From: Anaeramoeba flamelloides
Taxonomy: Eukaryota > Metamonada > Anaeramoebidae
Reading direction: 5' to 3'
DNA: 64,000 bases
Assembly (NCBI GenBank): GCA_027625915.1
Contig: JANTQA010000040.1
Coordinates: forward strand, 1,612,001 to 1,676,000
The number at the start of each line of letters is the position of its first letter. The stretch's first letter is position 1. This document shows positions 1 through 64,000 of this stretch, piece after piece. Under the pieces are notes generated by a model, which had not been told where the DNA came from, did not search any database, and worked only from the letters and a program-made list of their open reading frames with translations. The translations under genes and the position numbers were made by a program.

Positions 1-1240
1 ATTTAAAACACATCATACTTTACTGGAAATTTTTTGGGTCCCTTTTCACCCCAAAATTGCCTAAAATGCTTGATTAAATAATTTATTCATTATAAAAGGT
101 ATTATAACATCATATAGAAAATTTGTTTTATCTATTGATTACTATTCAATATCAATATCTATATTAGATTCTAAATAATTTAAAAATAAAAAAAAATATA
201 AATTAAATTAGAAAAAAAAAATCAAATTTTTTTTCATTGCAAAATTTGTTAATTTTTTTCTACAAGTATTTTTTTCAAATTTAAAAAAATTGGCTAACAG
301 TTCGAGTCAGATTAATAATTGATTTTTTTTTTTATTTTTTACAATTTTTTAATTTTTGACTTTTTAAAATCTAGACATAAAATAAACAATATTGTTGAAT
401 TAGAGACCATATATCATAACTTATTTAACAAGATCTGGATTGATTTATTAAGGAAAAATCCAAATATCGCAAATATATTATTCAAATTTTTACTAATAAC
501 AAAACACAAATAAAAAAATTTTGGTTTCGGAGATTATTTTATTATATTGGAATAATATTTAAGAGTTATTTTTTATTTTATATGAAATTTAGGTATAAAT
601 ATTTTATCGATTAAAAAGTTATTTATATTTGTTTTATTCCAATTTAATAAATTGAAATTATTTTACAATTTTTTTTTTCTTTTTGATTTTCAAGTAATTT
701 ATATTGCTTAAATAAAAGTTTTAGAAAATTAATCATATTAAAAATTTAATTTTGGCCTAAAGAAATGAATTTCATTATTCTCTTAATTGGATATTTATTG
801 AAATTTTTTCTAAAAAAAGCAAATTAAATTTCAAAGTAATTTATTTTTTTATTTATTTTTTTTATCATAAAATTAGCAAAATTTTTTGGTGGTTATTATT
901 AATAAATTAATGTCTTGAGTTTTGAATTACTATTAATGTAATAAAATTTCCGATTTAAAAAAATAAAATAAAAATAAAAATCTTTAAAAAAAATGTAAAA
1001 ATGAATAATTATTATTTTTTTTTTCAATTTCAAAAAAAAAATCAATAACTTAACTAATTTCTCTTTGAACTATTTTGACTTTTGATTATAATTTAAATCT
1101 GGATTAGGAACAAATAAGTAAATTAATATATTAGTAGATCAATATCATTTTAAATCTAATTTAAAAAACTTGAAGAAATTTAGGCAAATCCGGGGTTCTA
1201 AGGGATATATACATAAATTCTGTTTCAAACAAAAGTCCAC
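1..1240. other. AT-rich sequence with no gene seen
   Basis: Dense A/T runs with stops in every frame. The only longer open frame (319-513, +) opens in a T-run and encodes an Ile/Asn/Phe-rich string with no motif, so I do not call it. No RNA gene was recognised. Confidence 0.5.
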
Positions 1241-1915
1241 ACATCTCAAATCATCAATACTATTAAATTTGATTGTTAATATGATAATTTCTTCTTCGTG
1301 ATTTGCATTTTAATTATTCATTTTTTCATTTTTTTTTTTATGGATATTGAACAGTTGAAAAATGAAAAAGCAAGATAAGAAGAAACCAATTTGAAAATAA
1401 TCTACTAGTATAAAAATGGAAATGGTTTAAGTCTGATTTCGAATGAGTTAGATATAGGATTAAGAAAGACCATTATTGTATCGATGTATGAAACAAAGAA
1501 AAGAGAGAAAAAAAAAACAATTCCAACTAAATACCCAGATGAATTGCGGCTTTATATTTGAAATGAGATCTTAAAGAACAAAAGTTTGAGGTGTAAAGAA
1601 ATACCAATAAAATGTCGAGAACTTTTTCACATTTCGCCTTGTTCAACTGTTTTTATTGATTTTATCTTTTTTTTCTTTCCAATTTACAAAACGAGATTTC
1701 TCATTTCAAATAAAAGGGCTAATCAATTTTTAAAAAATATAATTTTAATTTTTATTGTTTTGTTTCAAAATGGGGTTTTAAATATTCAGTTGAGGTTTTT
1801 TTATTTTTTAAGGCGTTTCTTAGATTTTAGAATGATACTACAATTAATTTGATTCAATTATAAATAATTCTTAAAATTTTTTGTAACCTTTTATTTGAAA
1901 AAGAGTTATATATAT
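1241..1915 (+). pseudogene. Tc1/mariner transposase remnant, N-terminal DNA-binding half (copy 1)
   Basis: Reading from the ATG at about 1340 gives a broken frame that begins MDIEQLKNEKAR. It continues into a helix-turn-helix-like stretch (IIY.YKNGNGLSLISNELDI) and a second one around LRLYI.NEILKNKSLRCKEI. This is the layout of the paired-type DNA-binding region of Tc1/mariner transposases. Several in-frame stops (TAA, TAG, TGA) show it is dead. A second copy lies inverted at 11390-12055, and the two share non-coding flanks too, for example a stretch reading ATTAATTTGATTCAATTATA just downstream. The open frame 1586-1852 is part of this relic, not an independent gene. Family assignment rests on HTH spacing and periodicity only; no catalytic DDE/DDD part is present here. 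Confidence 0.55.
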
Positions 1916-1919
1916 ATAT

Positions 1920-3655
<1,736 letters not shown>

Positions 3656-3659
3656 CTAT

Positions 3660-4558
3660 TGATAGGAGAGCAATAAGAAGAAACTAATATATTTATCAAT
3701 TCCATCTACTTTTCAGCTAAGAGTAGGAATTCCTATTGCTATTTTTTTTTTTTTTTGAATGATATTATTAAATTTTCCAAAAAAGATTTAAAATTCTTAT
3801 TAATCAATAAATTCCAATTAAAATCTTGATAAATAAACAATAAAAATAAATTGTATATTTTAATTGATTTAGAAAAAAAAAATCCTAAAAAAATTGAATA
3901 TTTCTAAAAATAGAAACTAATATAAAGAGTTATCAGTGCTTTCTTATTTGGATTTTGTTTCACATGAAAAATTAAATTGAAATTATTATCTGTTTAAAAG
4001 AGTTTTACCAAATAAATATGAAATTTCTATGAAATACTTTTAATGAAAAAAATTGATATTGAAGAATAATTCCCAATTAACCGTATAATTTCAGATAAAA
4101 AACAAAATTCAGGATTTACCTTTATTTTAATATATATTCTTCTCTAAAATAAATCAAATATTAGAATATCAGATAATTAATAAAAGACAAAACTAATTCA
4201 TCTTCAATTAAGTTAAATACTTGACAAAAATATCAAGAGTTATTCAATAAGCTCTCAGTCAAAAGAATAATTACAAAAAATGATTAAATACTATAAAAAA
4301 TCTCATAACTTTTATCAAGCTTTCAAACAATTTACAAACCTTTCAGTCACTTTCTAGAAATTTTCAAACCTTTCAGTAACATTATGCAACCTTAAAGGTG
4401 AATTACTTTCCAAAAGACATCAGCTTTGTAAAAGTCAGGAGATTTTTGATGTGAAATTTAAAAATTTTAAATCATTTTTTGGTTTATTTCTTTTACATTC
4501 TTTTTTTTTCTTCATTTTTGCTAAAATTAAAATGTCACATCTAAATTGCACAGTTTTA
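3660..4558. other. Intergenic sequence upstream of the PH-domain gene
   Basis: No gene seen. A short repeated phrase (CTTTCA followed by AA, ACC or GTAAC) occurs between 4320 and 4385. The last few hundred bases should contain the promoter of the gene starting at 4559, but I recognise no core element. Confidence 0.4.
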
Positions 4559-6446
4559 ATGGAGGGGCCCCTTTTGATACTTTCATGTAACATTCACTTT
4601 ATTTTTTTTGAAAAGAAATGATTCAAGTATTCAAGTAATTTTTTTTTATATAATTTAAATCCAAAATTTCCCCAATAGCCGGATGGAAGTCATGGAAAAA
4701 AAGATATTTTGTTTTGTACAACAACAAAACTTTGTTACAATATAAAAACCAAAACGATTATCAACAAAAAAAAAATTCTCTTGACAAAATTGATCTTAAT
4801 GGCTTTTCTTGTTCAGAATACCAACCTAAAAAAACAAAATCAAAAAAATTCTATTTCAAACTAAACCATTTTTTGCCCTTAAAGCCAATCTCCTTTTCCA
4901 CAGAAGATCTGGTGTCTGGCAAGAAATGGGCAGAAACAATTTCAAATGCAGTAAAAAAAAAGCCAACCAACTTCAACACCTCCTTACCAATCACCAACAA
5001 CAACACAAACAACTCAACTTCTAATACCAACAATACCAATTTAACAAATATAACTAATTCCACCACCTCAACAAATACTACCAATACAACAACACAAACC
5101 AATACAACAAACCAATCACAAATCAATATAACAATACAAACACAAACACAAAACAATACAACAACACAAACACAAAACCAATCACAAGAAATGTATTCGT
5201 TTGAAATTCCAAACAAATTCAAAGAAAATCAAAGTACCATTCCTTCATTTTCATTTTTTAATTCAGATCTTTCTTTTTTATTATTTAAAAAAATAAACAA
5301 ATTTTAAAATTAAGACAACAAAACAAAACAAAACTTAATTAAATGAACAAATAATGAACTCAAAACCAAAAACGGGACTTTTCAAATAAAAAAAAAACTT
5401 TTTTTCCTTTTTATTTTCAAAAAGAAACCAAAACAACCAACAAAATTCAAATTATCGATTTTTTTTTTTAATTTCATTTGTATTTAATCCATTCTTTTAA
5501 TTGTTTATTCATAAAAAGCTTATTATCTTGACAAAATTACCTATGTTGACTCTATGAATTTTATTTCTGAGGAATATTATTGCCGGATCACAACCAATGA
5601 AATTGAATTGTTACCAATCAATGACTATGTTGATAAAACAAAAATTCCAATCTCTACTTTGCAAAGGGTGCGCCTAATGTCTGATTCTCTTGATGAATTT
5701 AAAATCTTACTTCGGTCTGGAACATCTTCTCCACCAATTTTTCTTATTTCGAACAGCGCCTTTAAAATCTTAACAATCTTTTCAATATTAATTATTTTTA
5801 CTCAAAAAACAACAGTCGAAAGAACCCTACAAAATGGGCATCTGTCAAATGAAAAATCAATCATTAGATTTTTAACACCATTATTGCAAACAATTTTTTC
5901 AATTATCGTGCGAACAAAACAAGAGTCCGAATTAGAAAAATACCATTTTGAATATTTTGCTAATAAGCAAGAAGATTCCATCGGCATTTTAGAAAAATAC
6001 TTCCAACACAAAACACCATTATTATTATTTTCAGAATTAAAAATGGATAACTCAACTTTATTGCCCTTGACATCTATTCTTCAAATTATTTGCTTTATTT
6101 TACCAAAGCCAATTTTTTTTAAAGACACAGAACTTTCTCTATCAGAAATATTTGATCAAGGTAAATAATTCTTTTCAACACAAAAATTTTTGAAGAAAAA
6201 TTTTTTTATTACAAGTAATGTTAAGGGCTATGTTTGCAATTCAACAATTTGTCTCAGCCAGATAGGTTCCAATCTCATTTACATTATGAAGGAATGATCT
6301 TTAAAATATTCTCCAATTTGGATCAAAAAATCATTTTATGTCATTTTTCAAATGAAAAAAGAACAAGAAATTTTGAGATATGTGAACTAGAACACCTTGT
6401 TAAGGATCGTGAAAATGAAAAAAAAAAAATAATCACGATTTTTTAA
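4559..6446 (+). CDS. PH-domain protein, four exons
   Basis: Proposed join: 4559-4586, 4679-5233, 5519-6160, 6226-6446 (481 aa, TAA stop). All junctions are GT-AG and in phase. Residues 1-35 read MEGPLLILSSGWKSWKKRYF and continue VLYNNKTLLQYK, the typical first strands of a pleckstrin-homology domain. A later KKFYFKL and a W-containing C-terminal helix (STEDLVSGKKWAETISNAVK) complete it by about residue 95. PH domains bind phosphoinositides or proteins at membranes. An Asn/Thr/Gln-rich linker of about 80 residues follows. Exon 3 (STLQRVRLMSDSLDEFKILL, then SPPIFLISNSAFKILTIF) resembles a second, divergent PH-like fold. Exon 4 is unidentified. AATAAA at about 6464 could be the poly(A) signal. 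The 28-nt first exon is supported by phase and by completing the PH start. Exon 4 acceptor choice is the weakest part. No catalytic domain is visible. Confidence 0.65.
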
Positions 6447-9248
6447 CCATTAAAAACATTCTCAATAAACAACTTTAAATCTAAAAGATCAGATTCTCAA
6501 TGAATTTTGACCATTGAGTTACTTTGAATTGTTACATTATCTCCAAAAACCATAAAACTGTTCCAGCTCTGCTGTGAAAATTTATATGACATAGAAATTG
6601 GTTTTCTATTATAAATTTGTGTTTTTTGAAATAGAAAATTCAATTTCTATCATAAGATAAAAATTTCAACTTCATATACTTTATTAGAATTATTTTTTTT
6701 TGTAAAAACAAAAACAAAAATTAAATTTTCTCAAGAATTGAAATTACAAGAAGAAATATCCCAGAATAAATATCAGAAAAGAAATCACAGAAATCACAGA
6801 AATCACAGAAACCAGAAAACATGGAAACATGAAAGTATTTTTCGATCTTTGTTTTTAAATTGTAAAAACCTGAGATTTTAACAATTTTGGAAATTGAAGA
6901 TCCACATTAATGTAAGTATTTTAAAGAATTTGTTTGTCAATTTCCAAAACCAAATGAACCAAAGGAACCAAAAAATGGATAACTTATTTTTAATCTTGTA
7001 TTATAAATTTTACAGTTTATGATGAACTTTAATAACCCTTTTACGGTTTGTTGTACAAAATAAATTTTCTAAATAGAAAATCAATTTCAGGGTCTTAGAA
7101 ATTTTCACGGTAGGGCTGGAAAGATTGTATGAATTATTACAAAGGAGTTGTGATTTTGTCTTATTTATTTTGGTTCTTTTTGTTTTTCCTTGAATTGAAT
7201 CTCCACCACGACTAAGAGGAGAGTATCCCCTCGAATTGTTTGTGGAACAACATGATCCATGCTAAACGCACTTAACATTTTTTTTTGTGCATTTTTGATA
7301 AAATTTTTTTGTTTGGATCGTTTCTCTTAAAACCAAATTTGTTGTTTCAATATAAATTGGGTTTAGGTTGTGTGGGAAAGGTTTTGAAGAATTTTGCATG
7401 AAAGGATCTTTTCGAATTATTTATTTGCAAAAATTTTTGTCAGTTTTTTTTTATTTAAAAAAAGAATATTGTTTGATAGTCGAGAAAAAATGATCTGTCT
7501 TTTTATTTGAAAATGAGAATTTTAGTGGATTTAATACAATACCAAAACAATTATCGTGGCAATTCTTCAAAAATGTCTTTGTTTTAAAATAACAAAGGCC
7601 AAGTCTCCAAAAATTTCAGTTTTCTCCTTTTTGACCTTTTAAAACAATTTTAAGAACCTTCTCAGCATAACTCAGAAATCAAAAAAAAAAAAAACATCGA
7701 AAATCCTCAATAATGTGTAAGGGTTTTTAAAAAATGACATTGAAGGTCAATTTTTTCAAAAAGTCGATTTTTGCCAACCTTCTTTTTGATTTTTTAATAT
7801 CACAAAAACGAAACTGACAAATTTAGTAAAAATACGTCATTTTTTCCTTCTTAGATCTCTCTGAATAAAAATTTATGAGATTTACAAACCACCAAAACCT
7901 GATAAGAACACACAATTCTTTGAATTTCAATTGTAAACGTAGTCGTTAAATATCAAAATTAGAAAAATAATCAAACTTTTTTTTTTTTTTTATTATTATT
8001 TTTTTTTTTATTTTTTGGCCATATTTATTCTAACATTGTAAAGAAAAAGAAAGAGAAGAATTTTCTTTTAAACACTAAAATTAAATATATTTTTAATAAT
8101 TCCACTTCCAATAAAATAATGGAAGAAGAAGAAGAAAATAAAAAAATAGAAACATTTAATATCGATTTTAAAGGATAAAATAGTAAAAGAAGTAATGAAT
8201 TTTGAATTAAACATAGAAAATATAAAGTTAAAAAAGTTTTGATTTTGGAATACAAAATAACATTTTCTGGGCTAGAACTAAACTCTTTTCTAATCATTCC
8301 AACCCATTTAAGAAATGAAAAAAACTATTATTTTTTTAAAAAATATTTCTTGAATGATTACTTTTAAAACAAGAAAATATTTAATTTTGAGTATACTTTT
8401 CTTTTTTGATAATTTTATAATTTAATTTTTAATCAAATTAAAAAGTTAAAAATTAAAAAAAAAAAAAAAAAGGTTCAAATTTATAAAGAAAAATTAAAAA
8501 GTATTTTTGAATAAAAATTTTGGAAACAATTTCCTCAATTTATTGTTGTTCAAATTATTTTAAATTTTTTTTTACGAATCACAAAAGATTTAAAATGTTG
8601 TTGATCTTTATGATCAAAATATTATTGATTTGTATTTAGTTGGTTGATCATTCTTTTATTGTGTTTAAAATAAAATCTAGAAATAAATTTCTTTGCTTTC
8701 AAAAATAAAATCGAAAAAAAATTTTTTTTTAAAAACTTCTTTGAAAACAGTCCGAAAAAAAGTTATGAAAATGGGTCTATTTAGGTTTATGAACTGTTTT
8801 CAGATAACCTTTAACAAACCATTTTCTTACACTTTTTTTTAAAACGACGATAAATAAAAAGAAAAAAAAACTAAATAAAAAGAAAAACAACAAAATAAAA
8901 AGAAAAAAAAATATAATTATTTGTACCAATCTTTCGAAATTGAATTTATCACAAATCACTATTTTATTTGTTGAATGATTTTAAAGGTGATATGTCAAAT
9001 TTATGAAGAAGAAGTTTAAAACGAATCAGTATATTTTAAAACCAAATGAAAATATTTTTTTTTTTTATTTTCTATTCAAATAGTTTTCAAATATTAAAAC
9101 AAAGACAAAAAATTAAGATTATATTATTATATTTTTTATTTATATTTATTTATACTGTTATTATTATTTTTATTCTATTATTATTATAATTATAAATTTT
9201 TTTTCTCACAATATTCTTTTTATTATCATTCTTTTTATAAAAAAATAG
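6447..9248. other. Intergenic or intronic stretch between the PH and SAPS-like genes
   Basis: Mostly A/T runs. Short direct repeats of a CACAGAAAT-type unit lie at about 6785-6815. A compositionally richer patch at 7190-7265 could encode PPRLRGEYPLELFVEQHDPC on the + strand but has no clear splice frame. Upstream exons of the SAPS-like gene should lie here, but I could not place them. The frames at 8025-8297 (-) and 8777-8959 (-) are low-complexity and are not called. Confidence 0.35.
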
Positions 9249-10681
9249 AACTATCTGGAAAAGAAAATATTCAAAATTTCCATAAACTTTATTTTAAATA
9301 TCCACCTCTGATTACAAAAATAATGGGACAAATATTTTTAATTGCACATTTAATAATACAAGAATATGAACAAACTGGAGTTCTTAATCATTTGGCAATT
9401 TTTCTAAATAATTTAATTACATTTTTTCAACACCCAATTGAAAGTGATTTAAAAAAAACTTTAGATTATAAAAATAATCAAATTAATTTTATTACTTTTT
9501 TAATACAACAAGCACCAGTAAATTTTTTTTTTTTTTTACCAAGAACTTTTCAATTTTTTTTTATTTTTCTAAAAATAAATATTTACTATATTTATTAAAC
9601 ACTAAGCATCGTTAATGATCTAAATTTTAAAATTATTGTAAATTATTTCTCCTGATTTTTTAAAAAAAAAAAGAATTTATTTTATGATAATTGGGTTTTT
9701 ATTAAAGAAAGAGTTCAAGGAAGAGAAATTGAAGTGAATGAACAATATGAATCAATCTGGGAAGATAGAGGGATTGTTTTCTCGAAAAAAGAAACAACAG
9801 GGAATTTTCAATATGGTACAAATTTGATCTTTATCAAGAATACTTTTGAAAAAAAAATTTTTCAAAAATCAATAAGTAGAGATGACCTTTCACAAAACTC
9901 TGAATTGGCTTCCATGGGCTCGTTAGATAATTCATTGATTGAAAATTTCAGAGATTCTAATAGTCAAGGTGGTGGTTCAGGAAGTGTTTCTAGTGGATTT
10001 TCTAAAAATAGAGAAGAACTTTATGATAGAAGGCAAAACCACCAAATAAAAAATAAAATTTTTGAAGAATTGGATTCGGATCTCGAAGAACAAACAAATG
10101 AAGATAGAATTATGAAGCACATTGAGATTTATTTTGACAAACCTTTGCCTTTATTGCCAATCACTGAACAAGGAATTGAGCATTTATTTACGCATCCTTT
10201 AGAATTAGAATTTAAATCCGAAAAAATTGATTATTTATACGAAAACGATTTCCAAGGAATCTGGAATATCGCAGAATTGTTGGAATTATTTCATCAAAAA
10301 TCTAATCCGAATACCAATTCGAGTACTAATAATAATAATCCAAACTCAAACTCAAATTCAAATGAGAATTATAAAAATCTAAATCTTCATACAATTTTGA
10401 GTTTAATTTTGGAAGAATTTTGTTTTGAAATTCCATTATTAGCAAACGAAATATCAGATAGCAATTTCCATATCTTATCAGAATTGATAAACAGTTCCAT
10501 CAAATTCAAAAAAAGTCCTTCAGAGATGTTAATTAATACTATTGACGAATTAAACCTAATGAATATATCTCAATCAAGTCAGATGGATACACAAAATTTG
10601 ATAAAGCAAAAACAAATATATCCTTCAAAAAGTAGATTTAGTATCCGGCGTTATAAATCTAAAAAAAAAAAATATTATTAA
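9249..10681 (+). CDS. SAPS-like PP6/Sit4 phosphatase regulatory subunit, 3' exons
   Basis: Two exons: 9249-9517 and 9674-10681, joined by a 156-nt phase-0 GT-AG intron (QQAP then NLFYDNWVF). The AG at 9247-9248 means one or more 5' exons are missing. SAPS proteins (PPP6R, yeast SAP) are helical-repeat subunits of the PP6/Sit4 phosphatase. Three points match the C-terminal part of that family in order: FKYP; a GYMGHL-like block (KIMGQIFLIAHLI); and W plus a polar strand, then ESIWEDRGIVFSKKE, close to the family's DIWEEKHIAFT. The tail is Ser/Asn-rich with an acidic patch (SDLEEQTNEDR) and a later unidentified helical region (PLPLLPITEQGIEHLF onward). The SAPS call rests on a few short blocks recalled from the family, so treat it as provisional. 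The coding status of both exons is much surer. Confidence 0.5.
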
Positions 10682-11060
10682 TTTTACCTTTAAATAAATC
10701 AAATTATCAAATAAATAAATTATTATATATTTACATTCAAGTGTATTTTATCATTTTTTTTAAAAATTATTTACTTCTTTCATTTGTGTATTTATTACGG
10801 TAATTCGTCGATTTCTCTTTTAACCCATGATAAAGTTTAAATAATCGCGATAATACTTATAAAATCGGGTTTTTCTCTGATAATATTTAATATTCGATAC
10901 AAATTGTGATAATCGATGAAATTGTAATATTACATACAAATTGTAATATTAATTACAATTCGCGATATTCTATAAAATGTGATAATTGATAATACTGTGA
11001 TAATATCACAAATTACTATAATATATAAAAATCAACAATAATTGTCCAAAAATCTGTGAT
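10682..11060. repeat. Array of ATCGCGAT/GTGATAAT-like motifs
   Basis: From about 10795 to 11040 the sequence repeatedly carries TCGCGATA, GTGATAAT, TTGTAATATTA and close variants. It looks like the sub-terminal zones of the two inverted-repeat elements at 34456-35692 and 50767-52016. It may be a solo end or a decayed copy. No gene lies here. Confidence 0.5.
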
Positions 11061-11389
11061 ATTTGTGTAAAAAATAGAGATTAACAATAAATTTGGATAT
11101 ATAACATAAATTTTTGAGATAATAGTAGAATAATTAAGATAGATTTTTAAAAAGTTTTATTTGTGTCAAAAAAAAATGATTTAAAAATTCTTTTTCTCCA
11201 CAAATAAATAAAAAATTGAATTAATAGTGATTTTTTTATAGAGTGATTCTCAGCTGCCTTCATTTTCCCCACCGTCTCATCACTTGGATGAGAGAAACAA
11301 AATTTCGTACCAATCCCTTCAAAAAGTTGTTGCTTAGGGGAATTCTATTATTTGAATTGTGTGGATTTTTAAAATCAACATGATATCAA

Positions 11390-12055
11390 CTCTTTTTCAA
11401 ATAAACTGGCAAAAAAAATTTCAAGAATTATAATTGAATCAAATTAATTGTAGTATAACTCCAAAATATATGAAACCCTTTAAAAAATTTAAAAACACAA
11501 ATGATTATTTAAAACTCATTAAAACAAAACAATAAAAATCAAAATTAAATATTTTAAATATTGATGTACCGTTTTATTTGAAATGAAAAATCTCGTTTTG
11601 AAAATTGTGCAAAAAAAAATTATAAAATCGATAAAAACCATTGAACAGGGTGAATTGGGGAAAATTTCTTTACATTTTATTGATATCTCTTTACACGTCA
11701 AACTTTTGTTCTTTGTGGTCTCATTTTCAATATACAGCCGCAATTAATCTGCGTGTTTGGATGGAATTGTCTGTTTTTTTTTATTTTCTTTTTTCTTTGT
11801 TCCATGCATCTATTCAATAATGGTCTTTCTTAATTTCTATATCTAGCTCATTTGAAATCAAACTTAAACTGTTACTGTTTTTTAAACTGGTAGATTATTT
11901 CCAAATTAATTTCTTCTTATCTTCTTTTATTCATTTTCCTACTGTTCAATATCCATAAATAAAAAAAAAAAAGTAAAAAATAAATAATTAAAATGAAAAT
12001 AATCAATAAGTACGTATCTTATTAACAATCAAATTCAATAGTATTGGTGATTTGA
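11390..12055 (-). pseudogene. Tc1/mariner transposase remnant, N-terminal half (copy 2)
   Basis: This is the inverted homologue of 1241-1915. The frame 11519-11743 (-) reads MRLYIENETTKNKSLTCKEI and PNSPCSMVFIDFI, nearly the same as copy 1. Where copy 1 has TGA, this copy has Glu. Both copies start near a shared TCTCAAATCA and run past a shared TTGAAAAAGAGTT. Copy 2 also retains a richer segment at 11240-11330 beyond the shared part. No DDE region remains. Confidence 0.55.
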
Positions 12056-13160
12056 GAATTGTAAACTATGTTTGAAAAAGAATTTAGAAATTGCATTTAA
12101 CCCAGTATCACTATATTAATCACTATATCACTTAAAAAATCACAAATTCAGAATTTGTCACATAAATATATCAGAATTTAAAAAAAAAATGGAAATTCTT
12201 CCAATTATCTTCACCAATTTTTCCATACTTCTTTTTGATATAAACCCCATTCCAAAAATTTGGACACACCCAAAATCAAGAATAGACAAAAAATCTCAAT
12301 TTACTATATTTTTAGAAAGGTAATATAAAAACACTTTTAAGTTGCCAAGTATTAATGATTTTATAAGTAATCATTTTTTATCCAAATAAAAGAAAAAAAT
12401 ATCAAACCAAAAATTAAAAAATCAAGATGTGTTCTAAAAAAATGATAAAGTGAATAAAAAAGTGTATTTATAAATTTGTAAAAAATTTCACCAACAAATG
12501 TTGATCGATCAAATGATAAGATACCATGGACTAAGTGTATGTGATTTTTTTATTATATAAACTCATTAACTTTAACAATCTATCAATCATTGAAAAAAAT
12601 CCAGATCTAACAAAATAGATTACATAACGGGAAAAAAGAATATGAAAACAAAACAAAAAATCCAAAAAATGAAATAGTTTTAAAATCAAAATTATTTCCA
12701 AATCAAATGGAAATTCTGGTATTGTTATTCTTTTAACTGTTTAAACTGTGTCCAAATTTTTTTAATTTAGTTTATTTACGATTTCCATGGAGTGATAAAG
12801 ATTTTACGTACTTGGGCCAATATAAAAAAAATTTTTAAGAGTTTTTGATACTTTTCAAATCATAACTGTGCCTTTTCTACTTTTGGATTACCAAGAATTT
12901 TATTGGATTCCTTTCCCATGTTAATTTCCATTTATATAGTTAATTGGTAGGGTAAGTTCTAAAATGTTGAAAATTAGCAAATTCAATATTTTCCATTTTT
13001 TTATATTACATTTTCATAAAAAAATTAAGAAAAATAAACTTATTTTGATATTTTTATTTTATCGGATTTGTCTAAGAATAATTAATTCAATCCATTTGGA
13101 GGTAAAAGTAAAAAAAAAATGAAAATGTAACATATTTTTTATTTATTTTGAAGGGGGGAA
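12056..13160. other. AT-rich sequence with no gene seen
   Basis: No open frame of interest and no recognised repeat. The stretch 12780-12960 is slightly less A/T-dense but stops occur in all frames. Confidence 0.4.
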
Positions 13161-13164
13161 ACTA

Positions 13165-13500
13165 GTTTACTCTTACATCCGTTAGGTTTTTTTAATTCAA
13201 AAGATTAGAATAAAATCTTTGATTTTACTCAATTCTTTTAAATTCTGGAAAAGCGTGGTTAGGTTTTCTTGAGTTTTCTGTTTATTTGTGAAGTGTTCTA
13301 GGTTTTTTTTTACTTTAGAAATAAACCGAAAATTTATTAAAATTTTCGGTTTATTTCTAAAGTAAAAACAACCTAACGAAAATCGATAGATTTCACAAAT
13401 AACATTGAAAACCTCAAGAAAACCTTCGTTAGGTTTTTTTTAATTTTAGAAATTAAAAAAAACCAAGGCACTCTACGGCACTTGACGGCACTATACGAGA
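13165..13500. repeat. Nested palindrome cluster with GGCACTTGACGGCACT spacer (copy A)
   Basis: An inner, nearly perfect palindrome spans 13306-13368, with 29-bp arms containing TTTAGAAATAAACCGAAAAT. It sits inside an outer, imperfect pair of arms (GTTAGGTTTTCTTGAG on both sides). A further CAGAATT/CTTTGATTTTACTCAATT-type arm lies to the left. The right edge reads GGCACTCTACGGCACTTGAC and so on. The same building blocks recur at 30555-30839, 54430-54530 and 57620-58320. It abuts a LINE remnant at 13510-13900. Confidence 0.75.
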
Positions 13501-13509
13501 TGACTGTTT

Positions 13510-13900
13510 GTTGATATTATTATTATATCTGATAATTTTTAAATATTCTTGACCTTTCCATCCAGAACTATTTATAATAAACTTTTGTCTAAAGTTTTAA
13601 ATCTGCATTTAATAATTTTAAATTTTCGATTTCCCAATTGATATTTCCATTATCTTTTTTCTTGGAAAATGTTAATTGTTGTGAAATTTGATCAAACCCT
13701 AGTATTTCTAATTTTTTTTTGAGTTTATATCTTCTTTTGTAAATTGATATTCTGGCTTGATCAAGTTGAGCTTCAGTTTTATAAATTATTCTTGGAGAGT
13801 GTGGATTAATTTTTAAAAATTATGTTACTTTTTTATTTATCCAAAGATCTATCGAGTCAAAATATTTTTGATTTAGATTAAAAATTAAAAGTCCATAAAA
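13510..13900 (-). pseudogene. LINE retrotransposon fragment, post-RT region
   Basis: The minus strand encodes a broken frame with IIYKTEAQLDQARISIYKRR followed by YKLKKKLEILGFDQ. It aligns by eye with IYKTEFKIENMTISVNKKKF and KLKNKL from the better-preserved LINE at 30124-32000, so both come from one family. Stops and frameshifts show it is dead. The palindrome cluster at 13165-13500 lies just downstream of this fragment, much as in the other copy. Confidence 0.5.
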
Positions 13901-13938
13901 TAAAAATGTAACATAGTTAACATCCAGGGTGTGATAAA

Positions 13939-13943
13939 ATTAA

Positions 13944-13974
<31 letters not shown>

Positions 13975-13982
13975 TTATATAT
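13939..13982. repeat. (TA)n microsatellite
   Basis: TA run grading into TTTATAT repeats just beyond the 3' end of the ArfGAP gene. Confidence 0.9.
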
Positions 13983-14039
13983 ATTTATTTACTCAAAATG
14001 GACAAAAAAACAAACAAAAAAAAAAAGAAAATATAATCT

Positions 14040-15527
14040 TTAATTATTTAAAAATTTATCAAACCAATCCTCTTCTTCATCATCAGAATTGTTATTTTCT
14101 TCTTTTTTTATAACTTCTTTGTTTTTAAATTGTTTTGAATTATATTCATCAAACATACCATTCTGAGATCCATTTCCTTCATTAAGATACCTTTCATTTC
14201 TGAATTGTTGCTGTTGTTGTTTTTTTATTTGGATTTGGTTGTTGTAGTTCTGGTTGTTGTTATTGTTATTGTCTTCATCAAATATTTTCATAAAATTAGA
14301 GCGCCAACCTTTGGCTGATTGAAACAATTTTTTACTTTCGCCGGATAAAAAGGTAAAGGCGGTTGATGCCTTTTCCTGAACATCATTCCAGTCTGGGAAT
14401 GTTTTAGAATTTTGTGGGTTGCTATTATTGGTTTTAGTATTTACATTATAATAATTATCATTGACATTTCTTGATCTCGATGAATTTGTATTTATTTGGG
14501 ATTGGAGTTGGTAAGAATTATTATTTTGTTTTTGTTTCTTTTTTGTTGAATGGTTATTGTATTGCTGCTTCTTATTATTATTATTTTTTTTTGATGATGA
14601 TTGTTCCATTTCTTGCTCAATCTCTTCAAAAAAACCCCAGCCATCATTTTCTTCGCCATTGTCCTTGTCGTCATCATTATTATTGTTGTTGTTGCTTTTA
14701 TAATTATTATAATCGCCCTTATTGGTGCTGGTACTGTTTTGTTTTTGAGTGTCTTTAAATTTTTGTTTTACAATATTATTTTCATCTTGTTTTTTTGGAT
14801 CCAATTGCGTCTTTTGGGACAGTTGCTTGTCATAATTTGTTAAAGATCGGGTTTTAGTGAAAGAACCGAGCGTTATTCCAGAAGACTGTCTTCTCGATCC
14901 TAATAAATTCTTACTATTATTTCTTTTTGGTCGGTTGTTGATAAAATACGTTTTGTTTTCTTTTGTTTGCTTTGGATCTTTTTTTATTTCATTGGTTTTT
15001 TTGGTTGTTATTGGATTCTTTGTAGATTCCAATTGCTCATTAAAAAAGTCCTTTTCTTTTTCTGGTTGGCTTTTTTTTTCTTGTTGATTTTTAATTTGAA
15101 CATTTTTTTTTTTATTTTTCGAATTTTGTAAAAGTCTCTTGTAAACCTCATCATTAGAACAAACCCGATCAAGTTTTTCTTTGTAGGAGCGAGCGAGCCT
15201 TGAGGAATATTTTTTATGATGATTGGGTTCCTTTTTAAGTGGAGATTTCTTGAAGTACTCCACAAAGTTTTTGTTCCCACCAAGCTCGATCCTTCTTAAT
15301 TGAACAGGTGTTATCACATCGATCGTGGTCGAGCGGCAGAAACTTATATGAACACCCAAATTTCGGTGTCTACCAGAACAACTTATACAAAAAAATGTGC
15401 CATAGGTTACCGTAAGCCACGAGTTGTCTTTTGTTCCGCAGTCAACACACGTTCTGTTCGATTGCTTCAGTTTTAACTTTCTTAAGATTTTTTTTTGATC
15501 GTGGTAAGGAAGTAGGTCTTGATCCAT
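14040..15527 (-). CDS. ArfGAP-domain protein (ArfGAP1/2/3 type)
   Basis: Single-exon gene, 495 aa, ATG start, TAA stop. Residues 10-125 form an ArfGAP domain. C27, C30, C47 and C50 give the zinc-finger spacing CX2CX16CX2C, and R55 (in [17 protein letters not shown]) sits four residues after the last Cys as the catalytic arginine finger. The block [18 protein letters not shown] resembles the SW..ITYGVFLC.DCSG of ArfGAP1/2/3. Such proteins stimulate GTP hydrolysis on Arf GTPases at Golgi and vesicle membranes. The middle is Lys/Asn/Gln/Asp-rich and disordered. Near residues 376-417, [20 protein letters not shown] and the following [10 protein letters not shown] could be an amphipathic, Ser/Thr-rich lipid-packing (ALPS-like) helix, as in ArfGAP1; that is inference. 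Catalytic residues appear intact. Frames on the opposite strand within it are shadows. Confidence 0.93.
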
Positions 15528-17094
15528 ATAGAATAATAAAAAAAAAATAATTGGTTTTTAGAAAGTTGCAATAAAAAAAATAAAATTTTGATTTGGAAGT
15601 TATTTGTTACAAAGATACAATTGTGGGTTTAATTACTTTTGATTTGATTTTTGTTACAGAAAAAATCAAACAGATTATAATTTATTTTTTTGAAAAGATA
15701 GCCATTCGATTTGAGATGACTTTTATCTTTAAAATTGAAAAGTATTAGCTTTCTTTTGAATGTTTGATTATTTTAGTACATTTATATTAGGACTTTTTTT
15801 CAATTTTTTTGATTCGTTGAAAAATAAACTTTTACAAAAGTTTGTAGTTTCATTCAAAGGTAGACAAAATTAGTGATACAATTAAATACATTTTTAAGAA
15901 ATACAAAGTTGAATTGATAAGATTGAACAAAAATAATCTATGAAATGGATTTGTTGCTTTTTATTTTTCGGTTTTTTTTGTGTAAAATGAACAAGATATA
16001 ATAGTCAACCAAAAACAAGTGTTTTGTAAAGATTTAAATTTGTGTTTTTTCAAATTTTTAAAAATAAATGTGTTTATCTTATTTGAAATATGGCCGAATT
16101 AGAATAATTCTAGTTTATCGAAATTAAGGATTAGTTTTCAGTGTGTGTTTTAAAAATAGTGTTTGAGAGACAAAGTTTGAGCATTTGATCGTTAAAAGTG
16201 ATTGGTGCATTTCTCAAGTAATAAATTTTCATTTTTTAAATAAGATACTCTCGAAAAAACAGTCCATAAAGATTTTTAATTGTGAATATTAGAAAAAGGG
16301 TTGTGTAATTTCTTTTATTTTAAATCAAATCCCTTTTGTAATAACCAAATTATAAAATTATAACTTGCCCACTTACTAGAATTATGATTAATGAAATTAC
16401 ACTTGTTTCAAAACACTATGTAATCAATCAAAGAACAAGAATAAAAATTATCTTTTTCCAAACCCCCATAATCCTCTATAAAACTCGATAAATTTTAAAA
16501 AAAAATCGATCTACTTATGCTATCAAACCATTATTGGGTATTAAAGAGACACCATACTTTAATGATCTTTAGGTAGGTTTATTACTCAGTTTATAAAAAA
16601 ATTAGTTATTTATAAAAAGGATTTGATTGAAAAAAAAAGAAATTATTCCACAATTTTCTAATATTCACAATTAAAAATCTTTTCCGGTATTTTTTTCACG
16701 ACATAATACTTAAATTTTTGGAGATCTAATATATTTTGTAGGAAAATACTTAATTATGATTTTTTTTAAATCGCTAAGCAAATATCATTAAAGCCCTAAT
16801 ATTAGATAAAAGCAAAAAATGGACTTTTTTTTTCTCTTTTTTTTTTTTAAATTAACTTTTTTGGAATATCTTTAAATTATACTGTAGAGCCAGTGATTTG
16901 GCTAGGTTTGAATAATAACCATTTTTACATCTTCAGATAACCTTTTGTTCATGGAGTTTTGAAAAAAATGGATATTTTTTACTTTTATACCGATATCAAA
17001 ACTTTAAAATGGTTCCAAATCACCAGCTAAAGTTTTGAAAAAAATAAATTTCATTTTTTTTACCTTTGTTTCTTTATCTTTGTATTGATTAAGA
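15528..17094. other. Intergenic region between ArfGAP (-) and Sec61 gamma (+)
   Basis: Divergent promoter region for both genes; no motif recognised. It contains the foldback element at 16268-16683. Otherwise only A/T-rich sequence. Confidence 0.4.
16268..16683. mobile_element. 416-bp foldback (MITE-like) element
   Basis: The left arm begins AAAGATTTTTAATTGTGAAT and the right arm ends with the inverse (ATTCACAATTAAAAATCTTT). The match runs about 35 bp before diverging (AGAAAA then TTGTG), and further imperfect matching (AATTTCTTTT) extends to about 65 bp. There is no open frame, so it would be non-autonomous. Target duplication not identified. Confidence 0.6.
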
Positions 17095-17438
17095 ATGGAA
17101 AAACAAATTTCAGAAAATATTATTCAACCACTTGAACAATTCTATAAAGAAAGTAAAAGCTTTTTCATAAAGTGTACAAAACCAGATCGAAAAGGTAAAA
17201 GAAAAAATCAATTTTGCTCTTCTCGTTAACCAATTAATAAAAAACCACTTTTCTTTTGGTTTCTTTTCTATTCTTTTGACTTCTTTTTTTGTTTTTCTCT
17301 CACAAATTTGATTTGTGAATAGAATTTAAACAAGTTTCACTTGCAACACTGGTAGGATTTGCAGCGATGGGGATTATTGGTTTTTTAATTAAATTAATCT
17401 TTCTTGCGATCAACAACATCTTAATTGGTGGTGGATAA
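17095..17438 (+). CDS. SEC61G: Protein translocation channel subunit Sec61 gamma (SecE family)
   Basis: Two exons, 17095-17194 and 17323-17438, separated by a 128-nt GT-AG intron in phase 1; 71 aa, TAA stop. The product begins MEKQISENIIQPLEQFYKES and contains the family hallmark KCTKPDRKEF. It ends with one membrane helix (ATLVGFAAMGIIGFLIKLIF) and the conserved INN-I-GG tail. Length and layout match Sec61 gamma of other eukaryotes (about 68-70 aa), the tail-anchored small subunit that clamps the Sec61 channel in the ER membrane. The gene is too short and too split to appear as a long open frame. The minus-strand frame 17300-17563 is its shadow. Confidence 0.96.
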
Positions 17439-17865
17439 ATAAATACAAACAATAAACGATCTTTTTCTTGCTCACAAAATAAATGAAGCTGTATTTCCTT
17501 TCTTTTCCAGGAAATTTCATTTATTTTTTGACACAACAAAACGGTTCTTGGGTTAATGATCATTATTGTGAGTACAACCTTTAACTTGATTATTATTTTA
17601 AAATAATAGCTTTTTTTTTTATATTTCTTTGGCTTTTGTTTGTTAGAAAACTAAATTCAATCATCACCATTATTTTAATTTGTTTCTTTTTCTTATTATT
17701 AGCCATTTTAGATTGTTATTTTATTAAAACTCCATTGGCTTAATTTAATTCTTATCAAAACAGCACATTTTGCTTTTATTTTGAGTCAATTTACATTAAC
17801 TTATTAATGGTAGTTACATTCTTGTATGGGAAAATTGTTTTGATTATCTTTGGTTCTAGACATTC

Positions 17866-18057
17866 AGTCAGTTCCACTTTTAAGGTGCAAACTATGAACG
17901 AAATTTAAGGCTCAAAAAAATCTCAAATTAAGGCACAATATTCAGATTCTAGTAAAATAAATTGTAAAAAAAAAATTCCAAATTTTGTGCCTTAATTTGA
18001 GATTTTTTTGAGCCTTAAATTTCGTTCATAGTTTGTGCCTTAAAAGTGGAACTGACT
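17866..18057. mobile_element. 192-bp perfect-hairpin element
   Basis: Two 74-bp arms (17866-17939 and 17984-18057) are inverse copies differing at about two bases, around a 44-bp loop. The arms start AGTCAGTTCCACTTTTAAGG, followed by GAACGAAATTTAAGGCTC further in. Such a terminal sequence and size fit a Tc1/mariner-derived MITE. The near-identity of the arms suggests a recent insertion or a functional fold. A partial relative (AAAAGTGGAACTAAAC) is at about 20893. No clear TA duplication is left. Confidence 0.8.
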
Positions 18058-18091
18058 ATAATAGAATTTTAAATATGACTTTATTTAGCAA

Positions 18092-18756
18092 TCAAATGAT
18101 TTCTTGATAAATGGATGGATGTGTCAAAACCTGTTGATTTATTAAATCTAAATTAGTAATAAACAAGAAAAGTAATAGGGCTATTTGGGGATCTTTTAAG
18201 AAAAAAATCATCTCAAACTTTTTCTTTGTAAAGTTTGTCAGTCCAAGACTGGTTACCAATGAGATGATTGAATTTATCTTGAACATTTTTCATTTTGATC
18301 AATATACTTTTATTATTTTTCATCAAGAGCACGAGTTTAGCCATTTTATTCTTATACTTAACCAAGTCCAAAATCACCCCTCCTAAATTAAAGAGGAATT
18401 TCAAATTCAATTCCAAGTATCAAAAAGAAGAAAATCAAAACAAAAACAGAATTATTTTGAAGCTTTACAATCAATGAATTTTGAAAAAAGAGAATCTTGT
18501 ATTTTGTGTGGGTTCTTGTTATTTTGTTTTTTAACTGATCGATCTTCAAATCTGTATGAGATTTTAATACAGGTTCAAAAAGTGAATTATTTTTTTTATT
18601 TTGAAAAGTTGGATTGAAGAGTATAAGGCTAAGAGATTGGCAGGTAAGTAATACAAAAATTGTGGTTTTTGGGTTATCAAAAGAAATATATATTTTACTC
18701 AAATTTTTATACAAAAAAAATACAATAAAATTTTCAAAGCTCCGCAATAAAACCAA
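18092..18756 (-). other. Overlapping coding-like frames, possibly exons of an unidentified gene
   Basis: Three overlapping minus-strand frames have less biased composition than their surroundings. They include FVLLTCQSLSLILFNPTFQN, GGVILDLVKYKNKMAKLVLL with NVQDKFNHLIGNQSWTDKLY, and DPQIALLLFLFITNLDLI. Potential splice sites exist (GTAAAG near 18450, TTTAATTTAG near 18380) but I could not join them in phase. It could be a real intron-containing gene or a decayed one. No family recognised. Confidence 0.25.
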
Positions 18757-19191
18757 ACTTAATTAAAAATTTCAACCAAAAATCAAAAAAAAACAAACTT
18801 GATTATTAAATAACTTCCAATTGATTACTCTTACATTCTTTAATTTGGATTTCAAAAAAAAAAAATAAATTCCTTTTTCAATCGCTATTAAACCACTATT
18901 AAAATTAATATGAAGTTGAAGATCGATCAGTTAACAAATTAAATAAGATGGCATAACACAAAATGATCTTTTTTCAAAATTCAGTGATTGTAAACCTTAA
19001 GGAGTTAGAACCATAGATAAACAAAAATTCACTTATTTAAAATTATTAATATAATCCAAAAAGAAATACATGAAAAAAACAAATTTTCAATTATTCAAAA
19101 AAAAAAAATATTTAAAACAAAATCCAGCAGTAAAGAGATGAGAATTTAATAGTGGATTTTTCTAAATCAGTTTAACTTGATATAAATAATG

Positions 19192-19229
<38 letters not shown>

Positions 19230-19650
19230 GGACTCTCAGATAATTTTTTTTTTATCATTGAACTATTATTAGATTTTTGTTTGCATTTCAAATAATTCAA
19301 GGAAATATTAAGATTTGTATGAGAAAAAAATTCAATGAAAATCAGAAACAAAGAAAATATTTGAAAATTTTAAAAACAAAAAAAAATTCCTGAAATTTCT
19401 AAGTTTTTTTTTTTACTCGATTATAAAATTTTATTAATTTTAGTGTATAATTCATTATTTTAATTGAGATAACCTTATAAAAATATTGATATTTTATTTT
19501 TTCTTATTTATTTTTATTTATTCTTATCATACAAACAATCAAAATATTTAATTTTGTTTATGAGACTATAAAAAATTCCCTTGATCTATAATCTTGAAAA
19601 AAATTTAAAAAATTGAAATATATATATAAAAAATAAATAAAAATAATGAA
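18757..19650. other. AT-rich sequence with no gene seen
   Basis: No gene recognised. A (TA)n run of about 28 bp lies at 19202-19229. Confidence 0.4.
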
Positions 19651-20013
19651 TTATTTCCATCTTTTTTTTCTCCTTCTCTTTTCACGGGTGCGCGCTCTTT
19701 CAATATTTTTTATTAATTTATTATATTCCTGAATATTTTTTTCTGTTTCTTCATTTTCCTTTTCCTTTTCCTTTTCCTTTTCACGTATTTCATTCACCTT
19801 ATTAATCAAATTTTCTTTAATAATTACATTTTCCTTTTTAATATCTTCCAATTTTTCAAGGCGTTCATTAATAAGTTCTTTAATTAACTCTGATTTTCCA
19901 TTTATGCCATTTGATTTATTTGAAGAATCATTTAAATTATACTGTAGAAAGGTTTTCAATTTTGCTTTTATCCTGTTAGAATCATATTTTTCCCCGCCCA
20001 ACCCATCTAAATC
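19651..20013 (-). CDS. Terminal exon of an unidentified coiled-coil protein
   Basis: The exon opens after an AG at 20014-20015 on the minus strand (AATAG then GATTTAGATGGG) and ends with TAA at 19651. It encodes DLDGLGGEKYDSNRIKAKLK, then a charged, probably coiled-coil segment of about 80 residues (ELIKELINERLEKLEDIKKE and following, with EKEKEKEKE). It finishes in a very basic tail (RARTREKRRRKKRWK). A downstream start at TTG is not credible in a eukaryote, so a 5' exon must lie beyond 20015; I could not find it. No family recognised. Confidence 0.45.
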   Translation of the reverse strand, partial: DLDGLGGEKYDSNRIKAKLKTFLQYNLNDSSNKSNGINGKSELIKELINERLEKLEDIKKENVIIKENLINKVNEIREKEKEKEKENEETEKNIQEYNKLIKNIERARTREKRRRKKRWK

Positions 20014-21333
20014 CTATTGATAAATCAAGAAAATTTATTATATTTTCAAATAAAAACAAAATTAGTTTTTTTTTTTTTTTATTTTTTTATAATCTTGTTT
20101 GATAAAATAGTTAATTTAAAATTAATTAATATTTAGGATATTTAAATTACATTAACATAATATCAAATCTAAACTCTTTTAAGGGTTTTAAAACAATTTA
20201 ATTAATTTAATATTATTATTATTATTATTATTTATTTTCATTCCATATCCTAAAAAGGAAAAAGAATTATTTTTAAAAAACCTTCATTTAATCTTACCCC
20301 AGATGACTGTTTAATAATAGGTTTTTTTTTTTTTTTTTGAGTATAAATACTCTCAACTTAAAGACAAAAACAAATAATTACTTTTTTTTTTTTTTTTGAA
20401 ATTTTTTACTGTTTTTATTTTTTTGTATTTGGATTCAATAAAATTCAAAATAAATTATAAGATTTTTGTTTTGAAAATTAAAAGTTTTTCTAATGGAGTT
20501 TTCCCTTTTTAAAAGTTTTTTTCCCCTTTTTTTTATTTTACAAATTTTAAAATAAAAAAGTGTATGAGTACAAAATTAGGGCCTTTTTTAATCAATAAAA
20601 TTCCTCGTATTTTATTTTAAAAAATTAGAATTGGTTGAAAATTGAGGTTTTAATTAAAATATGTATTTAATTTAAACACTTTTTTATCAACATTTTCAAA
20701 TAATTTTTTATGCAAACAAAAATTAGATTGAATATTTTAATTTTGTCTTTCGAATCTTTTTTAAAAAAAGAGAATACACTTTAAATATCACTTTTTGGGT
20801 TATTTTTAAATTAAAATTAATTTAAAGATTGATTTAAAAACTTTTCAAATTAGAAATTATATTTTTTTGGATTTTTTACAGATTTATTGTTAAAAGTGGA
20901 ACTAAACAAACCAGAAAAAATTACAAAAACAAAAAATCAATTCAAAAAATTATTCCACTTCGTTTCCAAATGAAAAAAATGCAAGTAGAAAAAGTTTTCA
21001 CAATAAACAGGGGTATAATTTAAACAAGTTGGAAGAACATATGTGTAAGGAATATGTAACCAATCTTAAAAAACAAAAAAAAGGCATTTCAAAAAGCTAA
21101 AAAAAATTGGAAAATTTTGAATTTTATATTGAAAAGAAAGTAGATAATGATAATGTGCTTAAGTAATAAGCATTCACGAAAAATTGGTAACAAATAAAAA
21201 TTCTACCATTGATTTTAAATATTTCAACATTTTCATTTTTTTTTTTCTTGTATTTCAAATGAATAGAATTAATTATTCGTTAACAAATATTAAATAAAGA
21301 GAGAGAGTTTAATAATTGTAGTCTTTCACAGAA

Positions 21334-21423
<90 letters not shown>

Positions 21424-21500
21424 CTCTTAACATAAAATATTTTCAAAGTACTAGTACAGTGTAATTAAGACATTATTTTATTTCTTCTCGTATAATATAT
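20014..21500. other. AT-rich sequence with no gene seen
   Basis: Long T and A runs and an (ATT)n tract near 20215-20232. Unlocated upstream exons of the 19651-20013 gene may lie here. Confidence 0.35.
21333..21420. repeat. (TA)n(TG)n compound microsatellite
   Basis: About 28 bp of TA then about 60 bp of TG, the same order as at 3549-3652. Confidence 0.97.
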
Positions 21501-21734
21501 GATTAAATACCATATTAAGTATTTTGAATAATAAATAGAATAATTCCCTTTTCACCGAAAGATCCTTTTATTGGGAGAAATAGAATCTCAAAATAGATGT
21601 AAGTGTTTTGTACCGAAGCAAACTTAGATCAAAGTGGTTTATAAGGATTTTCTCCACTCCATACGAATTAAAATTGAAAAGAGAATGCAACATAAATAAA
21701 GAAAACAATTTGTGAAATTGTGTTTTTATTTGTA

Positions 21735-22066
21735 TGTAAAAGAGCGGAGATAAGTAATTTCAACAGATGAGATCATCTTTGATCTCGATGAATTTAAGAA
21801 AGGAAGTATTATCTGAAGACTAAATCCGAAAGAAACAATTTCAAATATTATACTTTTATGGTGTATTACATAATAAAGTGAATTTTATTCAGTGGGGCAA
21901 TAGGCTAATAATTTAAAAAGTCTAATTAAAATCATATATAAGAATTATAGAACAATGAAAAATATTATTATTCCGAACAAAAATTCACCTTAATTTCATG
22001 ATAAAAATAATAATAAATATTTTTTACTCTAACAGTACATATACTCCCACTACACACATCAAAATC

Positions 22067-22141
<75 letters not shown>

Positions 22142-22402
22142 GAACTGACCTACACATTCTTGGTTTACCTTCTAAATCACAATATTTAAACTCCATAGAA
22201 AATTATTTTTCTGGTTTATTTGAAAAAATACCCACTAGCATTAGAAATAATAGAGAGTTAAAGATTTTTACAATTCAAAAATGAAACAAACCTAAATTTC
22301 GAATTATAAATAATTTATTTGAAGATATCACGTTAGAATTACAATGGAGTTCTGCAATTAAGAAGTGGATAAATTCATTATTAAGAAATAATAAAAAATA
22401 AT
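21735..22402 (+). pseudogene. Mariner/Tc1 transposase pseudogene, catalytic half
   Basis: Read with gaps, the + strand gives ISTDEIIFDLDEF, like the first catalytic block (FSDE.-F-LDG). Next comes an LLWCIT block resembling VWGGIS, then a degenerate region with FYSNSTYTPTTH where FQQDNAPCHT is expected. After a microsatellite it gives LHILGLPSKSQYLNSIENYF (compare LP.-SPDLNPIE-.W), then a helical tail ending LLRNNKK and TAA. Order and spacing match DDE/D transposases. Several stops and a (CA)n(TA)n expansion at 22069-22138 have destroyed it, and the second Asp of the DN block is not visible. The N-terminal halves at 1241-1915 and 11390-12055 may belong to a related family. Confidence 0.6.
22069..22138. 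repeat. (CA)n(TA)n compound microsatellite inside the transposase pseudogene
   Basis: About 33 bp of CA followed by about 36 bp of TA, lying between the DN-like block and the SIEN block of the mariner relic. Confidence 0.97.
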
Positions 22403-23582
22403 TTAATTTCAATTTTTCAGTTTCTTCTTCTTCTTTGTTTTTCAAATACATTTAATAATGGATAGTCTTTCAATTAAATACAGACTGGGGTGTAATAAAA
22501 GACAAAGTCTATGGATAGTACTGATTTTAAACATATTAACAATTTCAACAATCGTGCTGAAAATGCTAACACATTTAAAATCAGTTCTGCACTTGTAATT
22601 ATTTCACAATTTATCAAGAAACTTAAGTTCTATGGCCTTTTTACCAAAAAATCACATTTAATACAAAGCGGAGATCAAAAAGATCAAATAAAAAAAACTT
22701 TTTGCACTTGATGATCGATCATTTGTTATAAATTGGAAAGGTTTTTTTTTTTTTAATGATGAATCAGGTTTTAATGAACCATAAATAGAAATCGAAATAT
22801 TTGGTCTAAATGTTGTTAATAGATGATACCCTTTTTTAGACTTTACATTTTGGGATTTTTAGTTTTTCCACAAATAATTTTTTCGTAAATTTTCTTTTTT
22901 TTTTGAAAAATGATTATTTTTTTTTAAATTTAATTTTATTTTATGGTTTTTTTGTGAAACTATGTGAGAGAAATATAATTATTATAGTGATATTTTTAAT
23001 TTTTAATTTGTCTTTTTAAACTAAAAAAAATTGTTGTCTCAAAATAAAATAATTAATATAAATTTTGGTGTGAGATAGAAAAAAATGAATTTATTTTTCA
23101 TTCAATAAGCGAATTTTATACTTTTATTCCCTAATTAAGACAGTATTTATTTACAAAATGATTCAAAATCGAAGTATATTATTATTATTTAAATTATTTT
23201 TACAATTAAAATTTGCGTATTGTTGGTTGTCGGTGCATATTTTATGATAACTTACAATGATAATTCCCATATTATTTTCTGATAATCTATATTTTCGATC
23301 TTATGATGTGTAAGCTTAATTTCAAAAACAGGGGCAGATTTTTCATCATAAAAAAATTAATTTAATTGTGTTTTTAATTGAATTATAATGTATTTTACTG
23401 CATTTTTTAGAGACAATAATCAATATAGATTAATAAATAAAAATATAGTGTAATCATTGTATTTTTTAAAAGACAAATGAAAAAAGAAAAAAATAATAAT
23501 AAAAAAGTTTGCCCCTAATTTTGAAATTTGGCTTACCTAGATAACCACTAGATTTCATTATTTGGTGACAAGGTTTTTATTT

Positions 23583-23624
<42 letters not shown>

Positions 23625-24160
23625 TTTTATCTACCGTGGAAGATTTTGTAAATGTGGGACAAACCATTAAATATGTTTTTTTTTTTTTAATTCTAATCAA
23701 AAAAAAAAAAAAAATGGTTAAAATATTAAATTTAATCCAATGTTGATTGAGATATAAGAGAATGCTTTTTTTTTGTTGAAACTTGGTATTTTTCTGAATC
23801 AAAATTTAATTATTTAAAAAATTTTGGTGAACAAAAAATATTTTAGAATAAATGTATTGTTTTTTGCTTTCTGAAAAAAAATGAATAAAATTTTTTATCC
23901 TTAAAGAAAAAAAGAAATACCTAGAACAGAAAGAACATACACAACTAACTGTTCATTTTTCTTTGAATTGTTTGAATTTTTTTAGTTTTTTTTTGTTTTG
24001 ATAGAAAAAGCCTCAATCAAGATCATAAAATTTCAAACAATTATATATACTCAAGCCCAAAATCAAAATGGTTTTGATCAACAAAAAATAATTTTCTTGT
24101 GAATGAAAGTTCCAAAAAGTACATTTAGTACATAATATTTGTAATAAAGTTAAAGTACAT
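22403..24160. other. AT-rich sequence with no gene seen
   Basis: No gene recognised. A (TA)n run lies at about 23585-23620. The open frames 22511-22711 (+) and 23581-23802 (-) have no motif and run through repeats. Confidence 0.4.
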
Positions 24161-25386
24161 TTAAAAAAATTCCCATCTTTTTGCCTTTGACTGTAGTAGA
24201 AAAAAAAATATTAAATAAACTCTAACAAGAGAAAGAAATACCTTCATTTCAAGAAATTTTATATCCGAGTCCTCAAATTTTCGAAAATATGTTTCCAGTA
24301 CATCCCAAACATCATCCGAATCCATATCTTCATCAACCATTCCCTCTTCTGATTCTGTTTCTGTATCACTAAATAAAGATTTTTCAAGAGCAGTTTTTGG
24401 GCTTGTGGAGACAATTATTTTATTACTATTCAATGTGTTAATATTCTTCTTCTTATTTTTACTTGACGAAGATCTCTGATGCTTATTTGAATCTTTCTTA
24501 TGCTTAATTGTCCTTGAATGTTTTTTTTTTTTTTTTTTAGTTTTGTGTTTTGAATGAAAGTGATCATTGTCTTGACTATCTCTGTTTGAAGAATCTGGCT
24601 CAGAAGATTGGGAGATCAAATCAGAATCGCTCATTTGAACAATTTCGGTATAATTTTCATGACTTTGATCTTCATTGCTGGTATCGTCGCTCGAGCTTTC
24701 ATTACTATGAACTAATTTATACTCGTAAAGCTCATCGCTTTTGAGTTGCCCTTTTTCTCCTTTGTTGTATCCTTCCTTTTCATCATATTTTGAATCTGAG
24801 TCATAGTAGTCATCGTCATCGTCATCATCATCATTATCATCAATACCATCATCGTCGTCCTCATAATCATCACTGTCATCCAAATAATTGTAATTTCTAT
24901 TTAAAGAAGATTTGCTTGTGTTTTTTTCTCGTACGACAATTGGAACAGTGAGAATATAACAATTTTTATTTTTTTTGATTTTAATTCTTTTTTTGATTTT
25001 TTTTTTTGGTTGGTTTGGAAAGGTATCAAATTTTTTTTTAAGTAGTAAAGGATCTTGAATTAAGTTTAACAATTGTGTATGACTTTCTATTAATTCCTTT
25101 TCTTGTTTTTTTGATTCGTACAAATATTGTTCCAAAGTTGTTTGCTTGTCTAATAAATTGAAAACCGAGACCTTTTCTTTTTTTTTAAATAGCTTTGGGA
25201 GTGATTGGGATAATCTCTTTGTTGTTTCAGTTCCACCATCAAGTTTTAAACAAAGGAGGTTCTTTATTTTATTTTTGGGTTGGTTTTTTGAAGGAAACGA
25301 TCTTTTCATTTTGTTTTGATCAATATTCAATAGGGTTATTTTTTTTATGCTTCCTTCGGACAAAACAAAAAAATTCTTTTCTTTGT
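24161..25386 (-). CDS. Acidic/basic low-complexity nuclear-type protein
   Basis: A minus-strand exon opens after TTTAACAG (25387-25389), reads KEKNFFVLSEGSIKKITLLN and runs to 24242. A 51-nt GT-AG intron (24191-24241) then leads to SKAKRWEFF and TAA at 24161. The intron length is a multiple of three with no stop, so retention adds 17 residues (VFLSLVRVYLIFFFLLQ) without a frame change. At least one 5' exon is missing. The protein has a Lys-rich first third, an Asp/Tyr-rich acidic block, Ser/Asp-rich segments and a poly-Lys/His stretch, typical of disordered chromatin or transcription proteins. Near the end DDVWDVLETYFRKFEDSDIK followed by FLE faintly resembles the FW--VEPY------LE segment of the SAGA subunit Ada3. 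That resemblance is short and unproven. Confidence 0.6.
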
Positions 25387-28066
25387 CTGTTAAATAGAAA
25401 ATGTCAAAACAATAAAAAATAAAAAGTAATAAGTTTATTTCACAGAAACAAGAAACTCTTTTATGACTTTAAAAACAATGCACCTTTTAATTGTTTATCT
25501 TTTTTAGAAATTGAAATTACAATTATTTGACTCTTAGTTTGAAACCATTTTAAGGTCGTTTTGGGTTTAAATAATAAACAAAAAAAAGTTGTGTTATTAA
25601 CTGTTCAGAACCATACTTTCGAAGCCCCTTTTTATTCAGAGTATCAACCAATCTCTGTTCGAATAAAAATTATTTTGGTCAGATTTTCTAAAATACGGTT
25701 ATTTTCCGATTAATTAATGAAAATTTTTATTTCAATTACTAAAATGAATAGTAATATTAACTGTTACAATCATATTATTAGAGCTAAAATTTTGTCTCAG
25801 AGTTAACTAATGAAGTTTAGTTTATTGTCTAAGAATTTCATTTCGAAACGATTTTGTAAAGATCTTTGGATTTTCTTTCGACTTTTAATAAAAAAACATT
25901 TTTGGAATGTGAAGGAAAAATTTTCCTTTTTTAATGGGAAAGTAATAGTAAAAGAAAATTCATAGAAATATTGTCAAGTCTTAATAAGGTTTTGGTTTTT
26001 CTTCAATTCGAAACTTAAGTACCCAAATGAGAATTAATTGTTTAGGATCAAGACAAAGAAATGCAATTGGGAACGATTTAAATAGGGTATATAATATTTT
26101 ACTAGAATTTTAAAGACAAATCATTAAATTACTTATTAAATTAACGTTTCACTAAGATTTATACAGCCCAAGGACTTTTCAGTACACATGATAAGATCAT
26201 ATATAAGGCACACAATAAAATTAACCAAGAACTCACAAAAAAGATTATACCAAAGAATGCAATCGTTTATTTTTCAACTCAAATATAATCTAAAAAAAAA
26301 ATCATGTTTCCCTATTTTTCAAGAAATGGGCCTTCATAAAATATTTTTTTTTTGAAGATTGAAATGATCATTCAAGAACTATAATTGAATTCATGAAGGA
26401 GTTTCTTGATTTTTTTTCTCTTAAAAATAGTATAAATTCTTGGATGAGTAATTTATCACCCCAATATTAACAATATTTTCCCTTTTGAATAATCAAAATG
26501 TTAAAAATTTGTCATATTTTCCCTCATCTTCGACTCTGTGAAAATATGTATTAAATTATTTCCAGATATTCAGCATTCCAAAAAATATACAAAAATTAAA
26601 ATTTTTTATTTTTCCAAGTTAAAATACTAAAAACAAAAATATATAACTGTCGTTATTTATCCAAGTTGAGATAATAAACTTTATATTTTTCTCGAGAGTG
26701 TGATATTTATATAACCCAGAAAGAACAATATTTTGCTTGTTGTCGAAACAATGAATCAAATGGTGTGGGTTATTATTTGTTGAAATAGTGTGGATCTTCT
26801 GGAAAAAAATTAAAAACAGAAAAAAAAAAAAAAAATTCTAGTAGTTTTTAATTCTTTTTGGATCTTTAAAGCTAGATGAATTTTTGTATTCTTTAAAACT
26901 GTTTTAAAATGAGAAACTCTTAACCATAATAGTAATTTTTTCTAAATTTCAACCTTTTTAAAAAGATATTTTCTTCATCCCTTTTAAACTCTCAAAATAA
27001 CTGACATAATCCTAGAACAACACCTTCGGTATTCTATTTTGTTTTATAAAAAAAAACATACATAGCTAATTTAATATCTAGAGAAAATTCGTATTTCTTC
27101 TATTAACGGTCTCTTCCTTTTTTGATATTTAGAGACTTTTTCCAAAAACTCAACTAGTTATTTCACAAATAAAACGAAAAAAGAGAAAAATTCAATAATA
27201 CTCATAATCAGTTGAGTATTATTAAAAAAAGATCTTTTTTTTCAGTGCCCCGCTCTGAGATCATGGAATACCAATTATTAATCACGGAATGTGGAATTTT
27301 TATCTATAATCGATAAACTTTCTATCGGGTTTTTGCTCCTCCTGTGTATTCAGGGCGTGGATAGTTTCTAATTGGTCATGAAAATGATAAATTTATTTTT
27401 TATATATATTTTAATTATTTTTCTTCTTCTCTTTTTTTTATTTGATGATTTGTCTTTAATTACTCCTTTCTATAAATAAATAAATAAATAAATAAAAAAG
27501 ATCTTTTTTCTAGAAATAACCAATATAAATAATTTCAGAAAAAAGATTATTTTTTATAATTTTTTTTAGCTTAGGTTTCAAAAAAATAATAACCAGACTA
27601 ATTTAAAATATTTTTTTTTGAACTTTTAAAATAATAGAAATATTAAAAATATCCTAAAAATCTTTTCGAATTTTTCACTTAATATAAGTGTAAATAATTC
27701 TTTGAAGTTATGTTTATTTTTTTTTAAAAAAAAAAACTTTTTTAATAATATTATTTAGTTATAAAGTTCTAATTGCAAAAAATATCGATAAAGAAACAAA
27801 AAATAAAATAAATATTCAAATTAAAATGTTATGATATTATATATAACTTTGTATTATTAAAAGAAAGAAGGTGATGATAAAGAAAATTAATAAATAAAAA
27901 ACTGAAAGCCATTTTTCAATTTTCAATTTCTTTAGTTATTTATTATTTAAATTTTTTCAGCAATTAATATTCGTGCACCTATTATTTAATATTTGATAAA
28001 AAAAAATAAATAAAAAAGAAGAAGAAGAAGAAGAAGAAGAAGGTAATATAAAATTAATACTTTTTT
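25387..28066. other. Intergenic region, no gene placed
   Basis: Should include 5' exon(s) of the acidic gene, which I could not locate. A less AT-dense patch occurs at 27240-27390 (around GCCCCGCTCTGAGATCATGG and GGGCGTGG) with no frame or RNA fold that I recognise. A (GAA)n tract lies at 28016-28042. Confidence 0.35.
28016..28042. repeat. (GAA)n microsatellite
   Basis: Nine or so GAA units just 3' of the minus-strand gene at 28067. Confidence 0.9.
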
Positions 28067-29900
28067 TTAAAGAAATAAATAATAAATCAAACCTCTAAAA
28101 CAACGAAGAGAAGCGATCAACCCACTTTTTAGAAGTTTTTTGGATAGTAATTTTTGGATATATTGAACATGGAAATTGAGGTTCAAAACGTTTGATTGTA
28201 GAATCAGATAAGCAAACATTGTTTTCAACACGTTGTCTCTCTTTTTTAAAATTGATTTTTGATTCAATTCATTCAGTTCTTTATTTTTGCTAAAAACCAT
28301 TTCTTCTTTGAAATTTGATTGATAAAAATGATAAATTTTTTTATAGACAACATTTATGATGTAAATCATATCTATGGGGCAGTATTGGAAAGGCAACTTA
28401 TTTAAAATGAGGATTAATTCGTTGCAAAGTATTTTGCATTGTTTTGTATCAATTTGATTAAATAAAATATTTGAAAACAATGAGATATTTTGCAATTTTT
28501 GCTTTTGCTTTAAAATGATAATTTTTCCATTTAAATGTAAATCATCCTTTTTAGTTATTTGTTTAATCAATTCAATTAAGTAAGAAACGTTTTTCGAAAA
28601 TATTAATCGGCTCAAATAAATATTAATAATGCTTTTCCGTTCTTTATTATACATGTTTGAATTTGTATCAACATCAGTATATTTTGAATTAATCAGCTCG
28701 TTCATCGATTTTATAAACAATCTAAAGTCTTTTGAACTAATTAATAAATTATTCACACCCAAGGTCAAAGAATTTATATACTGGCTAAAGATATTTATTC
28801 TTTGCCCTTCAATAGTTGAAATATTTTCAAATAAATTATTAAATTGCCGTTGTAAATTTTTTGAATGGGTAAAATATTTTAGATTTGAATCAAATTCTGT
28901 TTGATTGATAAGTAAATTTAAATTGTTTTTTATAATTTTTTCATCAACATTTTGTGAATTTGGTTCAAAATTGCTTTTATAATTTTTATTGAATTCCTTA
29001 ATTGTATTTTGAATTAATTTTAATTTTTTCAATAATTTTTGAATTTTTTTTGATTTAAGTATTAAAACAGTTGGTTCAATACAAAATTTTTTGATGATTA
29101 TTATACCAGATTTATAATTTGTTGTTTGGATTTCAAATAATATTTTTTCAATCAAGTTCAATCGTAATTTTAATATTTCTAATATTTCCTCTTGAAAATT
29201 AAAAAAAATTGAGAAATAAACTAGCAAATATTGATAAATTTTTCTACATCTATTTTTTTTAAATTTAATAAAAATAATATAAGATGATCATTTTAATTTT
29301 TAGAATATAAAATAATTTTAAAGAACAATTGAAAATAATAAAAATAATAATAATAATAATAATAACAGTAATAATAATAATAATAATAATAATTTATCAA
29401 GAATAAATTTACAAAATTATAATTATTTACCTTTCAGTAATTTTATATTTAAATTTATAATTTAATAAATTTCTTAATTCTAAATATGAAATTTTTTGTG
29501 TTTTTTTTTGTAAATCAAAAATTTCAATGATAAGTTGCCTATGCTTTGTTAAATCATCAAATATTAATTTTCTATGCTCAATTAATTTTATTATTGCATT
29601 TTTAGTTTCATTATCAAAGTCATATAAATTAATTTCTAACTTTTTTTGATTCTTTTTTTTTTGAGATTGAAATTCAAAAAATGCTGGTAAATTGTTTTTT
29701 CTTAAATAGTCGTGATTATAATTTTTTTTTTTTTTTACTGGTTTATTGTTATGTATACCATATAAACTATTAATAAAGTTGGAATAATGTTTAAATCTGG
29801 AAACTATGAAATGGTAATAATAATATAAATACATAAAGAAAGAATAATAACAAAAGAGAAAAAATTTTAATATCAATGATTTAAAAAATGAATCTTTCAA
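28067..29900 (-). CDS. Helical protein with a possible VPS9 (Rab5-family GEF) domain, at least two exons
   Basis: Two minus-strand open segments, about 29431-29900 and 28067 to about 29190, flank an intron rich in AAT repeats (29340-29393). A donor AG|GTAAAT sits at 29430. Acceptors exist near 29190 but none is in phase with it, so the junction is unresolved. The product is Lys/Ile/Asn/Leu-rich and helical. Its last 110 residues run PFQYCPIDMIYIINVVYKKI, then RDNVLKTMFAYLILQSNVLN, LNFHVQYIQKLL and a hydrophobic end. That order follows the VPS9 pattern (P--KL--I---CK-I; DD-LP-L-YVL; L-SN--YI--F). VPS9 domains exchange nucleotide on Rab5-type GTPases at endosomes. The conserved Asp is present but the motif is divergent. 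The 5' start is uncertain; the first ATG-encoded Met in the upstream segment is at about 29834. The 3' end may also be spliced (GAG|GTTTGA near 28088). Confidence 0.45.
29340..29393. repeat. (AAT)n microsatellite in intron
   Basis: Imperfect AAT trinucleotide repeats interrupted by AACAGT. Confidence 0.9.
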
Positions 29901-30123
29901 GAAAAATATAATATATATATTATTACAATTATAATACTGTTGGATTATAATTTAAAAAAAAATGAAGTTTATCTCAAAAGTTAAAGAAGGAAAAGACAAA
30001 TTAACAGAGACAAGTTATGCTTATGAATGATTGATGAGGGTATTGTGTTTTTTTCTTCGAATTATGATGAAAAACTATTTGTGGAATTCCAAAAAAAAAT
30101 TTTTATTTATTTTTTTTTTTTTT

Positions 30124-32000
30124 TTTTATTATTGAAGAAGTGTAATTTACACTCTAGTAACCCTTAGACTTAAATTCCATTTCATAAATTTAAGCGTAAA
30201 ATCATAGATTTCACGATTATTAATTAATGAAAATAGTTTCAAACTGTCTTGATTTGAAATTAGTTCATTAAGATTTATTTTTTTTAATTTGTTATAAAAT
30301 ATTAATCTATCTTTTTCATAGGAAGGACAGACCCATAAAAAATGATCAATATTTTCTATAATTTCCTTTTGTTCATATTTTGAACATAAAGGGTAATATT
30401 TATTTGAATTTTTATAGATTACATAGTAATATCTATTTAAGCAGTTTGTAAACGATCTGAATTTTAGAATTGTTGAACTTGACGGATAACTTAAATATTT
30501 TTGAGTTTTAAATAAATAATTTTGATTTTTAATTATTGTAAAATAATTTTGTGGAGTGTCGTCAAGTGCCGTCAAGTGCCTAGGTTTTCCAGAATTCAAA
30601 AGAATAGAGTAAAATCAAAGATTTAACTCGATTCTTTTGAATTTTGGAAAACCTAACTAAAAGTGTCGTCAAGTGCCTAGCTTTTCCAGAATTCAAAAGA
30701 ATGGAGAAAAATCAAAGATTTTACTCAATTCTTCTGAATTCTGGAAAAGCTAACGGCGGTTTTTTTAAATTTGAGAAATAAAAATAAAAACTCAAAAATT
30801 TTCTAATTATTTCTCAAATTGAAAAAAACCTAACGACACTTTCAACTTTTGGAATTCAGCAATTCATTGAATGTTTACTTATATATTTCATTTTTTAATT
30901 CTTTTAAATCTTTTGAATACCAGTTGATTTTATTTTTTATTCTTTGATTAAATTTTATTAATTTTTCTAAATAAGGAAGAGATAAATTTCCTAATTTATT
31001 TTTTAATTTAAATTTCTTTTTATTTACTGAAATTGTCATATTTTCAATTTTAAATTCTGTTTTGTAAATAAGAATTTGTGTATTTCTGTTTATTTTACAT
31101 ATTTCAGTAATACATGAATTAGTCAAAGAATTTAAATAATTTATCGTTTTTATTTCAGAATTAAAAATTTCTAATCCATATGTTAATTGACTTAAAAATT
31201 AGATTATTTAAATCTTTTATATTAAACTATTATTCAGAGAATTGTTATTGAATAATTGTTTGCAGTTATTATATGTTTCTTTAGATTTTTTTAAATTATA
31301 AACTATATGTGTAATTTTATCTAAATAAATACCCAAATATTTAATTTTCTTTAAATCTTTTGATATAACTGTTTTATCTTTATTTGGTTTTAATCCAAAT
31401 TGAATAATAATTTCATATATTGAATTTAATTTTCGGTTTATTTGAATTTTATTTCCTTTTATAATTAGGATTAAATCATCTGCAAACATTTGACAATGAT
31501 TTGTTAATGGTATAATTTTTAATAAAAGAAAATGTGAAATAAGAGCAAATAAAATGGGAGATAAGGGGTCTCCTTGGAATATACCAAGCCCTTCTCCTTG
31601 ATAATATTTTAATAAAAAATTTTTGATAATTTTATTTAGAATAAATATTTTTATTGTTTTTCTTATTATTTTATAATTGATTGAGTCAAAAAATTTTGCT
31701 ATATCAATCATTATAATATAAGTTTTATCATTTTTATTTACATTATCTGATTTTATCTTATTATAAGTATTTAAGAAATTTAAGACTGCAATTCGAGTAT
31801 CATATTTTTTTCGAAATCAAATTGTGATTTATGAATAAATTCCCAACAAGGTTCAATTAGTTTATATAACATTTTTTAAAAATAATCTTGGTAAATTTTG
31901 ATTAATTGAAATTGGCCGATAATTTAAAGCTACTCCTTCATTTCCTTTTTTATGAATAAATAAAATTGATCTTTTTTTAATATATTCAATAGTATTCTTA
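30124..32000 (-). pseudogene. LINE-type non-LTR retrotransposon relic (reverse transcriptase)
   Basis: Reading the minus strand, fragments follow the order of a non-LTR reverse transcriptase. KKGNEGVALNYRPISI is at about 31905-31960 and MIDIAKFFDSINYKIIRKTI at 31655-31711. GIFQGDPLSPILFALISHFL comes next, and the catalytic box MFADDLIL is at about 31476-31490. KYLGIYLDKI and a thumb/linker region (30875-31126) follow. After a palindrome cluster (30555-30839) comes a C-terminal Cys/His motif, C-X(n)-H-X4-5-C, in YPLCSKY...IDHFLWVCPSYEKD. That is the usual tail of LINE ORF2 proteins. The two RT aspartates are intact, but frameshifts and stops (for example around 31800 and 31200) and a missing 5' end (no endonuclease seen) make it inactive. 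Confidence 0.85.
30555..30839. repeat. Three stacked palindromes inserted in the LINE relic (copy B)
   Basis: Three consecutive hairpins occur. The first (about 30580-30656) has arms TAGGTTTTCCAGAATTCAAA and onward. The second (about 30677-30753) has arms TAGCTTTTCCAGAATTCAAA; compensating G/C changes in both arms keep the pairing. The third (about 30756-30833) has arms built on TTTGAGAAATAAAAAT versus ATTATTTCTCAAATT. Spacers read GTGTCGTCAAGTGCC. The outer ends are inverted: AGTGTCGT at the left, ACGACACT at the right. Minus-strand LINE coding sequence is present on both sides. Confidence 0.85.
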
Positions 32001-32939
32001 GTAGGGTTAATTAACCAATTATTTTAGATTTTTTAAATTGTAATAAGATATTTTTTATAATTTTGATTTTCAATTGGATTTAAAAATTTTTATTCTTTAA
32101 TGTTTTAAAAAAGTAATTTTCTGGTTTTCAAAAAATGAAAAAAAAATGCAAAACAAATTTGAAAAATTTTTTTAAACAAATTGTTTGGTCTTTTACACAA
32201 GAATAATTATAATAATTTAAATCATTTTTAGAATAAAAAAATTGGTTTTAAATTTTTGAGATCATATTACTCAATTCCCAAATATCTTTCAAGAAAATTT
32301 TATTGTGAAAAATAAAATTTCATCTTGGAACAAAAACACAGTTTCTAAGTAAAATTTGTAAATGACTTTAAAACTTTTAATAGTTGTAACTATCTTTTTA
32401 AAATCAATATAAATATTTTTCAATTGGTTGAATAAATGATTTTTTTTGGTTAACCAAAAGATTTATCTCAAAAAAAGAAAAAAAATCTTTAGATTAATAT
32501 TCCTTGCAACAAAAACTTTTGGTATTGTGTAATAATTATGAAAATGGTAATAAACAAGGTAAAAATATTTTAATAATGCAAGTAATAAAATCAATTGAAT
32601 TTAAATGTTTTCTTTTTTAAGAAAAAATGAAAAAAAAAATTTGAACTCACTTAAAAAAATTATCTATTCTGATTTTATGTATTAGATCAGAATTTTTTGA
32701 CACTTTGAATCTCCAAAATTTGTAATTAGAGAATATCACCAATAAAATAAATTAAAATTTTGACTTGTTGTTGTAGAGTACTGATCTCTTAATAACCTTT
32801 CAAAAAAAAAATTTTTTTAAAAAAAGTTTTTCAAAGCATTCCAGTGGTAAAATGAAAAACAATAAGTTGCTAAAATCCTATTTTTTGGGTTCGTAATGGG
32901 TCAAATTTCTTTTTAAAATCGATTTTTTCATTTCGATAA

Positions 32940-32971
<32 letters not shown>

Positions 32972-33001
32972 TCAAAAATCTTGTAATGTTTATACTAAAC
33001 A
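32001..33001. other. AT-rich sequence, possible further LINE remnant
   Basis: Coding similarity to the LINE fades above about 32000. Nothing else recognised. A long T-run lies at about 32947-32970. Confidence 0.35.
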
Positions 33002-34037
33002 CTAACGCCAAACACTCCAAGCAAAAAATACTATTTTTTAAAAAATAAAATTCAGCAAAGAAAAAAAATGAAAGTATGAAAAAATTTTTGAAATACTTAC
33101 AGAGAAATTTCCGAAGTTTTTCAACATTTGCCATATCTAAAAAATTTGTATCGATTAATTTTGAAAATTCATTAATATTTGGAATTGCTTTTTGAATAAT
33201 TTTTTGAATTTTTCTGTTTTTAATATGTTTGTTATATTCTTCTGGAGCAATTTTTAATTCACTTTTGATTTTATTTTTTTCAATTTTTGTTTGAGAACTA
33301 TTCATTTGATTACCTGTATTCGTGTTATTGTTATAAATTATATTTTTTGAATTTTTGTGTAATTCTTGTTGTTTTTTATATTTGTTTAGGTACTTAATGG
33401 CTTTAATTTGAATTTTAATAATTGAAATCATTTCTTTTATTCTCTCATTTTTAAGTTCAAGAAGTTTTTTTTCATCATCGAAAATATAAGGATTCACAAA
33501 GATTTGCTCAGTAACTGGGATCGTTGGATTTACTGACAAATGCTGTACAAAATTGTGAATTGGTGATTTGTTCATTTTGTTATCATCTTTGTTCACTTGT
33601 AATAATTTTAATATAATGCTTAGCCTTTTATTTTCGTCAAAAATCTGCGAGGAATTTTGAAAATTAAAACGATGAATCCAATCTAAAAAATAGCTTAATT
33701 TATTTTTTGATTGCTGGATCTGTTTTATCTTTTTTTTATTTTTTAGATATTTATTATGATAATTTTGCAGTTTTTTTCTTTCTTCTTCATTTTCATTTTC
33801 TTTTACATTTTCCTCTTCTTTTACATTTTCCTCTTCTTTTTCTTTTTCTTTTTCTTTTTCTTTTTCTTTTTCTTTTTCATCTTCTTTTGTATCTTCTTTT
33901 TCTCCTTCTTTTTTTAATTTTATCTCAATTTCCTTCTCATTAATATAGTGAGTTTTTTCATTTGTTTTTTCATTATTGTTTTCTTCATCTTTGTCTGAAG
34001 GTGAAATATTTGTAAGTTTAAAAGGATCAATTTCCAT
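33002..34037 (-). CDS. Unidentified Lys/Glu-rich protein
   Basis: The main exon runs from the ATG at 34037 (MEIDPFKLTNISPSDKDEEN) to 33101, where T|GTAAGT is a good donor. A plausible second exon, 33030-33002, adds LFFAWSVWR and a stop. The same frame stays open upstream of the ATG to about 34155 (TKPNKLSAFSFSYSSDTNSE and onward), so a further 5' exon may supply the true start. The N-terminal third is a charged Glu/Lys repeat. A helical part follows (KLSYFLDWIHRFNFQNSSQI; then ELKNERIKEMISIIKIQIKA). The C-terminal segment (NINEFSKLIDTNFLDMANVE with KLRKFL) may be a structured domain. No family recognised. The + strand frame 33707-33943 is a shadow. Confidence 0.55.
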
Positions 34038-34455
34038 TTCAGTTGATGTGTCAGTTAAGAAATTTAAATAATTTTCTGAATTCGTATCTGATGAATAAGA
34101 AAAAGAAAAGGCAGACAGTTTATTTGGCTTCGTGATTGGTTTCTGTTCACTTCTTTTTTCTTAATGAAATTTAAATATTATAATTTATTTATTATGGCAA
34201 TAAATTAAAGGAATATATATATAACGAGGAGAAGAATAGATATGTAATGATTATTAATAATAAAAAAAAATAGTGTCCAAGAGGTTAATCAAATTAAAGA
34301 TTAAAAAGATATATCAACATAAAAAAAATAAAGTTGGGATTTAATGAAAATTTAAAAGCTATTTTTCATAATTGTTTTAGACTTGTTTTTGAATTTAAAC
34401 TGCAGTGATTGGTTTATAAAATTAAATTATACGCATTTTTGAACTTGATTTATTA

Positions 34456-35692
34456 GAGGTTTTGATGATAACATATATTATCATGATATTAACAATAAAA
34501 TCGTGATAGTATTAAAAAAATCGCGATTAGTCCAACTTTATCACAAAAAATCATAAAATCATGATATTCACATTATCGAGAAAAAATGAAAAATTATTTT
34601 TTTGAGATTACCTTACAAAAATCTCTTGACTTTTACAACACTTTTCCCCTTTAATAAATGTTTAAAAGTGTTTGTAAGGGTTGTGAATTCTCTTCAAGTG
34701 TTTGAAAGTTTTGAAAGACAGAAAACTTTTATAAAGGGAATGAGTTTGGTTTGTTGTAGATTCACAAAATTTTATTCTTTTCATTTTTTTTTTTTAACAA
34801 AATATAAAATCACAAACAAATTTTATGATCAAACTAATAATTCTCCATTTCAACAATACACTTGAATATAAAATAGATGTGTTTTTTTAAAATGGTGTTG
34901 TTACCTTGACAAGTTAAATAACCAAAAAGAATAAAGAATAATTTTCTTTCTTATTGGTTATCGATCAAACAAAATCTTTTGAGCTCTAATTGTGTTTTCT
35001 GTCCAATACAAAGATGCTCAAAGAAGAATAAAAAGAAGAAGACAACAATTGTATAAAAAATCTTAATAATTGGTTATCATCTGGCAAGGATGTTGTGAAA
35101 TCTTTTGAAGAGTTATCCAACTCCTTTTAGCTTTCGGAGAATATTGAAAATGTTTTAACCCAAAAACACATTCTTTAAAGAACAGATAAAGGGTTTGTTG
35201 TTTTAGAAGCTAATTATTCAAGGCAATTTCCAACACCACGATTAACCGAAAAAATATTTATTTCTCTTTAGTTCTTAATGTTGTTGATCTAAAAGGATCG
35301 ATAGGTTTGTCAACCAAATCAAATGAAAACACAATAAAACTCTTTGATCTGATCCTTGATTGAATCAAGTATCTTTTTTGTTGTTTTTTCAAAGAATAAC
35401 TTTTTTTTCACATAATCTATTTTTTGATCAAAAAACAATTTTTTTTGAAAAACTATTTCTCAATTAGCCCAAAAAGCCATCAAATATTATATCGTGATTA
35501 CTTTTTAATTGCGATATTTTGGCATTTATCACGGTTTTATAATAATTATCGCGATTTTAAAGAATATCGCGATTTGTTATATTATCGCGATAATATTGAA
35601 TTTCGCGATTTTCTGATATATCGAGATTTGATAAAAATAATCGCGATTTTTGAAACTTTATCGTGAATTAAGCATGTTATCATCAAATCCTC
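34456..35692. mobile_element. 1.24-kb inverted-repeat DNA transposon, non-autonomous (copy 1)
   Basis: The left end is GAGGTTTTGATGATAACAT and the right end is its inverse, ATGTTATCATCAAATCCTC; both are flanked by TA. Sub-terminal zones (about 34485-34580 and 35490-35665) are packed with ATCGCGAT and variants such as ATCGTGAT. A second copy lies at 50767-52016. The interior is alignable between copies (for example GATCTAAAAGGATCGATAGG and TTTGATCTGATCCTTGATTG) but has no credible transposase. The frames 34602-34865 (+) here and 51283-51495 (-) in copy 2 do not correspond to each other, so they are not genes. TA flanks fit a Tc1/mariner-like target preference. Confidence 0.85.
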
Positions 35693-35833
35693 TATTAAAT
35701 TCAAAGTGTTTTGTAATTAGTTTTCTTAATGTTATTACTGGATGTTGTTTTTTTTTTAATTTTAAAGTAAAAAACTTCTTTGTTGGTTTGTAAATGGAAG
35801 AAGTTAAAATAAACTCTTTTTCAGTCAAAGAGG

Positions 35834-36370
35834 TACAGTTTTCGTGAAGAGATAGAACAAATTCTCTGAGTTTAATCCATTATTCTTCTCAAAATAAATT
35901 TTCAATTTTTAGATTAAAATCATTTTTTCTCTCTTAGCCAAGTTTTTTTTTTTTACAATAATTTTTTTTTTCGTTTTTTTTTTTCTTTCTTTTTTTATTT
36001 CTTTTTTTAAAAACTCAATTTGAAAAAAAAAAAAAAAATTTGAAACTCCAAATTAACATTAAAAGTATTGAGTCCATATAAATTCTTTTAAAATACATAT
36101 ATTTACTATTAAAAAGTTTTATTGTCATCAATTTTAATTTGCAAAAGAAATTGAGAAATTTTGCACGAAATGTTGCATAGGTGAAAGATTCCAAAAAAAT
36201 TTTTAACATTTTATTTTTTTTGGAAATTTATGGTTTGTTTGGGTATTTCTTTTATGAAGCTTAACTCTAATCCGAAGTTTATTATTTCTCTTATTTTTAA
36301 ACAATCTTATGTTGGTTGTTCTTATAAAAAAAATTGAATTTTTCATTTTTGGCTGTGTACTTTGAGTGAA
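35834..36370. repeat. Segment bounded by inverted TTTCAGTCAAAG-like ends
   Basis: The left boundary (TTTTTCAGTCAAAGAGGTAC) and the right boundary (the inverse of GGTTTCACTCAAAGTACAC) form short imperfect inverted repeats about 540 bp apart. Similar boundaries occur at 53382 and 53928, with a similar spacing, inside the importin alpha gene. The interiors do not align convincingly, so this is a weak call. The interior is mostly A/T runs. Confidence 0.35.
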
Positions 36371-36375
36371 ACCGA

Positions 36376-38042
36376 TTTTAGTTTTCATTGTTTGTTTTTG
36401 TTTTCAAGTTATTTACTTTTGCATAATAAAATAATTAATTTTGAGTTTTGGGCTAGCAATTGAAATTTTCGTTTCTTTTTTATTCGGTTACGGGGGGTAA
36501 ATTGATTAAAAGCAGAACATAAAACAAAAGCATAAATAAAATGTTCAATTACTAACACAAAATTCACATTTTTTTTTTATTAAATATCAACTAAATCATT
36601 AGTCTTAGACTCTTCAATTCATATTTAGGGAAAAAAAAGAAAAATTTCGTTTTTTAAATGACCATTTTGATCAAACACTAAAATTCCTACAAAGTTGAAG
36701 ATAGATCAGCTCAGAACCAAAATAACATTACCATAACGAATACAAGATATATTTTTTTTCATTCTTCATTAGTTGTAAACCTTAAGGGTCAAGTCATTAT
36801 GGTGAAAAATACTTTTGGAAATAGAAAAAAAAAAAATTCGTAATTTTTATAAGTGCATAAAACTGATTAAAAACAAATCAACATGTGGTGTACAATCTGT
36901 TTCGTAAAATAAACAATATAAAAAAGAGGAAACGTTTAGAAGCAAGTAGCCAAAGAGAGGCATCCAATTTCCAATTTAAATCACTAGAATATATCAATTT
37001 GGGAAACAACTGTGTTTGTTTCGGAGTGTAACTCTTTTGGAACTTTTTAAGATCTCAAAGAATTTTTTTTTCATTTTTTCGCCCCATCAAATTAGTTATC
37101 ATTTTTTTCTGGACTAAGTTAAAAAAATGACAAAAAATAACATATATACAATGATGATTTAATTAGCTTATACTTTAGATCAACTTCTTTTTGCTTGCTT
37201 AATCTTTCAATTGTGGCTATTTTCAAATGATAATTGTTATTTTTTGTTATTCAAATAACTTTTGAGGATGATGAGAGAGTTTCTAATTATTAAAATTAGA
37301 ATAGTTTGTAGGATAAATCAAAATAGCCAATTTTATGTAGATCAAGTATAACAACTTATATTAATTTTCAAAAAAAAAGTGAAAATTAAAAGATTCTTTT
37401 AATCATCTGGCTCATCCGATTGGAATGTTTTTAATAAACAATAATTATAAAAAAATTGAGTTGAAAATTTCTAGATCAAATAGATCAATTTGTTTGAGTT
37501 TGGTTCTTTAAAGTTTATTTTTGGAAATTCTTTATTAGATAAAAATTTTTAAAAATTATTAAAAATAATTGGTATAATTTTTTGCATTTTTTTTTTTTTA
37601 TTTTTTTTATAAAAGAAAAATTGGAAAATTATTTGGTTGTTTTTTTTTGTTTTTATTTTTATTTTGATTATTGCTATTAACTAGCCGGTTTCGAATAATA
37701 ACTCTTGCAATTTTGTTCAGTTCATCAAAATAAACTGGTTATAAATCTCTCTTGGTGATATTAAAAATACCACCTATTGAGAATTATAATCAGAATTTTT
37801 TTTCGAATTCACTAAAGTAACACCAGTTATTTTTATCTAAAGAATGTTACAACATCCTTACCTTTTCAAATATAGAGGATTGCGGTTATAAAACATCCAC
37901 AAATTGAATTAAATTGATTTTCTACTTAAAGAAAACAATTTTTTTTAAATTGGGAAGAAATTTAAGCCTTTGTGACTCTAAAATAAGAAACAGTAATTTT
38001 TTTTTTTAAATTTGATTTTTTGAAATTTTTAAAACCATAACG
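36376..38042. other. AT-rich sequence with no gene seen
   Basis: No open frame of interest, no recognised repeat, no RNA gene. Confidence 0.4.
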
Positions 38043-39432
38043 ATTGTGAAAAAAATTTGGGTCATTAAAAAAAAATTGGGTCATTCAAAAATTTGTTTTC
38101 GTTTTTTTAAATAATAAATATTGGCAAAATGTTTTTATGATCAAATTATCATTTTCTGAACAAATCTTACAATTAAGAAAAACCAAAGTCACTATCAATT
38201 ATAATTTTCAAGAAACAATATTATTTCGTTACATTTTGACGCTTTGGAATTGCTTTGGAACGCTAAAAGTACAAAAATTGAATTTTAATTGCACATTAGT
38301 TGACTAAAAATGTTAATTTTTTTTATTAGATTACATTCCAAGATCAAGTTAGTGATTGTTTGAGAAGACGAAAAATGAATAATTGTTTTAAATTAAGGTT
38401 TGTATATCGGGATTTTTCGAATTTAAAAGGTTTCCAAAATCTTAAGGACTACATTCCCACCCTTGAGGGGGTTGGGTAATTGTGTTATTTCACTTCTCGC
38501 AAAAAATTTTCACACGGAAGAAAGTGGACAAAAAAAAAAAAAAAAAAACATTTTTTGTCATCTTTTCCTTTTCACACAGACTGTTTTTCTTTGTTTTTCA
38601 ATGAAAAGGAAAATTGAAAATAACCAAAAAAATAATTGCAAAAAATAGCTTTTGGGGATTTTCAAGTACATTTCAAATTTGAGAACATTTCAAACTTGTA
38701 AAAGTAAATTTAAAAAACATGTAGAACAGCTCTAGAAAATAGTGTGAGTTCTGAAAGTTGAAATGGAAATTCTAAAATATTAAAATCAAAATTTGGCATG
38801 ATCTAACAAGGTAAAAATTGTGAAAATTGATGAAAATGTGAAAATTTCACATTTTTCCTAAAAGAAATTCTCATTGGACAAATATTACTTGGATTACATA
38901 ACTCTTTCAAGGGTGATTTTATACATTATTTCACTGTTTTCACCTAAAATCGTAGTCCTTAATATTTCGTTATTTTGAAGTTTTGATAGTAGAACATTAG
39001 TGGAAAACAATCTCTTTTGAAAAAATAGCTTTTTTTGGAAGATTATTTGATTCAATTTGGTTTAAAAGGATATTTAAGATTAACCTTGAGAAATTCACGT
39101 TATCTAACAATGATAAATATCTTATTGAATTCTTGGATTTTAGTATTTCTCGATAAATAGTTATCTTATTTTTACTAAAGTTGACAATTAAAAATTCGAT
39201 TGTGTATTTTTAGCGTTCCAAAGAAATTCGAAAGGCTCAAAGTGCAACAAAATAATATTGTTTCTTGAAAATTATAATTGATAGTGACTTTGGTTTTTCT
39301 TAAATGTAAGTTTTGTTAATAAAATGATAATTTGATCATAAAAACATTTTTCCAATATTTATTATTTAGGTAACGAAAAATAAATTTTTGAATGACACAA
39401 TTTTTTTTAATGAACCAAATTTTTTTCACAAT
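38043..39432. mobile_element. 1.39-kb foldback element with arms over 250 bp long
   Basis: The left arm (38043 to about 38300) starts ATTGTGAAAAAAATTTGGGT and is matched by the inverse of about 39175-39432 with roughly 85-90 percent identity by eye. For example, ACCAAAGTCACTATCAATTA occurs forward at about 38183 and inverted at about 39280. Shorter inner matches (AAGGACTAC at about 38440 and its inverse at about 38952) suggest the pairing resumes deeper in. The central part has no transposase; the frame 38463-38648 is low-complexity. The element ends next to the last exon of the minus-strand gene at 39448. Confidence 0.75.
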
Positions 39433-39447
39433 GGTAAATTTTATTTT

Positions 39448-40416
39448 TTAATTGAATTTTTTTCTAAATGAAACACTTTGAATTTTTTTTTTTGTTATTT
39501 GAACTTTTGTCTCTGAGATTCTGTGAAAATTTTTTTTGTTTTTTTTGGAATCGAAAATTCTTCGGTTATTTTGAAAATTTCTTTTAATTTTTTCAACCGA
39601 AAGAAGTTGGCGCATCTCGATGTAATTTTTACGAGTTAACCACTCCTTGGGTATCAAGTGAATTCTAGGTAGTTAGTTTGTACTTTTTATTCAAAAAATT
39701 GAAGTTTTTAAAATGCAGTTAACTTTGAATTCTTCAAGGTGATTTAAGAAGAGAAGTACAGCAAACAGATCAAAAATAAGAGAAAATAAGAGTCTCTTGC
39801 AAATGTATTTACCAAACAAAGAAAACAAAGTTTTTTTCTTATTAGCCTAAAACCAATTCTTTTGGATGTGTGTCATTAAAAAGCAATCAACAGCTATATT
39901 TCACAATTAATTTGGGACGGGTCAATTCAATTTTGAAAGTGTGGGAATCAAAAATAACAAAATAAATCAATTCACTTTCAAGGAAATTTGTTTTTTTTCA
40001 GAATAAGAAAAACAGCACTCATAATTCGGTTTTTTTTTGTGATTGTTTTTTTTTGTTTTTTATTTGTTTCAAAAAAAAATCAAAAAGAAAAAAAAACAGG
40101 ATCTGTTTTACATACTTTGGTTTTGTTCTTCAGTTAAACCGTTCATTTCAAAAACTTTAGGAAGACTAGACACCCTATTAATCGATTGCCTAAAACTTGT
40201 TTTTAATTTTTCAATACTTTGAATTTTTTGTTTTAGTTGTTTTCCATCTTTAGGGGTGTTGCTAACATTGAGAATAGATTTTGTGTTCGACATTTTCCGT
40301 TCCATTATGAGAAAATCTTTTGGTATTTTAATCGAATGACGAGCTACTTTATGTAATTTGTTTTTTAATTGATCCTTTTCTTTCATGGCCTGGTGCTTTG
40401 TTTCAGTTTGTGTCAT
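39448..40416 (-). CDS. Small basic protein, at least two exons, unidentified
   Basis: The first exon starts at ATG 40416 (MTQTETKHQAMKEKDQLKNK) and reaches a donor A|GTATGT at about 40112, encoding NVSNTPKDGKQLKQKIQSIE and ending GLTEEQNQ. A downstream open segment, about 39660-39448, encodes IPKEWLTRKNYIEMRQLLSV and a Lys/Arg-rich tail ending FRKKFN and TAA. It follows an acceptor-like CTACCTAG. The two are not in phase if joined directly, so a middle exon or different sites are likely. A Lys-rich, possibly coiled-coil protein. No family recognised. Confidence 0.4.
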
Positions 40417-41457
40417 TTTGTTCAAGATAAGAGAGAAATATGGATTAAGAAGTTATGAAATAACAAAAAGAGTAACCACTTAAGTCAAAAAAATGAAATT
40501 TGAGAAGAACTTTTTAAGCAAATTATTTTATTTCCAGGTAGACAGGAATATTTGGCATCTAAAATTGGAAGTACCCTATCCAGCACTTTTCAAAAATTTA
40601 TTAATTAATCACAAATTCCAAAAAATGTTTTAATTTTTTGTTGGTAAAAAAAAAACATTACAATTATCTGAGAAAGTGTTTTCTAATTGAGAATAAAATT
40701 TGTTCATTTAGGATTAGTAGTACAGCTTAGATCTAAACCAAAATTCAGTAATATCAAAGAGGACCAAATAAAATACTTGTCTTTTGGGAATAAATGGGAA
40801 AGAATTTTCACTTTCTTTTCATTTTCCACCTTTTCGAAAAGAGATCCAAAATAACAACCAACTTCTTTTGTAACTCAATTTATAAAAAAAAATTTTTCTT
40901 TTTTATTTTTCAAAGTGAATATAAACCATGATTTACTTCTGGAAAAATTCAATTTGTAAAAGAAAAAGAAGGAAAACGAATTCATAAAATTATTCTTTTA
41001 TCAAGTAAATACCCATTAATATAATGAGCACACAACATTTAATGCCATTCAAACCTTAAGTGTGAGAATAATTTGTTAAGGAAAAAAGAAGAAAAAATTA
41101 ATGCCATTTTATTGATCAAACATAATAAACACTACTTTTTAAAGAAAAAAACACATAATAATTTTTGTACCAAATATAATAAGGAAGATTAATAAAATCT
41201 CTTAAAATAACCTTTCTAATTCGTTTTGTCATAGTTTAAACTTTTTTCAAGAAAAAACAGAACAAAATATTTGAGAATTGGAAAAACAGATTTTCTTTTA
41301 TCAATTTAAAAAAATAATGTTTTATTGGTTTTTTGTAAAGTTTCTTTTCAAAAATACCCAGAAACATATTAAACAATGAGAGTGTCAACTTCTTCTGAAA
41401 AGAATTGGAACGTTAAATTTTTTCATTTTTTTAATTTCTCTACTTTTAAGAAATAAA
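40417..41457. other. Intergenic region upstream of rubrerythrin
   Basis: Divergent promoter interval. No gene and no motif recognised. Confidence 0.4.
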
Positions 41458-44400
41458 ATGAGTAAAACAGAAAACAAAGAAAAGTACTTTTTTTTTTTTC
41501 GTTTTTTTTTTTTATTTTTTGACATCTTTTTTGAAACTAAACCTAAACAAAAAGAAAAGAAAAATGGGTTTTTGTTTAAAATTGAACAACACAAAAATAA
41601 ATTTTTCTTTTTTTGTTCCTTTCATAAAGTTTTGATCGGTTTTATTAAATTTGATTTATTTTTTCTTCTTTTTTGAAATTTACTTTTCTTTTAGAAAAAC
41701 TGAAAAAAAGAGTTTAGATGGTACACAAACTTTAAAAAATTTAATGGCATCTTTTGCAGGAGAATCCCAAGCAAGAATGAGGTATGAGATGATGGCAAAA
41801 AAAGCAGAAAAAGAAGGTTTCAAACAAATCGCAGAAATCTTTAGACAAACTGCACTTGAAGAAGTTGAACATGCAAAAAGTAAATCATCCACAAAAAAAA
41901 AAAAAAACGCTCTTCTTTCAAATTTTTTGTTGTTTTTTGCTTTAGGCTTTAGGCTTTTCGTTTATCGTTTTTCTGTCAAATTTTTTTTTATTTTTCGTTT
42001 TTAGACCTTTTTTCTTTATCTTTTTCTATTTTTCATCACCAACGTTCTCTTCTTTATCTTTTATTTTCTTTTACTTTTGCTTGACTACTTTCGAGATTTG
42101 ATTTATTTGCTAACTCCATATTTCATTTTTCTTTTTCCTTTCCAAAATGTGTTCATTTTAAATGTAAAAACCTTTCATTTGTATTTTCTATTATTTTTTT
42201 TTTATTTATTTGCTTTTAGGATTTTATAAATATTTGTCTGTTGGTTCAACTGTAAAATCAGTTGAAGTATCTGAAGCTTTCCCATCCTTTGTTATTGGCA
42301 AAACAGAGCAAAACTTAATGGCTGCCGCATTTGGTGAAGAAATGGAGGAATCAGAAGTCTATCCTTCATTTGCTAAGGTAAATAGTCCCTAATTTTTATT
42401 TTTTTTTTTGAAAAAGAATCTTTCTTTTCTGATCTTTTATTTTGAATTTTTTTTCTGTTGGCAAGTACCTTCAAAAAATTTTAGATCTGTTTGAGGTGTT
42501 CTGAGAGAAAGAACGAAAAACAAAAATTATTTCCCTTTTATTTAAATTACAAATTTTTAAACCAATCCCATTTTTACGTTCGTTCTTCTAAAATTTAACC
42601 TTACTTAAATAAAGATTGCAAGAAAAGAAGGATTCGAAGAAATTGCCAAAACATTTGAAAGTGTTGCCATTGCTGAGTCAGGTCATAAAGAAAGGTTTGT
42701 ACCTTGAACACAATTATTTCTTTTTAAAATTATGATTTTAGTTAACTTCTTATTTCTTTTATATACATCTATCTCATTTCAGATAAAAAAAAAAAATTAG
42801 CCGTTCTGGAAAAAAAGTTCAACAGGGTTTTTTTATTCGGAACATTAATAGAAACTGAAAATTCAAAACCAATTAATAAAAGAATAAAAATCAATAAATA
42901 AAGACAAAATGAGCGATTTAACACAATAACAGTTTTTTTAATACCATACCCTTTGGTCTGGGTTTTTTCTTTGATTGATCAATCAATTATTAAAAATTTG
43001 TTCAAAAAATTGACAATTTTTACAATTTCCAAAACCACAAGAACAATTTTGATTTGAAAGTAGATTTAAATTGTGTTTGTTGGTTTGGTTGAAAATAATA
43101 TAATGTATTATTATTTGAAGTTAATTGGTTTATTCTTTTAATTGATTTTACTTTTCGTTTTCAGGTTCTCTTTAGTTTCAGGTTTACAATTTAATACCGT
43201 GTTGAACTTTTTTTTTCGACAACTTTAAAAAAAAATTTCTGTACTATAAATTTTTTTGCCAGAATAAATGAGTGTAATATGAATATTAATCTTTTACAAA
43301 GAAGAAAAAAAAAAAACATAAAAAAAAACCCTTTTATTTAAGGTGGAAAATAGAGTTGAAATTTTCAAAACTCCTATTTATTTTATAATATTTGCTTAGA
43401 TACGCCTTGTAATGATCAAATATATTGAATATTAGAGTTTAAAATAATTGAGACCTTTATGGGTATTCTTTTATAAGATACCTTTCAATTTTAATTGCGA
43501 AATATTACGAAAAATATTCTTCTTAGGTTTCAAGTCACTACTTGAGTATGGAGCAAACAAACGGAAAATGAATATTATTCTTAAAATATACTTAATAAAA
43601 AGACAAAAGCTGTAAATAATGCTTCGAAATATTTTTTTTTTAACTTAATTACTGTTCAAGAAAAAATAAAATGTACACAAATTTCATATGATATCCCAGA
43701 CAGTAAAATTGATTAGATCGGATTTAGAAAGGAACACTCATCTAAAATTAGAAAGTTCTTGTTTTATTTTCGTGGTTTGTTTTTAAAATAAAAATTCCGA
43801 AGTAAATAATTTTTTTGAGAATATGAAATGATAGTTTTCTTGGATTTATTTTTTATTTAATAGTATTAATTAAATTTGAAAGACACTTTTGAGCAAAAAT
43901 TTGTCTAAGATTTCAAATTAAACATTTAGGAATCCCGAAAAAAATAGACACTCTATGTCGCTTGGTGACACACAGCATAAACTATACAGCAAACAAGGGA
44001 AAAATAACTACTCTTTTGTTTAAATAATAATACAAAAATAGTTTTTAAGATTTTAATAAAAAAATATTTTAAATTCACCCAATTCTTTATTTAATACCAT
44101 ATCTGGTTCATTAAACAAACTTTTGAAAATGATCAAAATAATTAAAATAATATTTTAAATTCTTTATCATTTTTTTTTTTGATTTAAATTCGTTGTATTA
44201 CTAGGTTTTTAAAAACCAAACAATTACAAGTTTCAATTATCTTATCAAAATTAGGATGAAATTTATACCATTTTTAAAAATTAAATACCTTAAAATTTAT
44301 TACAAAAATTCCTTACTTTGTGTTACTTTAGCATCAAAAAAATTACCCTTGATATATTGTAAAAACTTTTTTTCAAAGTTTTTTTTTTCTAATTACCACC

Positions 44401-45156
44401 TTAAATTTAAATTCAAATTCACAAATCACCTTTATATATCCTTTTTAGGTTATTTGTTGTTGATATTTTTATTTTGATTTTGCAAATTAATTTAGTAATA
44501 ATAATAAGATTTCAAAAAGGAATTTTTTACCGACTTATTTAATATTCTAGATAATTTATTTTTCAATAAAAAAAACTTTTTTTTTGTTATCATTTATCAA
44601 AGTTTCTTTAAGAGTAAATCCCAAAACAAAATAAAAAACGACTCATCAAATATATAATTTGGACTTTTAATTTATTTTTTTTTTCAAAATTATTAAAATA
44701 TTGAAGTATCCAAAAAATTGAATATATTTGAAAAAACCGAAAACAATAATTTTACTATTAATGTGACCAATATAAAAATTTTTAAATGAATTTTTTTTAA
44801 AAAATAAAATGGATTCATTTTAAGAATAATTATTATTTTACATATTTTTAAAAATAATTTGATAATTTTTTTTTTTATTTTTCTTTTTAAATATAATTTT
44901 TAAAATTCAACATTAATTTATTTATTTTTTTTTTTTTTTAACAAATAAAAAACCTTTTTTTATTAATATTAAATTTCATAGATTTTCAAAATTTGCTCAA
45001 AATATCAAAAAAGGAGAAGTCTTTAGATTAGGAAATAAAGTTTGGTGGAGATGTAAGAATTGTGGTTATCTTCATTTTGGTGAATCAGCACCAGAAAGAT
45101 GCCCAGCCTGTAATCACCCACAAGAATATTTTGAAATCAAACCAAAGAATTATTAA
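41458..45156 (+). CDS. Rubrerythrin, five exons
   Basis: Join 41458-41483, 41695-41879, 42220-42377, 42615-42694, 44982-45156. All introns are GT-AG and all junctions are in phase; TAA stop, 207 aa. The N-terminal ferritin-like di-iron domain shows FAGESQARMRYE and LEEVEHAK, then GEEMEESEVYPSFAK and VAIAESGHKER, supplying Glu and E-X2-H iron ligands. The C-terminal rubredoxin-like domain has CKNCGYLH and CPACNHPQEYFE, the four Cys for one iron. Rubrerythrin reduces hydrogen peroxide in anaerobes using rubredoxin or NADH-linked donors. No clear organelle presequence; the start is Lys/Glu-rich (MSKTENKEKKTEKKSLDG). The enzyme is of prokaryotic type, yet this copy has four introns, so any lateral transfer is old. 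Intron 4 (2,287 nt) carries a MITE at 42801-43223. Confidence 0.96.
42801..43223. mobile_element. About 420-bp mariner-type MITE in rubrerythrin intron 4 (family M, copy 1)
   Basis: Ends read TGGAAAAAAAGTTCAACAGG at the left and the inverse of GAAAAAAAAAGTTCAACACGG-like sequence at the right. The interior (GAACATTAATAGAAACTGAA, GTAGATTTAAATTGTGTTTG and so on) is about 85-90 percent identical by eye to 49614-50070. A third, diverged copy lies inverted at 58566-58985. No open frame. Confidence 0.85.
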
Positions 45157-48100
45157 TTTAGTTTAAAGAGAACTGATCTAGTAAATTTTTATTGACTTTG
45201 AAAAAAATAAAAAAAAAAAATAATTCTTCTAATGATCTTATTTCAATATTATATTACTAATCAAATAATTAATCATATAAGTATAATGTTTTAGTTTCTT
45301 AAATCCTACCTAAATAAAACAGATCAAATTCTTACTCATTTTTTATATATTTATTTTTTTGGTTTTATTTTAAATCTTCTCTCTCAAAAGAAATATATGT
45401 ACCTACGACCCAAAAAACACTAAAAATTGAAAACTGATCAAATACCTTCCATTAATACAATTAAAAAAACTAAATGAAAAAATTAAAATAAATAAAGTTT
45501 CAATTTAACTTTTTCTTGAAAACACTTTTTGCCAAAATCATTGAATTCAAACTTGAGATTATGTATATTTTTAGATACACTATCTTGTTTTAACTCATTT
45601 ACTAAAACAAATTCTAAATTATGGTAATTTTATTTCCCAAAAGGGACTAATTTGGTCTTCAAATGTTTTTTTTATTTTCAAATGACAAAATTAAAAAAAA
45701 AGTTATTTAAAAAAGATAAACTCTCTGGAAAAGCATTCTAATTTAATAAATTAACTTATTCTTTGATTTCAAAATTTTCTCAACCCCAATTTTTCAAAAA
45801 AAAATAAAAAAGTGCACATAAATTTCAAAAAATATTTTCAATATTCAAAAGTTGAGAGTGTTTTTATTCTAAAAAAATTTATCCCAGATGTTATATGAAT
45901 TAAGTTATAATGCTAGATTTCGAAAAATAGTAATCAGAAAAAAAAAGTGCTTAATTTTATTATGGACATATATATTCACTATTGTAAAAAAAAAAATGTG
46001 TATTTTTATTTGAAAAGAAAAATTTCATTTAAATTTTTCTTTGTATTACAAACAATAATCAAAAAACAATTTTTTTTTTTGAAATAACACCTACTTGTAT
46101 TGTAATATTTTCGTTATATTACATGGATTTATCTAAATAACTTTTAAAAAGTCTGATGGATAATTTCTTCTTTTTCTTCTTTTTGCTTACTATGTGCATT
46201 CTTTTTTTTTTTCTTCTTTAATTCTTTTTCCTTTTTTTTTGTTTTGTTTTCATTTTCTTTTTTACAGTTATGTAATCTGTTTCCTTAGATCTGGGAAATG
46301 TTTTACAATATATGATGCAATGTTAAAGTTGATTTTGTTAAATTGAAAAAAAAGCATACAATTAGTTGATAGTATCTAACCATTTGTTTGATCAATAATT
46401 TTTTGTCGAATTTCAGTATATATAGCAATAAAAATTTATATCCCAACCAATTTCATCTTTTTTGTAGATATTGATTTTCATTTTTTCTTTTTAATTTTTT
46501 TATTCTTCAATCATTATTTTCAAAATAATACTACAGTAAAGATTAATATGTGCTTTAAAATATAAAAGTAGTACTTCTTTTTTAAAGAAGACCTATACAC
46601 TAAATGAAAAAAGTAATTGACACGAAACAATAAGCGAATATATTAATAGAATATAAAGTATATATTATTTATAAATAATTTTAAAAAAATAAAAGGATCA
46701 AATTTGAAAAATTTTACTTACAAATAGAGAAAATTTTTCCAGAGAAAATTTTTTTCATCAAAAATTACAAATTATTTTAAATAATTGAGAAAATTCCTAA
46801 AAAATTTAAAAAAGTTACATTTGGATTTTATAATATACTGAAAAAATCACAGATTTTACTTCAAAAAATAATTTGACAATAGGTATACTATTAGATCATG
46901 AATTATATTTTTTAATTGGAACAAGAAAAAAAAAAAAACTAGACTATATTTTAAAACAGGGGTTATAGTCTTTGGGTACGTATTTTTTTTTTTTTTTATA
47001 CCTCTTGGATAAATATTAATTTGAAAGAAAAACATTAATAATGATAACTTAAACGAGATTTAATATCAAGTTTGGAAAAATACAAATATTATTGAATATA
47101 AAATTCTTCTAACGTATGTGTCTATTTTAGATACTCTTTGAATTGGTAGACAATAATTTAGCCACTTTAAAAATTCTCTCTTAATAAATTCAGTGTCCAA
47201 CACTTTGTTCTTAATAATAAACAGAAAAATATAAGATGTTGAGATTTTTTTTTGCCTTTTTTAGGATTTTGTATGTGTTTTTTAAATTTTTGAATGTAAC
47301 TTTAATTAGATTTTTATTTCAAAATATTACTTTATAGTTTAAAAAAAAGAACAACAAAAATCAATAAAATCGTCTCACTTAATTTCTCATTTTTAATTCT
47401 TGAGAAAAATAATTATCAAATAAAATCTAATTGAATTTGTAATTTATAATAAAATCTGTTATCTTTTCAATTATAACCAATACTTTTGATTAATTTTCTC
47501 ATTGGTAATGGAATTATTTTAAATAAATGAAAGTATGATATTTATATACCTCAAATCACCATTTCATAATTAATTCCATCCTAAAATAAAAATATTTCTT
47601 GTTTAATAAAAAAATTTAATATAATTTTAAAGGTTGACGATTATCCTCTCCGTTGTGAGGAATTATTTAACTCTAACATATCTATCAAAATTTAATTTTT
47701 GAATAGTACTTTTGTAAGACAAACTGATTAAAATTTGAAGCAACTATTATTAGGCTATCTTTCAAAAGTAAATAATTGTTTTTTTTATTATCTCAAAATT
47801 TAAACCATCTGAAATTAATACTTTTTTTCAAAAAGTGATTTTCTTGAGACACCAACTTCTACACCATATTTAAATATTGAAACCCCACTTATTTAAATCT
47901 CCAAACTTTCCAAAAAAGTTATTATTCTCATAAAAAGTCGACACTTTGTAAATAAAAACCTTTTAAAAAGTTTTAAAAAAGTCCTTAAATTTTGAAAACG
48001 GCTGTATTGATAAGACTGTAATTGCCCAATTAAGAAATGAAAATTTTTCTGTTAAGCCCTTAAATTATTTCCTCACAATTGTAAGCCATAAAAGTTCCAA

Positions 48101-48336
48101 AAATATTCACAAAATCGAAAGAAATGGAATTCATTTCGAAATTTATTTTCGGCTTCCTTCTTGGAATTTAGATACAATTGTTAATTCGAAAAATTTGAAT
48201 TTAACAGCATTTCTGGCTTTATTAACAAATGTTCATGATTACTAAATTGAAAGTAAGTTCTTATAAACAAATTCTCATGTCATGAAATATAAATCATTTT
48301 TTTTTATTTCTTAAAATTTTATTGATTTTGGCTTGA
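45157..48336. other. 3.2-kb gene-free interval between rubrerythrin and importin alpha
   Basis: Only AT-rich sequence with stops in all frames. A Lys/Glu-codon-rich tract on the minus strand at about 46160-46270 could be a coding tail but has no supporting start or splice context. Confidence 0.4.
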
Positions 48337-51300
48337 ATGAATTTTGAAAAAAAGCTTGAGAAAAGAAAAAAGAAATTTAAAACAAAGTTAACTAGGCATG
48401 AGTCTACGAACAAAAGAAAAAACATAATGCTTTCAATCTCAAAAAAAAAGAAAGAAGATTTAATCCGTAAAAAGAGAAACATTACAATCACTGAAGAAGA
48501 TTCTGATGAATATTATCAACTTGTGCAAGAAATTGTAATTATTTTTTTTTTCAAAAGAGACAAAAAATTGAAAATAACAAAGATTGAAAGGTAGTTTGAT
48601 GAAAAATGTTTTGTTCAAGTAAAAACCAAAATGAACTCCTTTGCACTTTAGATCGATTAATTCAATAAAAAGAAAAAAAAATAAAATAAAAAAAAAAAAA
48701 AGGAAAAAAAATTCTTGCTCTATTTAAATCAAAACAACTTTTTGATTTTGTTCTTCCCTAAACTACAAATTTAATAATTTAATTATTTAGCTTCAAAGAC
48801 TTCCTGAAATATACCAGCAACTATCTAACCCAAATTGCTCCAACACATTAGAGCTCGTCACAGATCTTCGAAAAATGGTTTGTGGCAAAAAAGATCCACC
48901 AATAGATGAATTAATTGAGTCGAATTGTGTTGGGTATTTGATTGATTTTTTAGGAGACAACAACAATCCAAATTTACAGGTTTGTTAATTTGATAATCCT
49001 TTCTTTTTTTTTTTTTTGTATTTTTTCTTTGTTTTTATTTCATTGGTTTTTTCTTGCAAATAAACGCAATGGCATTCTTTTTCAGATAAATTTTAAATAC
49101 AACACTTCAATTGACTTTTATTAATCACAAACATTTTTTCATTGAATCTTTCTGTGCTGTTTTTCTTTTTAAAAAATTGATTCCATTTTTTTTTTTTTTG
49201 TAAACGAGTTAATGTGAAACATAAAATCTTGTGATCTGAAGAAAAAAATTTTCGTTATTTCAATCAAAAGAAAATTTAAGTGGCTTCTCAACAAATTCTC
49301 AAGGTGACGCTTAAATCCATTTTTGGTATCTGGAAATTTATTGTTTTAAATATCAGAAAAAATTCTCTTCATATTCGCCCATTTACAAAATTTTCAAAAT
49401 CAATATGAGTTTTCTTGTTCTCATATTCAACTTTTTAAAAATCGTTCTCAGCTTCAAAATTACATTCATAGAAAAAATCAAGGTTGCCTTGCAAAGACTG
49501 TAATTAAGGGAAAACAACAAAAAAAAAACACAAATTACCATGTACTCAAATACTTGAGAAACCAGTGTGACTTGGATAAGTTTTTTAGTTGAAACACTTT
49601 TCTTATGACTGTTGTGAAAAAAAGTGAAACAGGAAAAAAAATGTATCAAGGTTTTTAATTGGGAACATTAATAGAAACTGAAAATTCAAAATCAATTAAT
49701 AAAAGAATAAATAAATATAAATAAAGACAAAATGAACGATTCAACACAATAACAGTTTTTTTAATACCATATCTTTTTGGTATGGAGTTTTTCTTTGATT
49801 GATTGATCAATTATTAAAAATTTGTTCAAAAAATTGACTATTTTTGTGATCTCCAAAACCACATCAACAATTTCGGTATGAAAGTAGATTTAAATTGTGT
49901 TTGTTGGTTTGATTGAAAATAATATAATGGATTATTATTTGAAGTTAATTGGTTGCTAATTTTTATTGATTTTACTTTTCGTTTTCAGTATCTAGTAAGG
50001 TTCTCAATGAAAAACCGTGTTTCACTTTTTTTCCCTGTTTCACTTTTTTTCCACTACAGTGAGATGTTTTTTTTTATTCTGAGAAAATTTTTTGGAATCA
50101 ATATAAAAATCTTTCAAAAATGAGACAAATATTTTTAAAAAAGAACAAGAAAAAGAGAAAGAAAATCAAGAAATGAAAGAGAGAGTAAAAAAATAATAAA
50201 ATGATCTACCCAGTTTGATCAAAATAAAAGTAATAAATATTTTAATTCTATTTTAATAGCTAGTTACATTATGATTAACCATTTTCTTTCGGAAAACAAA
50301 TTATTCCCAACACAATTTCATATTGCTTACTACGATTGAAAATTATAGAAACAATATTTACTACACATATTTTATTTTATTATTTTTCTTAGAAAAGAAA
50401 CTACATACTTTGTAAAGATCTTTAGAATTAACCTATTTACCTAATAACATTTTTTATAAATTACAAAAGATTCTTTTTTTTTTTTTCCCCTTTTGACATT
50501 TTATTATTAAATATATGATTTAAAATTAAAAAATTGAATTTTTTTTTATTAATTTAGACTCAAAAAAAAAAGTAGATATTTTTTTCCTATTGTTAATAAA
50601 CGTTTAATGGACTAGGTATATGTAAAAAAATTCATTTGAGAAAACTACTATTATTATATTTGCAAAAAATTTCAAATTTGATTACTATCGTAAATTTGGT
50701 TTTTAAAAAAAAAAATGATAATAAACAAGAATAATCTCAAAACATTTCTAATACTTTTGATCAATAGGATCTTTGATGATAACATATATCATAATGATAT
50801 TAACAATTAATTCGTGATAATATTAAAAAAATCGCGATTAGTCCTACTTTATCACGAAAAATCATAAAATCGCGATATTCCACATTATCAAGATAAAATA
50901 AAAATCGTGAAAAAATGAAAAAAGTATTTTTCTGATTTAACCTTAAAAAAATCCCACAGACTTTTACAACGCTTCCCACCCTTTAAAAATGTTAGAAGGT
51001 GTTTGCAAGGTTGTGAATTGTCTTCAAGCGTTTGAAAGACAGAAAACTTTAAAAAAGGAATGAAACTGTTTGTTGTGGATAAAAATTTTTTTCTACACAT
51101 TTTTTTTTTTTTTTACAAAATATAAAATCTAAAATGAATTTTATGATCAAACTAACAATAATCCATTTCAACAATATAATTGAATATAAAATAGATGCGT
51201 TTTTTAAAAATGGAGTTATCAGCTTCACAAGTTAAATAACCAAAAAGGATAAATAGTAATTTTCTTTCTTATTGGCGATCGATCAAACAAAAACTTTTGA

Positions 51301-54300
51301 GCTCTTGTTGTGTTTTCTGTACAATACAAAGATACCCAAAGAAGAATAAGAAGAAGAAGAAGAAAACAATTGTCCAAAAAATCTTAATAATTGGTGATAA
51401 TGTGGATAGGTTGTTGTGTAAGCTTTTGAAAAGTTATCCATCTTCTCTTTCGGCTTTACTAGAATAAAGAAAAATGTTTTAACCCAAAAACACATTCTTT
51501 AAAGAACAACTGAAGTGTTGGTTTTTTAAGAAGCTCTTTTATTTAACACAATTTACAACACCACGATTAACTGAGAAAATATTTATTTATCTTTAGTCCT
51601 TATAATTGTTGATCTAAAAGGATCGATAGGTTTGTCAACCAAACCAAATGAAAAAAATATAAAACTCTTTGATCTGATCCTTGATTGAATCAAGTATCTT
51701 TTTTGTTGTTTTTTCAAAGAATAACTTTTTTTTCACCTAATCTATTTTTGATCAAAAAACAATTTCTTTGAAAAAATATTGCTGACTTAGCCCCAAAACC
51801 CATCAACTATTATATCGTGATTACTTTTTAATTGCGATATTTTAGTATTTAACACGATTTTTAAATAATTATCGTGATTTTACAGAATATCGCGATTTGT
51901 CATATAATCGCGATAATATTGAATACCACGGTTTTCTAAAATATGGTGATTTGATAAAAATAATCTCGATTTTTGTAACTTGATCATGACCAAAGCATAG
52001 ATATCATCAAAACCTCTAATTTACACCCAAAATTTGCTAACATTTGAAATTTTCAATAACGGAATTTTTGAAAAAAATGTATTAAAATAATTAAACAATT
52101 TTTTTCCTGTTTTTTATTATTTTCAAATTATGTTTTGAGAAGTTTAATACAATTTTAATATGACGATTTTAATTATGAATAAGTAGATTAAAAATAATTA
52201 TCTTTGATTCATTAAAAAAATACATAAATTTTCCTTTTTTTGATTATTTGAATTAAATCAAATCATTTTGAAAAATGTGTTAATCGATAACAAGATTATT
52301 TTTGATAATTGACAATGTAATCATTTAATTTTTAAAGTTTTTTTAAGTGTACCAAGAATAGATCATATAACAACTCTTTTTTTTTTTTTGTATAAACTTA
52401 AAATAATAACATTTTCAAAAAGCCACATGATTAAAAAAAAATGAATTTTATCACTAAGATTCTATCTGAGTTATTTTAATAAATATTTTCTTCCATTTGT
52501 AAATAAATTTAAAAAAAATATTTGTAAGAAAATTTTTCTTTTGAACTCTTGTTTTTCTAATATAAGCCCAAAAGTTTCCCAAATATGAAAAATTTTGATG
52601 CGCATCTATCAAATATATTAGAAATTGGTAGTCAAAGTATGTTTATTTATTTTTTATCTTAAAATCCCAATTAACCAAGATACTCAAAAAAAAAAAAAAA
52701 AAATTATGATCCTGCTCTCTTAAGAGTGTAATATTTAACTAAGATAAAAGTTTACACAAATAAAATAATTTCAGTTTGATAAGTGTTATCTTATAACATA
52801 AATTTTTAATTTGTTACAACTAAAAAATTGTTGAAATGATATTTTTTAAAAAAAAATTATGAAAAAAGTTTAAAAAATTATTATTGAAAAATTAATTACA
52901 ATTTTTAACTTCTAATATAAATTAAAATAATTATAATTAAAAAGTGTGAATCTGCTTGGGTGCTATCAAATATTGCAAGTGGTAATGAAACACAAACACG
53001 ATTTCTTGTGGAAAATCAAGCAATACCTGCTTTCATAAAATTATTAAATTCACCAGATGAAAATGTTCTTGATCAATCAATTTGGGCTTTAGGAAATATT
53101 GGTATTAATTTAATTTTTCTTTTCTTGTTTTTTTATTAACAGTTTTTGCAGTTTTATTATTCTCATTCAAAAAAAGAAATTTTCGAAAAATTATTGAAAA
53201 AATATCTTTAATTCATTCTATAAAATCGAAATTTTTTAGAAAAAAAACTTTTGTTAAAATTCATATTTCTGCTAATAAACCATAATTCAAAATTTTTTGC
53301 AGATTTAAAACAGTTATAACAATATCAAACTTTTCTGAAAATAAATAAAAGAATTTTAATTTTTCAAAACAAGCCATTTTTCAGTCAAAGGGGTACAGTT
53401 GTGGTGGCCAAATTACATGTGTTTAAAGGGATTGAATCGATATTAAAAGAAAAAAATTATTTTGGAAATTTTCAAAATTGAAAATCATTTTTTCACACTT
53501 TTTATTTATTTTGCTTTCTTTTTTTTTCGATTTTTTTTTAGGACAAATAATTCATTTGCAAATTTTTCTTTTATTGCAAGACCGAGAGACACTTGGACAA
53601 AACATGTTATTCTAAGGTTATTGAAATAAAGTGGAAATGATTGTAGAGAAATCATATTTATTTCTATTGGAATTTTATTTGGATCTTCAATTGGAGATCA
53701 AAATGAACATTGTTGTTTTTTTCAATTGGATACCTAAGAATTTTAGGTTTTTCAATTTTTAAGAAAATATATAGATTTAATTCGTTTTATTTAATAAGGA
53801 ATAGCAACTATTCTTGTATGTGTATTATTCTACTTATTTCTTATTTTATTCTTCAAATGCCAAATTATAAAAAATAATTGATATTTGAAAAAAATGTTTT
53901 TTTTTGATCCAACTTTGACTGAAACCAAGTTTATTATAATTTAAACTAAAATTCAAAATTTTTAACCCAGCTAAAACTTTTCAAAAGATCACAATAATAC
54001 AATTTCATTCAAATTGGAAACAATTTTGGTTTTTTTAAAGTTTATATCATTTTTTGAATTTTTTCATATTTTTATTTCAATACTTTCAAAAAAAATTTTT
54101 GAAATGATTGATACACAGTTACATTTAAGTTCTTTTAAATAGAAACACAAAATAAAATTTGTCAATAGTATCGAACCCTTTGATCAATCAATAATTGTTA
54201 ACAAAATTTCAACAAATTTATCAATGCATTTTTTTGTTAGCACATTCTCCAAAAGTTTTAACATACCGATAATTTATTAGTATTAATAATTTTTTATTAA

Positions 54301-56482
54301 AGCTCTTATGGTGAGAAAAATCTAGATAAGTAGCAACAAATAATAAAAAATATTTGTAAATCAACAATATTCAAAATAAGAAAAATAATATAAAAATTTG
54401 GGCACTTTGTGCACCACTCTTTGAGTTCCGTGTCTAGGTTTTTTTTCAATTCAAAAGAATTGAGTAAAACCAAAGATTTTACTCCATTACTTTGAATTGA
54501 AAAAAAAAAAAAAACTAACAACAGGGTTATCACATTATTAATCACAGCCCGTGTAAAATCTTATTTTTTTTACTCGTTTATTACCCCTCTTGTTGATATG
54601 AAAGTTTATAATTTTATTTTAATTATTATTTTTATTTACAAAATTTTTAGATTTTCAAATCAAAGCAATGGCTAAAAAAAACTAATGGTGTTTTTTTAAA
54701 AAATCTTTTTTTTATTCTTGTATTTTTCTTCTTTTATTTTGATAATTTTTTATTTACTTATTCACATCTTTTAATAAAATAATATTATTTTTTTCTCAAA
54801 AACTGGATGTTAGTGTAACAAAAATTTTGAATAGGAGTTTATATTCAAAAGTTTAATAGCTTTTCAAAAAAAAACACCCGGTTTGATTAATTAAAAATGA
54901 TTGGCCTAAATATTTTTATTTCTAAATTTTGCACTTGGTTAATTTTATAATAATAATAATTAAATAATTATTACCATGATTGATAATTATCATTAAAACA
55001 TATTTTATGATATTCGAATAAATTCTCATCCATATCCTCTATGCTCTCAGAACCATCCAGTTCTTCTATATCAGTTTGTAAATCATTTATGGTTTTAGTT
55101 TCATTAATTTCAATTTCGCAATAATTTTCATAAACGAACTTGTTTTATTTTTTGTTTCAATTGAAAAAATTTTAATTTGTTAAATTAATTTAATAAGATA
55201 TCTTTTTATTTAAGAGTTTTCATCAATCGCTAATAGTCCTTCTTCATAATCTTTTTCTTTTTCAAAAGTATTTAATTTAAAAAGATTGATCAATTTCAAA
55301 AGTTTTCAATTAAAAATTAAAAAAAATATTATGTTTTATTTCATGTGATTTTATTTTATTTCATTATTTTTTTTTTATAAAAAAAAAAAAAAAGCTGGTG
55401 ATTGTGTCGAGTATCGTGATGAATTACTTAAACTTGGTGTTTTTGACAAATTTTTGGAGATCATTCAAACCACAACAACAAAATCAATTATACTAAATTT
55501 AATTTGGGCATTATCAAATTGTGTTCGTAAAACACCATATCCCCCACTAACAATTGTAAAAACATTTTTTCTTTCAATTTTTTTATTTTTATTTATATTC
55601 TTTGAAAAAAATTCACAATATTTTTCGAATTGTTGCTCATAAAATTAACTTTTTTATCGAATTATCTTTATTTTTTAGACCAAATATGCATTTCCAATTT
55701 ATTACAAATTAATTCAACATGACGATTATGACATTAAAATCAAAGGCTTTTGGGGGTTAAATTATCTCTCAAATGGCGAATATGATAATATACAATTATT
55801 GATCGACACCGATATTTTACCCATCATTCTTGAAAATTTGCAAAAAAAAATACCCGAGATAAGAATACCATCACTTCGAATTTTGGGAAATGTTACAAGC
55901 GGCAATGAAGAACATACCCAAACATTCATTGATGAGGGTGGGATTTTAGTACTGAAGCATTATTTTAATCATGGTAACCCACAATACCGGAAAGAAGCGT
56001 GCTGGACGATTTCAAACGTATGTGCAGGCACAGTTTCGCAAATTTATGAAGTCATTGAAAATGACTATGTTAGCGATTTGATTGAGATTATTACAAACGA
56101 TCACCCCAGTATAAAAAAGGAAGCTTGCTTTGCGCTAACTAATATCATTAATTGTGGTGATGTTAGCCAATTAAATATTTTACTTTCAAAGCATATTATC
56201 AAGCCATTATGCTCTCTATTAGACAGCATTGATAATGAAATTGACCACTTGGTCCTTACAGCAATTGAACAAATCCTGCATCAAGATATAAATTCAAATT
56301 ATTATTCAGAATATAACAATGAAGAGGAGAGCTCTTATGCCAAACTCATCGAAAATGTTGGTGGAAAAAAAAAAATTGAAATTTTATCGTATTCGAAAGA
56401 TACACTTATTTCAACAAAGGCTAATACAATTCTGTACAATTTTTTTAATGATGAAGAAGATTATGAATCAGATTCTGATTAA
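48337..56482 (+). CDS. Importin subunit alpha (karyopherin alpha), five exons
   Basis: Join 48337-48534, 48791-48979, 52945-53101, 55395-55555, 55679-56482 (502 aa, TAA stop). Every junction is GT-AG and in phase. Exon 1 encodes a basic importin-beta-binding (IBB) segment (RKKKFKTKLTRHESTNKRKN and KKEDLIRKKRNI). Exons 2-5 encode armadillo repeats with the family phrases LRKMVCGKKDPPIDELIESN, ESAWVLSNIASGNETQT, DQSIWALGNIAGDCVEYRD, IWALSNCVRKTPYPP, RILGNVTSGNEEHTQ and KEACWTISNVCAG. The W and N residues of the NLS-binding groove are present in several repeats, though repeat 5 has GFWGLNYLSNG with Asn displaced. The acidic tail (EDYESDSD) is typical. It carries classical-NLS cargo through nuclear pores with importin beta. 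A TGA lies directly before the ATG in frame, supporting this start. Introns 2 (3,965 nt) and 3 (2,293 nt) are long and contain mobile elements. Confidence 0.97.
49614..50070. mobile_element. Mariner-type MITE in importin alpha intron 2 (family M, copy 2)
   Basis: The left end reads GTGAAAAAAAGTGAAACAGG and the right end is the inverse of CACTGTAGTGGAAAAAAAGT with GAAACAGGG following. The interior matches copy 1 at 42801-43223 (for example GAACATTAATAGAAACTGAA near the left end). ACTGT/ACAGT at the extreme ends is typical of Tc1/mariner termini. No coding potential; the frame 49383-49649 (-) partly overlaps its left edge and is not a gene. Confidence 0.8.
50767..52016. mobile_element. 1.25-kb inverted-repeat DNA transposon (copy 2), in importin alpha intron 2
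   Basis: Homologous along its whole length to 34456-35692 in the same orientation. Left end GGATCTTTGATGATAACATA and right end GATATCATCAAAACCTC, each flanked by TA. The ATCGCGAT-type arrays are at about 50800-50880 and 51815-51970. Numerous point differences and small indels separate the copies, so they are not recent duplicates of each other. The frames 50888-51100 and 51283-51495 (-) are not conserved in copy 1 and are not genes. Confidence 0.85.
53382..53928. repeat. Segment with inverted TTTCAGTCAAAG ends in importin alpha intron 3
   Basis: Bounded by TTTTTCAGTCAAAGGGGTAC and the inverse of TTTCAGTCAAAGTTGGATC. Between them the + strand reads TNNSFANFSFIARPRDTWTK, then HVILRLLK, a stop, SGNDCREIIFISIGILFGSS and IGDQNEHCCFFQLDT. 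This is much less biased than the surroundings and looks like a decayed coding sequence. Family not recognised. Compare 35834-36370. Confidence 0.4.
54430..54530. repeat. Single palindrome of the GTGTCTAGG family (copy C)
   Basis: Arms CAATTCAAAAGAATTGAGTA and TACTCCATTACTTTGAATTG surround CCAAAGA; the left edge GTGTCTAGGTTTTTTTT and the right edge AAAAAAACTAACAACAGGG follow the family plan. It lies in importin alpha intron 3. Confidence 0.7.
54955..55312 (-). pseudogene. Decayed coding fragments on the minus strand within importin alpha intron 3
   Basis: Two short minus-strand frames have gene-like composition. One reads LFKLNTFEKEKDYEEGLLAI plus DENS and a stop. The other reads FVYENYCEIEINETKTINDL, then TDIEELDGSESIEDMDENLF and EYHKICFNDNYQSW and a stop. 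No donor lies between them, so they do not splice. They may be the tail of an old transposon protein or a gene fragment. Family not recognised. Confidence 0.35.
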
Positions 56483-57600
56483 AATGTCGAATAAAATAAT
56501 AATAATTAATTAATTATTAACCATTACATAAATTTGAATTTATTAAATATATGAATTAAATATATATATATATTGATTTTTTTATTTTTTATTTATTATA
56601 TGAATTGTTAATAAATATAAAATAGTTTATTTGAATAGAAGATTAAAAACATGATTTATCATCCACACAAACATATTTTTAAAAGTTTTTTTATTTTTGA
56701 TCCTTGAAAATTTTGACATTCATAATTGATTTAGTTTTATTGTTATTAATCATTAGCAAAAATTTTTTGAAAAGTGTCCATAAAAATGTTGATAAAATCA
56801 AACAAAACTATTTTTTAAAACAATCTCTAAAACTTTTTTTAAAATGACTGTTTTGATAATTTTAGATATATATTAGCTATTTTCAAAAAAGAGAGGCAAT
56901 TTTTTTTTAATATTTCTCTATTAAACACAATCTTCAAAAAAGTATTTAAATATATAAAATCATTAAATACCATTTATAGGTTCTTGATAATAATTCAATT
57001 TGTTGATTAGTATTGTATTAAATAAAAAAAAGACATTAAATTTTCTGATCTCGATTTTATCTGATATTTTTTAGGCGTGAAAATTGGTGTTTATTTTTTT
57101 CTGTTTTGATCATAAAAAATCATTTTCAGAACTTTTTTATCTTCTTCAAATTTTCAAATAGAATTGAAAGTATATAACTGCATTTTATTATCTAAAAAAA
57201 TCATTTGTATGGTTTCCATATTTCCAGTTTTTTATCGAAATTGGTCCTACAGTGTTTTCACAAAAAAAGGTACTATTTTTTTTTTTTTTTCATTTTTTTG
57301 GAAATATTTCAACAAACATATTTTCAAATAAATACTTTTGTAATTGCCTTAAAATTTATTAATATTAAACTTAATTTGATATTGTCAATTAATGAACACT
57401 TTCACAAACAAAAATGGTTACATCCTTAAAGGTAAAAAAAATGTCTTGTTTTTTGGAAATACCTTATATTTAGATATAATTTTATAATCGAAAATATCTT
57501 ATCTTAACAAATCATTTTTTATAAAGACTAAATTTATAAATTATTATTAGTTTATTGGCTTTCAATTATTAAACCAAAATATTTTATAAAAAAGGTTATT
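56483..57600. other. Intergenic sequence downstream of importin alpha
   Basis: A short (TA)n run at about 56560-56573. No gene seen; the frame 57205-57429 is low-complexity. Confidence 0.4.
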
Positions 57601-57619
57601 TTTTTTTAAAGTTGGGAAA

Positions 57620-58325
57620 TTAATTTCCTCTTATATCGGTTAGGTTTTCTTGAGTTTTCTGTTTTATTCGTTAAGTGTTCTAGGTTTTTTTGAGGTTTTC
57701 AATTTTATTTGTGAAAGTGTTCATTAGGTTTTTTTGACTTTTTGAAATAAATAGAAAACTCAAAAAAACCTGACGAAAATCTATATATTTTCCCAATAAA
57801 ATAGAAAACTCAAAAAAAAATTAGAAAACTTAATGAATAAAGAAGAAAACTCAAGAAGTCCGCCATTAGGTTTTCCAGAATTTAAAAGAATTGAGTTAAA
57901 TCTTTGATTTTACTCTATTTTTTTGAATTCTGGTAAACCAAGACACTCTAAGGCACTTGACGGACACTTTCGTTAGATTTTCCATAATTTAAAAGAATTG
58001 AGTTAAATCTTTGATTTTACTCTATTCTTTTAAAGTCTGGAAAACCTAGGCACTTGATGGCACTTCCGTTAGGTTTTTTTACTTATTGGAATGAAAAGAA
58101 AATTTATTAAATTTTCTTTATATTTCTTAAATTCCAAGAAAAAATCATTTATTTTTTCCTGAATTCAAAAGAATTGAGTGAAATCTTTGAATTCACACAA
58201 TTCATTTAAATTTTGGAAAAGAGCCTTTATGTTTTCATAATATTTTCAGTTTATTTTTAACATTAATAGATTTTACAAAAAAAAAAAGAAAACTTCAAAA
58301 AAAACCTCGGCTCTCTTCGGCACTC
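57620..58325. repeat. Large palindrome cluster (copy D)
   Basis: At least four palindromes in series use the family arms. TTAGGTTTTTTTGA with an inner GAAATAAATAGAAAACTC segment comes first (about 57640-57850). Then come two CCAGAATT/CCATAATTTAAAAGAATTGAGT hairpins (about 57875-57940 and 57977-58050), and then a TTGGAATGAAAAGAAAATTT hairpin (about 58085-58135). Spacers read GGCACTTGACGGACACTT and GGCACTTGATGGCACTT. Its left edge (GGGAAATTAATTTCCTCTTA) resembles that of copy A at about 13155 (GGGGAAACTAGTTTACTCTTA). No gene inside. Confidence 0.8.
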
Positions 58326-58565
58326 ACTCTAATTACTAATGGTAAATTAGTATTTATAGTTGATTTTTTGAATAAAAAAAATGGTTTTATAATCTATTCC
58401 AGTTCCACAAAATTTTTATCAAGATTTCTTTTAAATTAAGGTAACAACTTTAAACATTTGTCAATATACAATCACTAAAGATAACTTGTTAAATCATCGT
58501 GCTCTCAACCAACCATTAAAACTTTCATATTTTGTCTTCCATAAAGAATCAATTTTAAAATGTGA

Positions 58566-58985
58566 GATCAAAAAAGTTCAACACCATTTATAATTAATAA
58601 AGCTTGACTGAAAAGGATAAGTAAAATCAACTAAAAGTAGAAACAATTTAACTCCAAAGAATAACTCATTATTTTCTTTTCAATCAAATTAACAAAAACA
58701 AATTCAATATCCTTGATTATCAAAATAAGAAGTGTTTACTAGGTGATCTCAAAAAGTTTTAATTTTTTGAACAAAATTTTAACTGATATTTCAATCAAAG
58801 AAAAACCCATATTAAAAAGATAGTTGTAGAAAAATCAGTATTCGGGTTTCGTCAACCATTTTTTTTTTTACTTTGTTATTTTTTCTTTTATTAATTGATC
58901 TTGATTTTTATTTTTTGTTAGGTTTCCAATTAACAATATGTTTAACTTTTTTTCTGAGTTTCATTTTTTTTCCCAATTGTTTGTT
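58566..58985. mobile_element. Diverged, inverted family M MITE (copy 3)
   Basis: Left end AAAAAAGTTCAACACC and right end near GTTTAACTTTTTTTCTGAG are inverted. Reading the minus strand, GAATTTGTTTTTGTTAATTT and ATGAGTTATTCTTTG correspond to GTGTTTGTTGGTTT and ATGTATTATTATTTG in copies 1 and 2. More decayed than those copies. Confidence 0.55.
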
Positions 58986-59313
58986 ACTTTGCAAGTAGAG
59001 TTTCTAAATTTATTTGAAATTTTCCAACAATTTGTTTTCGTTTGTCAATAGAACTTGCTTATTTAAAGTTTTTCAAAAGATAAAGGAGAAAAAAATTAAA
59101 AGTTAATATTTTTATTATAACAAAATTATCATTTGTAAAATTACGAGATAGAATAACAAAGATTTTAATTGACAAAAACTCAAATTTTCATTTCAAACCT
59201 GTTTAGTTATCACTAGTCTCTTTTGGTTTCGGAAATAGACTAATGAAAATCTTCAAAAGAAGAAGTTCTAATTAATTCATTTTCTCTTCATTATTGTTAA
59301 TCTTCGAATTAAT

Positions 59314-60153
59314 ATGTCATCAAAAAAGAAAGATTTTTCACCAAACACAAAGCTAAAGGTCAACTCTAAAGTCAACATTCCGGATTTATTAAGTGTTGCG
59401 CTTCTAAACCTATCTCAGCCCGATTTTGAAAGTCTAACTGTTGAAGCTACTGGATCAGCAATCTGCAGGGCTGTCGATCTTTCTGAGGCGATCAAACAAT
59501 CAAAACCAAAAGTTGGTTATAAGGTCGTAATCAAAAGTATTAAACATCAAAAAAACAACTACATCTCTTATTCAAAAAAAAGATCAATCATTTCGCTTAT
59601 TCAAATCATTTTTTCGGGTGAAAGAATCCCAAAAAAGATCTTGAAAAAAAAACAAAAAAAAAAGGAAAAAGTTAACCAATCAAGCGAAAACGAAGAAGAC
59701 GAAGAAAACGAAGACAGTAATGAAACCAACAAAGAAGATGAGTTAAATAGTGGTGACTCAAATGATCAAGAAGATCAATCTTCTGAATCAGAAACCAACA
59801 AAACTTCTCAAAGAGAGAAAAAGAAAAAAAAAAAAAAAAAAATTGTAGTTAATGAATTTATTAATAAAAAAAAAAAATTTGTTTCCAGTTATCAACAAAC
59901 AAGGGGCAGAGGTTTTGGTAGAGGCCGGAGAGTAGCTAGTGGTAGGGGCAGAGGCAGGGGTTTTGGCGGAGGATATAATAGAGGATTCAATAGAGGTAGA
60001 GGAAGAAATTATAATTCTTATCAACAAAATCAATATTATTATGGATTAAGCACAAACAACGAAGGGTACAATAATTATAATGACTTTAACACAGAACGTC
60101 GTCACTATAATTACCCCTTTTGGCAACAACAAGAGGAAGAATATTATTATTAA
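59314..60153 (+). CDS. Alba-domain protein with acidic linker and RGG repeats
   Basis: Single-exon gene, 279 aa, TAA stop. Residues about 18-105 match the Alba fold: VNIPDLLSVALLNLSQPDFE, then SLTVEATGSAICRAVDLSEA, which carries the family's G.AI.RAV core, then KVVIKSIKHQ. Alba proteins bind RNA and DNA; in eukaryotes this group includes the Rpp20/Rpp25 subunits of RNase P/MRP and longer RGG-tailed RNA-binding forms. An acidic Glu/Asp/Ser/Asn linker (about 115-165) and a poly-Lys stretch follow. Next is an Arg/Gly region (RGRGFGRGRR, then GRGRGRGFGGGYNRGFNRGR) and a Tyr/Asn/Gln-rich tail ending EEEYYY. The long RGG form with a disordered tail suggests an mRNA-binding or RNP-granule protein; that is inference. 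Frames on the opposite strand are shadows. Confidence 0.88.
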   Translation: MSSKKKDFSPNTKLKVNSKVNIPDLLSVALLNLSQPDFESLTVEATGSAICRAVDLSEAIKQSKPKVGYKVVIKSIKHQKNNYISYSKKRSIISLIQIIFSGERIPKKILKKKQKKKEKVNQSSENEEDEENEDSNETNKEDELNSGDSNDQEDQSSESETNKTSQREKKKKKKKKIVVNEFINKKKKFVSSYQQTRGRGFGRGRRVASGRGRGRGFGGGYNRGFNRGRGRNYNSYQQNQYYYGLSTNNEGYNNYNDFNTERRHYNYPFWQQQEEEYYY

Positions 60154-63067
60154 ATTTTTTAGATCCTTATGATTTTTTTTTGATTTCGAGTAAAAAAACA
60201 ATTACAGAAAAAAATCTGAAAAAAAAAAAAAATAAAAGCAATAACTTGAAAAACAATGCGAAAGAACCAAAATTGTTGTACTATAAGTTTCAAAATTAAT
60301 TGACCAAAATTTACATTCAGTTTCCCAAAAAAAGATTTATAAATCAAGTAGCTTTTCAAATTTTCAATAATCTTAAAAGAAGTTTAAATTATTAATTCTC
60401 TTTTTAGAATTGGGGATCTTTGGTGATTTGTTTTAATTCTTAAGGGTGTGTGATTTTTTTGGAAAACTAAATGAAAATGTTTGATCTTTTTATTATAAAA
60501 TTTACAGTCAAAGAAATTAAACCAATCACTCTAATTTTGAATAGATTTTAATATTTTTTGATTTTTTTTTTAGTCTTTGTACCTTAAAAAAGTTTTTTAA
60601 TTGTTTTTAAATTAGAAAAATTAAGGTGAATGATTTTTACAGCTGCCTTCAAAAAGTGACTAATCAAATAATTTGAAAGTTTTACTCAAACTGTTGAAAA
60701 GGGGGTTAGCCCAAAAGTTTTAGAAACATTGTTTTGAAAAAGTTTGATAATGAATTTTTTTAAAAAAACTACCATATTGTTTCATCTTTCAATTTTTTAT
60801 TTTTTTTTTATTTGGAGGAGAAAAATAAATTAAGCAACCTCTGATTATATTAATTAGTTATATGTACTCATTTGTTCTTCGAATTTTTAATGAGAAGTAA
60901 AACAACAAAATTAGAATTAAATAGAAAAAAAAAATAGTTTTGGATAATTAAATTAACAAGGGTTTTAGGCACTCAATATCAAGTAAATCTTTTTCAATGA
61001 AAATATAATTCAAAAAAAAAAAAAAAATAATAAAAACTATTGATAATTAAATCTTAACACTTAATAATCCAAGATGGATGTTTGTCTGGTGGGGTAAAAT
61101 AACAATAAAATGAAGGTATTTCAATTGATAAATTATATTAACTTTTATCCATTCCCTTTTAAAATAATGCATTGATTATTTCATAGTAAATGTATAGTTG
61201 AAAATTCAGTGTTAAAATAAAACCTTGTTGATTAATGAAAAGAATTTTGGAGTTACTAAAACTGTATCTTATAAATCAAAGAGTATGTGAAATAGATACA
61301 TGACTAATATTTTGAATATAATTGATTTTTCAAAAAAAAAAATATTCTCAGTCTTGAATTTTTAAAAAAAGAATTGATTTTTTAGGATTTACTTTTTTTA
61401 ATAAAAAAAAAAAATTATCTGTTAAAGAGAGAATTTTTTATTGACTAAATTTGTATCTTACTATTCAAAGGGTGAATAATTACACAAAAATAAAACAAAA
61501 GAAAAATAAATTTAATTTTAAAAAACATGGTCGTAATATTTCCATTTTTGGTAATTTCTAACTAAAATATTGTTTTATCACATAATAAACTTTATACTCC
61601 TTTTTGTTTTTTTATTTAGTTTTTATTAATTATATTTTTACTTTATAATTAGAAATAATTATATTTTTCTTATATTATAATATATTATTATTTCTTTTCC
61701 AGATTCGATTTTTTTTAAAAAAAAATTATTTATTAATTTCCCCCTTCGTTTAATCAATTGTTTACAAACAAAATAAAAATAAAATTTTAAAATTTCAATA
61801 ATAAAAAAACAATTCCATCTTTTTTAATTAGGAATAATAAAAGGGTTAATTTTTTGTAATAAATACCAGTGTTATTTTTTTTCGAAAGATAAAACAAGAT
61901 AAATTCAATTATTTATTATTTTGATTATTTTATCAAAAAATTTTTTTACTAACAAATAATTAACAAAGTTCAACAAAATTTAGCCTTATTATTTATATTT
62001 TATATCCGAACCAAAAAATATAGCTAAATAAGGATTTTCTTGATACTATTATTAGTAAAACAAATAAATAATGGTGTTAAACTTGTTTCTGGTCATTAAA
62101 TTCCTTTTCAAAAGTTAGTAATGCTAAAAAATGATATTTATTTTTTTAACAAGAGTTTAGCTTCAGTTAGGTTACCTACCTTAATATAAAATATTCTATA
62201 TTTTTAAAGAATTATAACTTTTTATCAGGGTTTTTTATGTTTGTAATTTGAAAAAAATTAAAGTAAAATTGTTCAAAAAAAGTATTATAAACTCTAGAAT
62301 AATATTCACCAAATTGAGAGTTAACTAAAAGTATTAGAAAATAGTTTACACCAAAATATCAACACATCTAAAAATCCTTATTCCAAAAAGTAAAAAATCA
62401 AGTAAACTCCAAATTGTTGTTTGTTATTGATTTATAAATAGTTCATTGATATTTCTTTCAAAATAAAAAATGCTGAAACATAATTTCTGTAAATCGATAG
62501 CAAAATTTATGTTGCCTATTGATAAAAGATAATATCCATCTTATAAAACTAAAATTATCAAAAGAAGATCAATTTTCATATTTAGATTTATTTTATTGAC
62601 ATATGAATAAAATCAAAATTTATAAGTAAATTTGTCAATGAGTTTCAAAAACAAGGTAAAAAAAATCTTATTTTCTTCTGAGGAATCATTAAAATTACTA
62701 CACTAATTGTTTTTTTCTGAAAACTTTTTAAAATATATTTTGGTGATAAGAGAAAAAAGCAAATTGTTGAATCATTTTTACAAAATACATACCGACAAAT
62801 GTTGTCCGGTTTATGCTGACAATTTTTTTCGATTTGACAAAGATCGTTACAAGTTTCTAAAAAAAGATTGAAGATCTATTAGATCTTTACAGTTTTCTTT
62901 TCAAAGAATTTTAAAAAATAATGATTTTCTTTGGTTGTGTTTTTGACATAAATAGTAATTTTTTTTGAGATCTTAAACAAAGTAGTCTACCAAAAGCTAA
63001 ATTTGTGTTAAACCTAATTTCAACAAGAGTTGGTTATTTGTTTTAAAGGTTACAAAAAAAATATGAA
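60154..63067. other. 2.9-kb gene-free interval
   Basis: AT-rich throughout, with stops in all frames. No gene, repeat family or RNA recognised. The frame 60159-60359 (-) is low-complexity. Confidence 0.4.
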
Positions 63068-63100
63068 TTGAAATATAATCATTTTTTTTCAAAGGTTAAT

Positions 63101-64000
63101 ATGGCTTATTCTCAAAGTTACAATGGGTCAAACTTCTTAAGAATAAACAAAACAAAAAAGCACACTTCTGGAATTGTGTCCAACAATGAAGTTTACTCAA
63201 GCTTTGAAACAATAAAACCTTTGGTGATTCAAAAAACAAAAAAAAATTATCCACTTTTTGATGATTTCAATTTATTAACAAACAAAAACATTATCACAAG
63301 AAAACAAAACAAACGAAGCCCATCCAAATTAAACTTGATTGTTCAAAAGCCCTCTCAAAAAAAGAAACAAAAAAGTAGTAACATTCTGCGCACCCCGAAA
63401 AAAACACTATTAAAATTCCAATCTCGAACATCTCCTAAAAAAAACCAATTAAATTTCCAACTAAATCAAGGATTCTTAACACAAAGAAAACGACAACGAA
63501 CTCGTAAAATTCTTGATTTTTCCAGCAACAAAACTATGAAAATGCAAAAAATTCCCCGTCGCTTGGAATTTCCCAAAAAAAAGCATCTCTCACTCAAAAA
63601 AAATCCACAAAATCAACAAACTATCAATCACACAACTTTCTAAGTTATGGTCTAATAAACAACAAACAATTCTCTGTAAGACACAAAAACTTTTTAACAA
63701 TTAAAAAAAAAAACACGTTAAATTTTGATCAAAGTACAAACAAGTATGATCAAATAAAAAAAAAAAACAATAAACAATTTCAATTTAACTTGAACTCTCC
63801 AACAAGAAGAAAAAGAAAAACAAAGAAAAACCCAAACAAAAAAACAAACAACTTACAAACTCAACAAAAAGAAAAACAAAATATCTTCCCAAACCAAACC
63901 CAAAACCAAAAACAAAACCAAAATTTCAATGTAAGAACACAACCAACTTTACAACCCTGGAGCCAAAATACTCAACAACCCAACCAACAAACAAAATCAT
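63101..64000 (+). CDS. Basic, low-complexity protein, partial at the right edge
   Basis: The first ATG is at 63101 (MAYSQSYNGSNFLRINKTKK), just after an AG at about 63096-63097 that could instead be an acceptor. The frame is open to 63643. From about 63523 a different frame is the one that continues, reading QQNYENAKNSPSLGISQKKA, then STNYQSHNFLSYGLINNKQF, and staying open to base 64000 (SPTRRKRKTKKNPNKKTNN, then Gln/Asn/Thr-rich). The switch lies near a good acceptor (TTGATTTTTCCAG, about 63511-63523), so a short intron or an indel separates the two parts. I found no donor that restores phase. Lys/Arg/Asn/Gln-rich, with SP and TP sites; perhaps a nuclear or cytoskeletal protein. No family recognised. 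Confidence 0.5.

Follow-up and report, generated by a model that had tools for sequence, protein, structure and literature searches.

Palindromic hairpin cassettes at two fixed positions in the coding sequence of Anaeramoeba flamelloides LINEs

The window, a stretch of 64,000 nucleotides, comprises positions 1612001-1676000 of one contig in the 254-Mb, 76-contig Anaeramoeba flamelloides assembly, which was also the genome searched. Its GC content is 18-28% (2-kb steps). Two LINE relics on the minus strand, at 13165-13900 (copy 1) and 30124-32000 (copy 2), are accompanied by clusters of palindromes. Copy 2 consists of a LINE reverse transcriptase fragment (RVT_1, E 5e-18; 31217-31711, minus strand), a degraded post-RT region (IYKTE...KLKNKL...; 30858-31199, minus), a C-terminal Cys/His region (CSKYEQKEIIENIDHFLWVCP; 30147-30545, minus) and a 3' stem-loop with A-tail (AGAGTGTAAATTACACTTCTTCAATAATAAAA; 30121-30157, minus). 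Its open reading frame is broken between the post-RT and Cys/His regions by a hairpin cassette of 287 bp (TGTCGTTAGG ... GACGACACTCCA; 30552-30838, minus, in LINE sense), the boundaries of which were set by eye against 27 empty copies. The cassette takes the place of one Val codon, flanked by W-K and Q, in a conserved S-W-K-V motif; this position is referred to as site 1. It contains two type-A hairpins (30581-30655 and 30678-30752), each with 36-nt arms of 92% complementarity, and one type-B hairpin (30758-30830) with 32-nt arms (88%); no strand is assigned to these palindromes. Rfam gave zero matches within the window at the gathering threshold. Below this threshold the copy-2 region yielded near-matches mainly to microRNA-precursor families, which are uninformative because any long hairpin would yield such.

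The post-RT segment (IYKTE...KLKNKL-like) was found again in copy 1, as the preliminary description of this DNA had noted. Here it belongs to a related LINE family (13510-13900, minus strand) and reads ..NSSGWKGQEYLKIIRYNNNINKQSSR, which aligns with NPSWKVQKYLIITNYDNKINKTQ of P0058. Site 1 is uninterrupted: SGWKGQEYLK in copy 1 corresponds to SWKVQKYL in P0058. A second hairpin array (13175-13498, no strand assigned) starts about 50 bp past this site and is inverted relative to its LINE. No Cys/His region comes after it; a LINE-type 3' end with stem-loop and A-rich tail (13133-13184, minus) follows directly in LINE sense. Thus, the palindromes do not sit at nearly the same place in both copies, as had been described. 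A third array of nested hairpins (57639-58325, no strand assigned, LINE on the minus strand) lies after ...NTNLPLVIR of a LINE C-terminus and ahead of a 3' stem-loop, and 54424-54507 (no strand assigned) holds one isolated type-A hairpin that is degenerate and has linker-like ends. The window also holds an Alba-like ORF with an RG-rich tail (59314-60153), whose Pfam Alba score is below the cut-off.

The window was screened with precisely delimited cassettes from LINE copies elsewhere, and this library matched at 13175-13498, 30551-30842 and 57639-58325. Shorter matches were obtained at 54424-54507 and 32568-32637, the latter of which is AT-rich and may have arisen by chance. The main arms of the palindromes at both LINE relics measure 32-36 nt and are 88-97% complementary. 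The palindrome clusters of the window belong to one genome-wide hairpin family, in agreement with the kinship first proposed for the two relics. One hairpin core gave 8,167 genome-wide matches (<=2 mismatches; reversed control 0), a number that counts some hairpins on both strands since the core is partly palindromic. The basic unit is a hairpin of ~75 bp, and units are both chained and nested. Inserts at site 1 range from 90 to 569 bp. Those with a single hairpin A measure 90 bp (5 copies), 100-101, 110, 120 and 133 bp, their tail consisting of 0 to ~4 ten-bp units (GGCACTTGAC-type). The cassettes have terminal or whole-length inverted repeats and no coding capacity; the longest ATG frame is <=31 aa in 35/36 cassettes and 88 aa in one. 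Among 119 distinct hairpin-A units, arm pairing amounted to 90.7% compared with 90.1% in shuffles, and 57 double changes were counted against a shuffle mean of 36 and a maximum of 52. This little covariation is too weak for arguing RNA-level selection on the arms. Two loci on C12 (L014 and L025, ~14 kb apart) share 3.3-kb stretches that are 99% identical, hairpin array included, a recent duplication. At two other loci (L044, 255-672; L051, 476-684) the A-tails of intact-looking LINE copies end <= ~30 bp from hairpin arrays, an arrangement that would fit LINE integration into T-rich hairpin arms.

Genome searches used the RT and Cys/His proteins encoded by the window LINE, and 150 hits each were scored of 4,696 and 9,511 candidates, respectively. 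The best 30 of the 150 scored RT hits were examined as RT loci. Alignment across the RT-to-CCHC region, as suggested in the preliminary description, revealed that empty sites exist: 27 of the 30 loci are uninterrupted between the post-RT and Cys/His regions. The other three (L031, which is the window copy, L042 and L054) carry an array at the identical base. These are the only arrays inside a LINE copy among the 30 RT loci; a fourth flagged locus (L051) was excluded since its array belongs to a neighbouring relic. L051 itself encodes a 592-aa ORF through both domains, with SWKV present and without cassette. An environmental relative (48% identity) has likewise kept SWKV as well as the C-terminal IRA. 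The AlphaFold model of the 592-aa ORF has a pLDDT <50 from residue 441 onward and is therefore silent on the place of site 1 in the protein. The preliminary description had offered two readings. The first, in which the hairpins would belong to the regular make-up of the LINE, is rejected in view of the uninterrupted loci, 251 genome matches to the empty site and the cassette-free ORF. Insertion at a hotspot, the other reading, was upheld beyond what was proposed, with one fixed nucleotide position in at least four LINE lineages. Independent insertion had been expected to leave both intact cassette-free copies and scattered insertion points; the former exist, the latter did not appear in the 30 RT loci.

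The empty site 1 reads ..TTGGAAR-GTN-CAAAA.. (S W K V Q), where GTN is GTC, GTG or GTA by lineage. The filled site reads ..TTGGAAR-TGTCGTTAGG(hairpins)..GACACTCCA-CAAAA... The filled left junction had 285 genome matches (2 in the reversed-pattern control), a count that exceeds chance by far; the control for the 251 empty matches gave 1. Patterns of lineage 4 (<=2 mismatches) gave 184 matches to the empty state, 84 of them free of mismatches, and 152 to the filled state, of which 20 are exact, with controls at 0. These counts overlap the 285 and 251 sets, include near-matches of other lineages and are not additive, and the empty state of lineage 4 is known from pattern matches alone. From the exact matches listed, 40 filled and 20 empty places were sampled, 19 of the first 20 filled places having been chosen for an adjoining Cys/His hit. 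Of 42 exact filled left junctions, five lacked a recognisable LINE to the right and one matched poorly, so that 36 were measured. In these 36 the right end, which is independent of the selection, is ACACTCCA before CAAAA, exact in 22/36 and with <=1 mismatch in 31/36. Further site-1 cassettes were recognised by DNA similarity with the left junction unused (L001, L002, L003, L004, L008, L016, L022, L029 and L030).

The junctions at site 1 are AAR|TGTC and CCA|CAA, and lineage-specific bases are kept at -1 and +6; L054 and L012, for instance, have AAA instead of AAG 1 bp left of the insert. The reading frame of the filled site is AAR TGT CGT TAG (K C R stop), and insert length is divisible by 3 in 13/36, the chance level. 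A clean pre-insertion or excised form was sought with a single exact pattern (TGT, 0-12 nt, CCACAAAA), which had 0 matches. This leaves the GTN loss seen in all lineages unexplained and counts against an insertion reading. A clean 2-bp duplication at site 1 was rejected, as it would leave empty copies reading K-C-P-Q, for which there were 0 matches. A spliceosomal intron was dismissed as well: the right end has no AG and, in lineage 2, the left end no GT.

Both states, empty and filled, are present in four LINE lineages. A tree was built from 58 copies (27 filled, 31 empty) after exclusion of 12/70 rows with truncated or odd flanks (L063, L064, L066, L069, L073, L078, L088, L096, L097, L110, L111 and L113). 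It needs 8 state changes, at least 6 of them on well-supported branches. A single filled clade was rejected (lnL difference 260.7, p_AU 1.29e-48), and with it one insertion inherited vertically. Lineage 4 is filled in 8/9 tree copies. One lineage-1 subclade is filled in 10/10 sampled copies, but its cassettes are of unlike type (A, C, nested or chained), a pattern resembling exchange more than insertion. Among pairs of A-first cassettes, 25/325 share >=97% identity across their first 80 bp. In 15 of these 25 pairs both flanks are <90% identical; 9/15 include a copy whose left flank is truncated or odd (L064, L073, L078, L096) and 6/15 do not. Near-identical cassettes thus occur in diverged lineages, and close copies hold unlike cassettes.

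Left and right flanks were each assigned to one of the four lineages. The two assignments agreed in 21/21 confident filled copies (17/17 of the non-reference ones) and in 27/27 confident empty copies (7/7 of the non-reference ones). Disagreement was found in 7 of 22 unsure rows (6/15 filled, 1/7 empty; 3 of the 7 truncated), and by eye a chimaeric structure spanning the cassette is suggested for L078 and L092. Also by eye, LINE homology ends ~15-35 bp left of the cassette in L069, L088, L096 and L097 and further out in L066; the empty copies L110 and L111 have likewise lost left LINE homology. We read the filled copies with lost left flank as 5'-truncated retrocopies, in which the cassette was part of the LINE RNA and travelled with it. 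Codon changes between filled and empty groups (1E/1F, 2 synonymous and 2 non-synonymous; 3E/3F, 4 and 0) are too few to decide the functionality of filled LINEs.

A second position, site 2, lies after I-R near the ORF end (I-R^A). Its empty form is ..GGAATTCGGGCAAATAAGAG.. (L G I R A N K R G Q stop) and its filled form ..GGAATTCGGG|AAGTGCC..CCTAAC|GGCAAATAAGAG.., with a 2-bp direct repeat; the array supplies a new stop (LGIREVPSSA in L148). Filled sites gave 372 matches (<=1 mismatch; control 0), and empty or nearly empty ones 104 matches (exact ends, 0-30 nt gap; control 0), both patterns fitting one 3'-end type only. At least one of the 100 listed near-empty places holds an array-like remnant. 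The third array of the window (57639-58325) is of the site-2 kind because it comes after ..NTNLPLVIR. Cassette-free copies of the first LINE family carry a similar stem-loop and A-tail at their 3' end. The genomic context was surveyed by eye on one contig: of its first 27 exact matches to hairpin A, 20 were used (L061 and L009, already sampled, and 5 close neighbours were omitted). A second LINE family has two of the 20 at its site 1 (L131, L138); 10/20 are either at site 2 or flanked on one or both sides by a LINE-type 3' end, one follows HFLW of a LINE (L126) and 6/20 share a recurrent flank (class III). Thus 19/20 fall into recurrent flank classes, with L123 outside. One recurrent flank class (GATAATTATTG...array...GAAAAATCAAAAAAAATATTTTTTCCAATTTA) hosts L009, L011, L018, L125, L128, L132, L133, L135 and L137. 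The cassettes hold fixed nucleotide positions in LINE coding sequence, at site 1 (S-W-K-V) and at site 2 (after I-R), and at the level of position random nesting is excluded.

The reading we favour, with a probability of about 0.56, is that the cassettes are non-coding, modular palindromic elements which insert site-specifically into conserved LINE coding motifs and are then copied by the LINE. Occupancy would arise through repeated site-specific insertion in trans, the putative actor being a sequence-specific nuclease, a transposase or a retrohoming-type activity. A conserved coding motif would open diverged LINE lineages to invasion, and target-primed reverse transcription of the LINE would then multiply the cassette. 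The near-3' location of site 2 would allow copying even into 5'-truncated LINEs, and half of the 20-locus sample may lie at LINE 3' ends because site-2 arrays survive 5' truncation. Recurrent site-specific insertion together with LINE retrotransposition would explain why the insertion base is fixed, why lineages are mixed and why the flanks agree. The array ends count against this reading, as they differ by site (TGTCGTTAGG..GACACTCCA at site 1, AAGTGCC..CCTAAC at site 2). More tentatively, and with some doubt on our part, the cassettes may represent a new class of hyperparasites that lacks an endonuclease gene, is mutually nested, homes into SWK^V and IR^A, turns over faster than the LINEs diverge and reaches thousands of copies by LINE reverse transcription.

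The main rival, which we regard as unlikely on balance, assumes one or few ancient insertions, after which cassettes spread or were swapped between LINE copies by recombination. Gene conversion or template switching of the reverse transcriptase at hairpins could serve as routes, with the shared cassette ends as homology and thousands of homologous hairpins as possible partners. The identical junctions, including the lost GTN codon, across all lineages fit this proposal, as do the unlike cassettes of the filled lineage-1 subclade, the two possible chimaeras and the discordant loosely typed filled copies. The rejected single filled clade and the zero discordance among the 21 confidently typed filled copies speak against it. 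Moreover, since lineage-specific bases survive at -1 and +6, exchange tracts would have to stop within a few bases of the cassette.

Ordinary MITEs or foldback transposons, inserted at random in many other places and only by chance at a LINE hotspot, would likewise be short, palindromic, of high copy and nested in each other, and the 2-bp direct repeat at site 2 would suit them. This origin is improbable in view of the recurrent flank classes of 19/20 hairpin-A loci (by eye) and the zero scattered positions in the 30 RT loci. Least probable is that the hairpins serve the LINE as a regular functional component, such as a structured RNA or a recoding signal, with the empty copies as deletions. 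Its fixed position, the site-2 arrays adjoining the 3' stem-loop and the codon constraint of the mostly filled lineage 4, which is about that of empty lineages (3E/4F, 28 synonymous and 22 non-synonymous; 1E/2E, 28 and 21), are in its favour. However, the in-frame state is the empty one, with lineage-specific GTC, GTG or GTA at the site itself and intact empty ORFs; the filled frame runs into a stop, insert length follows no multiple of 3, and even lineage 4 has its zero-mismatch empty matches.

MITEs and foldback elements are short, palindromic, nested and present in high copy, and so are the cassettes. The latter differ in strongly favouring two conserved positions of LINE coding sequence, in their modular chains with 10-bp linkers and in the absence of a target duplication at site 1, where a 3-bp codon is replaced (a 2-bp repeat is present at site 2). 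The many dispersed unique sites of such elements did not show up in the context sample (19/20 loci recurrent, by eye, one contig). Homing introns and inteins sit in conserved coding motifs and bring their own nuclease. The cassettes share with them the conserved coding motif, the coexistence of empty and filled alleles and the invasion of diverged host lineages. In contrast, a 90-bp cassette is too small for an endonuclease, 35/36 have no long frame, confidently typed copies have no co-converted flanks, and there is no sign of removal. Group I/II and spliceosomal introns differ from the cassettes, which have no GT..AG ends and no Rfam match at the gathering threshold in the window. R2 targets rDNA, and Tx1L targets the transposon Tx1D, itself a mobile element. 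One fixed target position is common to these and the cassettes and, as for Tx1L/Tx1D, the target is another mobile element; here, however, the inserter is a hairpin array of 90-569 bp and the host a LINE. The byp elements of yeast mitochondria are mobile hairpins inside coding sequence, as are the cassettes; our literature search found no paper on them. The cassettes differ in being nuclear, in residing in a retrotransposon ORF at one fixed position and in giving no evidence of translational bypass. The 10-bp tail steps are only suggestive of a likeness to SINEs or retroposons.

A literature search, which had most subscription papers outside its reach, listed no description of such hairpin cassettes in LINEs. 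A term search of PMC11550330 found neither 'transposable' nor 'retrotranspos'. If the favoured reading is true, a bare hairpin that homes into a retrotransposon, base-exact, in hundreds of copies and in several lineages, would be a new selfish-element lifestyle, namely that of a genetic parasite specialised on other parasites. If recombination is responsible instead, the copies would form an unusually clean record of cassette exchange limited to few bases. With hundreds of empty and filled alleles together, A. flamelloides offers a natural system for testing palindrome insertion and exchange.
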